From: Verrucomicrobiota bacterium
GTDB taxonomy: Bacteria; Verrucomicrobiota; Verrucomicrobiia; Chthoniobacterales; UBA10450
DNA: 64,000 nt
NCBI GenBank assembly: GCA_003218135.1
Contig: QHNQ01000028.1
Coordinates: 1 to 64,000 of the forward strand
Direction: 5' to 3'
Shown: one piece after another, positions 1 to 64,000 of the stretch
Position numbering within the stretch: position 1 is the stretch's first letter
How the letters are laid out: the number at the start of each line of letters is the position of its first letter
Notes under the pieces: generated by a model
What the model saw: only the letters and a program-made list of their open reading frames with translations
The model's database searches: none
Told to the model about the DNA's origin: nothing
Program-made: the position numbers and the translations under genes

Positions 1-75
1 TCATGTGGAGCTAAGTCGAGCCATCTCTTGATTATTTAAACGGTAACTCCGCTGCGCTTCGGTCGAAATGACTAG
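1..75. repeat. Degenerate copy of the GAGCGAAG-type inverted repeat
   Basis: The left part (1-31, tcatgtggagc then taagtcgag) and the right part (52-72, gcgcttcggtcgaaatgac) are imperfect reverse complements. They match the better-preserved copies at 25499-25590, 26349-26456 and 31030-31120. The element lies just upstream of tolQ and is cut by the window edge. Confidence 0.55.
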
Positions 76-122
76 TGGCGTTTCCACAAAACGGCGTTAT
101 TACTTAGTCCGGTGAAGCGGGA

Positions 123-881
123 ATGCTTGTTCCGGAAATCGTAGCGGCAGGCGGCGGTCTCCTGTTTGCGTTCGACCACGCGACGATCGCTGGGAAGCTC
201 GTTCTCACTCTTCTGGCCGTCGCATCCATTTTCAGTTGGTCGATTATGATCACCAAATTGCGCGTGATCCGTTTTGCGCGAAAACAAAATGCGCGTTTTC
301 TCGCGGCGTTCCGGAAAGATCGACAACCGCTGCGTCTGTTTGAGAAGAACGCGCGGTTTCCCGGGTCACCAGTTTTTAACGTGTACCGGGCCGGGTGCCA
401 GGAGATGACATTTCATCTGCTCGGATCGCCTGAGGTAGATGATACGTTTCGCGCTCGACTTGAGATCGCAGACAAAATTTCGCCGGCGCAAATGGGCGCG
501 GTCAACGCGGCGATGGAACGTGCTGTCGGCGAAACAGCGCTTTCACTTGAATCGCAGATGATTTTGCTCGCCACCGCCGTGAGCGGTTCACCCTTTCTTG
601 GATTGCTCGGCACAGTTTGGGGCGTCATGGACGCGTTCACTGGTGTGGCAGAAGCCGGTTCGCCCAGCCTCGTCTCCATGGCGCCGGGCGTGTCCGGCGC
701 GCTTATCACCACGGTGACCGCACTGTGCGTCGCCATTCCAGCGATGTTTGGTTACAATTTTCTCGTCACTAGCATTCGCGGGATGATCGTGGAGATGGAT
801 AACTTCGCAGCCGAACTCGCGTCCGAGTTCGAGCACAAATATGTCGATCACGGCACGCGTGAGGTCGCATTGCGGAGATGA
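123..881 (+). CDS. tolQ: TolQ/ExbB/MotA-family proton channel subunit
   Basis: This 252-residue inner-membrane protein should form, with TolR, the proton channel that energises a TonB/TolA-like arm across the periplasm. Three hydrophobic segments are visible: about residues 13-45, 140-168 and 180-207. The second and third carry the small-residue, Gly-rich pattern of the MotA/TolQ/ExbB domain (LGLLGTVWGVMDAF, then VSGALITTVTALCVAIP). A long cytoplasmic loop lies between the first and second segments, as in the family. It is the first gene of a three-gene set with tolR and a TonB/TolA-like gene. ExbB is the main alternative name. I chose Tol because the cluster has no visible TonB-dependent receptor, which is weak evidence. 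No tolB or pal is seen here. Confidence 0.88.
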   Translation: MLVPEIVAAGGGLLFAFDHATIAGKLVLTLLAVASIFSWSIMITKLRVIRFARKQNARFLAAFRKDRQPLRLFEKNARFPGSPVFNVYRAGCQEMTFHLLGSPEVDDTFRARLEIADKISPAQMGAVNAAMERAVGETALSLESQMILLATAVSGSPFLGLLGTVWGVMDAFTGVAEAGSPSLVSMAPGVSGALITTVTALCVAIPAMFGYNFLVTSIRGMIVEMDNFAAELASEFEHKYVDHGTREVALRR

Positions 882-892
882 TCAGGGTCCAT

Positions 893-1000
893 CTTTCCTT
901 CGGCGTTGAGCGTTGGGCGTTGAGCGTTGGGCGTTTGTGGAAAAGCTTTTTCAGCACTCAACGTCCAACGTCCAACATCCAACACCCAATTCAGAAGCCG
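893..1000. repeat. Intergenic inverted repeat of short GTTGGGC/CAACGTC units
   Basis: Between tolQ and tolR, tandem units of the form gcgttgagcgttggg (about 902-935) face imperfectly complementary units of the form caacgtccaacgtccaac (about 958-985), so a long hairpin can form. Reading through it in the tolR frame gives the low-complexity peptide HSTSNVQHPTPN. I know this peptide from many Verrucomicrobia genomes as a repeat artefact. The true tolR start therefore lies after it. Confidence 0.75.
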
Positions 1001-1002
1001 TG

Positions 1003-1419
1003 ATGAGACGCTACTCACAACGCCAGAGTCTCTCCACTCTCAGCGAGATTAACGTCACGCCATTGCTGGATCTGGCATTTGTGCTGCTCATCATCTTCAT
1101 GATCACAACGCCGCTGTTGGAAAGCAGCGTGAATCTGGTGATCCCATCCAGTGGCGCGACGAATCCGCCAATCAAGCCGGGGCGAGTGCAAACCGTCTCG
1201 ATCGATCGCACGGAAACGATTCGCTTTAACAATCAAGTCACGGACCTGAACAAGCTCACTGCAGAATTGACCGAGTTACAACAAACGAATCCTAATGTCG
1301 CCATCGTGATTCGGCCCGATCGAGATTTGCCTGTGCAAAAATTAATCGGGCTAATGGACGCCGTGCAACGGGCGGGAATCACGAAGGTCGGAATTGCTAC
1401 CAGAGCGGAACCGAAATAA
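1003..1419 (+). CDS. tolR: TolR/ExbD-family proton channel subunit
   Basis: The product is 138 residues. It has a short cytoplasmic N terminus, one membrane segment (about residues 20-40) and a periplasmic ExbD/TolR domain. Asp23 at the start of the membrane helix (NVTPLLDLAFVLLIIFMIT) corresponds to the proton-carrying aspartate of TolR/ExbD. The reading frame is open further upstream to 913, but that stretch is the repeat at 893-1000. The ATG at 1003 is preferred because it gives the normal family N terminus. The next gene starts at the base after the stop, so tolR and the TonB/TolA-like gene are probably co-translated. Confidence 0.9.
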   Translation: MRRYSQRQSLSTLSEINVTPLLDLAFVLLIIFMITTPLLESSVNLVIPSSGATNPPIKPGRVQTVSIDRTETIRFNNQVTDLNKLTAELTELQQTNPNVAIVIRPDRDLPVQKLIGLMDAVQRAGITKVGIATRAEPK

Positions 1420-2295
1420 ATGGCAAGAAGTGGCCGTTTCTGGCGAAACGTTGTCGTGATTGCGGTCGCGCACGTTGCACTGATCGCAGGGCTGATTCGC
1501 TGGAGTCTGGCAGCCAGGGCCTCAAATCCGGAGAGCATCGTTTGGTTAGGCGCCGCTCAAGATCTCGCGGCTGAAGAATCGGGAAACGAGGAAGAGCGAT
1601 CAGGAGAACGCAATGCTCATGTTGCTCAACAGAAACCGTCAAAAGACGACGAAGCTAAAGAGGAAAAACCCGCTGTAACGACCAAGAGTGAAATCGAATT
1701 ATCCACACCGAAGCCGACGCCAACGCTTGCACCAAAACCAGCCGCAACGTCAACACCGAAGCTAAAGCCAACGCCAAAACCGGCGCCGAAACCGACTCCG
1801 GAGAAAACAGTGATGACGAAAGCGACGCGAAAATCCTCGCCTAAGCCGAAGCAGAGCCCGGCAAGATCGAGTGAGGAATCAGGAAAAAATGAGAAAATCC
1901 TTCTGGCGAAAAATGAATCTCAACGCGGCAATGGCAAACCGAGTTCGACGGGCAAAGTCAGCCATGTGGGTGGTGGAAGCAGCGCGTCCGAGTTCGGCTG
2001 GTATGGCAACATGCTGCATGATCGTTTTTACAGCGCCTGGATTCAGCCGACCACCAGCGTTCCTTCCGGCAACAAAATCTCGACTTTCGTCAAAGTTCGA
2101 ATCGAGAAAGATGGGCGCGTCTCCAAGTTCGAAATCATCAAACCATCCGAAAATGTCGTCGTGAACGAATCCGTAGCGGCAATCGCGAAACGCGTGACTG
2201 AAGTTGACGCGCCGCCGACGGGCCTAATCAAAGGCGAGCATTACGACGTAAAAATCAATTTCGAGCTAAATACCGAGCAGGGAACGTCGAACTGA
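1420..2295 (+). CDS. TonB/TolA-like periplasmic energy transducer
   Basis: This 291-residue protein has one N-terminal membrane anchor (about residues 9-30). A long Lys/Pro/Thr-rich spacer follows (KPTPKPAPKPTPEK type, about 75-150). The C-terminal domain (about 190-285) starts YGNMLHDRFYSAWIQP and contains VKVRIEKDGRVSKFEI, the TonB_C/TolA C-terminal pattern. The protein would transmit force from the TolQ-TolR channel to outer-membrane or periplasmic partners. It begins immediately after the tolR stop. TolA and TonB cannot be told apart from this sequence. The Pro-rich spacer is TonB-like, while the gene order Q-R-A is Tol-like. Confidence 0.8.
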   Translation: MARSGRFWRNVVVIAVAHVALIAGLIRWSLAARASNPESIVWLGAAQDLAAEESGNEEERSGERNAHVAQQKPSKDDEAKEEKPAVTTKSEIELSTPKPTPTLAPKPAATSTPKLKPTPKPAPKPTPEKTVMTKATRKSSPKPKQSPARSSEESGKNEKILLAKNESQRGNGKPSSTGKVSHVGGGSSASEFGWYGNMLHDRFYSAWIQPTTSVPSGNKISTFVKVRIEKDGRVSKFEIIKPSENVVVNESVAAIAKRVTEVDAPPTGLIKGEHYDVKINFELNTEQGTSN

Positions 2296-2330
2296 TAGCG
2301 ATCTTCGCCGCGCGAAAATTGTGGCCCCGT

Positions 2331-3132
2331 TTACAAAAGCGAGCGCGTCGTCGGCGATAATTTCAAAATCTCCGGCTCTCGCTTCAGGCGTCGCACGAGT
2401 TCTTTTGAAATCTGGTCGCGCCAACGCGGGGACTGGGTCAAAGCGGCAATGTGACGTTCATATGCCGCCGCGTCGTTAAAGCGCGCGAACCAGACAAAAA
2501 CATTTTCGCCTTCGCGCACCGGCAGCGCGGGAAAAGTGTTCTCGCTGGTGCTCAGTTACGAAATATGCCAGGATCGTTGCGCCTGAACTGCTCACCTCCG
2601 GTTTCACTGTTTTCTCGAAAAACTCAACGAAGTCAGCATCCACCGGCGCATCGAAATAATAGATCGTCGCCACAATTAGTTCGCTCCGGGCCTCGTTTGC
2701 TCTCGCTCGAGGACGTTCCTTGTTTCCAAACGAGAATCCCGAAGGTGGCGTTGCCGGATGCAACAGCAGCACATTATCGGAATCGATCATGGTGGCGTTG
2801 GCCGCTTCGCGATGTGCCTTCCAGACCGGCCCGCCGTAAAAGTCCGTGAGCGCCTGCGCGCGCGACGGCATGTCACGAAAACCTCGCAGCCAGACAAATC
2901 GGTTTGGATTATCCAGGTCCCGGAACTGACCGATGATTTTCATCCCGAGCGCTTCCTGCGATTCGACAAATTCCCGGTCGAACAGATCGATCAGCCGATC
3001 CCGCTTCCTCGGATGCAACGTGTATTGCCGCAGCTCAACAAACGGGCAGCAAGTCTGTGGCAGCTGCGCGTCCGGATTTTCCATCCCGAAACCTTGCGCC
3101 GCGAAAGGAACCGTCGCCATTAGGGATTCCAC
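2331..3132 (-). pseudogene. NIPSNAP-family gene interrupted by a frameshift
   Basis: Minus-strand frame one (3132 down to 2476) starts near MATVPFAAQGFG and runs through an N-terminal NIPSNAP-like half (FVELRQYTLHPRKRDRL). It then drifts into a basic out-of-frame tail. A second frame carries the expected end: ENTFPALPVREGENVFVWF, then ARFNDAAAYERHIAAL, stopping at 2331. The frames must be joined between about 2540 and 2560, just after the codons for ILAYFVTE. A one- or two-base change would restore a protein of about 265 residues with two NIPSNAP halves, the normal family layout. NIPSNAP proteins are dimeric alpha-beta barrels of poorly known function. A sequencing or assembly error is as likely as real decay. 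Confidence 0.75.
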
Positions 3133-3243
3133 GCGCGCAAAACCAACATCTCAGAGATGAAGCGCCGCCCAAATTTGTATCGTAAGCCCGCTTCGAGATG
3201 GCTTGGGAATTTGCAATTACGGCGCGAGCGACAGACACGCCAA

Positions 3244-4164
3244 TTAAATAATCACCTCCTTTGGCGAAATTTCCACGTGGTACTGTTTCAAGAAGCGCTC
3301 GCGCCATTCAGTGAGGTATTTCAAATTGAACTGCGGCTCTTCAGCCGGCACGTAATGTTTAATAATCAATCCGTAGACTCGCAGCGCGAGCGTTACGGCG
3401 TGCCGCACAACGTTAGGTATTTGGTCAGGCTCACGAATTGGCTGCATCGCGATGTTTTTCTCACCCACTTCAATGCTTTTCCACATATCACTGCCGTGCG
3501 TCACACCTGAGAAAGGACTGTAGACGTAGGTGTATTCTTTCAAACGACCCAAGTCGTCACTGATTTTCCGGATTGATCGAACACCGTAAACTTCGTGCCA
3601 AGGCTGATCATACCCCCTTCGTTGATAGTGCGGCTCGAATTTCGCGTTGATCACATCGAATGGCGGACGAGCAAGTAATGCATCGGTTCGCGCGATTTCG
3701 TCAGATATCTCTTTCTGTTGCTCAGGGGTGAGAGCTAAGCGACTTGAAGCATCGGCATGGCGCGTCGCCTCAGGTGTTCCCGGAACTGTTATTCGATTCC
3801 ACTGGCAACGCCGCCGCAAATTGGCGACGTACAGATGATTTACTCTGTTGTCCGTATCTGACGCCAAGATCCATTCGATCGTCAATGCGGTCTCGAGAAG
3901 GGATCGGCGTTGGAGCGTCGCACTCGAACAATTTCCAGCGCTTGCGAGAATTGCGGCTCCATCAAGATGGACGAGAAATTGCCGAAGCTGGACGAATATG
4001 ATGCAGATTGCTTTGAGATCTCGCGGGCTGTTGATGAACGCCAAAGGGACCAACGACGTTCCATAATCGACGAGCTCATTGATTAGACGTAATGCATCAC
4101 CGAAATGTGCCGCCGTTTGCGTTGCATATTCGCGGTCAAGAACCGCTTTGTCCGAATCGGACAT
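3244..4164 (-). CDS. DUF5677-like protein of unknown function
   Basis: The product is about 306 residues, soluble and mostly helical. The segment RRSLLETALTIEWILA and the general spacing resemble the DUF5677 family, whose function is unknown. No signal peptide or membrane segment is visible. The ATG at 4164 lies 5 bases after the sufD stop. A TTG at 4173 would overlap that stop. Neither start has a strong ribosome-binding site. Position and strand suggest read-through from the suf operon, but the gene is not a usual suf partner and may be a passenger. It is not clear whether it has a promoter of its own. Confidence 0.6.
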   Translation of the reverse strand: MSDSDKAVLDREYATQTAAHFGDALRLINELVDYGTSLVPLAFINSPRDLKAICIIFVQLRQFLVHLDGAAILASAGNCSSATLQRRSLLETALTIEWILASDTDNRVNHLYVANLRRRCQWNRITVPGTPEATRHADASSRLALTPEQQKEISDEIARTDALLARPPFDVINAKFEPHYQRRGYDQPWHEVYGVRSIRKISDDLGRLKEYTYVYSPFSGVTHGSDMWKSIEVGEKNIAMQPIREPDQIPNVVRHAVTLALRVYGLIIKHYVPAEEPQFNLKYLTEWRERFLKQYHVEISPKEVII

Positions 4165-4169
4165 CCGAA

Positions 4170-5510
4170 TCAAATCCGCGACGGCACTGAGACCTTGTTG
4201 AACTTCTCTTCAATCAGCCGATGCAAATGCTCAGCTATCGCTGGATGATCGAGACGCCGGATGACTTCGTCCAGGAAGCCGGTGACTAAGAGGCGTTGGG
4301 CGACCTTTGTCGGAATGCCGCGGGTGCGCAGATAGAAGAGTTCGTCTTCATCGATCTGGCCGGACGTGGCGCCGTGGGTGCAACGGACGTTGTCGGCGAG
4401 AATTTCAAGGCCGGGCATGGAGTTGGCTTCGGAATCATCGCTCAAAAGGAGATTGCGAACTTTTTGATACGCGTCAGTGAAATGGGCATGCGGTTCTACG
4501 CGGATGAGACCGCCGAAAGTGGTGCGAGCGCGATCGTCGAGCGCATTTTTGTAAAGAAGATCGCTGGCGGTGTGAGGTGAGATGTGGTCCTGCAATGTGC
4601 GAGCATCGAATTCCTGCTGGTGTTTGGCGACTGCGACCGCGAGCAAATCGCTTCGGCCACCTTCGCCGATCAGCCGGCTTAAACTTTCAAAGCGCGAATA
4701 CTTCCCGCCCAAATGCAAATTCAGGCTCATCGCAGAAGCATCGTGATCGACCGTGGTAGAGTTCATTTGTAACGCGATAACATTTTGCGCCCAGTTTTGA
4801 GCGCACACGTAGGTCACTTTCGCGCCCGGACCGGCGATGAGATCGTTCACACCACAGGCGAAGCCCGGCGTGGTCGGGTTACACGAGCGGAAATGCTCGA
4901 TCACAGTGACTTTCGCCAATTCGTCGGTGACGAGGAGCAGATGGGGGAAGATCGACATATTGTCGTGTCGCAACCAATGAAAGATTTCGATCGGTTCTTT
5001 GATCTTGAGCCCGCGCGGCACGAACAAGAATGTTCCCGACGAAACGAGCGCCTTGTGCAGCGCAGCGAACTTAGCCGAACCAAGTGTCGCTTCAGTGGAC
5101 ATGAAATATTTTCGGAAGAGATCGGCGTGCTCCACCATTGCGCGCTCGAGTGGTTGAAAGATCACGCCGCGCCGTTTCAGATGTTCAGAAATCACGTCGC
5201 GCTCGATCAGTTGATCGTTCGCGAAAATCATCCGAGCCGCGTAATGGTCGAGCCCACGGGAATACTTTAAAACATTTTTACGGTCGTCTTCAGAAAGCGG
5301 CGCACTGGTTTTGAACGGCGCCAGATCGAGAAGCGCGACATTGGAAAATCGCCAGGCCTGATCTTTTCTGGTCGGGGTCGGCAACCCTTCGAATTCTTTC
5401 CAGGCGGCGTGTTGCTGGTCGCGGAACCAATCTGGAAATTCGCGCAACTCGTTCGGCCCAGATAGAATTGGCGCGGATTTGACCAGTTCGTGATTTGCGA
5501 CTGAAAACAT
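4170..5510 (-). CDS. sufD: Fe-S cluster assembly scaffold component SufD
   Basis: The 446-residue protein belongs to the SufB/SufD beta-helix family and pairs with SufB and SufC in the SufBC2D Fe-S assembly scaffold. The N-terminal block (PTPTRKDQAWRFSNVALLDL, about residues 45-65) is typical of SufD. The C-terminal third has the shared SufBD core around residues 315-420 (HTASDLLYKNALDDRARTTF and RCTHGATSGQIDEDELFYL). Length is normal for the family. It is the last of the three adjacent suf genes, transcribed C-B-D. No cysteine desulfurase (SufS) or SufU/E lies in the window. Confidence 0.95.
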   Translation of the reverse strand: MFSVANHELVKSAPILSGPNELREFPDWFRDQQHAAWKEFEGLPTPTRKDQAWRFSNVALLDLAPFKTSAPLSEDDRKNVLKYSRGLDHYAARMIFANDQLIERDVISEHLKRRGVIFQPLERAMVEHADLFRKYFMSTEATLGSAKFAALHKALVSSGTFLFVPRGLKIKEPIEIFHWLRHDNMSIFPHLLLVTDELAKVTVIEHFRSCNPTTPGFACGVNDLIAGPGAKVTYVCAQNWAQNVIALQMNSTTVDHDASAMSLNLHLGGKYSRFESLSRLIGEGGRSDLLAVAVAKHQQEFDARTLQDHISPHTASDLLYKNALDDRARTTFGGLIRVEPHAHFTDAYQKVRNLLLSDDSEANSMPGLEILADNVRCTHGATSGQIDEDELFYLRTRGIPTKVAQRLLVTGFLDEVIRRLDHPAIAEHLHRLIEEKFNKVSVPSRI

Positions 5511-5528
5511 CGTATTACCTCAGAGCAG

Positions 5529-5555
5529 AACGGCGGTCAGAGACCGCCGCTACAG
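5529..5555. repeat. GCGGTC...GACCGC hairpin repeat in the sufB-sufD gap
   Basis: The 67-base gap between sufB and sufD holds cggcggtc-aga-gaccgccg followed by ctacag. Related copies lie at 32850-32878, 55528-55556 and 56584-56610. The arms pair perfectly over about 8 bases. There is no T-run, so a simple terminator is unlikely. In mRNA it could shield the 3' end of sufCB. Confidence 0.75.
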
Positions 5556-5577
5556 CAAAGTTTGATGGCGAAAACGG

Positions 5578-6987
5578 TTACCCGACCGAGCCTTCCATCT
5601 CCAGCTCGATCAGCCGCTTGAGCTCGACGCTGTATTCCATCGGAAATTGGCGGACGAGATCGTTGACAAAACCGTTCACGCTCAAGCTCATCGCCTGGGC
5701 CTCGCTGAGGCCGCGCTGTTGCATGTAGAAAATTTGCTCCGCGCTTACCTGGCTGACGCTGGCTTCGTGCTGGACGGCGTTGCCGGTGCCGCGCACGGTG
5801 ATAGCCGGATACGTGTCCGTTCGCGACGTCGAGTTGATGAGAAGCGCGTCGCACTCGGTGTTGTTCTTGCAATTCTTAAGGTGCTTTGGCACGTGGACCA
5901 GTCCGCGGTAAGTCGCCCGGCCTTTGCCGATCGAGATCGATTTAGAGATAATGTTGCTGGTCGTTTCATCGGCAGCGTGAATCATCTTGGCGCCAGTGTC
6001 CTGGTGCTGGCCGTCGTTGGCGAGCGCGATGGAGAGAACTTCACCGCGTGCTTTGCGACCTTTCATAATCACGCTCGGATATTTCATGGTGAGACGCGAG
6101 CCGATGTTGCAATCGATCCATTTCACTTCGGCGTTTTCCTGAGCGAGCCCGCGTTTGGTCACGAGATTGAAGACGTTGGAAGCCCAGTTCTGCACCGTGA
6201 TGTACTGAATCTTCGCGCCCTTCAGCGCGACGAGTTCCACCACAGCGCTGTGGAGTGTTGGCGTATTAAACTTCGGCGCCGTGCAGCCCTCCATGTAGGT
6301 CACTTCCGAGCCTTCATCGGCAATGATGAGGGTGCGCTCGAACTGACCGAAGTTTTCGGCATTGATACGGAAGTACGCCTGAAGCGGGTGCTTCACTTTC
6401 ACACCTGGCGGAACGTAAATGAATGAGCCACCGCTGAACACAGCGGAATTCAGCGCGCTAAACTTGTTGTCGGCGATCGGGATGACTTTACCGAACCACT
6501 TCCGGAAAATTTCCGGATAATTCTTCAGCCCCTCTGTCGATCCGACGAAAATGACGCCTTGTTCGCCAACGGCTTTCTTGATATTCGAATAGACTGCTTC
6601 GCTGTCGAACTGCGCTTCCACACCGGCGAGGAATTTGCGCTCCTGCTCAGGAATGCCAAGCCGCTCAAATGTGCGCTTAATGTCGTCCGGAACTTCTTCC
6701 CAGCTGCGTTTCGTCTCAGTACCGGGCGAGAGATAGTAACGGATCTTGTCGAAATCGATGGCTTCGAGATCCTTGCTCGCCCAGTGCGTCGGGAGCGGTT
6801 TTTCCAGAAATGTTTTCAAGCCGCGCAAACGGAACTCGCGCACCCAATCTGGGTCCTCTTTGACGTCCGATATGTAGCGAACAGTCCGCTCGCTCAGTCC
6901 GGCGCCCGCATCGCGCACGTGAGCTTCCGGATAAAAGAAATCTCCTTTGCTTCTATCAATATTGACGGCAGAAGTTTCGGTTTTCAT
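5578..6987 (-). CDS. sufB: Fe-S cluster assembly scaffold protein SufB
   Basis: The 469-residue protein is the core scaffold on which Fe-S clusters are built, acting in the cytoplasm with SufC and SufD. Typical SufB blocks are present: [20 protein letters not shown] near residue 90, the mid-protein stretch [19 protein letters not shown], the [10 protein letters not shown] cysteine motif, and the C-terminal [18 protein letters not shown]. The ATG at 6987 lies 17 bases after the sufC stop, so the two are almost certainly co-transcribed. Length matches typical SufB (about 470-480). Confidence 0.97.
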
Positions 6988-7004
6988 TGTGTATTTTCCC
7001 CTGT

Positions 7005-7769
7005 TTATCTAAACGCTGGTTCAACCGCCCCCTCCCGCGCCCAATCGTAGCCCCTCTCCTCGAGCTCCAGAGCGAGCTCTTTTCGCCCGCTTCTAACGAT
7101 TCGCCCTCCTACCATCACATGGACGTAATCGGGGACGATGTAGTTCAGGAGGCGCTGATAATGCGTGATTAACAATATCCCAAGATCCGGACCGCGCAAC
7201 GAATTGACTCCGTGCGCAACGGTCTTGAGCGCGTCGATGTCCAGGCCGCTATCAGTCTCATCGAGAACAGCGTATTTTGGTTCGAGCATGGCCAGTTGCA
7301 GAATTTCAGCGCGCTTTTTTTCGCCGCCGGAGAAACCCTCGTTGACTGCCCGGGACGTAAACGACCGGTCCATGCCGAGCAGTTCCATTTTTTCATAAAG
7401 TTTTGCGTAATAATCGGTGGCCTCGAGTTCTTCGCCTTCCGGCACACGTGATTGCAACGCTGCGCGCAGGAAATTAGCAATTGTTACTCCCGGGATTTCG
7501 CTCGGATACTGAAAGGCCAGGAACAAGCCGCGCCGCGCCCGTTCGTCCGGTTCAAGTTCAAGAAGATTCTCTCCATCCATTAACACCCTGCCAGCGGTAA
7601 CCTGATAGTCGGGGTGGCCAGCGAGCACTTTGGCCAGTGTACTTTTGCCTGAGCCATTTGGGCCCATAAGCGCGTGCACCTCGCCCCGCGGCACGCGGAG
7701 CGTCAACCCGCGAACAATCTCCTGACCGTTTACGGCGATATGCAGGTTCTCTATGTTCAATTCGTTCAT
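7005..7769 (-). CDS. sufC: Fe-S cluster assembly ATPase SufC
   Basis: This 254-residue ABC-type ATPase powers the SufBCD scaffold. It shows Walker [10 protein letters not shown] at residues 36-44, the ABC signature [12 protein letters not shown] and Walker [15 protein letters not shown]. Asp replaces the usual Pro after the Walker B Glu, as is common in SufC. The frame is open upstream to 7991, but the extra 74 residues are low-quality and Arg-rich. The ATG at 7767-7769 gives the family N terminus. It is the first gene of the suf operon on the minus strand. The upstream region is described separately. Confidence 0.96.
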
Positions 7770-8140
7770 AAAAGCGAACAACAAATATACGTCGGATCGG
7801 CAGATTTGCGAACGGTTTGGCTCCCTCGAATCGCGCGCTCTTTTCGTATCAGAGCTCCTCGGGGCGGGAGGATTACGCCCCACGCCGTGATATAAGCCTA
7901 AGGTCCAATTCGCGGCTTGCACACGGGCCAGTAGACTGAGACAAAACCGCATGGGCCGCCACAGACAGCGCGACAGGCGCGGTACGGGCATACCGCCGGG
8001 ACAACAGTTGTTAATCCTGGAACCAGGATGCAGTTCCAGCTTTTACAGCCAGTAACGTTGTGATGGATCGGTGGCTGAAGAGGAACGCACGGCTTCGATT
8101 CGCTCTCAGCTCATAACTGCTGCTGAACAAGACTCGCGGG
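7770..8140. other. Gene-free upstream region of sufC
   Basis: This stretch of about 370 bases shows no convincing gene. It should hold the sufC promoter. The clearest element is the near-palindrome atcctgg-aa-ccaggat at 8013-8028, which could be an operator or a short hairpin. I could not identify a reliable -35/-10 pair or a known Fe-S regulator site. Confidence 0.4.
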
Positions 8141-9596
8141 TCAACGGCCCACTTGAGCCACAGTCGCCGTTGGCTTTGAGGTGCTCCTAATTCCAAGATG
8201 CAGACGCAGGATCCGATCAAGCTCGGCAATTGTTTGCGGCAGTTCGCAGGAACCGTGCGGGCCGGGAACTATGAGCTCGGATTGGGCACTATCGAGGTGC
8301 GAGCTCCAGTAAGCCACGACGCCATCACTGCTGTTTGGTGAATCGCCTCTTCCGCGATCGCCGATGATCGAGTGATAGGGAACGCTGATAGGCGCTCCAT
8401 TAATTACCGGCAACGCCGGATTGGTCGGCTTCAGGCCCGTGATACTGTTGGGCAGACGCTTGGAACTTCCCGTGATTTGCGCGAGATCCGCGGCGGTGAG
8501 CGAGTCCATTATGACTGCTGCCATTCGCGTCGGAAGCGTAATCAGACTAATTAGTCAGCATGCCGCCCATGCTGTGGCCGACCACAATGTAAGGCTTGTG
8601 GTTGGGGTACAGTTGATCGGCCTTGGCCAATTCTTCCCGTAACCGCAGTGCCGAATAGAGGATGGGGTTGCCGGTCGGGTATGCAAATATCCAGAATTGA
8701 TAATGTTTGCGGATCTCGGGGTCGGCCTGGAGTCCATTGATCGTCTGCACCCACGTGAACGGCGTTGAGAAAAGCCCATGCACAAATACCAGAGGGATTC
8801 GATCGGGATCATACGGCTGCATGAAATAGAGCCCAGTCGGTGCCGGGTATTTGGTTGCATTGAATCCGCCAAGCAATCCCACAAACATCAGATTGCCCGG
8901 CGGCTGGTAGTAGCTCATCGGCGCTGAGAAATTCGCCGCCAGGGGGCGAGTTTTTCCTTCGACAGTCGCCGTCGGTTGTTTGGCTGGGCGACGAAGTGCC
9001 AGAGTGGCGTCCTTCCCGTGAAAATCTAATGTGGCCGTCACTGCGGCCGTTATTCCTCTCGGCGGCGCAAACTTTTCAGGTGGATTGACCTTTCGCACTC
9101 CTACAAGCGCGCCGCCGACACCTTTGTGAATGTTTTCCTTCCTGATCAGTTTTTCTTTGATCTGCTGTTCGAGCTCAAAGGAGGTGAAATAGTTCGGTGT
9201 CCAGACTGCGTGACTGGCGGGTTCAAGCCGTAGATGATAAGTGCTGTTATTCCCTGTTAGAGTCACCGGGTGGTTCCACAGTCGTCCGCCTTCACTGGAG
9301 CGCAGCAAAACCGTCAGTTCACCGCAGGCTGAATTGTAGGTATTCACGGCTGGCGTTTCCTGCGATCCGCTTCCCAGCAATGGAGCGGTCATGGAAGCCG
9401 CCTGCAGATAATCGGCAGCTCTTGTTTCAACTGGAACGCTCGCGGAGCGCGCCTCGTGCATGATGCTCGCGGTGGGCGCATATTCAGGACCGCGTCCGGT
9501 CTGCGGCGCCGTCGCGCAGCTGGCAAAAAACGCGAGGCAAGTTGTGGCCGCAATAAAGCGAAGCCAGACCGGCGTTCTTGGATGGTTAGGATTCAT
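8141..9596 (-). pseudogene. Decayed lipase-like alpha/beta hydrolase lipoprotein gene
   Basis: The 5' part (9596 to 8547) encodes a lipoprotein signal (hydrophobic stretch ending AFFASC, then a Thr-rich linker), a long N-terminal region and the hydrolase core through the nucleophile elbow VVGHSMGGMLTN. It then stops at 8547. The 3' part lies in another frame, open from about 8565 to 8141: ITLPTRMAAVIMDSL, then PISVPYHSIIGDRGRG, DGVVAYWSSHL and GPHGS with the likely catalytic His. In related proteins as I recall them, a block of about 60-70 residues (with a PHRGS-type motif) lies between elbow and tail. Here it is missing and the frame changes. The gene therefore looks broken by an internal deletion. 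The start MNPNHPRT at 9596 was chosen because it places the lipobox correctly. Confidence 0.72.
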
Positions 9597-10045
9597 GGAA
9601 TTTGGGTGGTTCACTTGGATCGGGTCAGAGTTGACCAAAAAATTTCATAAACCCAGCGCGGATGCCTATAAGACTTTCGACCTATATATCAGCGGCGCTG
9701 CGTTGTTGTGAAGCAAAAATCTCACTCGCCTGCGATTCACATCTTGGACTAAGGTAAAACCAAACGGCGGAAGCAAGATGTGTCGAAAATGAGGCGAGCC
9801 ACCTGATCCCCGATGCTGACAACTGAAAGGGCCGATCACGATTATTGTGAGCTCATCGGACCGCGCGATATACGTCTATCGCAACGCCACGCTGCACGGT
9901 CTGAAACGGCTATTCGTCAAGATTCGCCGAATCACAGCTGCCGAACTCCCCATCGGGACGACCAACCGTACAAAGCCAGTAAGCAAAACAATTTCGCTGG
10001 CGCGCTGATTGTAAGATTCTTTAGGTTGTAGCGACCAATCGAAGC
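9597..10045. other. Gene-free divergent region with one large stem-loop
   Basis: No gene is supported in this 449-base gap between the divergent hydrolase and FMN reductase genes. The only notable structure is a stem-loop at 9725-9798. ctcgcct pairs with aggcgag on the outside, and cacatcttg pairs perfectly with caagatgtg on the inside, around a 27-base loop. It is not followed by a T-run. The rest shows nothing I can name. Confidence 0.5.
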
Positions 10046-10624
10046 ATGGCTACGCAAGATGTCACTCGACCTGTTTTTCTACCTGTGGTTATCGGCACAC
10101 CGCGCCAGGGCCGCTTAACTGAACCCGCCGCGAAGTTCGTTTTCGGCGAAGTGTCAAAACGCAGCGATATCGAAACGGAACTGATCGATATCCGGAAAAT
10201 TCCCATTCGCATGGATGACGCCGGCGAGGCGCTGAAAGACAGCGAGTTTTCAGCCACGGTCAGCCGCTCCGATGGACTCATACTCGTCGTTCCGGAATAC
10301 AATCATAGTTTCCCCGGTCTGCTGAAGCATGTGCTCGATACAAACCTGAAAGAATATATCCACAAAGCCGTCGGCGTCTGCGGCGTATCGGCCGGACCAT
10401 TCGGCGGCGCGCGTATGATCGAGAGCTTGCTCCCGGTCCTGCGTGAACTCGGGTTGGTTACGATTTTTTGGGATGTCTACTTCGGTACCGCTGGCAAACT
10501 GTTCGATCCGGCGACCGGAAAAATCACCGATCCAGCTTACGGGCGTCGTGTGGCAAAATTCCTGGACGAACTCGTCTGGATGGCGCGCGCACTTCGCTAC
10601 GCACGCGAAAACATTCCCGCGTGA
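10046..10624 (+). CDS. NADPH-dependent FMN reductase family protein
   Basis: This 192-residue flavodoxin-like protein probably reduces FMN or quinone/chromate-type acceptors with NAD(P)H. The FMN phosphate-binding loop is visible as IGTPRQGRL near residue 17. The second signature, VVPEYNHSFPGLLKHVLD near residue 85, is the classic PEYN motif of the family. CGVSAGPFGGAR near residue 112 completes the flavin-binding side. It stands alone, with no obvious partner. A substrate cannot be assigned from sequence. Confidence 0.88.
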   Translation: MATQDVTRPVFLPVVIGTPRQGRLTEPAAKFVFGEVSKRSDIETELIDIRKIPIRMDDAGEALKDSEFSATVSRSDGLILVVPEYNHSFPGLLKHVLDTNLKEYIHKAVGVCGVSAGPFGGARMIESLLPVLRELGLVTIFWDVYFGTAGKLFDPATGKITDPAYGRRVAKFLDELVWMARALRYARENIPA

Positions 10625-10663
10625 TTCAGTAGCCGAGATCAATGATCCCGAATGCCGAGGCTG

Positions 10664-10737
10664 CGCGCCCGGGAGGATTCGAACCTCCGACCTACGGATT
10701 AGAAATCCGTTGCTCTATCCGGCTGAGCTACGGGCGC
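10664..10737 (-). tRNA. tRNA-Arg, anticodon UCU
   Basis: On the minus strand the 74-base sequence folds as a cloverleaf. Acceptor arms are GCGCCCG and CGGGCGC with discriminator G at 10664. The D-arm is AGCTCAGCCGGATAGAGC and the anticodon arm is GGATTTCTAATCC with TCT. The T-arm is GGAGGTTCGAATCCTCC. CCA is not encoded. It reads AGA codons. Confidence 0.96.
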
Positions 10738-10884
10738 AGATCGTGAACGCAATATCTCGCTCTTGAATTTGAAAAATCCAGCACGAACACGACCGCGAAC
10801 GCACGGAGCTAGAGTACGATTGACGCATCGCCGCAAACTTGATAAACCCTGAGGTCTCGGGACTGCGTTCGGGATTTGTCGGTC

Positions 10885-13656
10885 ATGGCTAAAGAGACTT
10901 CATCGGGCAATTCTTCGCTGCCGCTGCATGAGGTATTGGAAGCGGAGTTTGTCGCTTTGCACGGGGCACTGCCGGCAGATTATCCAGGCTCAACCGCGCG
11001 CGAAATTCGGTTAAAGGCGTTTTGGGCAGCTGTTCACGGACTGAAGGAACAACGCGCGGCGCTTTGCATATCTGGGGGCGGCATCCGCAGCGCCACTTTT
11101 GGCTTGGGAGTTTTGCAGGGGCTCGCGCGCTGCGGTTTGCTCGACAAGTTTCACTATCTTTCTACGGTCTCGGGCGGCGGATACATTGGCAGTTGGTTGA
11201 GCGCGTGGATTCATCGCGCCAAGGACGGTCTGGCCAGTGTCGCAGACCAACTGGCGCGCCCCAGCGAGACTGCGAGACCAAATCCGGAACCGGCAGAGAT
11301 CCAAAACCTGCGGAGCTACAGTAACTATCTTACGCCGCGGCTCGGGCTGTTTTCCGCAGACAGTTGGACACTCGTTGGTACGTATCTGCGCAACCTTCTG
11401 TTGAACTGGAGCGTGATCATTCCATTGCTGGCCGCCTTTCTGACCCTACCATGGCTTTATAGCTCGATCGTCATGGTGGACCCGCCGCCGCGAACAGACG
11501 CGTTATTTTGGACTGGAGCGGCGCTGGTCGTGATCGCTGTCGCTTACATGGGGTTCAATTTGCCATGCGGGCGCAATCTTCGATGGAATCAAAAGCGATT
11601 CGTGCGCTTCTGCCTGCTGCCACTTTTCCTGGCGTCAGTGCTGATGACCATGCACTGGGCATGGTTCAATTATTATGGGCGTTCTCTGATTGCCTGGCCG
11701 TTATTCGGGTTCGGCGACCCTCACACATGGGTGCCGTTCCTCTATCTAGGAATGGCGCTGCATCTTATCTCATATCTCACGTCGTTGCTCCCGGCTCACG
11801 GCTTTCGGCCGTTGGAGTTTGTTGCTGTCATTGTCTCGGGCGCAATCGGCGGAGCCATTCTGTGGTTAGGCGCGCAAAAATTATTTCCGCGGCCGGTCAT
11901 GCAGATGGAGTTGTACATCTGCCTGAGCATTCCATTTTTCATGGCGCTGTTTTTTTTGGCAATTGTGGTCTTCGCGGGGATTTCCAGCCGCTGGACCGAA
12001 GATCCAGATCGTGAATGGTGGGGTCGCGCCGCTGGCTGGCTATTCGCAGTTGCGCTCGCGTGGCTGTTGATCAGCGGCCTCGTAATTTTCGGACCGCTCT
12101 CGCTTAAATGGACATGGTCGTTCATCACAACGGGAGGCTTGGCCGCACTCGTCACGGTGTTGGGCGGTCGTAGCCCAAAGGTTGCAGGTAGTGAAAAGGA
12201 GCGTGCGACAGCGAGTCCGATGGGTCTGATCCTGTCCAAGGCGTCGACAATCGCGGCGGCGGTATTTGCAGCGGTGCTGTTGATTCTCATTACCGAGGTA
12301 ACCACGTCGGTCATGGCGAAGTTGATTGAGACCTATCACGTAACCCTAAGTTACAAGGCAGATCTGAACTCTATATCCGGCCTCCTAGGCCGGGCCGAGC
12401 CATATCTGAATGTGATTTTCTATACGCCCTGGTGGCTGGTGCTTCCGTTAGCGTCCCTCCTCATGCTTGTCGCCGTTGTCATGGCGCGACTGGTGAACGC
12501 AAACAAATTTTCGCTGCATGGAATGTATCGGGACCGGTTGATCCGCGCCTACCTGGGCGCTTCCAATTCGGATCGAAAACCAAATCCCTTTACCGGTTTC
12601 GATGAGAACGACAATATCAAGATGCGCGAGCTTTGGATGCCGGAGAAATTTCACGGCAAGCTGATGCCTGTTGCAAATATCGCGCTCAACCTGGTCTCAG
12701 GCGAAAAGCTTGGTTGGCAGGAGCGCAAGGCACAGAGCTTCACCGTCACTCCGTTGCACTGCGGCTCCTCAGCGATGGACCCAGGCTACCGTCCCGCGGC
12801 GGGCCCCGATGGGACAGTGTACGGTGGCCCGAAAGGCATCTCGCTCGGAAGTGCCATCACTATCTCCGGCGCTGCCGCCAGTCCGAACATGGGCTATCAC
12901 TCGTCGCCATTGGTTACTTTTATCCTCACCTTGCTCAACGTGCGGCTCGGCGCGTGGCTGGGAAACCCGGGAAAGGCAGGCGATCACACCTTCCAGCTTG
13001 GATATCCGGAGAGCAGTGTACAGCCGATTATCGATGAAGCTTTTGGCCTGACGAACGACACCAGCCCATATGTTTATCTCTCCGATGGCGGCCACTTCGA
13101 AAACCTTGGGCTGTATGAGATGGTGCTTCGCCGTTGCCACTATATCGTTGTGATCGATGCCGGCGAGGACCCGCAGTGCTCGTTCGCCGATCTTGGAGAG
13201 GCCGTCCGGAAAATACGAATCGACTTCGGCATTTCGATCGAGTTCGACCAAATTGATATTTTCCCGCGCGGTTGCGATGTAGCGCAGAGTCAAAAAGGAC
13301 GGAACTGTGCGATCGGACGGATTTGTTACTCGGTTCTCGACGGGCCAAACGCTCCTGACGGCATTCTCATCTATATCAAACCTGCCTGTTACGGAAATGA
13401 GCCGCGCGATATTTTCGAATACTTCAAGAGGAGCGCCACTTTTCCCCACGAGAGCACGGCCGACCAATTCTTCTCAGAGTCGCAGTTCGAGAGTTACCGC
13501 ATGCTCGGCGCACACACGATGGAGAAATTGTGCACCGATTGCGGCGGCGATTTTGACTGTTTCATTCGCGACGTTTTACAGCGCCACCTGGACATTAAAG
13601 CACCTGATTGGCTAGCAGCATTGCTCGAACGGTCTGCCGGCACAGCTGCAGTATAA
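10885..13656 (+). CDS. Patatin-like phospholipase with a large multi-pass membrane insert
   Basis: The product is about 923 residues. A patatin lipase domain is split by a membrane domain. N-terminal part: oxyanion-hole motif SGGGIRS at 63-69 and nucleophile motif TVSGGGYIGSW with Ser96. The middle (about residues 165-540) holds many hydrophobic segments separated by short loops. C-terminal part: the catalytic Asp motif YLSDGGHFENLGLYE with Asp734. The active-site dyad is therefore intact. The enzyme would act on membrane lipids from an integral membrane position. The ATG at 10885 is preferred over an upstream TTG at 10876. The preceding bases have no clear Shine-Dalgarno. No partner gene is visible. 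Confidence 0.82.
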   Translation: MAKETSSGNSSLPLHEVLEAEFVALHGALPADYPGSTAREIRLKAFWAAVHGLKEQRAALCISGGGIRSATFGLGVLQGLARCGLLDKFHYLSTVSGGGYIGSWLSAWIHRAKDGLASVADQLARPSETARPNPEPAEIQNLRSYSNYLTPRLGLFSADSWTLVGTYLRNLLLNWSVIIPLLAAFLTLPWLYSSIVMVDPPPRTDALFWTGAALVVIAVAYMGFNLPCGRNLRWNQKRFVRFCLLPLFLASVLMTMHWAWFNYYGRSLIAWPLFGFGDPHTWVPFLYLGMALHLISYLTSLLPAHGFRPLEFVAVIVSGAIGGAILWLGAQKLFPRPVMQMELYICLSIPFFMALFFLAIVVFAGISSRWTEDPDREWWGRAAGWLFAVALAWLLISGLVIFGPLSLKWTWSFITTGGLAALVTVLGGRSPKVAGSEKERATASPMGLILSKASTIAAAVFAAVLLILITEVTTSVMAKLIETYHVTLSYKADLNSISGLLGRAEPYLNVIFYTPWWLVLPLASLLMLVAVVMARLVNANKFSLHGMYRDRLIRAYLGASNSDRKPNPFTGFDENDNIKMRELWMPEKFHGKLMPVANIALNLVSGEKLGWQERKAQSFTVTPLHCGSSAMDPGYRPAAGPDGTVYGGPKGISLGSAITISGAAASPNMGYHSSPLVTFILTLLNVRLGAWLGNPGKAGDHTFQLGYPESSVQPIIDEAFGLTNDTSPYVYLSDGGHFENLGLYEMVLRRCHYIVVIDAGEDPQCSFADLGEAVRKIRIDFGISIEFDQIDIFPRGCDVAQSQKGRNCAIGRICYSVLDGPNAPDGILIYIKPACYGNEPRDIFEYFKRSATFPHESTADQFFSESQFESYRMLGAHTMEKLCTDCGGDFDCFIRDVLQRHLDIKAPDWLAALLERSAGTAAV

Positions 13657-13663
13657 AATCGAA

Positions 13664-13704
13664 GACCGGCGGCTCGCCCATTGCCCCTGCGAACTCCGCC
13701 GGCC
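13664..13704. repeat. CCGGCGG hairpin downstream of a peptidoglycan-binding gene (copy 1)
   Basis: ccggcggctcgc faces gcgaactccgccgg, an imperfect inverted repeat about 60 bases beyond the stop of the 13765-14463 gene. A second copy with the same arms lies at 14545-14587 beyond the stop of the paralogous gene. No T-run follows. It may stabilise transcript ends. Confidence 0.65.
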
Positions 13705-13764
13705 AATCGCCGAAAGTGTGTACTATTCGCCCGCCAGTCTTAGCGGTTATTGAAACAGACTGGA

Positions 13765-14463
13765 TCAGTTGCTTGCGTATCCGTGGTCGCGCTCGTAGGC
13801 GCGGATTGCTCGACGCGTCTGCGGGCCCAAAACGCCGTCGACCGAGCCATGATAATAACCGGCGCGTGCGAGTCGGCGCTGCAGCTCGGCGACTCTGGAG
13901 TGAGTGGCCTGGCCATATTGACCGTTGCCATTGCCATTGCCATTGCCGTAGTCGCCGCCGTATTGGTTTCCCCCATAGCCGTAGCCATAACCGTAACCGT
14001 ACGGGTCGCCGTAGCCGTAGGAGCCGTAGCCGTACGGGTAACCATAATAGGGATATCCCCAGTCCCAGCCGGCGCCCCAGCCCCAACCCCACCACCACGG
14101 AAAGCCGAAGGAACCGATGAAGATTACATTATTATGACCATGATGATGCCCGTTGTGCCAGTTTCCACCGTGCCAATTGCCGCCATGGCCCCAATTGCCG
14201 CCGTGACCCCAGTTGCCACCACGGCCCCAGTTTCTGCCTTGCCAGTTGCTGCCCCCGTTTCCGCCACGCCAGTTGCCGCCAGCCCAGCGCTGGCCTCCCC
14301 AAGCGCCCATTCCGGGACGCGCGGCCATTCCAGGACGCCCGCCACCTGCAGCGAAATGATGGCCGCCACCGCCGCCACCGCGCGGCGCAGCATTGAGAAC
14401 TGGTGCACTGAGCATTAACGCAACAAGGCAACCAAACAAAAATACAATTTTGGGATGATTCAT
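13765..14463 (-). CDS. Exported Gly/Trp/Tyr-rich protein with peptidoglycan-binding domain
   Basis: The 232-residue protein has a signal peptide (MNHPKIVFLFGCLVALMLS, cleavage after LNA). A low-complexity domain of Gly-Asn-Trp and His repeats follows (about 35-110), then an aromatic Trp/Gly/Tyr block (about 120-175). The C-terminal PG_binding_1 domain covers about 180-230 (VAELQRRLARAGYYHGSVDG and LGPQTRRAIRAYERDHG). It probably anchors to peptidoglycan and exposes a sticky Gly-rich surface, but its role is unknown. The start at 14463 (not 14493) places the signal peptide at the N terminus. The neighbouring gene at 14620-15267 has the same architecture and looks like a diverged tandem duplicate. 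Confidence 0.82.
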   Translation of the reverse strand: MNHPKIVFLFGCLVALMLSAPVLNAAPRGGGGGGHHFAAGGGRPGMAARPGMGAWGGQRWAGGNWRGGNGGSNWQGRNWGRGGNWGHGGNWGHGGNWHGGNWHNGHHHGHNNVIFIGSFGFPWWWGWGWGAGWDWGYPYYGYPYGYGSYGYGDPYGYGYGYGYGGNQYGGDYGNGNGNGNGQYGQATHSRVAELQRRLARAGYYHGSVDGVLGPQTRRAIRAYERDHGYASN

Positions 14464-14544
14464 AATTCGTAAAGTTTGTACACCATTAGACACCGTACGC
14501 GACGCAAAGTCTCGGTTTATTTTTACTGTGCCAAAGAATTAATT

Positions 14545-14587
14545 GAAACCGGCGGCTCGCCCGTTTGCCATGCGAGTCCGCCGGTTC
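14545..14587. repeat. CCGGCGG hairpin downstream of a peptidoglycan-binding gene (copy 2)
   Basis: gaaaccggcggctcgc faces gcgagtccgccggttc, 33 bases after the stop of the 14620-15267 gene. It is the better-preserved partner of the copy at 13664-13704. The matching placement suggests that gene and hairpin were duplicated together. Confidence 0.68.
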
Positions 14588-14619
14588 AAATCAAACCGAT
14601 TCAGTAATCGGTTTTTGAA

Positions 14620-15267
14620 TTAGCCCAAGCCCATTCGGTTGAGAAGACGTCCACTGATCATCCCGTCGATAACCATCCCATTGGTGCTTTCAAAAGCAGC
14701 GATGGCGGCTCGGGTTCGTGGTCCCATTACTCCATCAACCACACCACTATAGAAGCCAAACTCACCCAAACGGCGCTGGACTGCTGCAACGGTTCCAGCG
14801 TCATAGCCATAGCCTCCGCCGTAGTACGAATAGCTGCTATACGGATAACCCCCGTAGTACGAATATGGATAGTAGCTATACGATCCGTAAGGCCAGCCTG
14901 AATAGTAGCCGGAATACGGATAGCCCCCGCCGCCGCCATAGTAATAGCGAGTGCCGCCGTAGTACCCATTATACCCATTATTGCCGTAATACTGAGTCCC
15001 GGCATAGCGGCTGCCACTGTAATAACGCGTAGACGCGTAGCGACGGGTGCCGCTGAACTGCGCGCTGCTGCCTCGGCTATACATCGGCGCCATCTGCCGA
15101 GTAGCATGGCCCGCTCTAGGGGTTACCTGTGTTGTCCGTGCAGCCATTCGCTGCGGCTTTGACGCAGAGGTACCCATGGACTTTTTGTGCTTCTCGCCAA
15201 ATGCTGGTGATGCAATCAACGCCGCTGCGGCGCAGCAACTTATCAGAAATAATCGTTTGGTTTTCAT
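14620..15267 (-). CDS. Exported Tyr/Gly/Ser-rich protein with peptidoglycan-binding domain
   Basis: This 215-residue protein starts with a clear signal peptide (MKTKRLFLISCCAAAALIA, cleavage after AFG). A basic Ser/Thr/Arg stretch follows, then a Tyr-Gly-Ser low-complexity domain (about residues 75-155). The C-terminal PG_binding_1 domain (about 158-212) carries VAAVQRRLGEFGFYSGVVDG and MGPRTRAAIAAFESTNG. It is the sister of the 13765-14463 gene, with the same domain order but different repeat composition. Function beyond peptidoglycan binding is unknown. The two genes are separated by 156 bases that include the hairpin at 14545-14587. Confidence 0.83.
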   Translation of the reverse strand: MKTKRLFLISCCAAAALIASPAFGEKHKKSMGTSASKPQRMAARTTQVTPRAGHATRQMAPMYSRGSSAQFSGTRRYASTRYYSGSRYAGTQYYGNNGYNGYYGGTRYYYGGGGGYPYSGYYSGWPYGSYSYYPYSYYGGYPYSSYSYYGGGYGYDAGTVAAVQRRLGEFGFYSGVVDGVMGPRTRAAIAAFESTNGMVIDGMISGRLLNRMGLG

Positions 15268-15515
15268 TACGTATTTCCTCCCTTTTTATATCCCTGTCAT
15301 AGCGCTGCCCCAAAGTAATCGAGGTTGTCCCCGACCGGAGGACAGCCACCGGTTTTGAACCTTGGGACTGACGTACCTTTGATTCGTCGCTGAACCCTGT
15401 CGCGGATGCGCAGTGGGATACGTGTAATTAGAAACTCTCAACCGACTGGGGGTTTCGCATAGATTCTTTGCTTTTAGCGCCTAGCGATCGGGCTTATCAT
15501 CGCGCCTTAATCGCC

Positions 15516-16793
15516 ATGAAGCGTGCTGCGTTTCTCATTTGCGTCGTGTTCGCTCCGCACATGTTTTGTGCCGCGCCGCAAGAGCGGAGTGTGAGTCCAT
15601 CGCGCCAATTTATCGTTTTCGGAGCTGATGCGGTGCTGCGCGGCGCGGTCTCCGATGCCGCAGAACGAACGAAAGCGAATCTTCTCGCGCTATTGCGGCA
15701 GCGCGACAACTGGACAGTCCCTATCGTGCTAAATTTGCAACCGCAGCAGGCAAACCTTCCGGAACTGGCAGCTGCTGAGTTGCGATTCAGCCAGACTGGG
15801 TTCGGACTCAAGCTGCAGCTTGATGTGACCTTCTCGCAAGATCTCGATGTCTCCTTGGTCGAACGTGAACTGCTCCGCGCGATCTTGCTGGAAATGATTT
15901 ATCGAAAGCGACCGCAACTCGCCGCCGGCACTGCGTTTATCGAACCGCCGGATTGGTTGATCGACGGCACTCTGGCGCTGGCGCCCGGACATGATCGGGG
16001 ACAGTTAGTCGAAGCCCTTACCGCGACGGGGAACACACCGACACTGGAGAAATTTCTCCAGCAACGCCCCGCAATTCTCGATTCGGCGGGGCGAGTGCTG
16101 TACCGAGCGTACTCGCTTGCACTTGTGCAAATGCTGCTTGAGCCAAAGGACGGTGCTGCGCGCCTGGCGCAATACATCGGTCGTCTGTCTGACGCCTCAA
16201 ACGATCCGCTAACGGATTTGAAGGCGCAGTTTCCGCTCCTGCGTTCTGATGCGGAGGAAACGTGGCAATCAAGCTTGCATCAGTTGAGAAACTTCCAGGC
16301 TTACCAGTTACTCACGTTTGCCGAAAGCGAGCGGCGTCTTGGTGAACTGTTGCAGGTGAAAGCTTCCGAAGCGAATCGGCCGCCCAAGCTGACCAGTGTG
16401 GCCGAACTCGCCAAGCGCAAGCCTTCTGCAAATGAAAAGATGGCGCTGAATAATCTTAGCCATGAGCTGCTCGTGTTTGTTGTTCAAGCGAATCCGGTTT
16501 TGCGTCCAATCGCGCGTGAATACGGCGAAATCGCCGCACTGCTTGCCCGCGGTAAGAGGAGAGGCATCGTGAAGCGTTTGTCGCGTTTGGAGACCACTCA
16601 CAAGCAACTGGCCTCCCGGATGAGCGACATTGACGATTACATGAACTGGTTCGAAGCGACTCAAATGAAGAACGGCAGCGGCAATTTCACCGATTATCTC
16701 AAAGCCATCGATCAATCGCAGCCCTCGATATCAAAGCGACGCGATCCACTCACGGTGTACGTCGATGCGCTGGAGGACCAGCTCGAAAATTGA
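15516..16793 (+). CDS. Exported protein of unknown function, possibly a catalytically dead gluzincin-like fold
   Basis: I do not recognise this 425-residue protein. It has a signal peptide (MKRAAFLICVVFAPHMFC, cleavage near AAP). The stretch LLRAILLEMIYRKRP followed about 15 residues later by EPPDWLIDGTLAL resembles the helix pair of peptidase MA-like gluzincins, where HExxH is followed by a P-x-W-[IL]-x-[ED]-G motif. Here HExxH is absent, so a metalloprotease activity is unlikely. The C-terminal half (about 270-425) is helical and probably coiled. The ATG at 15516 was chosen because it gives the signal peptide. The gene stands alone on the plus strand. Confidence 0.6.
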   Translation: MKRAAFLICVVFAPHMFCAAPQERSVSPSRQFIVFGADAVLRGAVSDAAERTKANLLALLRQRDNWTVPIVLNLQPQQANLPELAAAELRFSQTGFGLKLQLDVTFSQDLDVSLVERELLRAILLEMIYRKRPQLAAGTAFIEPPDWLIDGTLALAPGHDRGQLVEALTATGNTPTLEKFLQQRPAILDSAGRVLYRAYSLALVQMLLEPKDGAARLAQYIGRLSDASNDPLTDLKAQFPLLRSDAEETWQSSLHQLRNFQAYQLLTFAESERRLGELLQVKASEANRPPKLTSVAELAKRKPSANEKMALNNLSHELLVFVVQANPVLRPIAREYGEIAALLARGKRRGIVKRLSRLETTHKQLASRMSDIDDYMNWFEATQMKNGSGNFTDYLKAIDQSQPSISKRRDPLTVYVDALEDQLEN

Positions 16794-16888
16794 CCGCCCA
16801 CACGAATGAACATTTGGCCAACAGTTGCCCTGTCGGGCTTTAGCGATTAGCTTTCAACGCAGCGCGTTATGAACGCGCATTTCTCTTG

Positions 16889-17335
16889 ATGCAAAAGATT
16901 GGGTTTGCCGAGGCTCTCGATTCGATTATTGCAAGCGATCCGCGTTATCAACGGGACGTCTACGTTTTTTTGCGCGACGCGCTCGATTTTACGACAAAGC
17001 AGCAGAAGAAACTCAAGGGCGCTAGCGTGCGCCACGTGACCGGCCCGGAATTGCTCGACGGCGTGCGGCGGTACGCACTGAAGGAATTCGGACCAATGGT
17101 GATCACCGTCTTCGATAACTGGGGAGTGCGTTCGTGCGAGGACATTGGGAACATTGTCTTTAATCTGATCGGTGCCGGCGTATTCGGAAAAACCGAGGAG
17201 GATTCGATTGAAGATTTCAAAAATGTCTATGATTTCAGAGAAGCTTTTGTAAAACCGTTCGCCCCGGAAACGCCAACGACTGTAAAACGGCCGGCGCACT
17301 TGCCGGCGCCAAAGCCCGCGACATCACGCAAGTAA
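16889..17335 (+). CDS. Minf_1886 family protein
   Basis: The 148-residue soluble protein matches my memory of the Minf_1886 / Verrucomicrobia-Planctomycetes-restricted family: MQKIGFAEALDSIIASDPRY, then FTTKQQKKLK, VRHVTGPELLDGVRRYALKE and VFDNWGVRSCEDIGNIVFNL. The C-terminal tail is Pro/Ala/Lys-rich. Function is unknown. The first ATG at 16889 gives the family N terminus. Its presence is the best single taxonomic clue in the window. Confidence 0.85.
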   Translation: MQKIGFAEALDSIIASDPRYQRDVYVFLRDALDFTTKQQKKLKGASVRHVTGPELLDGVRRYALKEFGPMVITVFDNWGVRSCEDIGNIVFNLIGAGVFGKTEEDSIEDFKNVYDFREAFVKPFAPETPTTVKRPAHLPAPKPATSRK

Positions 17336-17343
17336 ATGGTAAA

Positions 17344-17373
17344 AAGGTGAAAGGTTGAACGGAATTTCACCTT
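17344..17373. repeat. Short hairpin after the Minf_1886 gene
   Basis: aaggtgaaa pairs perfectly with tttcacctt around a 12-base loop, 8 bases after the stop of the preceding gene. No T-run follows on the plus strand, so termination is only possible. Confidence 0.45.
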
Positions 17374-17443
17374 GGCTGTCGGTTATCAGTCATCTGATCA
17401 ACGATCGCTGATCGCCGGGATTGATGTGCAAATCCGATCAATA

Positions 17444-18814
17444 ATGTATCGCGTACTACTAGCGAAGTTTCTGCCAGCGGCTCTATTACTTTGCATGGGC
17501 AACTTGAAAGCTGCACCAGCCGAGCGTTCCGGCGTCATCGCCTTTCCGCCAAGCACGGCGCAGAAATGGATTCTGCCAAACGGGCTGACGATCATCGTTC
17601 AGGAGGATCGCAGCGCGGCCGTTGCTAGCGTGCAGGCGTGGTGCGCCACGGGAAGCATCTACGAAGACCAGCACCTCGGCGCAGGGTTGTCGCACATTCT
17701 CGAGCACATGCTGTTCAAGGGAACCAAGACCCGAGGGAAAAATGAGATCGCGCAAAAAATCCAAGACGTAGGCGGCTACATCAACGCTTACACGTCGTTC
17801 GATCGCACCGTTTTTTGGATCGACGTGCCGAAAGACGGCGTGGCCACCGCTCTCGACATTCTGGCGGACGCGACGATGAATTCGACTTTGCCGCCGGAAG
17901 AATATCAGAAAGAACAGGAAGTCATCCGGCGCGAGTTTGCCATGGGGATGGATGATCCTGATCGGATGGCGGGGCTGCTCCTTTTCGCAACGGCTTACCA
18001 GCAGCATCCCTATCGCTTCCCAGTCATCGGCGAACTCGAGATTTACAATCAGCTGACGCAAGAACAGGTGGTGCAGTATTACAAGACGCGATACGTCCCC
18101 AACAATCTTACCTTCGTTGTCGTCGGGGATGTCGATGCCGAAAAGGTGCGGCAACAACTCGCCGAGGCGTTCAAGTCTTATCCGGAAAAATCGCTGAAGC
18201 CGGTATTTGTTCCTGCGGAACCGCCGCAACTTGGCCGGCGCGAAGTGCACCAGGAATTTTCCACGGAATTGACGCACCTTTCGCTCGCCTGGCACATCCC
18301 GGAGGTCACGAATCCGGACGTGCCCGCGCTCGATCTGCTCTCGACCATTCTCGGCGACGGGCGCAGCTCGCGCTTGTACCGGCGCGTGCGCGAAGAAGCC
18401 GGTTTGGCATTTAGCATCTCCGCATTTTCTTACACGCCGGGCGATCCCGGGTTATTTGGGATCGACGCCACTGTCGATCCGAAGAAACGCGAACCAGCAG
18501 AGCAACTGGCGTTGCGCATTGTTGATGAGGCGAAATCGGCCGGAGTCACTGCGGATGAATTGAAAAAGGCGAAGAAGATGACACTGAGTCATCATCTCGG
18601 CGCGCTCACGACCATGCGCGGCCAAGCCTCGGACATCGGCTCGAACTGGTTGCTTACGCGCGATCTGAATTTCAGCCGGCATTATCTCGATGCTGTTCAG
18701 AAGGTCACGCTCGATGACATTAAACGCGTCGCGGCAACTTACCTGACGGAGAATAATCTCACCGTCATCTCGTTGAATCCAAAGGGCTCGCTGCAAATGG
18801 CGTCACTCGTTTGA
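17444..18814 (+). CDS. M16 zinc peptidase, N-terminal catalytic half (split gene)
   Basis: The product is 456 residues: signal peptide (MYRVLLAKFLPAALLLCMG), then an M16 peptidase domain. The inverted zinc motif HILEH is at residues 84-88, with the downstream Glu in QEVIRREFAMGMDDPDR. It is a periplasmic or secreted zinc peptidase. The frame ends abruptly with GSLQMASLV at 18814. The next frame (18814-19905) continues as the second, non-catalytic M16 domain. Together they look like one protein of about 900 residues that lost the linker and first strands of domain two. The start at 17444 gives the signal peptide. Confidence 0.82.
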   Translation: MYRVLLAKFLPAALLLCMGNLKAAPAERSGVIAFPPSTAQKWILPNGLTIIVQEDRSAAVASVQAWCATGSIYEDQHLGAGLSHILEHMLFKGTKTRGKNEIAQKIQDVGGYINAYTSFDRTVFWIDVPKDGVATALDILADATMNSTLPPEEYQKEQEVIRREFAMGMDDPDRMAGLLLFATAYQQHPYRFPVIGELEIYNQLTQEQVVQYYKTRYVPNNLTFVVVGDVDAEKVRQQLAEAFKSYPEKSLKPVFVPAEPPQLGRREVHQEFSTELTHLSLAWHIPEVTNPDVPALDLLSTILGDGRSSRLYRRVREEAGLAFSISAFSYTPGDPGLFGIDATVDPKKREPAEQLALRIVDEAKSAGVTADELKKAKKMTLSHHLGALTTMRGQASDIGSNWLLTRDLNFSRHYLDAVQKVTLDDIKRVAATYLTENNLTVISLNPKGSLQMASLV

Positions 18815-19905
18815 TGGCCAAGGTGTTGTTGAAAGGAACCAAAACGCGCACTGCCGAGCAAATCGCCAACGAGATTGAAGCAGTAGGCGGTTCGATTTCG
18901 GGCGAGGCCGGTAACAACAGCTTTAGCGTGTCGGTCGATGTCATGAAGCCCGACGTGAAATTGGGTGTGGGCCTGCTCTCGGATGTGCTGCTCAACGCAA
19001 CCTTTCCCGAAAAAGCGATCGCGCGTGAAAGGGAAATCCAGATCGCCGCGATCCAACAGGAGGAAGAGCAGCTGGCCGCGGTCGCCCGCAACATCATGCG
19101 GCAGGCGCTGTTTGCGCAGCATCCGTACGCGCTGCGGACGAACGGCTCCATTGATTCTGTTCAGCGATTAACGCAAAAAGATTTGATCGACTTTCGTGAT
19201 CGTTACGTCGCCGCAAAAAATGGTGTGATTTTCGTCTTTGGCGATGTCAAAGCGGCCGAAGTAAAGCAGCTCGTCGAGGAAGCGCTTGCAAAAATGAAGC
19301 CCGGCGCGCTCGCACTCACGGATGCAAAACCTTCGACGCCTCTGGGCAAACCGGAAACCGTCGAGAGCCGCAAAGACAAAGCGCAAGGCGTGCTCATGGT
19401 CGGGTTTCGCGGCGCGAGTTTGTTGAGCCCTGATCGTTACGCGCTGGAATTGATCGATGAAGCCAGCAGCGATTTAGGATCGCGTTTTTTCATCCGCATT
19501 CGGGATCCGGGTTGGGCTTATTATGTCGGCGCCAGCCAGATGCAGGGTCTGGTGCCGGGACTTTTCGCATTTTATCTCGGCACCGATCCGCAGAAGATCG
19601 AGCCGGTGAAGACCGCGTTACTGGATGAAATCTACAAGCTGGCAAATGATGGGCTCACCCCCGAAGAACTAGCCCGGGCGAAAAAGAAACTGATTGGTCA
19701 ACAGGAGATTGCCAATCAAAGCAATGAGGCGTTTGGCTATCATTGCGCGCTGGACGAGCTCTACGGACTCGGCTTCGATTTCTACAAGCGACTCGAGCAC
19801 GATGTGAACGCGGTGACGCCTGAGCATATTAAGCTAGTGGCGGCAAAATATTTTCGTGATCAACCGTACGTTTTAGCAACGGTGCGACCTCCAGAGAAAA
19901 AGTGA
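18814..19905 (+). pseudogene. M16 peptidase, C-terminal domain (separated by an internal deletion)
   Basis: The frame begins MAKVLLKGTKTRTAEQIAN, which aligns with the HILEHMLFKGTKTRGKNEIA stretch of the first half, so its first 45-55 residues are missing. The bases just before the ATG read NGVTRL in this frame, as expected for the interior of a full-length protein. There is no signal peptide, so the fragment would not be exported alone. The stop of the first half (TGA) overlaps this ATG by one base, so translational coupling is possible but would leave the product in the cytoplasm. The rest of the domain is intact to 19905. I infer a frameshifting deletion or an assembly error. Confidence 0.72.
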
Positions 19906-19933
19906 GCCGCCTTCGGATAGAGCGGCGAGACTG

Positions 19934-20022
19934 GGGCTACGACGGGCAGGCGGGTGACGAGAGAACCCGTCCATGATATACTGGTTCAACTGATCATTCG
20001 TCACTCATCACTCATCACTTTC
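19934..20022. repeat. Fragments of two intergenic repeat families
   Basis: ggctacgacgggcaggcggg (19934-19953) is a partial copy of the element inserted in lhr at 27095-27125. It is followed by tandem tcactcatcactcatcac units (about 20000-20018), related to agtgattagtgagaag at 38372-38405. Both lie in the gap before the DUF1844 gene. Confidence 0.55.
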
Positions 20023-20026
20023 TTCT

Positions 20027-20476
20027 ATGGCTGAAGTCCAAAAAACCACACTAAGCGGCGAGCTTTCGCAGCGCTTCATTGAATTTGTCATCATGCATGC
20101 GCAAAACGCCGCGCTGTTTCTTGGCCAAATTCCGAATCCAAAGAGCGGCGAACCCGAAGTGAACCTCGATTTGGCCAGAATGTTCATCGATCAACTCGCC
20201 ATGATTCAGGAAAAAACGCGCGGCAACCTGACGAACGAAGAGACAAAAGTGTTGAGCAACGCGCTTTCCAATTTGCAAATGGCATATGTAGAGATTGCGA
20301 AGGAACAGCCCAAGGGCGCCGCGCAGCCTGAGGCGCCGGAAGCCGCAGCACCGACGCCGCAACCAGAATCCGCAGAACAATCGTCCCCAGCCGAGGCGCA
20401 ACCATCGGCCCCGATCAGTTCAGCTGAACCCGAGACAGAATCGCGGAAGAAATTCACCAAGAGCTACGGGCCTTAG
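20027..20476 (+). CDS. DUF1844 family protein
   Basis: The 149-residue protein has a conserved N-terminal DUF1844 domain (about 10-95): FIEFVIMHAQNAALFLGQIP, VNLDLARMFIDQLAMIQEKT and LSNALSNLQMAYVEIA. The C-terminal tail is long and Pro/Ala/Glu-rich. Function is unknown. It is cytoplasmic by appearance. The single ATG at 20027 has no strong upstream Shine-Dalgarno. Confidence 0.85.
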   Translation: MAEVQKTTLSGELSQRFIEFVIMHAQNAALFLGQIPNPKSGEPEVNLDLARMFIDQLAMIQEKTRGNLTNEETKVLSNALSNLQMAYVEIAKEQPKGAAQPEAPEAAAPTPQPESAEQSSPAEAQPSAPISSAEPETESRKKFTKSYGP

Positions 20477-20569
20477 CTAGATTCTGCTTTGCCGAGATCG
20501 TTCGCGTGTGTACGCCGGCGGTTTTTAGGTCTATGATGGAATTAAGCTGAAAGCTTCTATATAAACCTC

Positions 20570-20576
20570 GTTAGAT
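20570..20576 (+). other. Left cassette junction, GTTRRRY core site
   Basis: GTTAGAT matches the integron recombination core GTTRRRY and lies 33 bases upstream of the first VOC gene, the usual distance for a gene cassette. No inverted partner box is visible to its left, so this could be the insertion point (attI-like or secondary site) rather than a full attC. Support comes mainly from the complete attC at 20939-21003. Confidence 0.5.
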
Positions 20577-20608
20577 GTTTTCAATAGCCCTTCAGGCGAG
20601 TGTTCGAA

Positions 20609-20944
20609 ATGAGGAAGTACCATCATCTCGGAATTCCGACCACTGAAAAAAGAGAGGGCGAAGTGCATCTGAAGCACTTGAAAATTTATGTGAGTGGTTA
20701 CAAGGAAAGTCTCTACCACATCGAGTGGATGAGGTACGAACCGGATGCGCCGTATCCGGAGCTCGTCAAGACCATGCCTCATGTGGCCTTTGAGGTCGAC
20801 GATCTTGAGCAAGAACTCAAGGACAAGAAGGTGATCATCGCACCAAATAGCCCCAGCCCAGGCGTCACCGTCGCATTCATCGAAGACAATGGGGCACCGG
20901 TTGAGTTTCTACAGATCGACAAGACTCAGGCACAAGACGCCTAA
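20609..20944 (+). CDS. VOC (glyoxalase/dioxygenase-like) family protein carried on a gene cassette
   Basis: This 111-residue protein has the beta-alpha-beta-beta-beta layout of the VOC superfamily: MRKYHHLGIPTT with an early His, VAFEVDDLEQELKDKK, then a C-terminal metal-site-like PVEFLQIDK. Substrate is unknown. Relatives include glyoxalase-type and antibiotic-binding proteins. A GTG at 20600 is an alternative start. The stop codon TAA sits inside the GCCTAAC box of the attC at 20939-21003, a typical gene-cassette arrangement. Confidence 0.75.
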   Translation: MRKYHHLGIPTTEKREGEVHLKHLKIYVSGYKESLYHIEWMRYEPDAPYPELVKTMPHVAFEVDDLEQELKDKKVIIAPNSPSPGVTVAFIEDNGAPVEFLQIDKTQAQDA

Positions 20945-21003
20945 CCACACACTAGAGCGGGACACTCGCTCCGCTCGCGCCCCTCAGTGTGGCGGGGTTA
21001 GGC
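20939..21003 (+). mobile_element. Integron attC recombination site
   Basis: GCCTAAC (20939-20945, R'' box RYYYAAC) and GTTAGGC (20997-21003, R' box GTTRRRY) are exact reverse complements 65 bases apart end to end. Between them CCACACACT...GAGCGGG pairs with GCCCCTCAGTGTGG with a few bulged bases, around a GC-rich loop. These are the features that define attC sites by structure. The upstream gene's stop lies in the R'' box and the next gene starts 17 bases after the R' box. No integrase gene is in the window. Confidence 0.85.
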
Positions 21004-21019
21004 CGACACCGCAAATGCG

Positions 21020-21448
21020 ATGAAACGCACGTGGACGATCATCGGCGTACGCGACGTTGCCGCTAGCTTCAAATGGTACCAGTCGCTATTCGGCCAGCCC
21101 GAGACGGCTCCGGCCCATGTCTACTGGGGTCAAATCGTCGATACGGATGGAACTGTGTTGCTTTGCCTCCACCAGTGGGGCGTGCACGAGCATCCCTCCC
21201 TGATAAGCCCGGACGATGCGTCACCTGGCAAAGGCCTCCTCTTGTTCTTCCGCGTCGACGATTTCGACAAAGCCCTGAAGAGGGCACGCGCTCTCGTCAC
21301 CCGATTCGAGGACGAGCCCCACGTGAACCCGAACACTGGAACTATGGAGTTCTCACTCCCGGATCCGGACGGATACTACGTGACGATCAGTGCGCTCTCG
21401 GCGCCCGAGCGCAGAGGACCCGCGAGGCGGCGTCCCAACAAGCGCTGA
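21020..21448 (+). CDS. VOC/glyoxalase-bleomycin resistance-like protein, second cassette gene
   Basis: The 142-residue protein is a single-chain VOC protein: WTIIGVRDVAASFKWYQSLF at the N terminus, then LLLFFRVDDFDKALKRARAL and LPDPDGYYVTISAL near the C terminus. The substrate is unknown. It starts 17 bases after the attC R' box. It is clearly more GC-rich than the first cassette gene, as expected if the two cassettes came from different sources. After its stop the sequence reads tcGTTAGAGC. I find no clear R'' partner for it, so the right end of the insertion is uncertain. Confidence 0.78.
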   Translation: MKRTWTIIGVRDVAASFKWYQSLFGQPETAPAHVYWGQIVDTDGTVLLCLHQWGVHEHPSLISPDDASPGKGLLLFFRVDDFDKALKRARALVTRFEDEPHVNPNTGTMEFSLPDPDGYYVTISALSAPERRGPARRRPNKR

Positions 21449-21473
21449 TCGTTAGAGCAAGCAGTGCGCTACC

Positions 21474-22493
21474 CTACCGGCTGCTCGTGCGTGTGGGAGT
21501 TGCGCGCGGGCGCGGTTTGGTCTTCGCGCTTTTGCGTACCGTGATCGTGCCCTGACCGGGAGCGGGAGTTGAGGATGCTTCGGCGTACTTTTTTGTCGAG
21601 GGCCAGATTAAACGCCACGGCTGAGTTTTTATCGTCTCGCTAAATTGCTTGATGTTTGTACCGGCGGGCTCGAGCTCGGTGGTCGCCACCTTTAATTTCT
21701 CTGACGAGTTGCGCAGGTTTCGCAGCGTCACCTCGATGTTGTCGTTCTCCGTAAGGCTGGTGCTGATTTTCTCGATGTTTGTGAGCGAATGCGAAAGGGC
21801 GCTGTCCGGCGCAGTCAGACCGGACATATGTTCGCCGAACGTTTTGAACTGGCTGAGAGCAAGGGTTAGCTCGGAATTTTCGTCGGTGAGACGGTTAAGA
21901 TTTTGCGCCGTCTGCTGGAGATCCTTCATGGTGTTAGTCGCTTCGGCTGCGACAGGTTTGATCACTTCCAGCATCTTCGCTGCCGCTTCGCCTAGGTCGG
22001 GAGTGCGTTCTCCAGCGAATATCTCGCCATCCTTTGCGCGGCCGGAGGCTTCGGTCCCCTGCGTAATATCGATCGCCATGTCGCCCAGTAATCCAAGCTG
22101 CATCATGCGGGTCTTGGCATCCCGATACACCTTGGCGTTCTTGTCCACCTGCACGTCCACGCGCACTTCGAATCTTGGTTTGCTAGGCGTGGTAGTCGGG
22201 CTGGGACTCGCATTCGCTTCCGGCTGATTAATGGTTGTGGCCGCTGCTTCCGCCTGCTTTTCTTCTTTGGGCGAGACGGGCGAATACAATTTTTGCACCT
22301 GACCAATGTTGCGACCGGCCAGCATCACCGGCGCGCCCTGTTTGATTCCCGCAGCGTTATCGAAGTAAATCTTGTACGTCACAAGCGGGCGGAACAATCC
22401 CGGCGCACCGAGCAAAACCAAAAGGAATGCGACCACGGCGATCGTGCCGATCACCAGCAGGCCAGTCATGATTTCATTTCTTTGTAATTGCAT
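21474..22493 (-). CDS. mlaD: MlaD-family (MCE domain) lipid-transport protein
   Basis: This 339-residue membrane-anchored periplasmic protein has an N-terminal transmembrane helix (about 8-28, MTGLLVIGTIAVVAFLLVLL). An MCE domain follows (about 38-150) with VTYKIYFDNAAGIKQGAPVM and LAGRNIGQVQKL. A Pro/Ala-rich insert at about 75-105 is unusual. After the MCE domain comes a long helical region (about 175-300) rich in Asn, Thr, Leu and Glu, typical of MCE tails. It would carry phospholipids between membranes with MlaE and MlaF. Its ATG overlaps the end of mlaF by 20 bases, so translation is coupled. Confidence 0.88.
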   Translation of the reverse strand: MQLQRNEIMTGLLVIGTIAVVAFLLVLLGAPGLFRPLVTYKIYFDNAAGIKQGAPVMLAGRNIGQVQKLYSPVSPKEEKQAEAAATTINQPEANASPSPTTTPSKPRFEVRVDVQVDKNAKVYRDAKTRMMQLGLLGDMAIDITQGTEASGRAKDGEIFAGERTPDLGEAAAKMLEVIKPVAAEATNTMKDLQQTAQNLNRLTDENSELTLALSQFKTFGEHMSGLTAPDSALSHSLTNIEKISTSLTENDNIEVTLRNLRNSSEKLKVATTELEPAGTNIKQFSETIKTQPWRLIWPSTKKYAEASSTPAPGQGTITVRKSAKTKPRPRATPTRTSSR

Positions 22494-23262
22494 CGAGGCT
22501 GCCTTCCAGAATGGGACCTTCAGTACTGCCGCTCAAAAACTGAGCGACCACCGGATTTTTGGATTGTTTGAATTTTTCAGGTTCGGCTTCTTCAATGATT
22601 TTTCCCTGATACAACATAGCCATTCGCGTGCCGATGCGAAAGGCGCTGTCCATTTCGTGCGTGACGGTGATGGATGTGACCTTCGCTGTATCACTCAGGC
22701 TGATAATTAATTCGTCGATGACGGAGGCGATGACCGGGTCAAGACCGGCTGACGGCTCGTCAAGAAGCATCAACTCCGGCTCGAGCACCAGAGCGCGCGC
22801 AAGGGCGACGCGTTTCCGCATGCCGCCACTGAGTTCCTCCGGCAAGAGGTCTTTGGAATCCTTCATGCCGACAAGCTCCAATTTTTCATCGACGATTTTG
22901 TCAATCTCATCACGCGATTTGTCCGTAAGCTCTTCGAGGGGGAGGGCAACGTTTTCGCGCACGTTACGAGAACTGAGCAGCGCCGAATATTGGTATACCA
23001 TGCCCATATGCTGCCGGACGGCCTGAAGTTTCCGCCGCTGGAGCCCCGTGATTTCAAAGCGCTTGAAAAAAATGGAACCGGCATTGGGGCGAAGCGTGCC
23101 GAGAATCAACCGCAAAATTGTGCTCTTGCCACTGCCGCTCTGGCCCATGATCACCAAACGCTCCTGCGGCTCCACGTTGAGCGAAAAGCCGTCGAGGACT
23201 TTGTTTTCTTCAAATTGCATGCACACGTCGCGTAACTCGACCATGTGCTTGGGCGTCGTCAT
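22474..23262 (-). CDS. mlaF: MlaF-family ABC transporter ATPase
   Basis: This 262-residue ATPase energises the MlaE-MlaD lipid transporter. Walker A is GQSGSGKST at residues 40-48, the signature is LSGGMRKRVALARAL, and Walker B is LMLLDEPSAGLDP. The frame is open to 23580, but the extra 106 residues are a shadow of mlaE. The ATG at 23262 overlaps the mlaE stop by 4 bases (ATGA), which supports this start and coupling. Confidence 0.93.
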   Translation of the reverse strand: MTTPKHMVELRDVCMQFEENKVLDGFSLNVEPQERLVIMGQSGSGKSTILRLILGTLRPNAGSIFFKRFEITGLQRRKLQAVRQHMGMVYQYSALLSSRNVRENVALPLEELTDKSRDEIDKIVDEKLELVGMKDSKDLLPEELSGGMRKRVALARALVLEPELMLLDEPSAGLDPVIASVIDELIISLSDTAKVTSITVTHEMDSAFRIGTRMAMLYQGKIIEEAEPEKFKQSKNPVVAQFLSGSTEGPILEGSLDAITKK

Positions 23263-24083
23263 GTTGGATAAAACGTCGTGTAGATAACGTTGTATAGCGT
23301 ATCGAAGCCGATCACGGCGGTGATCGCCGTCACGACGCTGGACGTTGTGGAGATGCCCACGCCCGCTGCACCGCCTTTCACGGTCAATCCCCGGTAACAG
23401 GCAATAGCCGCAATGAGCAGGCCAAACAGGAAACTCTTGAAGATCCCGGTGATGATGTCGCGAATGAGCAACGAATCTTTTACGAGATCGAGAAAATATG
23501 GAAACGCGATACTGAAATAGGCTTTGCAAATCAGGCTGCTTGCAAGTATCGCGGCGATGTTCGAAGCCGTGGAGAGACACGGCATCAAGAGAATCAAGGC
23601 GAGCATCCGCGGCGCAACAAGGAAACGCAGCGGGCCGATACCCATGGATTCGATCGCTTCGACTTCCTCGGAAACTTGCATGGTGCCGAGCTCGGCCGTG
23701 AACGCAGCACCGATCCGCGCCGCCACCATAATGCCGGTGAGAAGTGGGCCTAGTTCACGCGTAAAACCGATTGCCACCAAGCCAGGGATCAACCGTTCTG
23801 TTCCGAAGCGTTGTAATTGGTAGCCGGTGAGCAACGTCATTGTCAGTCCGAGGAAAAATGACACCAGGCCCACCAGTGGCACGGAATCGACACCGGCGCG
23901 TTGACTATGCCGAAAAAAACTGGTGGCGCGAAACGGCACCCGCCCCTGTTGGATGCGTTCGAACATTTCCTCGAACGTGTTTACGATGAACCAGAACACG
24001 CCGCCGACCTCGCGCAGAAAATTGCGTGAGATGTGGCCGATTCCCTGCGCAACTAAAACGGGCGGCGGTTGAGCGTCTGCCAT
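23259..24083 (-). CDS. mlaE: MlaE-family lipid transport permease
   Basis: The product is 274 residues. The family core GFTRELGPLLTGIMVAARIG followed by ELGTMQVSEEVEAIESMG is present, with about five to six hydrophobic segments after an amphipathic N-terminal helix (FWFIVNTFEEMFERIQQG). It forms the membrane part of the Mla/MCE system that moves phospholipids between inner and outer membrane. The ATG at 24083 (MADAQPPP) is preferred over a TTG at 24092. Gene order on the minus strand is E-F-D. MlaB and MlaC homologues are not visible. Confidence 0.93.
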   Translation of the reverse strand: MADAQPPPVLVAQGIGHISRNFLREVGGVFWFIVNTFEEMFERIQQGRVPFRATSFFRHSQRAGVDSVPLVGLVSFFLGLTMTLLTGYQLQRFGTERLIPGLVAIGFTRELGPLLTGIMVAARIGAAFTAELGTMQVSEEVEAIESMGIGPLRFLVAPRMLALILLMPCLSTASNIAAILASSLICKAYFSIAFPYFLDLVKDSLLIRDIITGIFKSFLFGLLIAAIACYRGLTVKGGAAGVGISTTSSVVTAITAVIGFDTLYNVIYTTFYPT

Positions 24084-24365
24084 GGCGAGCAAAAGTTGGC
24101 CTTAGTTGCGGGGCGGGCAAAGAGCAAAGTTACCGTTAAAATCGCAGGTCGTCTTCGATTCGTTTGTTCCGAGCAGATCAGCCGTGCCACTGGCCAAATC
24201 GGAGTCCACCCCTCTGCCATTCGGATCATGCAGGAGCGCGCGGGCAGGGAAGGTTTGCCGATCATTCTTGGCGGCGACATAGCCTTCGACGGCACATCCA
24301 AGCGTCGTCCCCTGCCCGGCCACTAGGATCGACAATTGACGCTTCGAGAGTGACTTTAACGGAAT

Positions 24366-25451
24366 GTGAAATTGCTGGCCGCAGCGAATTGCTTCTTTGT
24401 CTTCCTGCTCTTTAGTGCAGCCCCGAAGGCTTTCGAGGCGCTTGCGCAAGAACCGGCACCGTCCCCGACAGCTGCAACGGGAAAACGCCCTGAGAATCAG
24501 GAAGAGATGCAAAGAAAGAATTTTGGAATCGTAATCCATGGCGGCGCCGGAACCATCGAGCGCAGCACGATGACTCCGGAAAAAGAGCGCGCATATCGCG
24601 CGGGCCTCGAGCGCGCGCTGACGGCTGGTTACGAAATCTTGAAGCGTGGCGGATCAAGTCTCGACGCAACGGAAGCAGCCGTGCGCGTGTTGGAGGACGA
24701 CCCGCATTTTAATGCGGGTCGAGGTTCTGTTTTCACAAGCGCCGGCACAAACGAGATGGACGCTTCCATTATGGATGGAAACACGCTGAAAGCCGGGGCA
24801 GTTGCCAGCGTCAAACGCGTGAAAAACCCCGTCAGCCTCGCCCGACTGGTCATGGAAAAATCTCCTCACGTGATTCTCGATTGCGTGGGCGCGGAAGCGT
24901 TCGCGAAGGAAAACGGGATTGAGCTAGTGGATCCAAAATATTTTTTTACGCAGGAACGCTGGGACGCATTGCAGAAAATTAAGGAAGCGGAAAAGCACGG
25001 CGGCGTCGGCGGCAAGAGATTTTTTATCTCGGAAGATGGTCGGCACGGCACGGTGGGCGCTGTCGCGCTGGATAAGGCTGGTAATCTGGCGGCGGCGACT
25101 TCGACCGGCGGGATGGACAACAAACTGCCGGGGCGAATCGGCGACACGCCGGTCATAGGCGCCGGGACCTATGCGAACAATCAAACCTGCGCGGTGTCCT
25201 GTACCGGCGATGGCGAGTATTTTATTCGTGCCGGCGTGGCTCATGAAGTTTCAGCGCTGATCGAATATCGGGGAATGAAATTGCAGGAAGCGGCGCAAAT
25301 GGCTCTGGACGCAGTGGAAAAGCTCGGCGGCGCTGGCGGATTGATCGCCATCGATAAAAATGGCGAGATCGCTTTGCCATTTAATACAAACGGCATGTAT
25401 CGCGGGTATGTCGATCCAAATGGCAAGTTTGTCGTGGAGATTTACAAGTGA
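24366..25451 (+). CDS. Isoaspartyl peptidase / plant-type L-asparaginase
   Basis: This 361-residue Ntn-hydrolase precursor self-cleaves before its catalytic Thr. The motif DGRHGTVGAVALDKAGN places that residue at Thr229. FGIVIHGGAGTIERS (about residues 53-67) opens the alpha subunit, and VLEDDPHFNAGRGSVFTSAG is conserved. STGGMDNKLPGRIGDTPVIG and GAGTYANN follow in the beta subunit. The N terminus (GTG start at 24366) has a hydrophobic stretch about 4-22 followed by a Pro-rich linker, so export to the periplasm is likely. The enzyme hydrolyses isoaspartyl dipeptides and asparagine. Confidence 0.92.
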   Translation: MKLLAAANCFFVFLLFSAAPKAFEALAQEPAPSPTAATGKRPENQEEMQRKNFGIVIHGGAGTIERSTMTPEKERAYRAGLERALTAGYEILKRGGSSLDATEAAVRVLEDDPHFNAGRGSVFTSAGTNEMDASIMDGNTLKAGAVASVKRVKNPVSLARLVMEKSPHVILDCVGAEAFAKENGIELVDPKYFFTQERWDALQKIKEAEKHGGVGGKRFFISEDGRHGTVGAVALDKAGNLAAATSTGGMDNKLPGRIGDTPVIGAGTYANNQTCAVSCTGDGEYFIRAGVAHEVSALIEYRGMKLQEAAQMALDAVEKLGGAGGLIAIDKNGEIALPFNTNGMYRGYVDPNGKFVVEIYK

Positions 25452-25498
25452 GTTCGTGATTGGTCGAAGCGTTGAACCGCTGAAGCGAAAACGGCATT

Positions 25499-25590
25499 GT
25501 CATTCTGAGCGAAGCGAAGAATCTCAGAGGAGTTCTTCCGGTCGCGCAAAGATGACAATCAGAGACGTTTCGCTTCGCTCAACATGACAA
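25499..25590. repeat. GAGCGAAG-type inverted repeat, well preserved
   Basis: tgtcattctgagcgaagcg at 25499 faces cgcttcgctcaacatgaca ending at 25589. Arms are nearly perfect reverse complements around about 50 bases. Other copies: 1-75, 26349-26456, 31030-31120 and a partial one at 40446-40490. The element fills most of the gap before the glycosyltransferase gene. Confidence 0.8.
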
Positions 25591-25616
25591 CACAGGGCTA
25601 CCCGCTTTAACGCTTC

Positions 25617-26342
25617 ATGCTCCCGCCGTTCTCCATCGTGATTCCGTGCTTCAATGAACAAGGGCGCATCGGCGAAACGCTCAGGGTTGCGATCGATTAT
25701 CTCGCCGCCAATGCTCCGACAAGTGAATTGATCGTGGTGAACGACGGGTCAACCGACGCAACTGCCGCTGTCGCACGCGAAAAGTTGAATGGGGCAACGA
25801 TCCAAACGCGGTTGATCGAAAATTTTCCGAATCGTGGCAAGGGCGCGGCCGTGCGTTCCGGATTGCTTGCGGCGCGAGAACCGATCGGGCTCTTTTCTGA
25901 TGCGGATCTTTCCACGCCGCTCACAGAAACGCCGAAACTCATCGAGCCAATTGCAAATGGCGAAGTCGACATTGCGTTCGGTTCGCGCGCGCTCGACCGC
26001 AGTTTGATTGGCATTCATCAACCGTGGCGGCGAGAGCAAGGGGGCCGTGTTTTCAATCTGCTTGTGCGCGTCGCGACCGGCCTGCCGTTTTGGGACACGC
26101 AATGCGGATTTAAGGCGTTTCGGCTCGATGTTTGCCGTTCGATTCTGGAGGCGGCGCGAGTGGATGGTTTTGCATTCGATGTCGAGCTGCTTTATCTCGC
26201 ACAGCGCGCAGGCTTACGGATTCGCGAAATTCCCGTGCGGTGGAACCATGCTGAAGGCAGTAAAGTTAGTTTTTTTCGTGATAGCCTGCGGATGCTGCGC
26301 GAAGTGATCGCGTTGAGAACAAAGCGCTCTGGCGTAAAATGA
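25617..26342 (+). CDS. Glycosyltransferase family 2 (polyprenyl-phosphate sugar synthase type)
   Basis: The 241-residue GT-A enzyme resembles dolichyl/undecaprenyl-phosphate glucosyl- or mannosyltransferases. FSIVIPCFNEQGRIGETL opens the nucleotide-binding fold, LIVVNDGSTDAT is the first Asp motif, NRGKGAAVRSGLLAA is conserved in this subgroup and LFSDADLSTPLTE holds the DxD-type metal site. QCGFKAFR follows near residue 160. No transmembrane helix follows, unlike many relatives, so it may work peripherally. The exact sugar and lipid carrier are not determined. Inverted repeats flank it on both sides. Confidence 0.85.
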   Translation: MLPPFSIVIPCFNEQGRIGETLRVAIDYLAANAPTSELIVVNDGSTDATAAVAREKLNGATIQTRLIENFPNRGKGAAVRSGLLAAREPIGLFSDADLSTPLTETPKLIEPIANGEVDIAFGSRALDRSLIGIHQPWRREQGGRVFNLLVRVATGLPFWDTQCGFKAFRLDVCRSILEAARVDGFAFDVELLYLAQRAGLRIREIPVRWNHAEGSKVSFFRDSLRMLREVIALRTKRSGVK

Positions 26343-26348
26343 CGCAGA

Positions 26349-26456
26349 GTCATCCTGAACAAAGTGAAGGATCTCACGAGAGGTGATCGAACACATTAGT
26401 TAGCTTGTGTGTTCAACCTTCCGTCGGGGAGGTCCCTCGCTTCGCTCGGGATGACA
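26349..26456. repeat. GAGCGAAG-type inverted repeat, diverged
   Basis: gtcatcctgaacaaagtgaa at 26349 faces cgcttcgctcgggatgac ending near 26455. The inner part holds an unrelated hairpin-like stretch (gaacacattag...tgtgtgttc). It lies between the glycosyltransferase and lhr genes. Confidence 0.7.
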
Positions 26457-26520
26457 AACCGCGCGACTGCTTTCCTTTGCAGCATCGTCGCCTAAACTGA
26501 GTTTTGCAGCTTTCATTTTC

Positions 26521-29500
26521 ATGCAGTCCTTTCAATTTCATCCTGCGGTCGAGCGTTGGTTCCAGCAAACTTTTGGATCACCGACTGAACCGCAAGTGCG
26601 TGGCTGGCCGGCAATCCAATCCGGTCGGCACGTGCTGATTTCTGCGCCGACAGGCTCTGGAAAAACGCTGGCGGCGTTTCTCGCTTCACTCGATGCTCTT
26701 TTCCGCCAGGGCGCCGAGGGCGATTTGCCGGACGAAACGCAAGTTGTTTACGTCTCGCCGCTCAAAGCGTTGAGCAATGATATTCGCAAAAATCTTCAGG
26801 AGCCGCTTGCAGGAATTCGCGCCTTGTTAGGTCAAACGAATGGTCGGGAACTCGATGTGCGCGCTGAAGTGCGCACGGGCGATACGACTGCCGCGCAACG
26901 GCAGGCGCTTATAAAGAAGCCGCCGCACATTCTAGTCACGACGCCGGAATCCCTCTATCTGCTGCTCACTTCCGATTCCGGCCGGCGCATGCTAAGCACG
27001 GTACGAACGCTGATTCTCGATGAGATTCACGCCATCGTTGACGACCGGCGAGGCGCGCATCTCGCACTGAGCGTCGAACGATTGGCGGCGCTAACCCGCC
27101 TTCGCCAAGGCTACGGCGGGCAGGCGAAAAATCCGCTCCAACGAATCGGTTTATCTGCAACGCAAAAACCGATTGAAGAGGTTGCACGTTTCCTCGTCGG
27201 CACTTGCGCCGTGGATGGCGCTGGCAATCCGGATTGCGAGATCATCGACATCGGACATCGTCGCGAATTGGACCTGGCGATTGAGCTCCCGAGTTCGCCG
27301 CTGGAAGCCGTGATGTCGAACGAAGTTTGGGAGGAAATTTACCGTCGGCTCGCGGAACTGATTCAGGCGCACCAGACTACTTTGGTTTTCGTGAACACGC
27401 GCCGGATGGCCGAGCGGGTGACACATCACTTGAGCGAACTGCTTGGCGCCGATGTAGTCACATCGCATCATGGAAGTCTTTCCGCGAAACTGCGTCTCGA
27501 TGCGGAAGACCGATTGAAGCGCGGCGAATTGAAAGCGCTCGTTGCCACGGCTTCGCTCGAGTTGGGCATCGATATCGGTTCGGTTGATCTCGTATGTCAG
27601 CTCGGTAGCACGCGCTCCATAGCCACCCTGCTGCAACGCGTCGGTCGCGCTGAGCACAAACGTAGCGGCTTGCCGAAAGGCCGTATCTTCCCGTTGAGCC
27701 GTGACGAACTGATCGAATGCGCGGCGTTACTTCGCTGCGTGCATCGTGGCGAACTGGATCATCTCAACATCCCGGAAAAAGCGCTGGATGTGCTCGCCCA
27801 ACAAATCGTCGCTGCGGCTTCCACAGAAGATTGGCATGAAGATGAATTCTTTGAGCTCATCTCTTCAGCTTGGCCGTACCGGAATCTCACTCGCGGCGAG
27901 TTCGATAGCGTCGTGAAAATGCTCGCCGATGGTTTCAGCACCAAGCGCGGCAGGCGTTCAGCATTGATTCATCACGATGGGGTGAATCATCGTTTGCGTG
28001 GCCGGCGCGGCGCGCGACTCGTCGCGCTGACTTCAGGCGGCGCGATTCCCGACAACGCTGATTATCGAGTCATTCTCGAACCATCGGAAACTTTCGTTGG
28101 CACAGTCAACGAGGATTTCGCTGTGGAAAGCTTGGCCGGCGACATTTTTCAGCTCGGCAACGCGTCCTGGCGAATCTTACGTGTGAACTCAGGCGTGGTT
28201 CGTGTAGAAGACGCGAAAGGCCAACCTCCGGGAATTCCTTTTTGGTTGGGCGAAGCACCGGCACGCACCGCTGAATTGTCAGAGGCGGTTTCCAATTTGC
28301 GAACGGAGATCGAACAATTGCTGAGCGATGGCGAAGACGTTCGTGATTGCCTGACTAAGGAAATTCAGTTGCCCCCTGATGCTGCGCAGCAGCTCGCCGA
28401 TTATTTTTCCGACGCCTATCGCGCGCTTGGCGCAATTCCATCGCAGCAAACGCTCGTGATGGAGCGCTTCTTCGATGAATCGGGCGGGATGCAACTCGTT
28501 TTGCACGCGCCTTTTGGTAGTCGAATTAATCGAGCCTGGGGTCTCGCACTGAGAAAACGTTTTTGTCGTTCGTTTAATTTCGAGCTGCAAGCAGCGGCGA
28601 CGGACGACGCCATCGTGATTTCGCTGGGTACACAGCATTCATTTCCGCTGGAGGAAGTTTTTCGTTATCTGAATTCGAAAACTGTCCGCGACCTTCTCGT
28701 TCAAGCGTTGCTCGACGCGCCGATGTTCACGATTCGGTGGCGCTGGAACGCGACGCGTTCGCTCGCCGTGCCACGATTTCGCGGCGGCGCAAAAATCGCA
28801 GCGCCATTGCAGCGCATGGAATCGGAAAATCTTTTGGCCGCAGTTTTTCCAGACCAGCTCGCGTGCCTCGAACACATCGTTGGTGACCGCGAAATTCCGA
28901 ATCACCCCCTCGTGAGGCAGACAATTGACGACTGTCTGACCGAAGCGATGGACATCGATGGTCTCGAACTAGTTCTGCGCAGGATTGAACAGGGTGAGAT
29001 CCGCTGCATCGCGCGCGATTTGCCGGAACCATCGCCGCTCGCGTCAGAGATCTTAAATGCTCGGCCGTACGCGTTTTTAGATAACGCGCCTCTCGAAGAA
29101 CGTCGCACGCAGGCGGTTTACACGCGGCGAGCTTCTGAAAGAAACGGCAGCGACGGATTGGGTGTTCTAGACGCGGCCGCAATCGAGAGAGTCGAAAAAG
29201 AAGCTTGGCCTGAAGCGACAAACGCAGACGAATTGCACGACGCGCTGATGTTGCTCGGTGTCATGACCGAAGAGGAGGTTCAGCGAACGTCAGGTGGCGA
29301 AAGTGCAGAACATTTCATGTCAGCGCTTGCAGCTGAAAATCGGGCCACGCGGCTGGTTGTTCCCGCGCAACAACCAAAACACCGCGAGGTTTTGGACTGC
29401 GGCGCTGCAGCGCCGCTTTCGAACGGTGAGGAAAATTCCGAAAAGCGCCGGAGCACCGGCGCACTCCAAAACGCTGGCGCGACCAAGACGTTCTGTATCG

Positions 29501-31023
29501 CTGCGGAACGGCTTCCGATGATTCATGCGATTTATCCCAACGCGGTTGTCGAGCGCGATTTGATCGTTCCTGAGGCGCTGCGTGGAAAGAATTGGGAACG
29601 AGCCAACGGAATTCGCGAACTGGTTCGCGGGCGATTGGAAGTTTGCGGACCGGTTACTGCCGATGAGCTAACAGACATTTTGGAGTTATCGCGTTCAGAA
29701 ATTGATGCGGCATTGCTGGGCCTCGAAGCAGAAGGATTCATTCTCCGCGGAAAATTTCGACCGCAGGCAACCAAGCAAGAATGGTGTGATCGCCGGCTGC
29801 TGGCGCGAATTCACCGGCTCACGATCGACCGGCTCCGGGCGGAGATTCAGCCGGTCTCAGTTCAGGATTTCTATCGATTTCTGTTCGCGTGGCAGCACGC
29901 CGATCAAGAATATCGCGTGGAAGGACCGAAAGGTTTGCAGTCCGTGTTGGAACAACTCGACGGTTCCGAGTTGCCGTTGGCGGCTTGGGAATCGGCAGTG
30001 CTCGCCGCGCGCGTTATTGATTACGATCCGGAGTGGCTGGATCGTCTTTGCTTCTCCGGTCGCGTCGGCTGGGGACGTTTGAGCGCGCCGCAAAATCCGC
30101 GCACGCGTGCGTCGGCCCCGCTGCGATCAAGCCCAATCGCGCTCTATCAGCGCGAAAATTTGCATGACTGGCTGCTCCTGGCTGAGGGCAATTCTGCGAT
30201 TGAACTTTCGAGCGGAAGCCAAGCTGTCTTCGAGGCCCTGAAAAGCGGTGGCGCGCTGTTTTTCGCTGAGCTGGTACGGCGCACCGACAAGTCGGTGCTG
30301 CCTTCTCAAGTCGAGGAAGCTTTGTCGCAGCTCGCGGCACTCGGTCTGGTGACTTCGGACAGTTTCGATGGGTTGCGGGCGCTTCTCGTTCCATCAAATA
30401 AACGGCCTACGTTCGGCCGCAACATTGGAAAGCGACGGCACAAAACAAATGTGGCGAGCATTGAGTTCGCAGGTCGCTGGTCGTTGCTGAGAACGGAGAT
30501 TGCCTCGAAATCAACTGGAAACGGTGCGGGAAGCTCCGAGCGTGACACTGCCATCGAGAAATTTGCACGGGTGCTATTGCGCCGCTACGGCGTTATGTTT
30601 CGCCGATTGCTCGAGCGCGAAACGTCTGCCGTCAGGTGGTATGAATTGGGGCGAATTTATCGCCGATGGGAAGCGCGCGGCGAAATTCGCGGCGGTTATT
30701 TTGTTGGCGGAATCAGCGGAGAACAATTCGCGTTGCCTGAAGCGATCGGTTTATTGCGTTCCATTCGCAAGACGCCGCTAAATGGCCGGCTGATTACGCT
30801 CAGCGCTGCGGACCCGCTGAATTTGCAGGGGATTCTCACGCCTGGCCCGCGCATTGCCGCGCTCACCGCAGGCCGCATTTTATTCCGCGACGGATTACCG
30901 ATTGCGGCGCTTGAGGCCGGCGAGCTGCGCAAAGTCTCCGATGCGCCCGTCTCTGACTTGCAAATTGAAACGGCGCTTCGAGTGGGAAAGCTGCGTCCGT
31001 CGCTTCGGCCGTATTACAAATAA
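26521..31023 (+). CDS. lhr: Lhr-type superfamily 2 DNA helicase with two in-frame repeat insertions
   Basis: The 1500-residue protein is a large DEAD/H-box helicase implicated in DNA repair. Walker [13 protein letters not shown] lies near residues 39-50, DEIH of motif II near 167, SATQKP of motif III near 212, and [17 protein letters not shown] of motif VI near 360-375. The Lhr core with winged-helix domains follows, then a long C-terminal Lhr-HTH region. Two repeat-derived inserts sit inside. [10 protein letters not shown] near residues 192-202 lies between motifs II and III. A second insert near residues 957-984 comes from a palindrome at 29389-29472. Both keep the frame. The ATG at 26521 gives the usual N terminus ([20 protein letters not shown]). 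Confidence 0.93.
27095..27125. repeat. Palindromic element inserted in lhr (RLRQGYGGQ-type)
   Basis: cccgcc-ttcgccaaggctac-ggcggg plus caggc is inserted in frame in the helicase core. It encodes the peptide [10 protein letters not shown], which I recognise as a recurring insertion peptide in proteins of several phyla. A partial DNA copy lies between genes at 19934-19953. Confidence 0.7.
29389..29472. repeat. 84-base palindromic element inserted in lhr
   Basis: The left arm (29389-29420, starting gttttggactgcggcgctgc) and right arm (29441-29472, ending ggcgcactccaaaac) are reverse complements over 32 bases with a few mismatches, around a 20-base loop. The length (84) is divisible by 3 and the lhr frame stays open. 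It lies between folded regions of the protein. Confidence 0.78.
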
Positions 31024-31029
31024 ACCACG

Positions 31030-31120
31030 GCGTCATCCTGAGCGGAGCGAAGTCGAAGGATCCCGTCGAACGACCGCAGGTAATGCCACGGGATTTCTCG
31101 ACTTCGCTCGGAATGACGGC
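31030..31120. repeat. GAGCGAAG-type inverted repeat between lhr and the 31133 gene
   Basis: cgtcatcctgagcggagcga (31031) faces tcgacttcgctcggaatgacg (ending about 31118). Inner arms ggatcccg and cgggatt also pair. It sits at the convergent junction of lhr and the minus-strand gene and may act as a transcription barrier. Confidence 0.78.
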
Positions 31121-31132
31121 GTGGATCGCGCG

Positions 31133-31537
31133 CTATTTCTTGACGATCTCGGCGTTCTCGATCATCGCGATGCCGCCACGCTCCGCGAGCTTGCCTTTCA
31201 ACGTGATGTTTTTGCCGCAGTATTCGGCAAGCTGATCATTCATTGGCTTGTGTTCGCCAACCACGAGATATGCCTTGCCGTCGCTGACGATGCCCACGGG
31301 CCCACCGCTTTTGATGCATTTTGCCCCACAGGACTGACCATGCTTTTCGCCGACGGCGTTGTGATCGACGTAGCACATCATATCGACAACTTCGCCGGTT
31401 ACTTCTTTCGAAGCGCCGGCGTCGGCACTGTGCTCGTGTTCCTGGGCGATCGCCAGCGGCGCGACCGCCAATGCTGTAATGAATGTCGCGGTTACTGCGA
31501 CTTTCAGAACTGTAGGTTTGTTGGTTGAATTAAACAT
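31133..31537 (-). CDS. Small exported cysteine-containing protein of unknown function
   Basis: The 134-residue product has a signal peptide (VLKVAVTATFITALAVAPLA, cleavage after AIA) and a His/Glu-rich start. The compact domain has five cysteines in MMCYVDH, SCGAKC and YCGK contexts, with VSDGKAYLVVG and ITLKGKLAERGGIAMI. The beta-rich pattern could be an OB-like fold, and metal or thiol chemistry is conceivable. I do not recognise a named family. The ATG at 31537 gives the signal peptide. It stands alone upstream of carA on the same strand direction. Confidence 0.68.
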   Translation of the reverse strand: MFNSTNKPTVLKVAVTATFITALAVAPLAIAQEHEHSADAGASKEVTGEVVDMMCYVDHNAVGEKHGQSCGAKCIKSGGPVGIVSDGKAYLVVGEHKPMNDQLAEYCGKNITLKGKLAERGGIAMIENAEIVKK

Positions 31538-31564
31538 GAAACAAATCTGGGCTGCTTGGCGCAT

Positions 31565-31632
31565 TGGTCAATCGGTCACAAAATGACGAATACCGAAGAC
31601 GCGGCTTGGCTTGGCTTTTCGTCATTCGGCTT
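31565..31632. repeat. TGACGAAT-type inverted repeat near carA
   Basis: aatgacgaataccgaa (about 31581-31596) faces ttcggctttcgtcatt (about 31625-31640), an imperfect inverted repeat at the 3' end of carA. A related pair, aaaatgac and ttctttcgtcatt, lies at about 37185-37231. Confidence 0.5.
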
Positions 31633-31638
31633 TCGTCA

Positions 31639-32790
31639 TTATTTTTGCTTCTCGATCAACTCAGCGAACTGATCGAAAAAATATGTCGCGTCGTGCGGGC
31701 CGGGCGCCGCTTCAGGATGATATTGCACACTGAAGATCGGCAATTCCTTGTGACGCATTCCCTCAACCGTGCGGTCGTTCAAGTTGATATGAGTTACTTC
31801 CACATCTGTGGGCAGCGACTCTGCGTCGACGGCGAATCCGTGATTTTGCGCAGTGATTGCCACTTTGCCGGTGCGCAAATCTTTTACCGGCTGGTTAGCG
31901 CCACGATGGCCGAATTTCAATTTGAAGGTCGATCCGCCAAACGCGAAACCGAGAATCTGATGACCAAGACAGATTCCGAAGATCGGCTTCTTGCCCATCA
32001 AATCGTGCACCGTTTCGTGCGCGTAAGGTAGCGCCGCGGGATCGCCGGGGCCGTTGGAGAGAAAAATTCCGTCGGGATTCAATGCCAACGCTACGTCGGC
32101 AGGCGTCGCTGCTGGGACGACAGTTACTGCAAAGCCTTTCTGGCGAAGCAGGCGCAGGATATTTTCTTTGATGCCATAGTCGTACGCGACGACTTGAAAC
32201 TTGATTGGCGGCAGCGCGCGTTTGGTTTCCCCATTACCGGCAATCGACCACGGCACGCTGAACTTGTCCTCCGGGTCCCAGCGGTAAATTTTGTTTGTTG
32301 ATACTTCCCTGACGTAATCCATCCCGATCACGCCCTCGCCTTCAATCGCTCGTTGCGTCGCTTCTGCGGGCGAAATCTGTTCAGTCGTAAGACATGCTTT
32401 CATTGCACCGCGGGTGCGCAGATGCCGCGTCAGCGCGCGCGTGTCGATTTCCTGCCCGCCGGGGATATTCCATCTTCGCAGATACTCATCGAGCGACATT
32501 TCGGAGCGCCAGTTGCTCGGGATCTGAGTCAATTCTTCTATGACGAATCCGCGCACATGCGGCGAGCGGCTCTCCTGATCGAGCGAATTGATCCCGTAAT
32601 TTCCGATCAAGGGATAAGTCATCGCCACGATCTGTCCGCGGTACGACGGATCGGTCAGCACCTCCTGATAGCCCGTCATGGCGGTGTTGAAACAAACTTC
32701 GCCAACGCGCGTGCCTATTGCACCAAATGATTCACCCTCGAAATATCGACCGTCTTCGAGGGCCAGGAGAGTGCGCACGTCACTGCGCAC
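31639..32790 (-). CDS. carA: Carbamoyl-phosphate synthase small (glutaminase) subunit
   Basis: This 383-residue amidotransferase subunit hydrolyses glutamine and passes ammonia to CarB for carbamoyl phosphate, used in pyrimidine and arginine synthesis. The N-terminal domain carries [20 protein letters not shown]. The class I glutaminase domain has SNGPGDPAA near residue 245, the nucleophile Cys274 in [10 protein letters not shown], and [10 protein letters not shown] near the C terminus. The start is GTG at 32790. carB is not in the window. A hairpin repeat (32850-32878) and the 6S RNA terminator precede it, so it probably has its own promoter within 32791-32890. Confidence 0.97.
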
Positions 32791-32849
32791 TATCGATTGC
32801 GCCGGCGGATTTTCAAATCACGATCGAGAAACCGCAGTCCAAAATTAGT

Positions 32850-32878
32850 TGGGCGGACGAGAGACCGCCGTTCCTTGG
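32850..32878. repeat. GCGGTC-type hairpin repeat upstream of carA
   Basis: ggcggac-gaga-gaccgccgttcctt is the reverse complement of the copy at 55528-55556 (aaggaacggcggtctccagtccgcc). It lies between the 6S RNA terminator and carA. Confidence 0.7.
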
Positions 32879-32890
32879 CACAGCATCAAC

Positions 32891-32926
32891 AAAAAAACCC
32901 GGATCGAAAAATTCGACCCGGGTTTT
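32891..32926 (-). terminator. Rho-independent terminator of the 6S RNA / pheT transcript
   Basis: On the minus strand aaaacccgggtcgaa-ttt-ttcgatccgggtttt is followed by a T-run (tttttttg). The stem has one mismatch. It begins right after the closing stem of the 6S RNA and ends the whole rplT-pheS-pheT-6S strand run. Confidence 0.92.
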
Positions 32927-32927
32927 A

Positions 32928-33114
32928 AATTTTACCCCGCTGGTGCCGTTCAGGTGAATTCTCCCGTTCCCTTTTAGGAAAGGGCGGATGACCGTTGCTG
33001 CGGAATCTGACTTCCAATCAAGGCCTGTCATTTTCCGCACCAACCAAGCCTCCGTATTTCGTCAACTATCGGTTCGGGGACGTCACCTCAATCGCGAACA
33101 TCGCAGGGCAAATT
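32928..33114 (-). ncRNA. ssrS: 6S RNA (regulator of sigma70 RNA polymerase)
   Basis: The 187-base minus-strand sequence matches E. coli 6S RNA in ordered blocks: GATGTTCGC near the 5' end, GTCCCC then CCGATA, GGTTGGTG in the middle, and TTCACCTGAACGG toward the 3' end. The 5' aatttgccctgc pairs with the 3' gcggggtaaaatt to form the closing stem, and an inner stem tgcggaa/ttccgca lies at the apex side. Length equals typical 6S RNA (about 185). A strong terminator follows. 6S RNA mimics an open promoter and binds RNA polymerase with the housekeeping sigma factor. The gene lies about 80 bases after pheT and may be processed from that transcript or have its own promoter. Confidence 0.85.
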
Positions 33115-33118
33115 GGAA

Positions 33119-33180
33119 AGCCGCTGGCTGAGAGTTGAACGGAAAGCACTGGTTTCCTGCCCAACCCTCACCGAGCGGCT
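33119..33180. repeat. Long hairpin between pheT and 6S RNA
   Basis: agccgct (33119-33125) pairs with agcggct (33174-33180). The stem continues through ggctgagagttg against caaccctcaccg, and ggaaa/tttcc at the tip, with a few mismatches. It starts 15 bases after the pheT stop. It may be a processing or attenuation structure between mRNA and 6S RNA. There is no T-run. Confidence 0.65.
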
Positions 33181-33195
33181 CTCAATCTCAAAGAA

Positions 33196-35523
33196 CTATT
33201 CGCGCAGTTCCGCGCCGAGGTCGCGCCGCAATCGCTCGCGAATTTTCGCGTGCGCTGCGTTCACTTCCTCACTCGTCAGTGTGCGACTTCGGTCTCGATA
33301 TGTCAATCTATATGCGAGCGACTTTCGTCCCGTCCCGATTTCGCCGCCGCTAAACAAATCGAACAGCTCGATGCTTTCCAAAAGCGGCTCGCGCGGTTCT
33401 CCAATCGTGCGCAAAATTTTTTCCTGCGAGATTTCGTCAGGCACGAGCATCGCAATATCGCGCCTGATCGCTGGATAGCGGTCGAGCTCTCGAAATTTCT
33501 TTGCCGATTCGCCTGTAGCCAAAAGGAGATCGGCGTGCAGCTCGGCAACGAGCACCGAACCTGGCGCGCTCGATTTGTCGGCCAAAAGTTGACCACCGAA
33601 CCCCACTAGCTGGTCGCCGGAACAAACTTCGACCGCGAGCGCGAGACCAGGGAATTTTCCTCGCCGAAACGAAAGATTTGGTACAACGCATTCGAGCGCG
33701 CCCTTGAGATCAAACAAGTCGAGGCTGCGTTTTGCCTGCGATCGCCAGTTCGGTGCGCCAGCGACATTTCCCCAGAGCAAAAGGGCAAGGTGCCGTTCCT
33801 CCTTTCCCGATGGCGGGATGAATGCGCGTCCGATTTCAAAAATCGAAACGCTCTCGGCCCCCGCGCGAATATTTCCTTCGAGCACTCCAAGCAAACCGGC
33901 GATCAAGCTCGGCCGCAGTGCGACGTGATCTTCGCTCAACGGATTTCGCAATTCGACTGCGCCTTTGCTGAACGCCGAAGCGTTTCGCGAAATTAATTTC
34001 GAGGTGCGCGCTTCGAAAAGTCCACGCGCAACCAGTCGCTCGCGCATGTGTGTTTCCAGATCGTACTCGCGATCGGCCGCGGTTGAAGGAGTGAACCGGC
34101 TGCGGTCTCTCCCCGGAATTTTGTTGGCACCGTAAGCGCGTACGACTTCTTCAATAAGATCGACATCGCGCTGCAAATCACGCCGGTAACTTGGAATTTT
34201 CCATTTTGTGATCTTGGCCGCGCTAATCTTCTTCAAACCAAAGTGCGTGAGAATTTCGTCGATCGTTTTGGGTTTGATCGCGATCCCCACGACACGGTCG
34301 CATTTTTCATAGATCAACGAAACGTCAGAGGGGTTCGATGGAAGCTCACCGGCAACGTGAATTTCCCTTGCCACAGTTCCGCCCGTAATTTCTTGAATCA
34401 GTTCCGTTGCGCGAGCTGACGCGCGCAGAACCATTTCCGGGTCGACGCCGCGTTCAAATCGGTAACTCGCGTCGCTTGGAAGATCCAGCTCCCGCGCGGT
34501 GCGCCGAACGCTCGCCGGCAAAAAGTAGGCGGCCTCGAGCAAAACATTCCTGGTCGACTCAGTAACGCCGGTCTCCTCGCCACCCATAACGCCGCCGATC
34601 CCCACAGCGCGTTCTTGATCGGCGACTACGCAATTGTCCGGTTTCAGCGAGTATGTTTTTCCGTCGAGTGCGAGAAACTTTTCGCCATCGCGCGCGAGTC
34701 GAACGTTGATGTCGCCTCTTAACTTATCGGCGTCGAACGCGTGCGTCGGTTGTCCGAGCTCGAGCATCACGAAGTTCGAGATGTCAACGATGTTGTTGAT
34801 CGAACGAATGCCAACGCTCTCAATTTCCGCGCGTAACCATTGCGGACTCGGCCCGACTTTCACTTTGTCGATCCTACGCGCGGAGAAAAATGGACACTCA
34901 GGTGTTGCGGTAATCGTCACGCCGGTTTTTTTGACGGGTATTTTCGCTTCGCGGGGCGTCGACTTGAGTTTCTTGCCGGTCAGCGCGGCGATTTCGCGCG
35001 CGAGACCAAAATGACTGAGCAAATCGCCGCGGTTCGGAGTGATCTCGACGTCGAGAATCGTATCGCTTGGGAAAAGATCGGTAATCGGCGCGCCAACTTT
35101 TGCCTCCGGCGACAAAATCAGCAGACCCGAGGCGTCTTCGCCCAGGCCGAGCTCAATGGGGCTGCATAGCATTCCTTCCGAATCGACGCCGCGCAGTTTG
35201 CTTTTTCGAATTTCGGTCCCGTTCGGCAATTTCGCGCCTGAGAGGGCCAGCGGAACTTTATCGCCGACCTTATAATTGGTGGCGCCGCAAACGATTTGTC
35301 GTTTCGTGCCGCTCCCGTCATCCACTTCGCAAACGGTGAGTCGATCGGCATTCGGATGGCGCGACGACGCGGTAATTTGCGAAACAAGCACCTTCTCGAT
35401 CTTCGCGCGGCAGGTTTCGATGTTTTTGGTCTCGACTCCGGCGCGCGTCAACAAATCGGCGATCTCTTCCGGAGTCCTTGGAAGATCGACAAATTCGCGC
35501 AGCCAATTAACTAAAAATTTCAT
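33196..35523 (-). CDS. pheT: Phenylalanyl-tRNA synthetase beta subunit
   Basis: The 775-residue protein forms the alpha2-beta2 enzyme with PheS. It has an N-terminal MKFLVNWLREFVDLPRTPEE and a tRNA-binding OB domain about 40-150 (HPNADRLTVCEVDDGSG). The B3/B4 editing domain follows (about 200-370, LGQPTHAFDADKLRG). The catalytic-like core comes next, and the C-terminal anticodon-binding FDX-ACB domain (about 680-775) contains YPAIRRDIAMLVPDEIS. The frame is open to 35637, but the ATG at 35523 overlaps the pheS stop by 4 bases and gives the family start. Confidence 0.97.
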   Translation of the reverse strand: MKFLVNWLREFVDLPRTPEEIADLLTRAGVETKNIETCRAKIEKVLVSQITASSRHPNADRLTVCEVDDGSGTKRQIVCGATNYKVGDKVPLALSGAKLPNGTEIRKSKLRGVDSEGMLCSPIELGLGEDASGLLILSPEAKVGAPITDLFPSDTILDVEITPNRGDLLSHFGLAREIAALTGKKLKSTPREAKIPVKKTGVTITATPECPFFSARRIDKVKVGPSPQWLRAEIESVGIRSINNIVDISNFVMLELGQPTHAFDADKLRGDINVRLARDGEKFLALDGKTYSLKPDNCVVADQERAVGIGGVMGGEETGVTESTRNVLLEAAYFLPASVRRTARELDLPSDASYRFERGVDPEMVLRASARATELIQEITGGTVAREIHVAGELPSNPSDVSLIYEKCDRVVGIAIKPKTIDEILTHFGLKKISAAKITKWKIPSYRRDLQRDVDLIEEVVRAYGANKIPGRDRSRFTPSTAADREYDLETHMRERLVARGLFEARTSKLISRNASAFSKGAVELRNPLSEDHVALRPSLIAGLLGVLEGNIRAGAESVSIFEIGRAFIPPSGKEERHLALLLWGNVAGAPNWRSQAKRSLDLFDLKGALECVVPNLSFRRGKFPGLALAVEVCSGDQLVGFGGQLLADKSSAPGSVLVAELHADLLLATGESAKKFRELDRYPAIRRDIAMLVPDEISQEKILRTIGEPREPLLESIELFDLFSGGEIGTGRKSLAYRLTYRDRSRTLTSEEVNAAHAKIRERLRRDLGAELRE

Positions 35524-36536
35524 GCGAACTGGCGAAGGAACCGCAAATCGTTTTGCGCGAAGAGGCGGATGTCGGGGATATCGAACAAAATCATTGCGAG
35601 ACGATCCATACCGAGACCGAAGGCAAAGCCGCTCCACTTTTCCGGGTCGTAAGCTTTGTCGCCGCGCGCTTTGTTGACCTGCTCGAAAACGGCAGGATGC
35701 ACGACACCTGAGCCGGCGACTTCGATCCAGCGTTCACCGCCCTTGAGCGCTTTCGATTTCACGTAAACCTCGAGGCTCGGCTCAGTGAACGGAAAAAAGT
35801 GAGGCCGAAACTCCACTCCTGTATCCGCGCCGAACAATTCGCGCATGAAGAACTCGAGCGTGCCTTTCAAATCGGCCACGCTGACGTTTTCATCGACGTA
35901 AAGACCTTCGATCTGGTGAAACTGCGGGCTGTGCGTTGCGTCCAGTTCGTCGCGGCGATACGCGGCTCCGGGCGCGATTACGCGAATCGGCGGCGGCGCG
36001 CCTCGCATGGTGCGGATTTGCACGGTCGAAGTGTGCGTGCGCAGCAATCGCCCGTCCGGCAGATAAAATGTGTCCTGCTCGTTGCGCGCCGGATGTTCGG
36101 GTGGCGTGTTGAGCGCATCGAAACAATGCCATTCGTCTTCGACGTCCGGCCCATCTGCGAGCGCGAAGCCCATCCGACGAAAAATTTCGATCGAGCGCTC
36201 CCACATTTGGGTCAGCGGATGCAATGCGCCAATGTCGCGCGGCGTTCCGGGAAGTGAGATGTCGATTTTCGCGAGCGCACCCGATTCTTTCTGCGATCGA
36301 AATTGTTGCGCACGCGCTTCGATTGCGGCGGTGACGGCGTTGCGAACGTCGTTGAGCAACTTACCAATGACCGGCTTCTCTTCCTTCGCGAGCGTTTTCA
36401 TTTGCTCGCCCCACGCGGAAACGCTGCCGCTCTTTCCGAGATATTTTACGCGTACGGACTCGAGCGCCTGTTCGTCAGGCGCGGAACCGATTTCGCGCAG
36501 CGCTTCGTCGCGGAGTTGTTCGAGCGGGTGGGTCAT
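35520..36536 (-). CDS. pheS: Phenylalanyl-tRNA synthetase alpha subunit
   Basis: The 338-residue class II synthetase subunit has an N-terminal coiled coil (about 1-85). The catalytic core shows HPLTQMWERSIEIFRRMGF, GPDVEDEWHCFDALNTPPEH (motif 1 region) and RTHTSTVQIR, then motif 3 GFAFGLGMDRLAMI near the C terminus. It attaches Phe to tRNA-Phe together with PheT. The ATG at 36536 was chosen over an open frame to 36776, because the extra residues overlap an intergenic repeat. pheS follows rplT by 124 bases. Confidence 0.97.
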   Translation of the reverse strand: MTHPLEQLRDEALREIGSAPDEQALESVRVKYLGKSGSVSAWGEQMKTLAKEEKPVIGKLLNDVRNAVTAAIEARAQQFRSQKESGALAKIDISLPGTPRDIGALHPLTQMWERSIEIFRRMGFALADGPDVEDEWHCFDALNTPPEHPARNEQDTFYLPDGRLLRTHTSTVQIRTMRGAPPPIRVIAPGAAYRRDELDATHSPQFHQIEGLYVDENVSVADLKGTLEFFMRELFGADTGVEFRPHFFPFTEPSLEVYVKSKALKGGERWIEVAGSGVVHPAVFEQVNKARGDKAYDPEKWSGFAFGLGMDRLAMILFDIPDIRLFAQNDLRFLRQFA

Positions 36537-36583
36537 TGGAGCGAAACGTGAACGTTTAGCGCGCGATGTCCAACGCGAATCGG

Positions 36584-36660
36584 GTAGCGCCCGCATCTTA
36601 CGGGCAGTGATCGACATCCTGCCGATCAGAAATGCCGCACGCCGGGAGCGTGCGCTCCCG
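36584..36660. repeat. Composite repeat between rplT and pheS
   Basis: agcgcccgcatcttacgggc and the hairpin gggagcg-tg-cgctccc (36643-36658) fill most of the gap. A related gggagcg...cgctccc pair lies inside the 3' end of mrdA at about 52810-52840. Confidence 0.6.
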
Positions 36661-37038
36661 TCACGCCGCTTTTTTGTTCTTCTTCTCCAGCGCTGCTTTA
36701 GCCTGGTCAATAACCGATTTAAATGCCGCTTCGTCAGTGACTGCGAGATCGGCAAGAATTTTCCGGTCGAGGCCAATGCCGGCGGCTTTCAATCCTTCCG
36801 CAAAACGGCTGTAGTTCATTCCATTCGCGCGCGCAGCCGCATTTAGCCGTTGAATCCAGAGATAACGAAACGTGCGTTTCCGCGTTTTGCGGTCGCGGTA
36901 CGCCCAATACCGCCCTTTCATGATCGCGTCTTTCGCGTAGCGGAAAAGTTTTGAACGGCGACCGCGGTAGCCTTTGGCTTTTTTTAAGATTCGTTTACGG
37001 CGCGCCCGGCTGGCCGGGGCATTAGTGGCTCTTGGCAT
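36661..37038 (-). CDS. rplT: Ribosomal protein L20
   Basis: The 125-residue basic protein of the large ribosomal subunit has [20 protein letters not shown], then [20 protein letters not shown] and [20 protein letters not shown], which are diagnostic. In E. coli L20 also represses its operon by binding its own mRNA. Here the usual upstream rpmI and infC are absent. The gene starts its own run rplT-pheS-pheT. A hairpin (37047-37068) and a larger structured element (37099-37158) precede the ATG at 37038 and could be a feedback leader. Confidence 0.97.
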
Positions 37039-37046
37039 TGTTGTTT

Positions 37047-37158
37047 GCCCCAAAAATCGCGTCGGGGCTCCTCGTTCAGCGAGCTGTTGTTCCGTTGTCG
37101 ATCTTTCCCACCTCGCTCACTGATTCATTCCGCGCACGCGGAATAGGCGGAAAGATCG
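37047..37158 (-). promoter_or_regulatory. Structured 5' leader of rplT, possible L20 autoregulatory element
   Basis: On the minus strand an outer stem cgatctttcc/ggaaagatcg (10 perfect pairs, 37099-37158) encloses a hairpin attccgcg/cgcggaat. Next to the start codon, gcccc-gacgcgattttt-ggggc (37047-37068) would hide the G-rich ribosome-binding region seven bases from the ATG. Such pairing fits translational feedback by L20, but I cannot match it to a known L20 leader class. Confidence 0.5.
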
Positions 37159-37226
37159 CGGGCCAGAAAGTAAATGCTGAACGCAAAATGACAACCGCTT
37201 TTCGTTGGGATTTCGGCATTCTTTCG

Positions 37227-38366
37227 TCATTTGAGAAGTCGAGATTCTTCGTTGGGTTTTCGCCAAACGAGCCACGCGAGGATGCCGACCGCGGCGCCGC
37301 CTAAATGCGCGGCCGATGAGACAGAACTCATGCCTGCTTTCTGCTCAAGAGTGCCGATGAGCTGGAAGAGAATCCAAAGAACGAAAACGAACCAGGCGGG
37401 CAATCGGATCCAGTGAAACCATACGAATCCCCAGCGCATCAGAAAAGCGAGCCGCATCTGCGGAAAGTTCAGAGCGTAAAACGTAATCACTCCGACAATG
37501 CCGCCACTGGCGCCGATACAGGGGGTCTGTGAGCGAGGATCCAGAGCGATATGCGCCAGGTCACCGACGATTGCCGCGAGGGCGATGACCACGACATACC
37601 GCAGCGGTCGCAGAAAATTTTCCACTGCATGGCCAAAGGCCAGTAGGAAATAAATGTTTCCGGCAAGATGAATTATGCCTGCGTGAAGGAAGAACGACGT
37701 GACGAACGTCAGACCGTCGAGCCGCGTCGCCTGCGCTGGAATCAATCCGAAACGTTGAACAACTTCGCGAAGGTGTGGAAAGGCAACAAGACTCGCGCAG
37801 ATGATAGCGGCGGAAAGCAGCCATGTTGTCCACGGTTCTCGCTGCTCTTCTGGTTCGTCAAATTCGACTGGTAATCCAAAACACGCGGCGATCTGTTTCC
37901 ACAATTCCTCGGGCGGGGCGCTGTCTAGGTCCGAGCCCTCGGCCTGTTTGGACAGCCGTTCGACTTCGACCATGGCGAGCATCTCGCGCGCTTTTTGCGG
38001 AAGTTCGGGAGCGACCGGCGCCGGCTCCGGCTGGCGCGGAACGAGCGTGTCAACTTCGTGGGTGTCGAACCAGATGAAATGGCAGTGCTGGCAGACATCG
38101 ACGTTGATTTCCGCTCGGTCAGATAAGGCGACGCCGATCATCGGCTGCCGGCATGATGGACAAGGCAGGCCGAGGCGTCCCTCGCCGCGCATGGCATGCA
38201 GCCATAGCGGATTGATTGATTCCGGCGTGAAACGATTGCGCAACAACTCGATGGTCACCGCGCGACCGCCGCACCCATCGCACGCGTAGAAAACGCCGCC
38301 GGAAGTGCGCACTTCTTTCAGCGGCACGTTACACCGCGGGCAGGTCAGCGGGGCGTCATCAGGCAT
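37227..38366 (-). CDS. Rhomboid intramembrane serine protease with N-terminal zinc ribbons
   Basis: The 379-residue protein has two zinc-ribbon-like segments: CPRC...CDGC (about 9-33) and CPSC...CQHC (about 68-95). A cytoplasmic linker follows (about 105-175), then a rhomboid domain with about six to seven membrane segments. Catalytic Ser lies in IGASGGIVGVITFY and catalytic His in SSAAHLGGAAVG. The motif HLAGNIYFLLAFG with its His-Asn pair is present. It should cleave membrane proteins within the bilayer. The zinc ribbons may recruit a partner. The start ATG is at 38366. Confidence 0.9.
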   Translation of the reverse strand: MPDDAPLTCPRCNVPLKEVRTSGGVFYACDGCGGRAVTIELLRNRFTPESINPLWLHAMRGEGRLGLPCPSCRQPMIGVALSDRAEINVDVCQHCHFIWFDTHEVDTLVPRQPEPAPVAPELPQKAREMLAMVEVERLSKQAEGSDLDSAPPEELWKQIAACFGLPVEFDEPEEQREPWTTWLLSAAIICASLVAFPHLREVVQRFGLIPAQATRLDGLTFVTSFFLHAGIIHLAGNIYFLLAFGHAVENFLRPLRYVVVIALAAIVGDLAHIALDPRSQTPCIGASGGIVGVITFYALNFPQMRLAFLMRWGFVWFHWIRLPAWFVFVLWILFQLIGTLEQKAGMSSVSSAAHLGGAAVGILAWLVWRKPNEESRLLK

Positions 38367-38371
38367 ATGAG

Positions 38372-38500
38372 GGATTAGTGAGAAGTGATTAGTGAGAAGT
38401 GAGAAGCAAATTCTGCAACCGTGGACCTCTCAGATCTCACTTGTCACGTTTCGCGCGCCAGTTGCACCTTTCACTAATCACCTGTCATTCGGCGTTGTTT
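38372..38500. repeat. Tandem AGTGATTAG units with inverted counterparts
   Basis: agtgagaagtgattagtgag at about 38377-38400 faces tttcactaatcacctgtcatt at about 38468-38490. The pair fills the divergent gap between the rhomboid and cyclase genes. Related units lie at about 20000-20018. Confidence 0.5.
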
Positions 38501-38514
38501 TGCTATAATCGCGC

Positions 38515-40443
38515 ATGCATTGGTTTGGCCGAGCGCGGTTGTTCGTGCTGACGCTGATTTGTCTCTTTTGGACTGGCCTGATTTTTGTCGGTCATTTCTT
38601 TCCGAGCGCGCCGTTCATTTCGACGCCGTGGCGTGGCGAGCAGGGCTTTGAAGATTTGCTTCGTCGCGAGGGACGAAAAACCGCGCCGCCTCCCGATTTC
38701 GTTTTTCTCGGACTTGATCAAAGCACGTTAGAATTGACGGCGTACAGCGCGGAAGAACTCCAAGGCAACCGGGCTCTTCAACTCCTGGCTGAGCGGCCGT
38801 TCCCGTGGTCGCGCGAAGTTTGGGCGCTTTTGCTTGATCGTCTGTTTGGGGCGGGGGCACGCCTGGTTGTATTTGATTTGCTTTTTAATCCGCCCAACGA
38901 TGGTGACCCGGCATTTCACGCCGCGCTCGATCGTTACCACGACAAGGTCGTCCTCGGTGCGAATTTCGATATGGAGAATGGCGTGGTGCAGGCGACTACA
39001 CCGAACAGTGCGCTGATTCCGCCGCCGCAACTCCTGGATGACCGTGTCGGATTCGTGAATTTCTGGCCGGATGTGATCGACGGAAGAGTTCGCGCTGTGA
39101 GTTATCGCGTGACGAATCTGGAACTCGCGGGCTTGCCGCCGCATCCTGGCGCAGAAGTTTATGAATCTCTTTCCGCCCGCGCTTTGACTAAAATCGGCCA
39201 CGGAAATGATGTGCCGCGCGATTTTCACGGCTACATGATTCGTTTCACCGCGCCGGACGCATTCGAACAGCACCGGCTCTATGAAGTTTTCGATCCCAAA
39301 CTGTGGCAGGCGAATTACGCCAATGGAGCCTTTTTCAAGGACAAAATCATAATGGTAGGACCGTCTGCGCAGGTATTGCACGATGTCGTCGATACACCAA
39401 TCAGCACAACCACATTGGGTCCGGAGCTGCATTTGCAGGCTATGGCTGCAGCTCTTGGTCACGAGTTTTTACGGCCCACACCGCCGAAAGTTGGCCTGAC
39501 GCTCGTGGCCGCAGCGGGACTTATTGCGTGGTCGCTTGTCGCATTGGTGCGGAAACCGCTGATTTGTATTGGCGCGCTTGTGGCGATTACGGCCGCTTGT
39601 CTCGGAACGGCGCGATTGCTTTACGATAACACTGGGTTGCTGCTGCTCACCGTTCCGGTGTTGGCGGCTCTCGTCCTCAGCGGATTGTTCTCACTCGGGT
39701 TCGAATACTTCCTCGAGCGCCGGGAGAAATTGCGCACCAGGCGCACGCTGGAACGCTACGTCTCGAAAAATTTAGTCAGGGAAATTCTGGAAAACCCAGA
39801 CAGCTACTATAGCTCACTCAAGGGCGTGCGCGTGCCGGTGACGATTTTGTTCTCGGACTTGATTGGCTTCACCACGTTGTCGGAAAAAGCCGATCCAGAG
39901 GCATTGGTTACGCAGCTCAATGAGCATCTCAGCCGGATGACTTCGGTCATTTTCAACAATGGGGGCACACTCGATAAATTTATTGGTGACGCCATCATGG
40001 CGGTTTGGGGCAACGTGCGCAGCCTTGGCACGGCGCAGGACGCGAAAAACGCTGCGCGCGCGGCGCTGGCGATGCGACAAGAACTGGCACAGCTGAATCA
40101 GAAGTGGCGCAGTGAAGGGCGGATGGGCCTTGGCATGGGCATCGGCATCAATCAAGGCGAGGTGATCGTTGGCAATATTGGCTCGCAGGAGCGGATGGAT
40201 CCCACTGTTATTGGCGACGCAGTAAACCTGGCATCACGTTTGGAAGGTCTTACACGGGTCTACGGCGCCGATATTCTTGTTGGCGCCTCAGGGGCCGATC
40301 AGGCCAAGATCCTGTTTTCACGTTTCCTGGAATTTTATCCCGACGACCTCCTGGCGAAAATGTATCTGAGCCGCTCGCTGGAGTACGAGCACACCCCGCC
40401 CGACGAAGCATGGGACGCGGTGGAGGTGTTCCAGAAAAAATGA
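38515..40443 (+). CDS. CHASE2-domain class III adenylate cyclase, probably with an internal C-terminal deletion
   Basis: The 642-residue membrane enzyme should make cAMP in response to an extracytoplasmic signal. It has one N-terminal membrane helix (about 8-28), a CHASE2 sensor domain (about 50-320), three membrane helices (about 322-405) and a cyclase domain from about 440. The metal-binding residues are Asp448 (FSDLIGFT) and Asp492 (FIGDAIMAV). Lys488 and Asp568 are the adenine-specifying pair, and Asn571 and Arg575 are transition-state residues. All are intact. After DILVGASGAD the sequence jumps to AKILFSRFLEFYPDD, a tail that in relatives I recall comes about 60 residues later. The last strands of the cyclase fold (VKGK...PVEIF) are missing, so activity is uncertain. 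Confidence 0.88.
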   Translation: MHWFGRARLFVLTLICLFWTGLIFVGHFFPSAPFISTPWRGEQGFEDLLRREGRKTAPPPDFVFLGLDQSTLELTAYSAEELQGNRALQLLAERPFPWSREVWALLLDRLFGAGARLVVFDLLFNPPNDGDPAFHAALDRYHDKVVLGANFDMENGVVQATTPNSALIPPPQLLDDRVGFVNFWPDVIDGRVRAVSYRVTNLELAGLPPHPGAEVYESLSARALTKIGHGNDVPRDFHGYMIRFTAPDAFEQHRLYEVFDPKLWQANYANGAFFKDKIIMVGPSAQVLHDVVDTPISTTTLGPELHLQAMAAALGHEFLRPTPPKVGLTLVAAAGLIAWSLVALVRKPLICIGALVAITAACLGTARLLYDNTGLLLLTVPVLAALVLSGLFSLGFEYFLERREKLRTRRTLERYVSKNLVREILENPDSYYSSLKGVRVPVTILFSDLIGFTTLSEKADPEALVTQLNEHLSRMTSVIFNNGGTLDKFIGDAIMAVWGNVRSLGTAQDAKNAARAALAMRQELAQLNQKWRSEGRMGLGMGIGINQGEVIVGNIGSQERMDPTVIGDAVNLASRLEGLTRVYGADILVGASGADQAKILFSRFLEFYPDDLLAKMYLSRSLEYEHTPPDEAWDAVEVFQKK

Positions 40444-40445
40444 TG

Positions 40446-40516
40446 TGCTGATCCTGAGCCGCGCAGACGGCGAAGGACCTCACAGATGACAGATGATGGC
40501 TAGCCAAAGCGGCTAG
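40446..40516. repeat. Partial GAGCGAAG-type repeat and GCTAGCC hairpin upstream of mpl
   Basis: ctgatcctgag...gaaggacctcac resembles one half of the inverted repeat at 31030-31120. It is followed by gctagcc-aaagc-ggctagc (40499-40517), a perfect 7-pair hairpin. No T-run follows. Confidence 0.55.
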
Positions 40517-40535
40517 CGCGCAGTAAAGAACTCGC

Positions 40536-41930
40536 GTGAAGGAAGCACCGAATAAATTTCACTTCCTCGGAATTTGCGGGACGGCAATGGCCTCGGTGGC
40601 GGCCGCGTTGCAAGAGCGCGGCTTTAAAGTCAGCGGCTCGGACGAAAATGTTTATCCTCCGATGTCAACGTTTCTACAGGAGAAAGGGATCGCGCTTAAG
40701 CAAGGCTACCGCGCAGAGAATATCCCGCCCGACACGGATGTGGTGGTGATCGGCAACGCGATGAAGCGCGGGAATCCGGAAGTGGAAGCCGTCCTGAATA
40801 GAAAACTGTTTTATCTCTCGTTGCCGGAGGTGCTGAAGAATTATTTCTTGCGCGGCAGACATAATCTTGTCGTTACAGGGACGCACGGTAAAACAACCGT
40901 CACGGCGTTGCTTGCCTGGATTATGGAGAAAGCCGGGCGCAAGCCCGGTTATCTGATTGCCGGCCTGCCGAAAAATTTCGGCCAGGGCGCGCGGCTGAAC
41001 GATTCGAAGTATTTCATAATTGAAGGCGACGAGTACGACACTGCATTTTTCGATAAGCGCTCAAAGTTTGTTCATTACCTCCCGGAACTCGTGATCGTAA
41101 ACAACATCGAGTTCGATCACGCGGACATCTTCAAGAATCTCGATGAAATCAAGCTGAGCTTCCGGCGTTTGCTCAACATTGTTCCTCAGAATGGAATGGT
41201 GCTGTTGAACGGCGACGATCCCAATTGCGTCGAGGTGGCCAAAGATTGCCTGGCGCAGATGATCGAGGTCGGTTTCTCTAAAAATTGCGCGCAACGGATA
41301 TGTGAGGTGGCTTACTCCCCCGAAGGCTCGCGGTTCAAGCTCGGGGAAGACACTTTCGAAATTCCGCTCGTCGGCGAATTCAATGTTCATAATGCTGCAA
41401 TGTCCGCGATGGCAGCAAGGTTTTACGATGTGCCAAAGACGAAAATCGACGCTGCGTTCAAGAGTTTTGCTGGGGTCGCGCGTCGACTGGAGCTCCGTGG
41501 CGAAGTGCGGGGCGTTAAGGTGATTGATGATTTTGGCCATCACCCTACAGCAATCGCGCAGACGTTGCAGGCGCTTCGTCAGCGCTACCGTGGGCACCGG
41601 CTTTGGGCTGTGTTTGAACCGCGTTCGAATACGACTCGTCGTGCAGTGTTTCAACAGCAACTTCCTGAAGCGTTAAAACTGGCCGATGGGGTTTTTATTT
41701 CTCAGGTGGCCAAGCTGGAACAGATACCCGAGAACGAGCGACTAAAACCGGAGAGAGTTGTGGCTGCGATTGTCGGGACCGGCCGGCCTGCGTTCTACGA
41801 ACAAAATGCCGATGCCATTGCGGAGCGAATTGTTCCGTTACTTCGTCCAAAAGATGTCGTCGTAGTTTTTAGTAACGGCGGTTTCGATAACATTCACGAG
41901 AAGCTTCTCGTGAGGCTGCGTGAATTGTAG
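40536..41930 (+). CDS. mpl: UDP-N-acetylmuramate:L-alanyl-gamma-D-glutamyl-meso-diaminopimelate ligase
   Basis: The 464-residue Mur-ligase-family protein recycles peptidoglycan by joining tripeptide to UDP-MurNAc. The N-terminal domain has FHFLGICGTAMASVAAALQE and SGSDENVYPPMSTFL. The ATP loop is GTHGKTTVTALLAW at 115-128. YFIIEGDEYDTAFFDKRSKF is the hallmark that separates Mpl from MurC, and DDFGHHPTAIAQTLQALR lies in the C-terminal domain. The start is GTG at 40536. It implies recycling of meso-DAP-type cell wall in this Gram-negative cell. Confidence 0.95.
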   Translation: MKEAPNKFHFLGICGTAMASVAAALQERGFKVSGSDENVYPPMSTFLQEKGIALKQGYRAENIPPDTDVVVIGNAMKRGNPEVEAVLNRKLFYLSLPEVLKNYFLRGRHNLVVTGTHGKTTVTALLAWIMEKAGRKPGYLIAGLPKNFGQGARLNDSKYFIIEGDEYDTAFFDKRSKFVHYLPELVIVNNIEFDHADIFKNLDEIKLSFRRLLNIVPQNGMVLLNGDDPNCVEVAKDCLAQMIEVGFSKNCAQRICEVAYSPEGSRFKLGEDTFEIPLVGEFNVHNAAMSAMAARFYDVPKTKIDAAFKSFAGVARRLELRGEVRGVKVIDDFGHHPTAIAQTLQALRQRYRGHRLWAVFEPRSNTTRRAVFQQQLPEALKLADGVFISQVAKLEQIPENERLKPERVVAAIVGTGRPAFYEQNADAIAERIVPLLRPKDVVVVFSNGGFDNIHEKLLVRLREL

Positions 41931-41972
41931 GGCGTTTCTGTGAAACGCCGGCGTCTGACACAGACGCCCGAC
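41930..41972. repeat. Double hairpin at the mpl 3' end
   Basis: ggcgttt-ctgtg-aaacgcc and gcgtctg-aca-cagacgc are two adjacent perfect hairpins, and the outermost bases (gggcgt/acgccc) also pair. It lies at a convergent junction and could terminate or insulate both transcripts. Confidence 0.65.
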
Positions 41973-41981
41973 AAATCACTT

Positions 41982-42527
41982 TTATGGCGCCGCAGACGTA
42001 TGATCGTGCACGATGCGCCAGCCTTCGGGCAGGCGTTTGAAAATCAGCGTGAAGCGGCCATGCGGTCGGTCCTTTGCGCGTTTCAAGCTCCAGTGACCGA
42101 GCACCGCGGCGGCGTCAGGAGACAGCAGAGTGATCTCAAGCTCTGAAAAAGTAAGCGTCCCCATTTTCGCCCGATCGGAGTATTTGGTTCGATACCGCTC
42201 GCGGACTATGTCCCAACCGCGTCTGACTTCATCGCCTGAAACAAAAACAGTCGACGGTGAGCGCGCATAGCCGTTCATGAATCCATCAATGTCGCCGCGG
42301 TTCCAGGCTTGCTGTTGTGCGTGAAGAACAGAGCGGATCCGAGGAATGTCGTTTGGGATTCCGCCGAGCGCCGTGCCAGCGATCGGCATTACTAGAATAC
42401 ATGAGGTAATCGCGATCGTACGTCCGAGTCGCAACCGGTGCGCCACGGCAGACGTGCTTCGCGGATTCGAAGGGCCAAGCACTTGCGGCGCAGGTGATCG
42501 GTAGTAAGCTACGGGGCTTTGTCTCAT
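41982..42527 (-). CDS. DUF4440/SnoaL-like (NTF2 fold) exported protein
   Basis: The 181-residue protein has a basic N terminus, a hydrophobic segment at about 35-55 (TIAITSCILVMPIAGTALGG) and an NTF2-like domain (about 60-178). RSVLHAQQQAWNRGDIDGFM is the classic opening helix, followed by RYRTKYSDRAKMGTLTF and FTLIFKRLPEGWRIVHDHTS. The family is small, with varied or unknown function. Its 5' end overlaps the open region upstream of the secretin gene on the other strand. The start could be further in, closer to the hydrophobic segment. Confidence 0.75.
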   Translation of the reverse strand: MRQSPVAYYRSPAPQVLGPSNPRSTSAVAHRLRLGRTIAITSCILVMPIAGTALGGIPNDIPRIRSVLHAQQQAWNRGDIDGFMNGYARSPSTVFVSGDEVRRGWDIVRERYRTKYSDRAKMGTLTFSELEITLLSPDAAAVLGHWSLKRAKDRPHGRFTLIFKRLPEGWRIVHDHTSAAP

Positions 42528-42620
42528 TCAGCGCGAGCAGTGAAGGATTGTTCAACTGAGGGAAATACGTTGACGGGTTTCATAAATCTACTAGCGTCGC
42601 CAATCCACCCAGATAAGACT

Positions 42621-45062
42621 GTGCACCGGTTTATCTGCATCGCCCTGCCCAAATCGCTACGCTCATGCGTTGCGGGCGCGGCGATCCTCGTGTTTGCCAA
42701 CGCGACGTTGATTCTTGCTCAAGGCGCACCACAGGGTGCCCAGGGAGTGCGGCCTGTCAAGGTACCGCAACCGGGAGAGACGCCTGGTTCTAAAGTAACT
42801 GATCCACCACCGGCAGACCCGCCAGCTCCTGCCAATGCGCCAGCAACCGTACGGCTTCAGTTTCCAAACAGCGATGTGGCAGATGTGTTGCATCTGTACG
42901 AGCAGCTCACCGGTAAGAAACTGGTGATGGATAATTTTGTACAGGGCAAGGTCAACATTTTCATCGCCAAAGACGTGTCGCGCGAGGAGGCAATCAAAAT
43001 CATCGAGATAAGCATGGCGCTGAATGGAATTTCGCTCGTTCCCGCTGGACGCGACATCATCGACGTGGTCGGGGCTGGTCAGAACCCTCGCAAAGCCCCG
43101 GTTCCGATTATTTCTGACATGGCTGACATTCCGCCGGGGAACCCGGTAGTCAGTTTCTTGTTCAAGCTGCAGTACGCGGATCCTCAGGAGCTTCAGCAAG
43201 TGCTGATGGCATATTTTCAGGGAAGCTCGGGCACGATCAATATTCTGGCTCTGCCGAAATCATCCAGTCTTTTGGTGACGCAGAATGCCGACATCATTCG
43301 AGAGCTTGCTGGTGTGATCGAACAAGTGGACGTCGCTCCTGCGGAAGTGGTGAGCGAGTTTATCAAGCTGGAGCGGGCCGACGCCAGCAAAGTTGTCGAC
43401 ATGCTGAATGAAATTTTCGAGAAGGGAAGTCAGACGCCAGGCCAGCCCGGCGTCCGCGCGGTCAAGGTGCCTGGAGCGGTGCCGCAACCAATGCAAGTGG
43501 AAGCTGGAGGTGGTCTGCTGTCCGAAGAGGCAGTAATCGTCGGAAAGATCAAACTTACTCCGGATGTGCGCACCAATCGGATTCACATAGTGACACGTCC
43601 GATCAACATGCCTTTCATTCGTAAGTTGATCCACGAATTCGATGCCAATGTTGAATTTGGAAAGCCCGTCACCCGACCACTGCGATACATTTCCGCCGGC
43701 GAAGTTTTGCCAGTGCTTGTGCAGGCATTGACTGAACCGGGAACAGAAGGTGGTGGCGGTGGCGCGGGCGCGGGTGGAGCCCTAGCGCCTCCTGCAGCTT
43801 CGCCTGCAGGACAACAACAACAGCGCCGGTCAGGTTACTCGGGGACAACTCCCTTCAGCGGGGGCGATACAGGTACTGCTGGCGGCAGCACGCTGAACAT
43901 CTCGGAAGAACTTTCTACTCAACCGGTGGACACTGCGCCTAAGGCAGTTGTCATCGGAAACGCCAAGCTCATCGCTGATCAACGTGCAAACAGCATCATC
44001 ATCCTAGGCAACCGCGAGGTGGTCGTGAAGGTGGAAAAAATTTTGGATGAAATGGACGTCAAGGCGCCGCAAGTGGCGCTCAGCACGGTTATTGGACAGT
44101 TGACACTCAATAACAGCGAAGAATTCGGTGTCGATTGGTTCGCCAAGTACCAAAACAAAGTGGTGGGAATTTCTCGCAACAACACCATATTTGGCTTGAA
44201 CAACCCACGGATTCCGGTCCCGAGTGTTGCTCCTTCCATTTCACCTGGAATCGTCGGCGGCAACACGGGGTCCATTCTCGATCCTTCCAATCTGATCAAT
44301 TTCGGTCAGATCATTCAGCAGGTAACCAATGGCACAAACATATATGTCGCGGCTGGAAACTATCTCGCGGCTATTGTGCATCTGCTCGAGTCCACCGGCC
44401 GGTTCAAAGTTATGTCGCGGCCGACGGTGTTCACGAGCAACAACAAGAAGGCAATCATCGCATCAGGGCAGGAGGTTCCGGTGCCTGTCAATACTCTCTC
44501 TAATGTTGGAACTGTCGGGATCAACGGAACGGCTGCCGTACAGGCGAGCATCGAATACAAGAAAGTCGTGCTTCAGCTTGAGGTCGTGCCGCTCATTAAT
44601 TCCGAGAAGGAAGTGTCGCTCGATATTTTGCAGAAGATCGACAGTATTGTGCCAGGCGGAGATGTAAGCATCAGTGGCAATCAGGTCCCAACAATCGCTA
44701 CGCGTTATATTCGCACCAACGTTTCCGCGGCGAACGGATCGACCATCATCCTGGGCGGATTGGTCGAAGAGGAAAAGAACAAGCAGTACCAAGGCATTCC
44801 TTATCTCTCGCGCATCCCCCTAATCGGCGTGGCGTTCCGTGGCACAGCAGTTAGCAAGACGCGCCGCGAGCTGATCATTCTTATGTGTCCGCAGGTCTCG
44901 CTGACCAAGTTGGATGCGTATCGGCTGCGCCAGAGATGGGAGGACACCACGCATTTTGGGCCGGAACTCGATCAGAACGAGTGTCCGGATTGCCCCAAAG
45001 TGGAAGGCGGCAAACAGTTACCCTTGCCGCCCCCCGATATTCCCGCGGCGAAAGATATGTAG
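42621..45062 (+). CDS. gspD: Type II secretion/type IV pilus-like secretin (GspD family)
   Basis: The protein is about 813 residues from a GTG at 42621. This start gives a good signal peptide (AGAAILVFANATLILAQ, cleavage before GAPQG). The frame is open to 42519 without an ATG. N-domains start with VRLQFPNSDVADVLHLYEQL, and N1-N3 repeats follow (LPKSSSLLVTQNADIIREL, then VKLTPDVRTNRIHIVTRP type). A Gly/Ala/Gln-rich linker sits at about 405-440. The secretin pore domain follows (about 500-780) with SRPTVFTSNNKKAIIASGQE and IPYLSRIPLIGVAFRG. It forms the outer-membrane pore. gspE lies two genes downstream. Confidence 0.9.
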   Translation: MHRFICIALPKSLRSCVAGAAILVFANATLILAQGAPQGAQGVRPVKVPQPGETPGSKVTDPPPADPPAPANAPATVRLQFPNSDVADVLHLYEQLTGKKLVMDNFVQGKVNIFIAKDVSREEAIKIIEISMALNGISLVPAGRDIIDVVGAGQNPRKAPVPIISDMADIPPGNPVVSFLFKLQYADPQELQQVLMAYFQGSSGTINILALPKSSSLLVTQNADIIRELAGVIEQVDVAPAEVVSEFIKLERADASKVVDMLNEIFEKGSQTPGQPGVRAVKVPGAVPQPMQVEAGGGLLSEEAVIVGKIKLTPDVRTNRIHIVTRPINMPFIRKLIHEFDANVEFGKPVTRPLRYISAGEVLPVLVQALTEPGTEGGGGGAGAGGALAPPAASPAGQQQQRRSGYSGTTPFSGGDTGTAGGSTLNISEELSTQPVDTAPKAVVIGNAKLIADQRANSIIILGNREVVVKVEKILDEMDVKAPQVALSTVIGQLTLNNSEEFGVDWFAKYQNKVVGISRNNTIFGLNNPRIPVPSVAPSISPGIVGGNTGSILDPSNLINFGQIIQQVTNGTNIYVAAGNYLAAIVHLLESTGRFKVMSRPTVFTSNNKKAIIASGQEVPVPVNTLSNVGTVGINGTAAVQASIEYKKVVLQLEVVPLINSEKEVSLDILQKIDSIVPGGDVSISGNQVPTIATRYIRTNVSAANGSTIILGGLVEEEKNKQYQGIPYLSRIPLIGVAFRGTAVSKTRRELIILMCPQVSLTKLDAYRLRQRWEDTTHFGPELDQNECPDCPKVEGGKQLPLPPPDIPAAKDM

Positions 45063-45080
45063 TAGCGGCCTCTACGCTTT

Positions 45081-45491
45081 ATGAAACGAATAACACTCGC
45101 TTTGATTCTCGGCCTTGGTGCAACCATCGCGCAAGGTGATGAGTTCGACGTTTTGTCTCACGATATTTTTCGGCCGACAGATGTTTTGGCGCAGAGAGAT
45201 GAATGGGGATTGGTTCATCAGGGGCCGCGCGTGAATGCCACTGACTTTGCGCCGAGATATCGTTGGCGGTGGATTTATTATCTCAAGGCCCCCGAACAAC
45301 TCGTTCTGCAGCCGGCTTACGTCGGCTCAATGCAAGCGGCGCTACGCCGGTTGGGCTACTATTGCGGCCCGGTGGACGGCGTGTACACCGAAGAGGTCGC
45401 GGATGCTATCGCACGGCTGCAAAAGAACTGTTCGATGAAGGTCACCGGCACCCTTACGGATCCTGTGCGGCGTGCGTTGCACATGCCCTGA
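45081..45491 (+). CDS. Exported peptidoglycan-binding-domain protein within the secretin gene set
   Basis: The 136-residue protein has a signal peptide (MKRITLALILGLGATIA, cleavage after QG) and a short linker with aromatic residues (YRWRWIYYLKAPEQL). Its C-terminal PG_binding_1 domain (about 78-134) contains MQAALRRLGYYCGPVDGVYT and EEVADAIARLQKNC. Two extra Cys residues in the domain could form a disulfide. It starts 18 bases after the secretin stop and ends 9 bases before gspE, so it probably anchors or guides the secretion machine through the cell wall. That role is inferred from position. Confidence 0.8.
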   Translation: MKRITLALILGLGATIAQGDEFDVLSHDIFRPTDVLAQRDEWGLVHQGPRVNATDFAPRYRWRWIYYLKAPEQLVLQPAYVGSMQAALRRLGYYCGPVDGVYTEEVADAIARLQKNCSMKVTGTLTDPVRRALHMP

Positions 45492-45500
45492 GTTTCGCTG

Positions 45501-47240
45501 ATGAACGGAACTCCCAGTCAGTCCCTGATTAATTTGCTGCTGCAAAGCGGTGTGTCTTCACAGGAAGAAGCGGCGCAACTGGCAACGAACTTGAACGGCG
45601 GTTCTTGGGTAAGCCAGGTGCTCGATTCGGGTAAAGTGGATGAGCAACGTTTCCTCGGCGCAATTGGGAATTTCTTCCGGGTGCCGGTTGTCTCCATGGA
45701 CGCGAAAAAAATCGATCGCGTGGCATTATCGATCTTACCGAGTCGTTTTGTTTTTCAACATCATGTTTTGCCGATCGAGGTGAAGGAAAATTCCGTGGTG
45801 CTGGCGACATACGATCTTTTCAATTCCATCGGCCGGCAGCTGGCCGCGCAGCTTTTGAAGAAACCGGCCGAGTGGGTGCTGGTTCCGCGCGCGCAGCTCT
45901 TGCGCGCAATGAAAACGCTGTACGGCGTCGGCGCCGAGACATTCGACGAAATTCTAAAAACGCGAGGTTCGCTCGACCTATTGAACGACGCTGAGACGGC
46001 GATCGAACTCAATGCCGACGATCCCGAGGCGTCCGTGGTGAAATTCGTAAACCAAATCATTCGCGAAGCGATCCTGGAGCGCGCCACTGACATTCACGTC
46101 GAGCCGCTCGAAAACGATCTGCGGATTCGGTATCGAATTGATGGAATTTTGCACGAAGTCGCTGTGCCGCCGCAGTTACGCGTCTTGCAATCGGCCATTA
46201 TCTCGCGCCTGAAAGTCATGTCGCACATGGATATCGCAGAACGCCGGTTGCCTCAGGACGGCCGCATGAATTTGCTCGCCAACAATCAGGAGATCGACGT
46301 GCGCGTTTCCACGATTCCAACCGTAAATGGCGAGTCAATCAGTCTCCGGTTGCTCAGTCGCGGCGAGCAGCAATTCAATTTCGAACGGCTCGATCTCGGC
46401 GAGAAACAGGAGAAAATCATCCGTCATCTGTTGACGCAGCCCAACGGAATCATTCTGCTTACCGGCCCAACCGGCTGCGGAAAATCGACCTCGCTCTATT
46501 GTTTCCTGAGCAGCATCAATTCAGTGCAACGCCGCATCATCACGATCGAAGAACCGGTCGAGTACCGTATTGCCGGTGTTTCGCAAATCGATGTGAAACC
46601 AGAAATTGATCTGACCTTCGCCAAAGGTCTCCGCCACATTTTGCGACAAGATCCGAATGTAGTGATGGTTGGTGAGATCCGTGATATCGAGACGGCGGAC
46701 ATCGCGATTCGCGCGGCGATGACTGGTCACCTTGTTTTCAGCACGCTGCACACCAATGACGCCGTTGGAGGCATCACGCGTTTGCTCGACATGGACGTGG
46801 AACCCTTCCTGCTCGCCTCGGTAGTGAAATGTTTCATCGCGCAACGCCTCGTGCGGACGATTTGCCCTGACTGCGTCGAAGTTGTTGATTATCCGCACGA
46901 ATATCTGGCCGAGATCGGTTTTCCAGTCAAAGAACACGGCACCCGCTTCCGGCGCGGCGCCGGTTGCGACCAATGCCGCCAGACCGGGTATCAGGGTCGC
47001 GCGGCGATCTATGAAATTTGCCTCATCACCGAGCCGTTGAGAAGGCTCGTCATGCAAAAGCGCGATGGCGGCGAACTGAAGCAATGCGCTATTGCCGAAG
47101 GTATGGAGACGTTGCGACAGGACGGCTGGCGGCGCGTCGCCCAAGGCAGAACAACCATCGAAGAAGTTGTCCGCGTCACCCAAACTGATGAAGTAATGGC
47201 CGAAACGGCCGAAGAAGCCGAGCCGGTGGTGGCGGGATAG
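45501..47240 (+). CDS. gspE: GspE/PulE-family secretion/pilus assembly ATPase
   Basis: The 579-residue hexameric ATPase has an N-terminal MshEN-like domain (about 1-150, FLGAIGNFFRVPVVSMDAKK). A core N2 domain contains DIHVEPLENDLRIRYRIDG. Walker A GPTGCGKST is near 321-329, the Asp box is IITIEEPVEYRI, the His box is VFSTLHTNDAVGGITRL, and the zinc-binding CPDC...CDQC motif is near 455-490. It powers pseudopilus or pilus assembly at the inner membrane. It follows the secretin and the peptidoglycan-binding gene. GspF and pseudopilins are not in the window. Confidence 0.95.
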   Translation: MNGTPSQSLINLLLQSGVSSQEEAAQLATNLNGGSWVSQVLDSGKVDEQRFLGAIGNFFRVPVVSMDAKKIDRVALSILPSRFVFQHHVLPIEVKENSVVLATYDLFNSIGRQLAAQLLKKPAEWVLVPRAQLLRAMKTLYGVGAETFDEILKTRGSLDLLNDAETAIELNADDPEASVVKFVNQIIREAILERATDIHVEPLENDLRIRYRIDGILHEVAVPPQLRVLQSAIISRLKVMSHMDIAERRLPQDGRMNLLANNQEIDVRVSTIPTVNGESISLRLLSRGEQQFNFERLDLGEKQEKIIRHLLTQPNGIILLTGPTGCGKSTSLYCFLSSINSVQRRIITIEEPVEYRIAGVSQIDVKPEIDLTFAKGLRHILRQDPNVVMVGEIRDIETADIAIRAAMTGHLVFSTLHTNDAVGGITRLLDMDVEPFLLASVVKCFIAQRLVRTICPDCVEVVDYPHEYLAEIGFPVKEHGTRFRRGAGCDQCRQTGYQGRAAIYEICLITEPLRRLVMQKRDGGELKQCAIAEGMETLRQDGWRRVAQGRTTIEEVVRVTQTDEVMAETAEEAEPVVAG

Positions 47241-47316
47241 CGCACGCCTAACCGCGCGGTCATCTACGTGCTCGACGTGCGGTAGTGACGTGTCCCTTCC
47301 TCCGTTCGGGAACGGC

Positions 47317-47988
47317 TCAGTTTACGCCTGGGACGCCACGCAATTCGCGGATCGCTTTGGCGTAGTCCTTCGAGTGAAAAATCGAAGTGCCGGCCACGAG
47401 TACGTTCGCGCCGTTTTCTATTGAGATTCGCGCGGTCCTGTCATTAATGCCGCCGTCCACTTCAATGTCTATCTTGCGCTCGCGCGATTTGTTCCATGCC
47501 GCCGCGCGCCTGACCTTTTCCATCTGATCGGCGCGGAACTCTTGTCCGCCAAAGCCAGGATGCACAGTCATCACAAGCAGCATATCGATCGTGCCGAGGA
47601 ACGGTTCGACCAAGTCGAACGCGGTCTCGGGATTTAGCGTAAGGCCCGCTCGACAGCCCGCCTCGCGAATTTGCCGCAACGTTTTCACGACGTCGTGTTT
47701 GGCTTCCGGTTCCACGTGAACGGTGATTGAGTTTGCGCCGACTTTGATGAATCGCGGCACATAATGCTCGGCATGCTCGATCATGAGATGCACGTCGAGT
47801 GGCAGACTTGTTTCTTTGCGGACGAATCGAACAATGTCCGGCCCAAAGGAAATGTTATCGACAAAATGTCCATCCATGATGTCGCAATGGATCCAATCCG
47901 CGCCTGCGGTTTCGATGCGATGAATTTCATCGCTGAGCCGCGAAAAATCGGCGGCAAGAACGGACGGAGCGATGATGATTCTCGCCAT
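47317..47988 (-). CDS. rpe: Ribulose-phosphate 3-epimerase
   Basis: The 223-residue TIM-barrel enzyme interconverts ribulose-5-P and xylulose-5-P in the pentose phosphate pathway. Signatures: IIIAPSVLAADFSRLSDEIH at the N terminus, WIHCDIMDGHFVDNISFGP with metal-binding His/Asp, LDVHLMIEHAEHYV, VMTVHPGFGGQEF and IDIEVDGGINDRTA. Length equals E. coli Rpe. The ATG at 47988 was chosen over an open frame to 48099. It converges on gspE with a 76-base gap that holds only a short hairpin (ccgtt-cggg-aacgg, 47300-47313). Confidence 0.97.
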   Translation of the reverse strand: MARIIIAPSVLAADFSRLSDEIHRIETAGADWIHCDIMDGHFVDNISFGPDIVRFVRKETSLPLDVHLMIEHAEHYVPRFIKVGANSITVHVEPEAKHDVVKTLRQIREAGCRAGLTLNPETAFDLVEPFLGTIDMLLVMTVHPGFGGQEFRADQMEKVRRAAAWNKSRERKIDIEVDGGINDRTARISIENGANVLVAGTSIFHSKDYAKAIRELRGVPGVN

Positions 47989-48215
47989 GAGTGATGCAGT
48001 AAAGGAGTAATGCATTGATGGCAAGGTCGCAGTGATGACCGCAATGCAACACTCGCTACTGAAACAGAATGCGCTTGACGGCGCGCCGCGCTGTTTCATG
48101 TTACCGCGTTTCAGCCTGGCCGAACCGCGCCGCAGGAAAGAGTCCTGCGAAAATGGATTCGCTCAGACGGTGAACGCGTTTCCTTCGGACTGGAAGTGCT
48201 GCTAATAAGTAATTC

Positions 48216-49256
48216 ATGTTCAACGGACTTTTCGGCTGGTTATCCAGCGACATCGGCATCGATCTCGGGACGGCAAACACTCTTGTTTACGTAAAAGACC
48301 AGGGGATCGTCTTACGTGAGCCATCGGTGGTAGCCGTGCAGGCCGGAACCAACAGAGTCCTGGCAGTCGGTGACGAAGCCAAGCGCATGCTCGGCCGCAC
48401 GCCGGCGAATATTGTCGCGGTGCGTCCGCTAAAGGATGGCGTGATTGCCGACTTCGAAGTTACTGAGGCAATGTTGCGGCACTTCATCAGCAAAGTGCAT
48501 AACCGGCGGGTACGCGCCAGGCCGCGCGTAGTGATCGCAGTGCCTTCCGGAATTACCGAAGTGGAAAAGCGCGCTGTACGTGAATCCGCGACGCACGCCG
48601 GTGCGCGCGAAGTTTATTTGATCGAGGAACCGATGGCGGCGGCAATCGGCGTGGGACTCCCAGTACAGGATCCGGCAGGCAACATGATCATCGATATCGG
48701 TGGCGGCACGACCGAAGTCGCTCTTATTTCACTTTCCGGAATTGTGTTCAGTCGAAGCGTGCGCGTCGCAGGCGATGAGTTGGACGAGGCCATCGTACAA
48801 TACATGAAGCGCGCTTACAATTTGATGGTCGGCGAACGCACGGCAGAAGAAATCAAGATCAAGATTGGCTCGGCGTATCCGAGCGAAAAAGAAACCAGCG
48901 TTGAAGTGAAGGGGCGCGATCTCGTCGCTGGTTTGCCAAAAACGCTCATGATTACTTCACAGGAAGTGCGCGAAGCGTTGCTCGAACCGATCTCCACCAT
49001 CGTTGATTCCGTGCGTATTACCCTCGAACGCTGTCCTCCTGAACTTTCGGCGGATCTTGTCGATCGCGGATTGGTACTGGCGGGCGGAGGTGCGTTGCTA
49101 CGGGGCTTTGACAAACTTTTGAGTGAGGAAACAGGTTTGCCTGTCCATGTAGCTGAAGATCCGCTTAGTGCAGTGGCGGAAGGGACCGGCAAATGCCTCA
49201 ATGAACTTAAGTTTCTGCGTCAGGTCGCTTCAGCCGATCGCCAGTGGCGCGGATAA
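48216..49256 (+). CDS. mreB: Rod-shape determining actin-like protein MreB
   Basis: The 346-residue bacterial actin directs lateral cell-wall synthesis. Phosphate 1 motif: [20 protein letters not shown]. Other blocks: [40 protein letters not shown], the phosphate 2 region [20 protein letters not shown], and [15 protein letters not shown]. The N-terminal membrane-binding helix starts [14 protein letters not shown]. It opens the cluster mreB-mreC-mreD-mrdA and implies a rod-like or elongating cell. The upstream 227 bases hold no other gene. Confidence 0.98.
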
Positions 49257-49350
49257 TTGCGGATTGACGATTTCGGATTGCGGATTGACTTCCGTTCTTC
49301 CGCTGATTTCGATCTCAATCAAGTCCAAACGCGCAATCTGCAATCCGGAA
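49257..49350. repeat. GCGGATTG-type repeat between mreB and mreC
   Basis: gcggattgacgatttcggat and gcggattgac (49259-49288) face gcgcaatctgcaatccggaatc (49330-49352). The pair is an imperfect inverted repeat and fills the mreB-mreC gap. Translation through it would add low-complexity residues to MreC, so the real start is after it. Confidence 0.6.
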
Positions 49351-49355
49351 TCGAC

Positions 49356-50159
49356 ATGAGCCGTACAAGTATTATCGCGCTGCTGATCTTTGGCGCTGTT
49401 TTGGGGTATTTTCTCAGCTTCGGGCCTGAGACGACGCAGAAGTTCAAGGCGAGCGTGTACCAGTTGCTGGCGCCATTTTTGACGGGCGGTTCGGGGATAA
49501 AAAAGCAGATCACATCCGTGCGCACCGGCTTGAGGTCTCTCGATCAACTCGAGCACGAGAGTGCTGCACTTCAGGTGGAAAACCGAGAGCTGCGCGCGAC
49601 CAACCAGGGCCTGCGAGATGTGGAGCACGAAGTTAATCGTCTGCGTCACGCGCTGAATTATCGAGAGCGGTCCGTCTTCAAGTTGATCGCAGCAGAAATT
49701 ATTGCGCGCGACTCCTCGACTTGGTGGCGGACCATTACAATCAATCGTGGCAGAAGAGACGGCATCGAAACGGATATGCCTGTAGTAACCGACTTGGGTC
49801 TGGTCGGAAAAACTACTACCGTGAGCGACAGCATTTCGGTTGTGTTGTTGGTTTCGGATGAAAATTGCCGGCTCGCGGCTTCAGTCGAAGGCAGCCGCGA
49901 GCAGGGGATCGTCTCTGGCGAACGAACCACAACGGGACTAACTCCTCTTCTGAACCTGAATTTCTTATCGAAGCAGGCTGACCTAAAGCCCGGCCAGAAA
50001 GTTTACACTTCCGGAGTAGGCGGCGTTTTTCCGTCGGGGTTGCTCGTTGGTTTAGTGAAAAGTTACCGGGTTCGGGAGTTAGACGGACAAGCCCAACTGA
50101 CTCCAGCGGTCGATCTGTCGCATTTGGAGGATGTGTTTGTGGTAACTGGACGAAGATGA
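49356..50159 (+). CDS. mreC: Rod-shape determining protein MreC
   Basis: The 267-residue protein has an N-terminal membrane anchor (about 5-22, IIALLIFGAVLGYFLSF). A periplasmic coiled coil follows (about 50-95, DQLEHESAALQVENRELRAT). The C-terminal beta-domain (about 105-260) carries AAEIIARDSSTWWRTITINR and VVTDLGLVGKTT, typical of MreC. It links MreB filaments to the wall-synthesis enzymes. The ATG at 49356 follows the repeat at 49257-49350. The stop overlaps the mreD ATG (ATGA). Confidence 0.93.
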   Translation: MSRTSIIALLIFGAVLGYFLSFGPETTQKFKASVYQLLAPFLTGGSGIKKQITSVRTGLRSLDQLEHESAALQVENRELRATNQGLRDVEHEVNRLRHALNYRERSVFKLIAAEIIARDSSTWWRTITINRGRRDGIETDMPVVTDLGLVGKTTTVSDSISVVLLVSDENCRLAASVEGSREQGIVSGERTTTGLTPLLNLNFLSKQADLKPGQKVYTSGVGGVFPSGLLVGLVKSYRVRELDGQAQLTPAVDLSHLEDVFVVTGRR

Positions 50160-50698
50160 TATTTTTTGTTCTTCTGCTGTTTCTGGTGCTGGTGGCGCAG
50201 ATTGCGGAGCTGTTCATTCCGGCGCTGCCGTGGCTCTACAATGCGCATGTCTATATTGTGCCGGTAATCGTTTTTTATGGTGCGATGGCTCTGCCGTTTC
50301 CGTTGATGCTGGCGCTTGCGCTGTACGCGGGGGTTTTGCTTGATGCGCTTACTGTGCAAGTGATTGGTGGCAAAGTTGAAATCTCAGCAGGATCGTCGAT
50401 ACTGCTTTACGGTGTGCTGGCAGGAATAATGCATGGGCTCAGACCGCTCTTTGCCCGCGGCCACTGGGAAGTGCATTGCATCCTGAGCGGCATCTTTACG
50501 TCGTTGATAGTTTTGGCGCAATACCTCATGATCACGTTTCGCCGCGGCTCTCTTGTTTTTAACCGCGAAATTTGCTGGCAAATCGGCACACCAGGTCTCA
50601 TTGCTATGGCTATCGCGCCGATTGTTTTCTGGCTGCTTCAGTGGATGGGACGTATGACGGCTTATCCGTATAGTCCCGAAGGGAGGCAATACAAATGA
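50156..50698 (+). CDS. mreD: Rod-shape determining protein MreD
   Basis: The 180-residue integral membrane protein has about five hydrophobic segments: IFFVLLLFLVLVAQIAELF, then VYIVPVIVFYGAMALP, LMLALALYAGVLLDAL and others. Sequence is poorly conserved in this family. Position between mreC and mrdA, size and membrane layout support the name. It overlaps mreC and mrdA by 4 bases each, so the three are co-translated. Confidence 0.85.
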   Translation: MIFFVLLLFLVLVAQIAELFIPALPWLYNAHVYIVPVIVFYGAMALPFPLMLALALYAGVLLDALTVQVIGGKVEISAGSSILLYGVLAGIMHGLRPLFARGHWEVHCILSGIFTSLIVLAQYLMITFRRGSLVFNREICWQIGTPGLIAMAIAPIVFWLLQWMGRMTAYPYSPEGRQYK

Positions 50699-52974
50699 AC
50701 AGAGGCCGGCTGAGCTCACGTCTCCGGATTCAGCTTGTTGGCTTACTCATGCTGTTGGGCATGGGCGCGCTCGGGCTGAGGCTCTGGTGGATACAAGTAG
50801 CCCATGGCGCAGAATGGACTTCACAGCTTCGTGGCAGTTCCCAAGCGACCGTCCGCATCCCCTCCGTGCGCGGCGAGATCAAAGACCGCAACGGCGTGAC
50901 TCTTGTCCAAAACCGCGCCAGTTATGAGGTGGATTTCTATTTGCCCGAAATGGTTAAAGGCTATCGCGAACGCTTTGGTTCGCCACCGTTGACTGAATAT
51001 CGAGCAGTCATCAATGGCATGCCGAAAGATCAAAAGGAGCCAGACATAATCAAGATTGTGAATGACGGTATCGTCCCACGTCTTAACGACCTCGATCTTG
51101 CACGCGACTACAATGCCGGTCGGTTGCAGAAACATTATCGCAACGACACCGAGGTCCCATACTCCTACGTCAAAGATATCGATTTCCCAACTTTAGCGAA
51201 ATTCTCTGAACATGACGTCGGATTGCCGGGAGTAGATATCGCGATCAAACCGGTGCGCTCGTACGTCTATGGTGCGTTGGCCGCCCATATTCTGGGTTAC
51301 GTCGGCATGCCCAATGACATCGACAAAGAGGAAGCAGGGAAATTCACCTTTTACCAGCAGGACGTGGAAGGAAAATCGAACATCGAAAAAACGATGGACC
51401 AATATCTGCGCGGGAAACCTGGTGTGCGTTATTTGCGCAAGAATGCCAAGGGAACGATCGAAGGTGTCCTTAAGGAAGATCCTCCACAACAAGGCGCCAA
51501 CGTTTTCCTCACTATCGATTCGCGCATTCAGGCGATTGCAGAGGAAGCGCTGCGCGCGGTGAGTCGGGCTGGTGCGGTAGTTGTCGATCCAAACAACGGC
51601 AACGTTCTGGCGCTGACTTCGGTTCCCTCATTTGATCCAAATACTTTCATCCCCAGCATCAAGGCCAAGGATTGGAAAGCGCTGCAGAAAGACGAGGCCG
51701 ATCCATTAGTCAACCGCGCGATTAGTTGCCTGCCGCCAGGATCCACATTTAAGCTCATCACGTCACTCGCCGGATTGCGGGGCGCGAAAAATTTAGCAGG
51801 TGCTAAATACAGCTGCGGTGGCGGTGTGAGTTACGGTGACCACTTCTTCCAATGCTGGGTAGCCTCAAAACATTATACCCACGGGACCATCGGACTGGCC
51901 GATGCGATCAAGGTGTCGTGCGACTCCTTTTTCTATCAGTACGGCAATGCAGCCGGGATTCAGTCGATTGACCACATTGGCAAGATGTTGGGAATCGGCG
52001 AGGAATCAGGTCTGCAACTCAGCGGCGAACAGACCGGCAATATGCCCGGGCCAGAGTGGATGCAAATCCATCATCCACAAGAGAGATGGTCACAAGCGCA
52101 AACGGCGAACGTTTCAATTGGTCAGGGCTACACACTTGTTTCTCCACTGCAACTGGCTATGTCCTATGCAGCGATCGCAAACGGCGGCGTCTGTTATTAC
52201 CCACGCTTGGTCGATAAGGTTTTGAAGCAAGACGGCTCTCCGCTCTTAGATGAGCAAGGCAATCCAGCAGCGCCACCACCGCGGGTCCGATCGGATTTAC
52301 GTCAGGAAATCCCCCCTGACCGGATCGAGCTGGTCCGCAAAGGTCTTTGGAAGGTTGTCAACGAAGGCGGTGGAACCGGCGGCAGGGCACATTTGCAAGA
52401 TTGGGTGGTCGCGGGAAAAACCGGCACTGCGCAGGCCACCGAGCGCGGCCACGAGGAAAACGTTGCGTGGTTTGCGTGTTTCGCGCCATTTGACCATCCG
52501 AAGTACGTCGTCGTAGTGATGGTGCAGGGCGCCTCTGGGCACGGCGGAGAGGTTGCGGGCCCGATCGCTACACGCATTCTCGAACGCACGCTCGCGCAGG
52601 ATGAAGGAAAGTTCGACATGAAGGTCGCTTGGCTCACACCCGCACATCACGCCAATCCGCTCCAATTGATCAAAGCAGTGGCTTATCACGACGCGGGAGG
52701 AAATCTCGGAAGCGATGATGAGGAAGGTGCCGATAATGCACAAGGCGCGGCTGCGCAAATGGCAAGCTCCGACGCGTCGCCCGATGTCGAACCCGAAGCA
52801 GATTCTCAAGGGAGCGTCCGGCGGCGAGGAAGCGCTCCCGTAGTTCGGACGACCTCGGCTGCGCCCCAGGCACCACGCAACTTTTTTGAACGTCTTTTTG
52901 GAGTACGCCGGCAACCGGCACCTGCACCACCGCCGCCACCGCCTAACCGCCGGCGTGGAACAAATACACGATGA
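50695..52974 (+). CDS. mrdA: Penicillin-binding protein 2 (elongasome transpeptidase)
   Basis: The 759-residue membrane-bound transpeptidase cross-links peptidoglycan during elongation. It has one N-terminal helix (about 10-30) and a PBP dimerisation domain (about 55-270, RGEIKDRNGVTLVQNRASYE). The catalytic SxxK Ser lies in CLPPGSTFKLIT near residue 350, SCDSFFYQYGN holds the second motif near 408, and KTG in VAGKTGTAQATE is near 575. The C-terminal tail (about 660-759) is unusual: acidic and Ser/Gln-rich, then basic, ending in a Pro stretch and Arg-rich sequence. Part of it (QGSVRRRGSAPVV) derives from a GGGAGCG...CGCTCCC repeat-like palindrome at about 52810-52840. A RodA gene does not follow. 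Confidence 0.95.
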   Translation: MNRGRLSSRLRIQLVGLLMLLGMGALGLRLWWIQVAHGAEWTSQLRGSSQATVRIPSVRGEIKDRNGVTLVQNRASYEVDFYLPEMVKGYRERFGSPPLTEYRAVINGMPKDQKEPDIIKIVNDGIVPRLNDLDLARDYNAGRLQKHYRNDTEVPYSYVKDIDFPTLAKFSEHDVGLPGVDIAIKPVRSYVYGALAAHILGYVGMPNDIDKEEAGKFTFYQQDVEGKSNIEKTMDQYLRGKPGVRYLRKNAKGTIEGVLKEDPPQQGANVFLTIDSRIQAIAEEALRAVSRAGAVVVDPNNGNVLALTSVPSFDPNTFIPSIKAKDWKALQKDEADPLVNRAISCLPPGSTFKLITSLAGLRGAKNLAGAKYSCGGGVSYGDHFFQCWVASKHYTHGTIGLADAIKVSCDSFFYQYGNAAGIQSIDHIGKMLGIGEESGLQLSGEQTGNMPGPEWMQIHHPQERWSQAQTANVSIGQGYTLVSPLQLAMSYAAIANGGVCYYPRLVDKVLKQDGSPLLDEQGNPAAPPPRVRSDLRQEIPPDRIELVRKGLWKVVNEGGGTGGRAHLQDWVVAGKTGTAQATERGHEENVAWFACFAPFDHPKYVVVVMVQGASGHGGEVAGPIATRILERTLAQDEGKFDMKVAWLTPAHHANPLQLIKAVAYHDAGGNLGSDDEEGADNAQGAAAQMASSDASPDVEPEADSQGSVRRRGSAPVVRTTSAAPQAPRNFFERLFGVRRQPAPAPPPPPPNRRRGTNTR

Positions 52975-53046
52975 ACTTCTGGTCAGAACCATTACCGCAG
53001 GACGTATCGGGAATTTGGCTTCTGACAGATCAACCTCTTCAGTTTT

Positions 53047-54621
53047 ATGATAGACAAGGTAAAAAAGATTTTGGGGCTTTCTTCTCGAAAGACTGGCAAC
53101 AAGCTGATACTCAGCGTGGAAAAACTCGAATCGCGGGTAGCGCTGCTAGAAAACAGCCGACTGGAGGAATATAGCGTCGAACGTAGCACCTCGAGGAATA
53201 TCGTCGGCAGCATCTACAAGGGAAAAGTCCGAAACATCGAGATGGGATTGAAGGCGATGTTTGTCGACATCGGCTTCGAGAAAAACGCGTTTCTGCATTT
53301 TTGGGATGCGATTCCGGCCGCGCTTGATAGCGGGATTGAAGAAATCGATCGCCGAGGAAACAAGCGTCCTCGAAAACGAATCACCGTAAAAGATATACCG
53401 AGTATTTACCCGGTCAGCTCGGATGTCATTGTGCAGGTAACCAAAGGCCCGATCGGTACAAAGGGGCCGCGGGTGACTACCAATCTCAGTTTTCCGGGGC
53501 GTTACCTAGTGCTGATGCCGTTCAGTGATCACAGCGGTATCTCGCGAAAAATTGAGAACCCAAAGGAACGCGAGCGGCTCCGTAAGGTTCTGCGCGACCT
53601 GGACACTCCAGAAGGTGTTGGAGTCATCATTCGCACAGTAGGCGAAGGCCAGCGCGCCAGATATTTCGTCCGCGATCTGCGTTTCCTGCTCGATCAGTGG
53701 GCCAAAGTAGAGCAGGCCATTCGCGACAACCCGGCTCCTTGTCGGCTGTTTGAGGAACCGGACCTGGTTGAGCGAACGGTGCGCGATTTTCTGACCGAAG
53801 AAATCGACCAGGTCGTTTGCGACGATCGGGAATCAACGGACAGGATGATCGAAATGATTGGGCAGATTTCCAGGCGCGCGCGTAATCGGGTTCGTTTTTA
53901 CGACGGTGCCACGCCGATTTTCGAGACTTACGGCGTGCAAAAACAAATCGACGACGCATTTCACAGGCAAGTCTGGCTGAACTGTGGCGGGTATATCGTG
54001 ATTGATGAGACTGAAGCGTTGGTAGCCATTGATGTGAATACCGGCCGCAATAAGGGGGGACGCGATGTGGAGAAAACAATTTTGCAAACCAACCTGGAGG
54101 CGGCAGATGAAATCGCGCGCCAGCTTCGGTTGCGCAACATCGGTGGTTTGATCATAAGCGACTTCATCGACATGAAGAGCCGGAGAGACCAGCAGGCGGT
54201 TTACAATTTGATGAAGGAGCGGCTCAGCCGTGATAAAGCCAGGACGCATGTGCTTCCCATTTCACAACTCGGCCTGATGGAGATGACCCGACAAAGAGCC
54301 CAGGAAAGCCTGAGCGACACGATCTATGAAAATTGCCCGTACTGCGCTGGGCGTGGAGTTGTGAAAACATCCATGACCACAAGCGTGGAACTGCACAGGA
54401 CTCTAAACACCGTCATGCGCAAATATCAGGACACCATTCACGAAATCCGGGTGATCTTGAACCCCGACGTTTTGAAGCGATTAAGAGAGGAAGATGAAGA
54501 ACTATTGGTGGAACTGGAGCGCCGGTACGCAGGTCGCTTAATGTTCCGCGGCGACCCTACATTTCACCATGAAAGGTTCGTCATTACGGACGCCAATACC
54601 GGGGCCGAACTGAAGCCTTAA
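53047..54621 (+). CDS. rng: Ribonuclease G/E family endoribonuclease
   Basis: The 524-residue RNase processes rRNA and mRNA. An S1 RNA-binding domain spans about 40-160 with GSIYKGKVRNIEMGLKAMFV and a Lys/Arg-rich insert. The catalytic core has VAIDVNTGRNKGG near 328 and IISDFIDMKSRRDQ near 372 holding the two metal-binding Asp residues. The zinc-link CPYCAGRG is near 434. Length fits RNase G rather than full RNase E, with no long C-terminal scaffold. The gene follows mrdA after 72 bases, close to the mre-rng arrangement known in other bacteria. Confidence 0.93.
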   Translation: MIDKVKKILGLSSRKTGNKLILSVEKLESRVALLENSRLEEYSVERSTSRNIVGSIYKGKVRNIEMGLKAMFVDIGFEKNAFLHFWDAIPAALDSGIEEIDRRGNKRPRKRITVKDIPSIYPVSSDVIVQVTKGPIGTKGPRVTTNLSFPGRYLVLMPFSDHSGISRKIENPKERERLRKVLRDLDTPEGVGVIIRTVGEGQRARYFVRDLRFLLDQWAKVEQAIRDNPAPCRLFEEPDLVERTVRDFLTEEIDQVVCDDRESTDRMIEMIGQISRRARNRVRFYDGATPIFETYGVQKQIDDAFHRQVWLNCGGYIVIDETEALVAIDVNTGRNKGGRDVEKTILQTNLEAADEIARQLRLRNIGGLIISDFIDMKSRRDQQAVYNLMKERLSRDKARTHVLPISQLGLMEMTRQRAQESLSDTIYENCPYCAGRGVVKTSMTTSVELHRTLNTVMRKYQDTIHEIRVILNPDVLKRLREEDEELLVELERRYAGRLMFRGDPTFHHERFVITDANTGAELKP

Positions 54622-54742
54622 GGCGGGTCAAAAAAGACTTGCAAATTCGGGCGGCTCGGCTCAGACTCGGGCATCCAGACACGGATGCGAACTTCGTTTT
54701 GACTTGGACGCCAAAATGTTTGGAGGCTAAAAGGAAACTTAA

Positions 54743-54754
54743 CCAAAAGGAGAA
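54743..54754 (+). promoter_or_regulatory. Strong ribosome-binding site of the outer-membrane protein gene
   Basis: aaaaggagaaat precedes the ATG at 54759 by an optimal distance. It is one of the few clear Shine-Dalgarno sequences in the window and suggests high expression. Confidence 0.75.
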
Positions 54755-54758
54755 ATAA

Positions 54759-55460
54759 ATGAAAAAGTTGCTGTTGTGCCTGTTAGGGGCAGGCGCGCTC
54801 GCTTCGGCCGCGTTTGCCGGAACTGAGTATTCTGGGAAGGAAATGAAACAGGTAGCTCCGCCGCCTTGTCCTGAATGGTACGCGGATAGAGAGTTTAACG
54901 TCTCGCTTTGGGGCACGTATGCCTTCGTGGGACATGATTGGGTAGACGACCGGTACATCGAGGCCAATCACGCCTGGGGTGGTGGCGTCGATTTCAAGTA
55001 CTTCTTCATGCGCTACATTGGCGTGGGGATCGAAGGATGGGCGGTTGATGCAAACCAGAAACGCGAAGATATCTTCGTCGATTTCAGTGACGGAATTTTT
55101 CAGCGCAGCTTCCACAGTGAGCGCAACGCGATCGGAGCCGTATTAGGCACCTTGACTCTCCGCTATCCGATTCCTTGCACGCGCTTTGCGCCTTATATTT
55201 TTGGCGGCGCCGGCGGGATCTTTGGTGGCGGCCAGAGGCCAATCAATAAGGCATTTACTGAACCGGGAGAAGGCTTCGACATTGTGCAGACGGTTGGTCA
55301 TACAAACAGCGAGGCGCGGGCAATCGGTCAGGTTGGCGGTGGAATAGAAATTCGGTTCACCCCGCACATTGGCTGGGTCAGTGATTTCAGCTGGAACATT
55401 GTCGACGGACCCCAAAACAACTTCGGCATGGTCCGCACCGGCGTGAATTTTGCCTTCTAA
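54759..55460 (+). CDS. Outer-membrane beta-barrel protein, OmpA/OmpW-like
   Basis: The 233-residue protein has a signal peptide (MKKLLLCLLGAGALASAAF, cleavage after AFA). An eight-strand-like barrel with alternating aromatic residues follows: FNVSLWGTYAFVGHDW, then GGVDFKYFFMRYIGVGIEG and FAPYIFGGAGGIFGGGQ, ending GMVRTGVNFAF with a C-terminal Phe, the usual barrel end signal. Function is unknown. A strong ribosome-binding site precedes it and a strong terminator follows (55484-55518), so it is probably a highly expressed single-gene unit. Confidence 0.85.
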   Translation: MKKLLLCLLGAGALASAAFAGTEYSGKEMKQVAPPPCPEWYADREFNVSLWGTYAFVGHDWVDDRYIEANHAWGGGVDFKYFFMRYIGVGIEGWAVDANQKREDIFVDFSDGIFQRSFHSERNAIGAVLGTLTLRYPIPCTRFAPYIFGGAGGIFGGGQRPINKAFTEPGEGFDIVQTVGHTNSEARAIGQVGGGIEIRFTPHIGWVSDFSWNIVDGPQNNFGMVRTGVNFAF

Positions 55461-55483
55461 ACATCCACGCTAGGCTTTGCTTG

Positions 55484-55518
55484 AAAGCGGCGTCCGAAAC
55501 ACTGGACGCCGCTTTTTT
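55484..55518 (+). terminator. Rho-independent terminator after the outer-membrane protein gene
   Basis: aaagcggcgtcc pairs perfectly with ggacgccgcttt around gaaacact and ends in a T-run (tttttt). It lies 23 bases after the stop codon. Confidence 0.95.
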
Positions 55519-55527
55519 GTACGCGAC

Positions 55528-55556
55528 AAGGAACGGCGGTCTCCAGTCCGCCGACA
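55528..55556. repeat. GCGGTC-type hairpin repeat upstream of thiH
   Basis: aaggaacggcggtct-ccagtccgccgaca. It is the same family as 5529-5555, 32850-32878 and 56584-56610, with arms ggcgg(t/a)c and g(t/a)ccgcc. Confidence 0.7.
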
Positions 55557-55626
55557 CCGTTAACTGCTTCCCACGAAGATCGCGATTGGCGTTTGCGAAG
55601 GCCCGCATGGGCACGAAATTATCCTG

Positions 55627-56574
55627 ATGTCATTCGCCGAGACTTTGGACAACCTTGCTCTGACAAAATCCGCGCTTGTTCAGCGCTTCGAGGATCTGAT
55701 TTCACCGAAATCGGATCACGAACTCGAAGCAATGGCCCAAGCGTCACGGTCGCTGACGTTGCAAAATTTTGGACGCACGATGCGGCTGTTTGCTCCGCTT
55801 TATCTTTCCAACGAGTGCATCAACAATTGTCGGTATTGCGGTTTCTCCCGTGACAATCCCATCCTCCGCGTCACGCTCGAAGTCGATGAAGTCATCGCTG
55901 AAGCGCAGCATCTCGCCCGACAGGGATTTCGCCAGATTCTTCTTGTCGCAGGTGAACATCCAAAGTTTGTCAGCCGCGATTACTTGGCTGAATGCGTGCG
56001 CTCGCTCGCCCCGGATTTTTCGTCGATCTCGATCGAAGTGGGTCCAATGGAGACGGAGGATTATGTGCGGATTGTCGAGGCCGGGGCGGAAGGGCTCGTC
56101 GTTTATCAGGAGACCTACAACCGCGGTGTCTATGCTGAGATGCATACTGCCGGGCCAAAGCGCGATTTTAATTTTCGGCTCGATTGTGCCGAGCGCGGGT
56201 ATGCGGCTGGTTTTCGCCGCCTGGGCATCGGCGCGCTCATCGGCTTGTCGCGGTGGCAGGACGAAGCGATCGCGCTTGCAGCGCACCTCGAGTATTTGTT
56301 CAGACATTGCTGGCAGGCGCAAATCACTGTCAGTCTTCCCCGCTTGCGCCCGGCAGCAGGCGGGTTTCGTCCGCTTTTCTCCATCACCGACCGCGAACTC
56401 GCTCAGTTGGTTTGCGCATTGCGCATTGTGTTTCCGCAGCTCGGGATCGTGTTGAGCACGCGCGAGCGTGAGATCAGCGACGAACGTTCCCCAGCCGAAA
56501 TCGCCGCAGTGCTTCGCCGTCGCGGGCTCGAACCGGTTTGGAAAGATTGGGACCAGGCACTGTGTAGTGCATGA
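55627..56574 (+). CDS. thiH: 2-iminoacetate synthase ThiH, apparently lacking an internal C-terminal block
   Basis: This radical-SAM enzyme cleaves tyrosine to supply dehydroglycine for the thiamine thiazole ring. The Fe-S cluster cysteines are Cys64, Cys68 and Cys71 in CINNCRYCGF. LLVAGEHPKFVSRDYL, VYQETYNRGVYAEMH and SLPRLRPAAGGFRP are typical. The product is 315 residues, while E. coli ThiH is 377. After GIVLSTRE the sequence jumps to EISDERSPAEIAAVL and then WKDWDQAL. The normal intervening stretch of about 35-45 residues, with an SAxSxTxPGGY-type motif, is absent, in frame. Activity is therefore doubtful. Confidence 0.88.
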   Translation: MSFAETLDNLALTKSALVQRFEDLISPKSDHELEAMAQASRSLTLQNFGRTMRLFAPLYLSNECINNCRYCGFSRDNPILRVTLEVDEVIAEAQHLARQGFRQILLVAGEHPKFVSRDYLAECVRSLAPDFSSISIEVGPMETEDYVRIVEAGAEGLVVYQETYNRGVYAEMHTAGPKRDFNFRLDCAERGYAAGFRRLGIGALIGLSRWQDEAIALAAHLEYLFRHCWQAQITVSLPRLRPAAGGFRPLFSITDRELAQLVCALRIVFPQLGIVLSTREREISDERSPAEIAAVLRRRGLEPVWKDWDQALCSA

Positions 56575-56583
56575 CAATTTCAT

Positions 56584-56610
56584 CTGTAGCGGCGGTATAC
56601 GACCGCCGGA
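56584..56610. repeat. GCGGTC-type hairpin repeat between thiH and thiS
   Basis: ctgtagcggcggt-atac-gaccgccgga in the 46-base gap. The arms ggcggt/accgcc pair. It matches the reverse complement of the copy at 5529-5555. Confidence 0.72.
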
Positions 56611-56620
56611 TTTCGCAGCG

Positions 56621-56821
56621 ATGAAAATTTTGCTCAACGGCGAATGCGTGGATACTCGACAAGCCAAAACGATCGCGGAGCTAATTGATCGGTATCAATT
56701 ACCGCCGCAATCGATCTTGGTTGAGCACAACGGTCTCGCCGTGCATCGACACGAATGGTCAGAGCGCCCCCTATCCCAAGGCGACCGTATCGAATTCATC
56801 CGCGTCGTTGCCGGCGGCTGA
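56621..56821 (+). CDS. thiS: Thiamine biosynthesis sulfur carrier ThiS
   Basis: The 66-residue ubiquitin-like protein starts MKILLNGECVDTRQAKTIAE and ends RVVAGG. The C-terminal Gly-Gly is adenylated and then thiocarboxylated to deliver sulfur to thiazole. The ATG at 56621 fits the fold. The frame is open far upstream through the repeat and part of thiH, which is not coding. It follows thiH without thiG, which is unusual. The gene ends 8 bases from the convergent NfeD-type gene. Confidence 0.9.
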   Translation: MKILLNGECVDTRQAKTIAELIDRYQLPPQSILVEHNGLAVHRHEWSERPLSQGDRIEFIRVVAGG

Positions 56822-56829
56822 ACGACTTG

Positions 56830-58254
56830 TTAGGCCTGCGCGGCGCTTTTTACCACCACCCGCATCCCGTCTGCTTGGATTACGGTGACTGGTGTTTGCG
56901 GGGCAATGAATTCGCCTTCGGTGACAACATCGACTACGTGATCGGCGAAGCGCGCTTTGCCGCTCGGTCGCAAAACCGTGATTGCGGTGCCTTGCATTCC
57001 GGGCGCGAGCGCGAGGGCAGTAGCGAATTGTCTTGGCATGCCGGCTAACGATGGCCCGGGCGGATTCGAATCCATCAAGGCGAATCGCCGATAAATGCTT
57101 GTACGCGGCAGATAGCGCGCGAGCAGGGCGATGACGATGAATGAGCCGACGATCGCGATGAACATGTTGAGCAACGGCATCGCGAGCATTTTCCCGGTTG
57201 GGAAAAAGTTTTGCCCCGGGTAACGATCGATCATCGTCCAAAGCAATGAGGCCAGCATGAGAAACACCCCGAGGACGCCGAAAACAATTGTGGTATGCGC
57301 GAAGAAAAGAATCTCGATTAATACGAGAACCATCCCGAGGACAAAAAGCGCGACAACTTCCCAGCCGGCGAGCCCCGCCAGATAATGGCCAAGAAAAAAG
57401 AGCGCAAAGCAAATCGCAGAAATGATCCCGGGCCATGTCACCCCCGGCAGTTTGAACTCCAGATACGCGCCGAGGATTCCGCCCAGGAGCAGCAACGGCG
57501 CGATCGCAGTGATCCAAAACGCGATTTGCTCGAACCCAGTGGGCTCGATCGTCGCGACGTTGCCTTTGAGCCCGGCTTTTTTGGTTAGATCGGCAATTGA
57601 ATCGACGATGCCTTCTGCGAGTAACGGCTTGCCGTTGATCTTTTCAGTCCCTTCCTGCGCATTAAGAGTCAGGACCGCTCCCTTGGGGTGAACCACGCGG
57701 TCGCCGATCTTTACTTCTTTATCTTTGTTCATGAACGCCTCGGCAAGATCGGGATTGTGGCCGTTCTTGATCGCCGAGCCGCGGACGAGCGCAGACCAAT
57801 ATGAAATCGTCTTCTCCTTGGCTGTGGCGGGAAGATCTTCTCCAGTCGGAAGAATTGGCGCGGCAGCGCCAATGGCGCTCACCGGTGCCATGTAAATATG
57901 TTGAGTGGCGATGGCGATGAGCGCACCCGCCGAGCCGGCGTTTGTATTGATAAATGTGTACGTGGGGATTTTCGTTTGATTGAGCGCGTTGACGATATCC
58001 GCCGCAGCATCCAAACGCCCACCGTAAGTATTCATCTCGAAGATGATCGCGGAGGCTTCGTTGTTTTCGGCTGTTTTGACCGCGCGCCGTAAAAATGCCA
58101 GTAGCGAAGGCGCGACTTCCCCTCGCAACGGCATGACGACCGCGTCACCTTTGTGAATCACCTCACGCGCTTCCGCTGTCACTGTCTCAGTCAACGCGGA
58201 AAACAAAACGGCCAACAACAGTTTCCTTGTCACAAGTTGGAGATTATTTCGCAC
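56830..58254 (-). CDS. NfeD-type membrane-bound ClpP-class serine protease
   Basis: The product is 474 residues: signal/anchor (about 8-25), then a ClpP-like periplasmic protease domain (about 35-225). FEMNTYGGRLDAAADIVNAL and the catalytic Ser in NTNAGSAGALIAIA are visible. Four or more membrane helices follow (about 245-400) and then a C-terminal NfeD OB-fold domain (about 410-470, LAPGMQGTAITVLRPSGKAR). Relatives cleave stomatin-like proteins or aid membrane quality control. It is divergent from dnaG with a 56-base gap that must hold both promoters. Confidence 0.88.
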   Translation of the reverse strand: MRNNLQLVTRKLLLAVLFSALTETVTAEAREVIHKGDAVVMPLRGEVAPSLLAFLRRAVKTAENNEASAIIFEMNTYGGRLDAAADIVNALNQTKIPTYTFINTNAGSAGALIAIATQHIYMAPVSAIGAAAPILPTGEDLPATAKEKTISYWSALVRGSAIKNGHNPDLAEAFMNKDKEVKIGDRVVHPKGAVLTLNAQEGTEKINGKPLLAEGIVDSIADLTKKAGLKGNVATIEPTGFEQIAFWITAIAPLLLLGGILGAYLEFKLPGVTWPGIISAICFALFFLGHYLAGLAGWEVVALFVLGMVLVLIEILFFAHTTIVFGVLGVFLMLASLLWTMIDRYPGQNFFPTGKMLAMPLLNMFIAIVGSFIVIALLARYLPRTSIYRRFALMDSNPPGPSLAGMPRQFATALALAPGMQGTAITVLRPSGKARFADHVVDVVTEGEFIAPQTPVTVIQADGMRVVVKSAAQA

Positions 58255-58310
58255 TGCGTAAGTTTGGCATCGCTTCCAAAGCCAAACGAGGTAAAAATAA
58301 TCAGGCGCGC

Positions 58311-60161
58311 ATGGGAACGATCCCTTCGGAAACGATCGAGCAAATCGCTGCCGCGAACGATATCGTCGAAGTAATTGGTTCGTATTTTCCGCTGAAACGC
58401 GCGGGAGCGAATTTCAAGGCGCTCTGTCCCTTTCATCAGGAAAAGACGCCGTCGTTCATGGTGAGTCCGAGCCGGCAAACGTTTCATTGTTTCGGCTGCG
58501 GCGCAGGCGGGAGCGTCTTCCGGTTTGTGGTGGATTACGAGCATGTCGATTTTCCGTCAGCGGTGCGCAAACTCGCCGCTCGCGCCGGGATAACCGTGGT
58601 CGAGAAATATGGCGGAGGCGCCACCGGTGATGAACATCGGCAACGCGAATTGCGCGAGCGTTTGCTCAAATTGCATACTGAGGCTGCGCAATGGTTCCAC
58701 GAAAACCTGATTAAGAGAGAAGTCGGCGAGGCCGCGCGAAATTATCTGGCGAACCGCGGGATCACAGGAACAATCGCGAAACGTTGGCAAGTCGGCTACG
58801 CTCCTGACGAGTGGGACGCATTCGGCAGTTGGGCACGCGCGCGGGGCTTTGAAATCCGCGATCTCATCGCGAGCGGTCTCGCAAAAACCAGGGACGATGC
58901 GGAAAAGACTCCGGTCGAGAGGACAAGCGCCTACGATCGCTTTCGCGGGCGAATCATGTTCCCGATTTGCAATGACCTCGGCGAAGTAATCGCGTTCAGT
59001 GGACGCCTTCTACAAGATAAAGAGGGCGCAGCGAAATATCTGAATTCGCCCGAGACGGCCCTTTTTCAAAAGAGCCGTGTGCTTTTCGGATTGGACAAAA
59101 CCAAGCGCGCTCTGATTGAGGCGAACTGTGCGGTCGTCTGCGAAGGACAGGTCGATTTAATAAGCTTGTTTGAGGCTGGGATTACGAATGTGGTGGCGCC
59201 GCAGGGTACGGCATTCACCGAAAATCAGGCGCGCATTCTTAAACGATACGTGAGGGAGATTGTTCTCTGCTATGATTCGGATAAAGCCGGCCAAAAAGCA
59301 GCCGAGAAATCGTTAAGCCCACTGTTGCGGTTAGTAGCCCATACAGCTTGGTACAACGCATTATCCAATCACTTTTACGTACGAATTGCCGAGATGCCGC
59401 CCGGCAAAGATCCCGACACTCTGATTCATGAAGAAGGTGCTGATGCTTTCAGGGAAAGAATTACTAACGCACCAGATTTTTTCGACTATTGGATCGACCG
59501 AGCGAGTAGAGAAATAGACTTCTCGTCTTTGAAGGCAAAGATGGATTTGGCTGCGTCTCTTGCAAGCACGGTTTCTGAAATACACGATCCACTGTTCCGT
59601 GGTCAGGTAGAGCACAAGGTCGCGTCTCGGTTGTCGATTCCCGTCACTGAATTCAAGGTGCTGGTCAAAAAACCTTCGATCGCGCCAGCTCCAAGTCGAC
59701 TTGAACAGGTTGACGTTGTTCGTGGCCACGACATCGCAATGATTTCGATGCTTGTTTTGCGTGATCAACCATCCCGTAATTTTCTTCTCAAAATGAACTG
59801 GCGCGAGGTCTTGGAACAAACGCCCGGCGCCGATTTACTGATCCGGGTGTTGGAAACCGAGCTTCGAACGAACGACGCGGCTTCGCTGAGCGCCTTCATG
59901 TCCAAACTTTCTCCCGAGGACGAAAGTCTGGTTTCTGCTTGGCTCATGCAGAAGATGCCGGCCAACGCAGTTGAGGTGACGGAAAGCTGGTGGAAAGGTC
60001 TGCGGCGAGCGGCGTTTAGGCGGCAACTTGCGGTCGCCGAGAGCCGGATCAAAGTTCCGGGTCTCAGCACCGGGGACATCATAAATTTGCAAAAACAAAT
60101 TCTTGACCTGCAGGAACAGCTCCACGAGCTTTCGCAGCCCGCCGGCTCGGCCGACAATTAG
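58311..60161 (+). CDS. dnaG: DNA primase
   Basis: The 616-residue primase makes RNA primers for replication. The zinc ribbon CHC2 has Cys39, His42, Cys60 and Cys63 (CPFHQEKTPSF and FHCFGCG). The catalytic domain contains GFEIRDLIASGLA and YDRFRGRIMFPICNDLGEVI. The Toprim metal site is VVCEGQVDLISLFEAG and IVLCYDSDKAGQKAAE. The C-terminal part would bind the DnaB helicase. The ATG at 58311 was chosen over an open frame from 58227. It precedes rpoD by 58 bases, like the dnaG-rpoD pair in many genomes. Confidence 0.97.
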   Translation: MGTIPSETIEQIAAANDIVEVIGSYFPLKRAGANFKALCPFHQEKTPSFMVSPSRQTFHCFGCGAGGSVFRFVVDYEHVDFPSAVRKLAARAGITVVEKYGGGATGDEHRQRELRERLLKLHTEAAQWFHENLIKREVGEAARNYLANRGITGTIAKRWQVGYAPDEWDAFGSWARARGFEIRDLIASGLAKTRDDAEKTPVERTSAYDRFRGRIMFPICNDLGEVIAFSGRLLQDKEGAAKYLNSPETALFQKSRVLFGLDKTKRALIEANCAVVCEGQVDLISLFEAGITNVVAPQGTAFTENQARILKRYVREIVLCYDSDKAGQKAAEKSLSPLLRLVAHTAWYNALSNHFYVRIAEMPPGKDPDTLIHEEGADAFRERITNAPDFFDYWIDRASREIDFSSLKAKMDLAASLASTVSEIHDPLFRGQVEHKVASRLSIPVTEFKVLVKKPSIAPAPSRLEQVDVVRGHDIAMISMLVLRDQPSRNFLLKMNWREVLEQTPGADLLIRVLETELRTNDAASLSAFMSKLSPEDESLVSAWLMQKMPANAVEVTESWWKGLRRAAFRRQLAVAESRIKVPGLSTGDIINLQKQILDLQEQLHELSQPAGSADN

Positions 60162-60219
60162 TTGTCGATCTAGAGCCCGGGAAGATCGAACGTCTTAGTC
60201 AAATCTTAACCGTACAATC

Positions 60220-62064
60220 TTGGCCAGGCATTCGAAACGAAGGGGAGGGAGCCGACAATCGTCGGCGCAACGGCTTAATGGAAGCAAGCGTCACCGCGTG
60301 GCCTCAAGAAAACATCTCGCTGGCAGGCGGAATCTGAAGAAGAACTCAAGAAGGGCTGCGTTCAAAATCGCGCGCATTAGGGCCGGCTCGAGGCGATCTG
60401 CTAATGGGCAATTGCCGGATGCCGCGCCGAGAGCGCTATCTGGTTTGTATTCGGCTATTGAAGTCCAGAATCGCATTCGCGAACTGATCAAGCTGGCAAA
60501 GGAACAAGGCTACCTCACATTTGACGATCTAAACGAGGCGTTGCCAGAGGGCGTCACCGACGCCGACGAACTGGATATGATCCTGACGCGGCTGCGCCGC
60601 TTGGAGATCGACGTTATCGAAGCGTCTGAAGTGGATCGCTATAAGGATGGCAAAAAAGACGCAGACGAGGACGAAGAAGATGAGAGAACGGAACCGAAGG
60701 TTGATATTCTCGACGATCCGGTGCGGATGTATCTCAAGCAGATGGGCCAGGTCCCCCTGCTAACTCGGGAACAGGAAGTTGAAATATCCAAACGAATTGA
60801 GGAAGCCGAAGGGATGGTCCAGAAGCACATCAGTCGCTTTGGCTTTGTCGCGCGCGCGCATCTGGAACTTGCCCGGAAGCTCCTCGAGTGCCGCGAACGC
60901 TTCGATCGCGTGATTCTCGATAAGAAAATCGAGAGCCGCGAAAGATACATGAAGAACCTCCCTCGCTTGTGCAAACAGGTGGAGCAATTAAGCACGGCGA
61001 TCACCCAAAAATTTTGTGAGCTTGGGCGCAACTCGTCAAAAAAGCGATCCCGGGGAATGAAGGCGTTGCAAAAGACCTTGGGTTCGCTGCAAAGGATTTA
61101 TCCGTATTTTTACCTGAAGCAAAGAGTCACAGAGGAATTTGTGCACCTGGCGGACGACGCGCACCACACGTCGCTGTACCTGCGCACCGAGATAGCAAAA
61201 AATCCTCGAAGTCAAAAAAGACGTCTCCAGCTTCAGAATAAAGTCCGTGAGTTGGAAAAGAGCCTGTGGTTTTCGCTTTCTGATTATGCCGAAGAGTATC
61301 GGACATTGAAGACTTGGCTGCGCCAGGCGTTTAAGGCCAAGACCGAGATGGTGGAAGCCAATCTCCGTCTGGTTATTTCAATCGCAAAAAAATACACCAA
61401 TCGAGGCCTTTCGTTTCTCGATTTGATCCAGGAAGGCAATATGGGCCTGATGAAAGCGGTCGAGAAATTTGAATACCGGCGGGGCTACAAGTTTTCCACT
61501 TATGCGACATGGTGGATTCGGCAGGCGATCACACGATCCATCGCCGATCAGGCGCGCACGATCCGAATTCCCGTGCACATGATCGAGACGATCAACAAGC
61601 TCATGCGCGTTCAAAAACAGCTGGTGCAGGAATACGGACGAGAACCTACGCCCGACGAGGTGGCCGAAGAAGTGCTGTTGCCAGTTGATCGTGTTCGTGC
61701 GGTCCTCAAGATGGCCCAACAGCCGATTTCATTGCAGTCTCCGGTGGGTGAGAGCGACGAAACGAATTTTGGGGACTTTATCGAAGATAGAGGCGCCGAA
61801 AATCCGAGCGACATGACCGCTATTGTTTTACTCAAAGAAAAAATCAAAGACGTGCTGGAGACGCTGACCGATCGAGAACGACAAGTGCTCGAGCAACGCT
61901 TTGGCCTGATTGATGGATACAGCCGAACCTTGGAGGAAGTCGGTCGGCAATTCCAAGTCACACGCGAGCGGATTCGCCAGATCGAAGCAAAAGCCTTGCG
62001 CAAAATGCGCCACCCAACTCGTATTCGACAGCTAGAAGGTTTTCTTGAAGCCCCAGGAATATAG
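60220..62064 (+). CDS. rpoD: RNA polymerase primary sigma factor RpoD
   Basis: The product is about 614 residues. Region 1.1-like segment: [20 protein letters not shown] (about 85-105). Region 1.2: [21 protein letters not shown] non-conserved insert precedes region 2 (about 215-370). Region 2 is [20 protein letters not shown], then [20 protein letters not shown] and [17 protein letters not shown]. Region 4 HTH is [20 protein letters not shown]. The N terminus before region 1 is very basic and has no ATG. TTG at 60220 or GTG at 60298 are possible starts. It is the sigma factor bound by 6S RNA (32928-33114). Confidence 0.95.
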
Positions 62065-62132
62065 TGTCAATCTTGAGCACCTTATTCGGGCGCAACTTCC
62101 GATGCTGCAAGTAGTTCAATTGACAGGAGACC

Positions 62133-62486
62133 ATGGAACCTCAAGATGACAAACAGTTGTGGGATATTCTGGGCCGCGTTCCCGAGCCCAGTCTTTCGCC
62201 GTTCTTCGCCCGCAACGTAGTAAGAAAGATCCGCCAGGAAGCGACTCGTTTCGAGCGGGCGCGAAACTGGTTTAGCCTGCGAAGACTTGTTGCAGCCTCA
62301 GCTGTGGCAATCATCGTGGTCGGCATGGCTATCGCCACGCGCCATCCAATCTCACAGACACCGTCTGGAAACGATCTAGAGGTGGTGGCCAAAGTCGATC
62401 CACAAGATTATGACGTCGTGGCTGATCTGGATGAATTGATCGCCTGGGATGAAAATAGTGTGTGGGACGAAAAGCCGACCTTGTGA
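62133..62486 (+). CDS. Small single-pass membrane protein downstream of rpoD
   Basis: The 117-residue protein has a cytoplasmic, charged N terminus (MEPQDDKQLWDILGRVPEPS), one membrane helix (about 51-67) and an acidic extracytoplasmic tail. The N-terminal pattern LSPFFARNVVRKIRQE resembles short anti-sigma-like proteins found next to DUF3106 genes. It lacks the zinc-finger of classic anti-sigma factors. It overlaps the next gene by 38 bases. A link to rpoD is suggested only by position. Confidence 0.65.
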   Translation: MEPQDDKQLWDILGRVPEPSLSPFFARNVVRKIRQEATRFERARNWFSLRRLVAASAVAIIVVGMAIATRHPISQTPSGNDLEVVAKVDPQDYDVVADLDELIAWDENSVWDEKPTL

Positions 62487-63027
62487 GCTAGTCGTCGCTT
62501 TATCGATTTTTGTTTTATCTTGCGCCGCTGCGCAAGCGCAACCGCAGTCACATCGAGCGGTCAGCCGGCCGATGCCCGGGCCCCCGCATGGGCCACCGGC
62601 AGGTCAGGGCGCTGGCTCTGCGCGCGGGCCAGCGGGTCAAAGCAGCCGTGAGCGCTGGCTCGCAATGCCGCCGGAAGCTCGGCAAAATTTCCGGCGCAAC
62701 GCGGAGCGTTGGATGCAGATGAGTCCCGAAGAACGCAACGTGATGCGGCAGCGAGAGAATCTGCGGCGCCAGACGATTCAACGTGAGACGGAAACCGCGC
62801 TTCGCGAATCCGGTCTTCGTCTGAATCCGCAGGAGCGCGCTCAATTTGAATCGCGTTACGTTCAGGAACGGCGAAAGGTCGAACAAACGCTCCGGCAGCA
62901 AATCGAAGCTGAGCGGCAAAAGGAACTGCCGGCACTGATTCAGCAGCTAAAAAAAGAGTTCCAGATTGATCAGCCAGTCAGAAGTCCTGCGACGAAACCA
63001 GCGGAGTCGGCTAATCCAAAAAAGTAG
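62449..63027 (+). CDS. DUF3106-like exported protein
   Basis: The 192-residue protein has a signal peptide (ELVVALSIFVLSCAAAQAQ) and a Pro/Gly-rich linker. Two DUF3106-like units follow: RWLAMPPEARQNFRRNAERW and MQMSPEERNVMRQRENLRRQ. The C-terminal part is a long charged coiled coil (about 110-175). Function is unknown. The start at 62449 lies inside the preceding gene. A later GTG at 62458 is possible. Confidence 0.7.
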   Translation: MKIVCGTKSRPCELVVALSIFVLSCAAAQAQPQSHRAVSRPMPGPPHGPPAGQGAGSARGPAGQSSRERWLAMPPEARQNFRRNAERWMQMSPEERNVMRQRENLRRQTIQRETETALRESGLRLNPQERAQFESRYVQERRKVEQTLRQQIEAERQKELPALIQQLKKEFQIDQPVRSPATKPAESANPKK

Positions 63028-63081
63028 ACCCGGCTTTTTTCGCAAATCTCCCGCAGCGAAAGGATCCTCCCCTAAAATGCT

Positions 63082-63109
63082 GCTGGCTCGAAATTGCTTT
63101 CGAGCCAGC
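63082..63109. terminator. Perfect 12-pair hairpin between convergent genes
   Basis: gctggctcgaaa pairs perfectly with tttcgagccagc around ttgc. On the minus strand it lies just after the stop of the 63139 gene and is followed by a short T-rich stretch (cattttag). It may stop transcription from both sides. Confidence 0.65.
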
Positions 63110-63138
63110 TCAATCTGATTTCTAGATCCGGCGTCACC

Positions 63139-63372
63139 TTAATATCGGTAATAATGGTGGTGACGATGATGGCGATAATAATAACGGTGTCCGCCGTACC
63201 AGTAGTAGGGCCGGTAATAGTGATAACGATACGGATAATAGTAGCCGTAAGGGTAATATCCGTAGTAACCCGGTCCAAGCCCAATGCTGAAGTAAACTCC
63301 AGCATCGGAGCGGGGCACCGCGGCAAAGGTCAAGCCTCCCGCCACCAGTGCAATAAACAGAAGTTTCTTCAT
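63139..63372 (-). CDS. Small exported Tyr/His-rich protein
   Basis: The 77-residue product has a signal peptide (MKKLLFIALVAGGLTFAAV) and a mature part made almost only of Tyr, Gly, His, Arg and Pro (GYYGYYPYGYYYPYRYHYY type). A ribosome-binding site aggaggt precedes the ATG. No family is recognised. It resembles the Tyr-rich zone of the 14620-15267 protein but lacks the peptidoglycan-binding domain. A structural or metal-binding surface role is conceivable. Confidence 0.6.
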   Translation of the reverse strand: MKKLLFIALVAGGLTFAAVPRSDAGVYFSIGLGPGYYGYYPYGYYYPYRYHYYRPYYWYGGHRYYYRHHRHHHYYRY

Positions 63373-63390
63373 TGTTTTACCTCCTAATGA

Positions 63391-64000
63391 TTAAACAGGA
63401 GGCCTCCCGAAAGGTTTCCCGTTTTTACCCTGCCCGACGTCTTCCGGATATCCAGTTATGCAAACACTCCGCGCGATCCGTCGATATGAAATGCCGCGAA
63501 GGTGCAATGCATTCGCGGTATTTTCGGCGCCGCCAGCGGGGAACGCGATGACTGGTCCTCCGGTCAAAATAGGACCGAGATAAAGTTGCACCTTGTCAAT
63601 GAGACGCGCGTCGAGCGCCTGGCCGAGCACTTCGCCCCCACCCTCAATCAGCACGCTCGTAATACCTCGTTTGCCAAGATTTTTCAGCACGGCAGCCAGC
63701 GATTTACATCGATAAATCAGCGTTCGTGATGCGAACCGGTCGGAAAATAAGTGAGCCGGCCGTGGAAGGTTGCCCGAACGCGTGAGCACGACACGCCAGG
63801 GTTGCCGCGCGCGGCGCACACCGCGCACGGTTAATCGCGGGTTGTCTGCGCGTACCGTCTCCGCTCCAACAAGCACCGCGTCCACGTGTGCGCGAAGCTC
63901 ATGTGCGTGGCGCCGTGCGAAAGGACCAGTGATCCACCGATGCTCGGCGGCACGGCGCGTCAAGCGACCATCAAGCGACATCCCGCATTTTGCGATGACG
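63391..64000 (-). CDS. ribD: Riboflavin biosynthesis protein RibD, reductase part (5' end outside window)
   Basis: The visible 203 codons match the C-terminal pyrimidine reductase domain of RibD. The frame enters from beyond 64000 as VIAKCGMSLDGRL, a standard RibD junction. RLTVRG, then TLIYRC, ITSVLIEGGGEVLGQALDAR and YLGPILTGG follow. The deaminase domain should lie outside the window. The enzyme reduces the pyrimidine intermediate with NADPH in riboflavin synthesis. The ATG at 63981 is internal, not the start. Confidence 0.9.
   Translation of the reverse strand, partial: VIAKCGMSLDGRLTRRAAEHRWITGPFARRHAHELRAHVDAVLVGAETVRADNPRLTVRGVRRARQPWRVVLTRSGNLPRPAHLFSDRFASRTLIYRCKSLAAVLKNLGKRGITSVLIEGGGEVLGQALDARLIDKVQLYLGPILTGGPVIAFPAGGAENTANALHLRGISYRRIARSVCITGYPEDVGQGKNGKPFGRPPV

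Follow-up and report, generated by a model that had tools for sequence, protein, structure and literature searches.

The 64,000-nt stretch of DNA analyzed here (the window) almost certainly carries, judging from its sequence and from that of its relatives, a genuine 6S RNA gene (ssrS) of a Candidatus Udaeobacter-like member of the Chthoniobacterales. Using an Rfam scan without the curated cut-off, we found a match to the 6S model (RF00013) at positions 32930–33112 of the minus strand (183 nt; 38.9 bits, E = 2.1e-6) that spans model positions 1–187, which is its full length. A preliminary description had proposed an unlabelled 6S RNA gene of 187 nt at 32928–33114 and named RF00013 as the model to search with; its coordinates proved right to within 2 nt, and the match is significant although its score lies below the Rfam gathering cut-off of 46.4 bits. 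Because of this shortfall, default Rfam annotation overlooks the gene, and a default scan of the window returned a tRNA as the sole match. Orthologues at the same place in ten family genomes reach 46.5–53.9 bits, so the low score probably reflects divergence of the lineage and not the failure of a functional feature. There was no other convincing 6S candidate in a whole-genome search, where the second-best RF00013 match had an E value of 3.7. Three other candidates near the 3' end (sX11, anti-hemB and asX2) were rejected, as their matches come from the terminator hairpin, with scores far under the respective cut-offs.

The predicted fold agrees with this identity. For the 187-nt stretch, the folding energy is −77 kcal/mol compared to −55.4 kcal/mol for shuffled sequences (z = −5.6; 0 of 200 as stable). 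Its ends pair with each other (UUUGCCCUGC with GCGGGGUAAA), giving the closing stem that had been described, and the sequence blocks quoted earlier all follow one another on the minus strand as stated: GATGTTCGC, GTCCCC, CCGATA, GGTTGGTG and TTCACCTGAAC. Covariation supports the 6S structure, a rod with a closing stem, a large central bubble and a terminal stem-loop: in an alignment of 67 distinct sequences from relatives, 10 of 45 consensus pairs were changed on both sides while 98.5% of cells remained paired, compared to 33–48% in slid controls, and none of 500 shuffles was equally good. The strong terminator said to follow immediately is also present, as an intrinsic terminator at 32894–32926 on the minus strand (a 15-pair stem, then a T run); it plausibly sets the 3' end of the 6S transcript, and an equivalent lies downstream of nearly every relative's copy.

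The RNA itself is ordinary and belongs to a known family. It shares with 6S/SsrS RNA (RF00013) its length, full-model alignment, closing stem, central bubble, long apical stem and terminator, and, as a rule, its occurrence in one copy per genome. It differs in scoring below the curated cut-off, in having no promoter that we could see, in its position between pheT and carA and in the boxA-like element upstream. 6S RNA is a promoter mimic that ties up RNA polymerase. By analogy with the family, the product would fold into a long rod whose central bubble imitates an open promoter, would bind the housekeeping RNA polymerase holoenzyme as growth slows and would be released once it has served the polymerase as template for a short product RNA.

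Within the family, we examined 83 genomes; 69 gave matches to 6S at E ≤0.01, 10 of them above the cut-off, and in two more genomes the 6S 5' motif stands immediately behind pheT. This motif is common to Chthoniobacterales, Spartobacteria, Candidatus Udaeobacter, Chthoniobacter flavus and similar organisms. In a sample of the whole phylum, 148 of 289 genomes had a match, 100 of them over the cut-off and as a rule one per genome. One assembly (G078) contains two 6S loci (L043 and L060), both behind pheT, which are probably due to contamination or a mixed bin and not to a true second copy. At another locus (L184, 4186–4362, minus strand), a 71.2-bit 6S RNA has the same 5' motif and no adjoining pheT.

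The genes around 6S, named by NCBIfam, all lie on the minus strand. Upstream is pheT, which encodes the phenylalanyl-tRNA synthetase beta subunit (33196–35637, with the likely start near 35523; TIGR00472, 728.6 bits), in the same run as pheS (35520–36776; TIGR00468, 307.1 bits) and rplT for ribosomal protein L20 (36661–37053; TIGR01032, 152.1 bits), the first gene of the run rplT-pheS-pheT-6S. Past the terminator lies carA (31639–32790; TIGR01368, 499.9 bits), so that both neighbors were named correctly in the preliminary description. It had also offered the pair as a syntenic anchor, and this holds better for pheT than for carA. All 70 family loci have a same-strand pheT as the immediate upstream neighbor, mostly at a distance of 80–136 nt but at 15–45 nt in some relatives, and pheT has this position in 28 of 50 loci from a phylum-wide sample. 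A search with nothing but a 21-base 6S motif gave 84 places; 81 are behind pheT, and one of the remaining three is cut by a contig end. The next gene after 6S is carA in 61 of 70 family loci, and the usual downstream neighbor in other classes of the phylum is rarA. Because pheT precedes 6S in both the family and phylum samples, we regard pheT-6S as an old arrangement in the phylum and carA as a local neighbor.

Several of the sampled loci extend this picture of the neighborhood. Loci L072–L093 and L202–L211, from other classes, have the order pheT-6S-rarA, and in some of them a likely 5-formyltetrahydrofolate cyclo-ligase gene comes next. A Spartobacteria genome (UBA695; locus L138, 3618–4304, minus strand) has an RNase P RNA gene ~110 nt downstream of 6S on the same strand, giving the order pheT-6S-rnpB.

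In the window, pheT and 6S are separated by a gap with a boxA-like sequence, GTTCTTTGA, whose start lies inside the pheT stop codon. The element itself (GTTCTTTGAGA, 33186–33196, minus strand) has as its first G the last base of the stop codon TAG (33198–33196). All 70 family loci have its GTTCTTT core upstream of 6S, and in nearly all of them it starts within the pheT stop codon; downstream controls gave 1 of 70 and antisense controls 0 of 70, and a stricter motif is matched by 61 of the 70 loci. Among 28 pheT-linked loci outside the family, 16 have the core G[CT]TCTTT ≤60 nt from 6S (0.54 expected from shuffles) and 12 lack it within that distance; 2 of 22 unlinked 6S loci contain it (0.35 expected). 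The boxA-bearing loci outside the family span at least 10 families, but all loci are related by descent, so these counts are not independent.

The element is identical in its core to the motif of the phylum's own rRNA operons, where boxA is the antitermination site for NusB–NusE, and like that motif it stands ahead of a structured RNA that is not translated. In three family genomes, the 16S leader contains TTCTTTGATTAAAAA ~177 nt before the 16S gene and shares TTCTTTGA with the window; these three are the only family genomes whose rRNA leaders were read, and the first boxA base in them is T or A, not G. In other members of the phylum, GTTCTTTGANA is present in rRNA leaders or 16S–23S spacers. 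Pattern searches of the source genome gave 10 sites for GTTCTTTGANA compared to 1 when the pattern was reversed as a control. The sites other than the one before 6S apparently lie for the most part inside reading frames, and we therefore draw no wider boxA regulon from them. The boxA consensus in gamma-proteobacteria is GYTCTTTAANA, and boxA is also known at suhB (PMC5725501). Unlike the rRNA-operon elements, the one in the window starts within a protein gene's stop codon and stands ahead of a 6S RNA. Both nusB and rho are present in the genome. For the Rho RNA-binding domain there are two separate matches (G000:C18:10411-10620 and G000:C132:5867-6085), each in a frame of ~470 codons, and the genome possibly has two rho genes. 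We consider GTTCTTTGA likely to be a working boxA.

Between boxA and 6S lies a conserved hairpin of ~68 nt (33116–33183, minus strand; 81.2 bits with our model R1) that is kept in most family members and has no match to any Rfam family in the scan of the window. In 34 sequences, compensatory changes were seen at 13 of 28 pairs, with 95.7% of cells paired, and several pairs are most often G-U, which points to an element acting as RNA. Relatives with short gaps do not have the ~68-nt hairpin and have smaller hairpins instead, so the ~68-nt form is not essential for making 6S. We dropped the idea of a single-copy element, since the model also matches weaker palindromes elsewhere in several family genomes (up to 21 matches, both strands counted); for the same reason, the hairpin may derive from a repeat family. 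That it is a processing or insulating element is a guess.

Promoter scores tend to differ between loci linked to pheT and free-standing ones. The minus strand of the window showed no sigma-70-like promoter in the gap from pheT to 6S. Just upstream of 6S in the family loci, the mean score was 4.48 compared to 5.11 for shuffles, with 1 of 70 loci above the 95% line. Loci outside the family with pheT directly upstream scored near their shuffles (4 of 28 above the line), and free-standing 6S genes of the phylum, where copies carry TTGAC-type promoters, scored higher than theirs (12 of 22). A boxA stands before 6S mainly where pheT precedes it, and free-standing 6S tends to have a promoter. The scan covered sigma-70-type sites close to the 6S start; a promoter of another type, or one inside pheT, is possible.

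These observations bear on how the stretch should be read. A chance likeness to 6S RNA might be suspected from the score below the gathering cut-off, but an E value of 2e-6, a single genomic place, and 67 relatives that keep the RNA at one gene position and show covariation leave practically nothing to this idea, which the comparative evidence rules out. It is also very improbable that pheT simply has a long 3' untranslated region here, as a structured tail or some other regulator, with no separate 6S. Such a region would suit a stretch that probably lies within the pheT transcript and follows a long hairpin in the gap, but it sits badly with an RF00013 match over the full length, with a terminator that comes after 6S and not after pheT, and with the same RNA found free of pheT, and with higher 6S scores, in other lineages of the phylum.

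A further alternative accepts the 6S gene but gives it its own promoter, either of a type that the scan does not recognize or inside the 3' end of pheT, in which case nearness to pheT would be inherited gene order and GTTCTTTGA would have another use. Many 6S genes do have their own promoters, as do the free-standing copies of this phylum, and there are promoter-like sites at two pheT-linked loci outside the family (L192 and L209), which are among those lacking the boxA core. We nevertheless consider this alternative unlikely, given family promoter-likeness below that of shuffles, the lack of a minus-strand site between pheT and 6S in the window, gaps of just 15–45 nt in some relatives and a boxA core fixed at the pheT stop codon. 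Overall, the explanation of the stretch as a 6S RNA gene is very probably correct, and we grade its expression separately.

The lack of a promoter signal together with boxA upstream suggests that transcription of pheT runs on under boxA protection and that the RNA is then cut. RNA polymerase would read on from rplT-pheS-pheT into 6S, and the transcript would carry at the pheT stop codon a boxA for NusB–S10 (NusE), which may shield the downstream untranslated stretch from Rho. The RNA would then be cut in or near the conserved gap hairpin, with the 3' end forming at the terminator downstream of 6S. Production of 6S by read-through from pheT, and not from its own promoter, is probable on these sequence grounds. 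The fuller proposal, that Verrucomicrobiota 6S is the untranslated tail of an rplT-pheS-pheT unit and depends on the boxA in the pheT stop codon, we favor only slightly.

There is a partial parallel in Aquifex aeolicus, from a phylum distant from Verrucomicrobiota, where the 6S region overlaps an annotated pheT (PMC4227106). There, 6S reads were depleted by an exonuclease acting on 5'-monophosphate RNA (382 versus 1384 reads; primary-transcript-enriched library), which fits a processed 5' end (PMC4227106). Expression of 6S by read-through with boxA appears to be undescribed so far. A literature text search for boxA and 6S RNA returned one paper, about Shigella Hfq and invE, that appears unrelated, and the authors of a boxA target survey state that it left non-coding RNAs aside (PMC5725501). 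The boxA and the apparent dependence of 6S on pheT transcription may be what is new to specialists.

These results add a 6S RNA missed by default Rfam annotation to an abundant, poorly studied soil lineage, and they make the place behind pheT a reliable spot to look for others. If the proposed mode of expression is true, boxA control would extend to 6S RNA, and an RNA that restrains RNA polymerase would be linked to the rRNA antitermination machinery. The supply of 6S would then be tied to the expression of translation genes and to rRNA antitermination factors, not to a dedicated promoter. A comparison is at hand within the phylum, where pheT-linked 6S tends to have boxA and free-standing 6S a promoter.

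Follow-up and report, generated by a model that had tools for sequence, protein, structure and literature searches.

How is the gene for ribosomal protein L20 controlled where it stands apart from its usual operon partners? The window (the whole 64,000-nt stretch of verrucomicrobial DNA that was analysed) holds an rplT gene with a structured leader. A sequence-only reading had described the gene as standing alone, without infC and rpmI, and had suggested a phylum-specific L20 leader. We compared the locus with its relatives and conclude that the leader is probably an L20 autoregulatory RNA (r-leader). On the evidence of sequence comparison and analogy, L20 would stabilize a pseudoknot beside the Shine-Dalgarno sequence (SD) and exclude the 30S subunit.

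The rplT locus and its relatives

The genome of the window is a 2.75-Mb, 87%-complete draft of a soil verrucomicrobial. Its L20 is 86–94% identical to that of genus-level relatives, and among named genomes a Candidatus Udaeobacter record gave the best L20 match. infC and rpmI are present in one copy each on other contigs (C130 and C111), with no ribosomal neighbours at either. Of the family-level loci with 700 nt or more of upstream sequence, 67 of 67 lacked rpmI upstream of rplT; in more distant loci it was upstream in 35 of 35, separated by 92–306 nt. Therefore, the stand-alone state is real and lineage-specific, and it is probably derived.

Outside the window's family, relatives carry the same leader between rpmI and rplT. 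The leader is retained at rplT both in lineages with rpmI upstream and in those without. Downstream of rplT, ORFs resembling pheS and pheT follow on the minus strand (window ~35520–36540 and 33196–35637). The window keeps the rplT-pheST order known from other bacteria despite the loss of infC and rpmI.

Architecture of the leader

The upstream regions of relatives aligned over ~120 nt. Alignment A1 (46 leaders) was made with MAFFT, and no structure was used. Alignment A3 (75 leaders, the window and 74 relatives) came from covariance model R1, which was built without the pseudoknot pairs. The features are as follows, with their support in brackets.

36661–37038, minus strand: rplT, ribosomal protein L20, 125 aa, ATG at 37038 (PF00453 match, E 6.9e-41)
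37039–37160, minus strand: structured 5' leader of rplT, whole element, 122 nt (R1 match at 37030–37161, 120.7 bits, sole match in the whole genome)
37145–37158, minus strand: 5' strand of helix P1 (12 of 14 P1 pairs changed on both sides in 75 leaders)
37127–37144, minus strand: hairpin P2 within P1, AUUCCGCG/CGCGGAAU (8 of 8 pairs changed on both sides)
37115–37123, minus strand: 5' strand of the pseudoknot (PK), UCAGUGAGC, then GAG (9 of 9 pairs changed on both sides)
37099–37113, minus strand: 3' strand of P1, its inner end starting with the AG of the conserved GAG (covariation and invariant innermost pairs)
37085–37088, minus strand: conserved AACA directly before the PK 3' strand (AAC invariant and the last A nearly so in A1)
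37076–37084, minus strand: 3' strand of the PK, GCUCGCUGA, downstream of P1 (helix scan, covariation and swap test)
37068–37073, minus strand: SD, GAGGAG, 2 nt after the pseudoknot (conserved in A1; spacing statistics)
37047–37068, minus strand: hairpin P4 between the SD and AUG, ending 8 nt before AUG (8 of 8 pairs changed on both sides where present)
37167–37194, minus strand: conserved promoter, −35 TTGTCA at 37194–37189, 16-nt spacer, −10 TACTTT at 37172–37167 (comparison of relatives)

The perfect 10-pair stem around a hairpin, seen earlier in the single sequence, is exact: CGAUCUUUCC (37158–37149) pairs with GGAAAGAUCG (37108–37099) and encloses a hairpin. The leader was more stable than its shuffles (z −2.33), and 1 of 200 shuffles was as good. 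Comparison with the relatives shows that the leader folds into an H-type pseudoknot: P1 encloses P2, and UCAGUGAGC, the strand that follows P2, forms a helix with GCUCGCUGA. An A-rich loop with AACA crosses P1 in this fold. The pseudoknot abuts the SD of rplT (PK 3' strand at 37084–37076, SD at 37073–37068). The stems of the sequence-only reading are conserved, but its description lacked the key element, the pseudoknot.

Covariation of the helices

When A1 was scanned for helices, a helix of nine pairs emerged that joins the strand following P2 to the one preceding the SD. In this alignment, 27 of 39 pairs changed on both sides, and the covariation score was 0.312, compared with 0.183 ± 0.006 in shuffles. 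No shuffle reached the observed value on any measure. The share of paired cells was 90%, against 28–44% with the pairing slid.

The larger alignment A3 showed the same: 37 of 39 pairs changed on both sides, with 639 double-changed cells versus 184 ± 13. All nine pseudoknot pairs covaried, although R1 treated the PK as unpaired, and 91.7% of the PK cells were paired, versus 26–44% when slid. The covariation and conservation that the earlier reading had asked of related rplT upstream regions are therefore strong.

Examples of PK strand pairs in relatives are TCAGCGAAT:ATTCGCTGA, CGGGCGGGT:GCCTGCCCG, CGGAACTGGT:GCTAGTTCCA and CGAACGAAT:GTTCGTTCA. When strands were swapped among 15 divergent representatives, own partners formed 7.4 of 9 pairs and swapped partners 5.6; none of 5000 permutations was as high. 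Some parts did not vary. The two innermost P1 pairs (C-G and U-A) were invariant in 75 of 75 rows, and the GAG after the PK 5' strand and the AACA before the PK 3' strand recurred throughout the leaders.

Promoter

The pattern TTGnnn-N16-TAnnn, set after inspection of the alignment, was present upstream of P1 in 42 of 54 relatives. A generic sigma-70 consensus scan listed no promoter; the conserved one was below its threshold and visible by comparison only. The promoter ends ~9 nt outside P1, and the predicted transcription start, near 37160, coincides with the base of P1. A promoter inside the structure would have counted against a leader, but the conserved promoter is located outside it. In many relatives (e.g. 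L002, L008 and L023), an extra small hairpin GACGC...GCGUC was present between the promoter and P1. The window is without it.

Spacing of the Shine-Dalgarno sequence and the start codon

The second hairpin, P4, had been thought to cover the ribosome-binding site. We reject this role: P4 is between the SD and AUG, it pairs only the last G of GAGGAG, and a constant ~8 nt is left to AUG. The SD–AUG distance was 24–33 nt in 68 of 70 leaders with P4, and P4 ended 7–10 nt before AUG in 62 of 70. The SD of P4-less leaders (n=9) was 6–11 nt from AUG in seven of nine. Based on the constant P4–AUG distance and the short SD–AUG distance where P4 is absent, P4 is read as a bridge, which most likely reduces a spacing of ~28 nt to ~8 nt.

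Such bridging has been demonstrated by experiment in T4 genes 25 and 38, where a hairpin between the SD and AUG raises translation (PMC3014915). The split ribosome-binding sites of these genes go from 27 to 11 and from 22 to 5 nt (PMC3014915); here, the values are about 28 and 8 nt. Unlike the T4 cases, this is a cellular ribosomal-protein gene, and there is an upstream pseudoknot in addition.

The T4 precedent and the spacing of P4 would also fit a constitutive translation module, in which pseudoknot and P4 serve as a standby or split ribosome-binding site with 5'-end protection and keep L20 output high without any protein ligand. We consider this unlikely. The elaborate pseudoknot, in which GAG and AACA are unpaired and conserved, goes far beyond what spacing needs. 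It is conserved also in leaders where P4 is absent, and it occurs specifically at a gene whose product is a known autoregulator.

A hairpin CUCG(CUGAA)CGAG that would hide the SD as a switch was not favoured either. Its stability was −2.3 kcal/mol, versus −14.6 for the PK duplex, and it cannot form as written in relatives with the PK strand AUUCGCUGA.

Gene specificity and taxonomic range

Across the window's order, R1 matches were directly upstream of rplT in 73 of 75 sources searched, and the single match in the own genome was the rplT leader. A wider model, R2, gave seven matches with E < 1e-3 in 195 genomes of the phylum, and all seven abut rplT. Two marks of an r-leader were thus found: a conserved, covarying RNA structure in the mRNA leader and consistent adjacency to the cognate ribosomal protein gene.

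As R2 dropped weak members over the phylum under strict filters, the upstream regions were read directly. The same pseudoknot was found in further families of the class. Several other classes had almost no leader, and rpmI and rplT were separated there by a short gap only. Judging from these upstream regions, the pseudoknot leader belongs to the order of the window and to certain other families in the class. The idea of a phylum-specific leader holds in so far as the element is lineage-specific and conserved, with significant matches at rplT only; it is not phylum-wide and is confined to parts of one class.

A detectable element was absent in a few relatives (e.g. L039). In one member of the family, L053 (just upstream of 3001), the promoter is kept and the whole leader is absent, with ~10 nt from the −10 element to the ATG. 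This rplT mRNA would be nearly leaderless, and either a real deletion or an artefact of assembly could account for the absence. In the genus, three species (L005, L091 and L109) have an elaborated P2 arm of ~100 nt, CCCAGCUACUUC...GAAGUAGCUGGG. Its full-length form had one match per genome, and no Rfam family matched it.

Many class-level genomes have a conserved GGGURA...CGACCC hairpin with a flanking complementary stem before rplT, distinct from the pseudoknot. These are L147, L148, L150–L152, L183–L186, L188–L192, L195 and L196, from families f13, f16 and f19–f22, which are probably Opitutales and relatives. Possibly the hairpin is another L20 leader, unrelated to the first.

Comparison with known L20 leaders

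Searches of Rfam 15 gave no match at the gathering threshold, and with E up to 10 only a chance match to a miRNA model was found (13.8 bits). The Rfam L20 leader models matched neither this locus nor the E. coli L20 operator. In a systematic survey of ribosomal leaders, those for L20 are from Gammaproteobacteria, Firmicutes and Deltaproteobacteria, and Verrucomicrobia go unmentioned (PMC7247131). Our search of the openly accessible literature found no L20 leader described for Verrucomicrobia. Accordingly, L20 leader control is of a known kind, and the RNA shape is undescribed for the phylum in the literature searched.

The E. coli L20 operator (infC-rpmI-rplT) combines a pseudoknot with an irregular hairpin. 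Its pseudoknot, like the one here, is close to a translation start. L20 as the regulator and translational control by competition with the ribosome are documented in the literature for E. coli and expected here. The E. coli operator, a long-range structure in the infC–rpmI interval, acts first on rpmI, to which rplT is coupled. The pseudoknot here is local, of the H-type and directly before rplT, with the P4 bridge and, in the window's family, its own promoter. The leader described here is not between infC and rpmI; where rpmI is linked, the leader follows it and would not repress rpmI directly, unlike in E. coli.

The Firmicutes L20 leader (B. subtilis infC operon) is likewise the leader of an L20-encoding transcript, with L20 as the expected ligand. 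However, it is an attenuator before infC, and here the element has no terminator and is before rplT. The L20 r-leader motif of Deltaproteobacteria (Eckert and Weinberg 2020, PMC7247131) is similarly bioinformatic, supported by covariation and found in one lineage. That motif is listed for Deltaproteobacteria only (PMC7247131).

L20 as the proposed ligand

L20 is proposed as the ligand because the adjacent gene encodes it and because its autorepression is proven in E. coli and B. subtilis. In E. coli, it acts via a pseudoknot before rpmI, by competition with the ribosome (PMC10931766; PMC6962249). In B. subtilis, it represses the infC operon by transcription attenuation (PMC6097659). The statement in the sequence-only reading that L20 is an autoregulator elsewhere agrees with these papers. 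By this analogy, the element is likely a member of the L20 leaders, with L20 as the presumed ligand and repression of rplT as the presumed outcome.

The leader showed weak sequence resemblance to the L20 site on 23S rRNA. In a profile scan of E. coli 23S rRNA, the sole reference, the H40/H41 site at 998 ranked third of ~2900 positions with one 14-nt profile and was outside the best six with the other profiles. The published signature of L20 mimics is two consecutive G-C pairs and an AA dimer (PMC7247131). It is largely present in P1 of the window's family, as two C-G pairs and mostly AA. Across the 75 leaders, only one of the two G-C pairs was invariant; the second pair and the AA varied more widely. 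The genome of the window yielded no 23S rRNA, and none turned up in five relatives searched with an exact pattern.

The scan did not single out H40/H41 and the case for L20 is built by inference, which leaves some room for a regulatory leader with another ligand (another ribosomal protein, a ribosome-assembly factor, a metabolite or temperature). We give this even less weight than the constitutive module, as rplT was directly downstream in every significant match and L20 autoregulates in two other phyla. Attenuation as in the B. subtilis infC operon (PMC6097659), where L20 binding would shift the fold to a terminator, is highly improbable here: the rplT strand carries no U-run terminator, A-rich RNA follows P4, and ~8 nt separate the end of P4 from AUG.

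Proposed mechanism

The only terminator-like site nearby was on the other strand, and since the rplT strand has none, translation is the likelier level of control. In the preferred reading, autoregulation by L20, the transcript from the upstream promoter would start at the base of P1 and fold into the H-type pseudoknot. L20 in excess of free 23S rRNA would bind the pseudoknot junction (the invariant CU/AG pairs, GAG and AACA). Bound L20 would stabilize the pseudoknot 2 nt from the SD and compete with or exclude the 30S subunit, and translation of rplT would drop. With abundant rRNA, L20 would depart and the ribosome would gain the SD, with P4 setting the correct spacing.

A further reading is more tentative, and we hold it to be possible rather than probable. 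One class may have two unrelated L20 scaffolds (the pseudoknot and, in other families, the GGGUGA...CGACCC hairpin), and the pseudoknot with a split ribosome-binding site needing P4 may be an undescribed, L20-controlled two-element translation switch.

Implications

The alignment is suited to a new Rfam family. The related loci include Chthoniobacter flavus records and the isolate genome Spartobacteria bacterium LR76, so tests in culture seem possible. If the proposed reading is true, the leader is another L20 scaffold, in a phylum for which no described L20 leader was found, and it widens the question of how several unrelated RNAs sense one ribosomal protein. It would also show a Shine-Dalgarno sequence bridged by a hairpin in a cellular gene. 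For this lineage, it would mean that the leader stayed at rplT after the upstream rpmI was lost, with a local promoter where rpmI had been.
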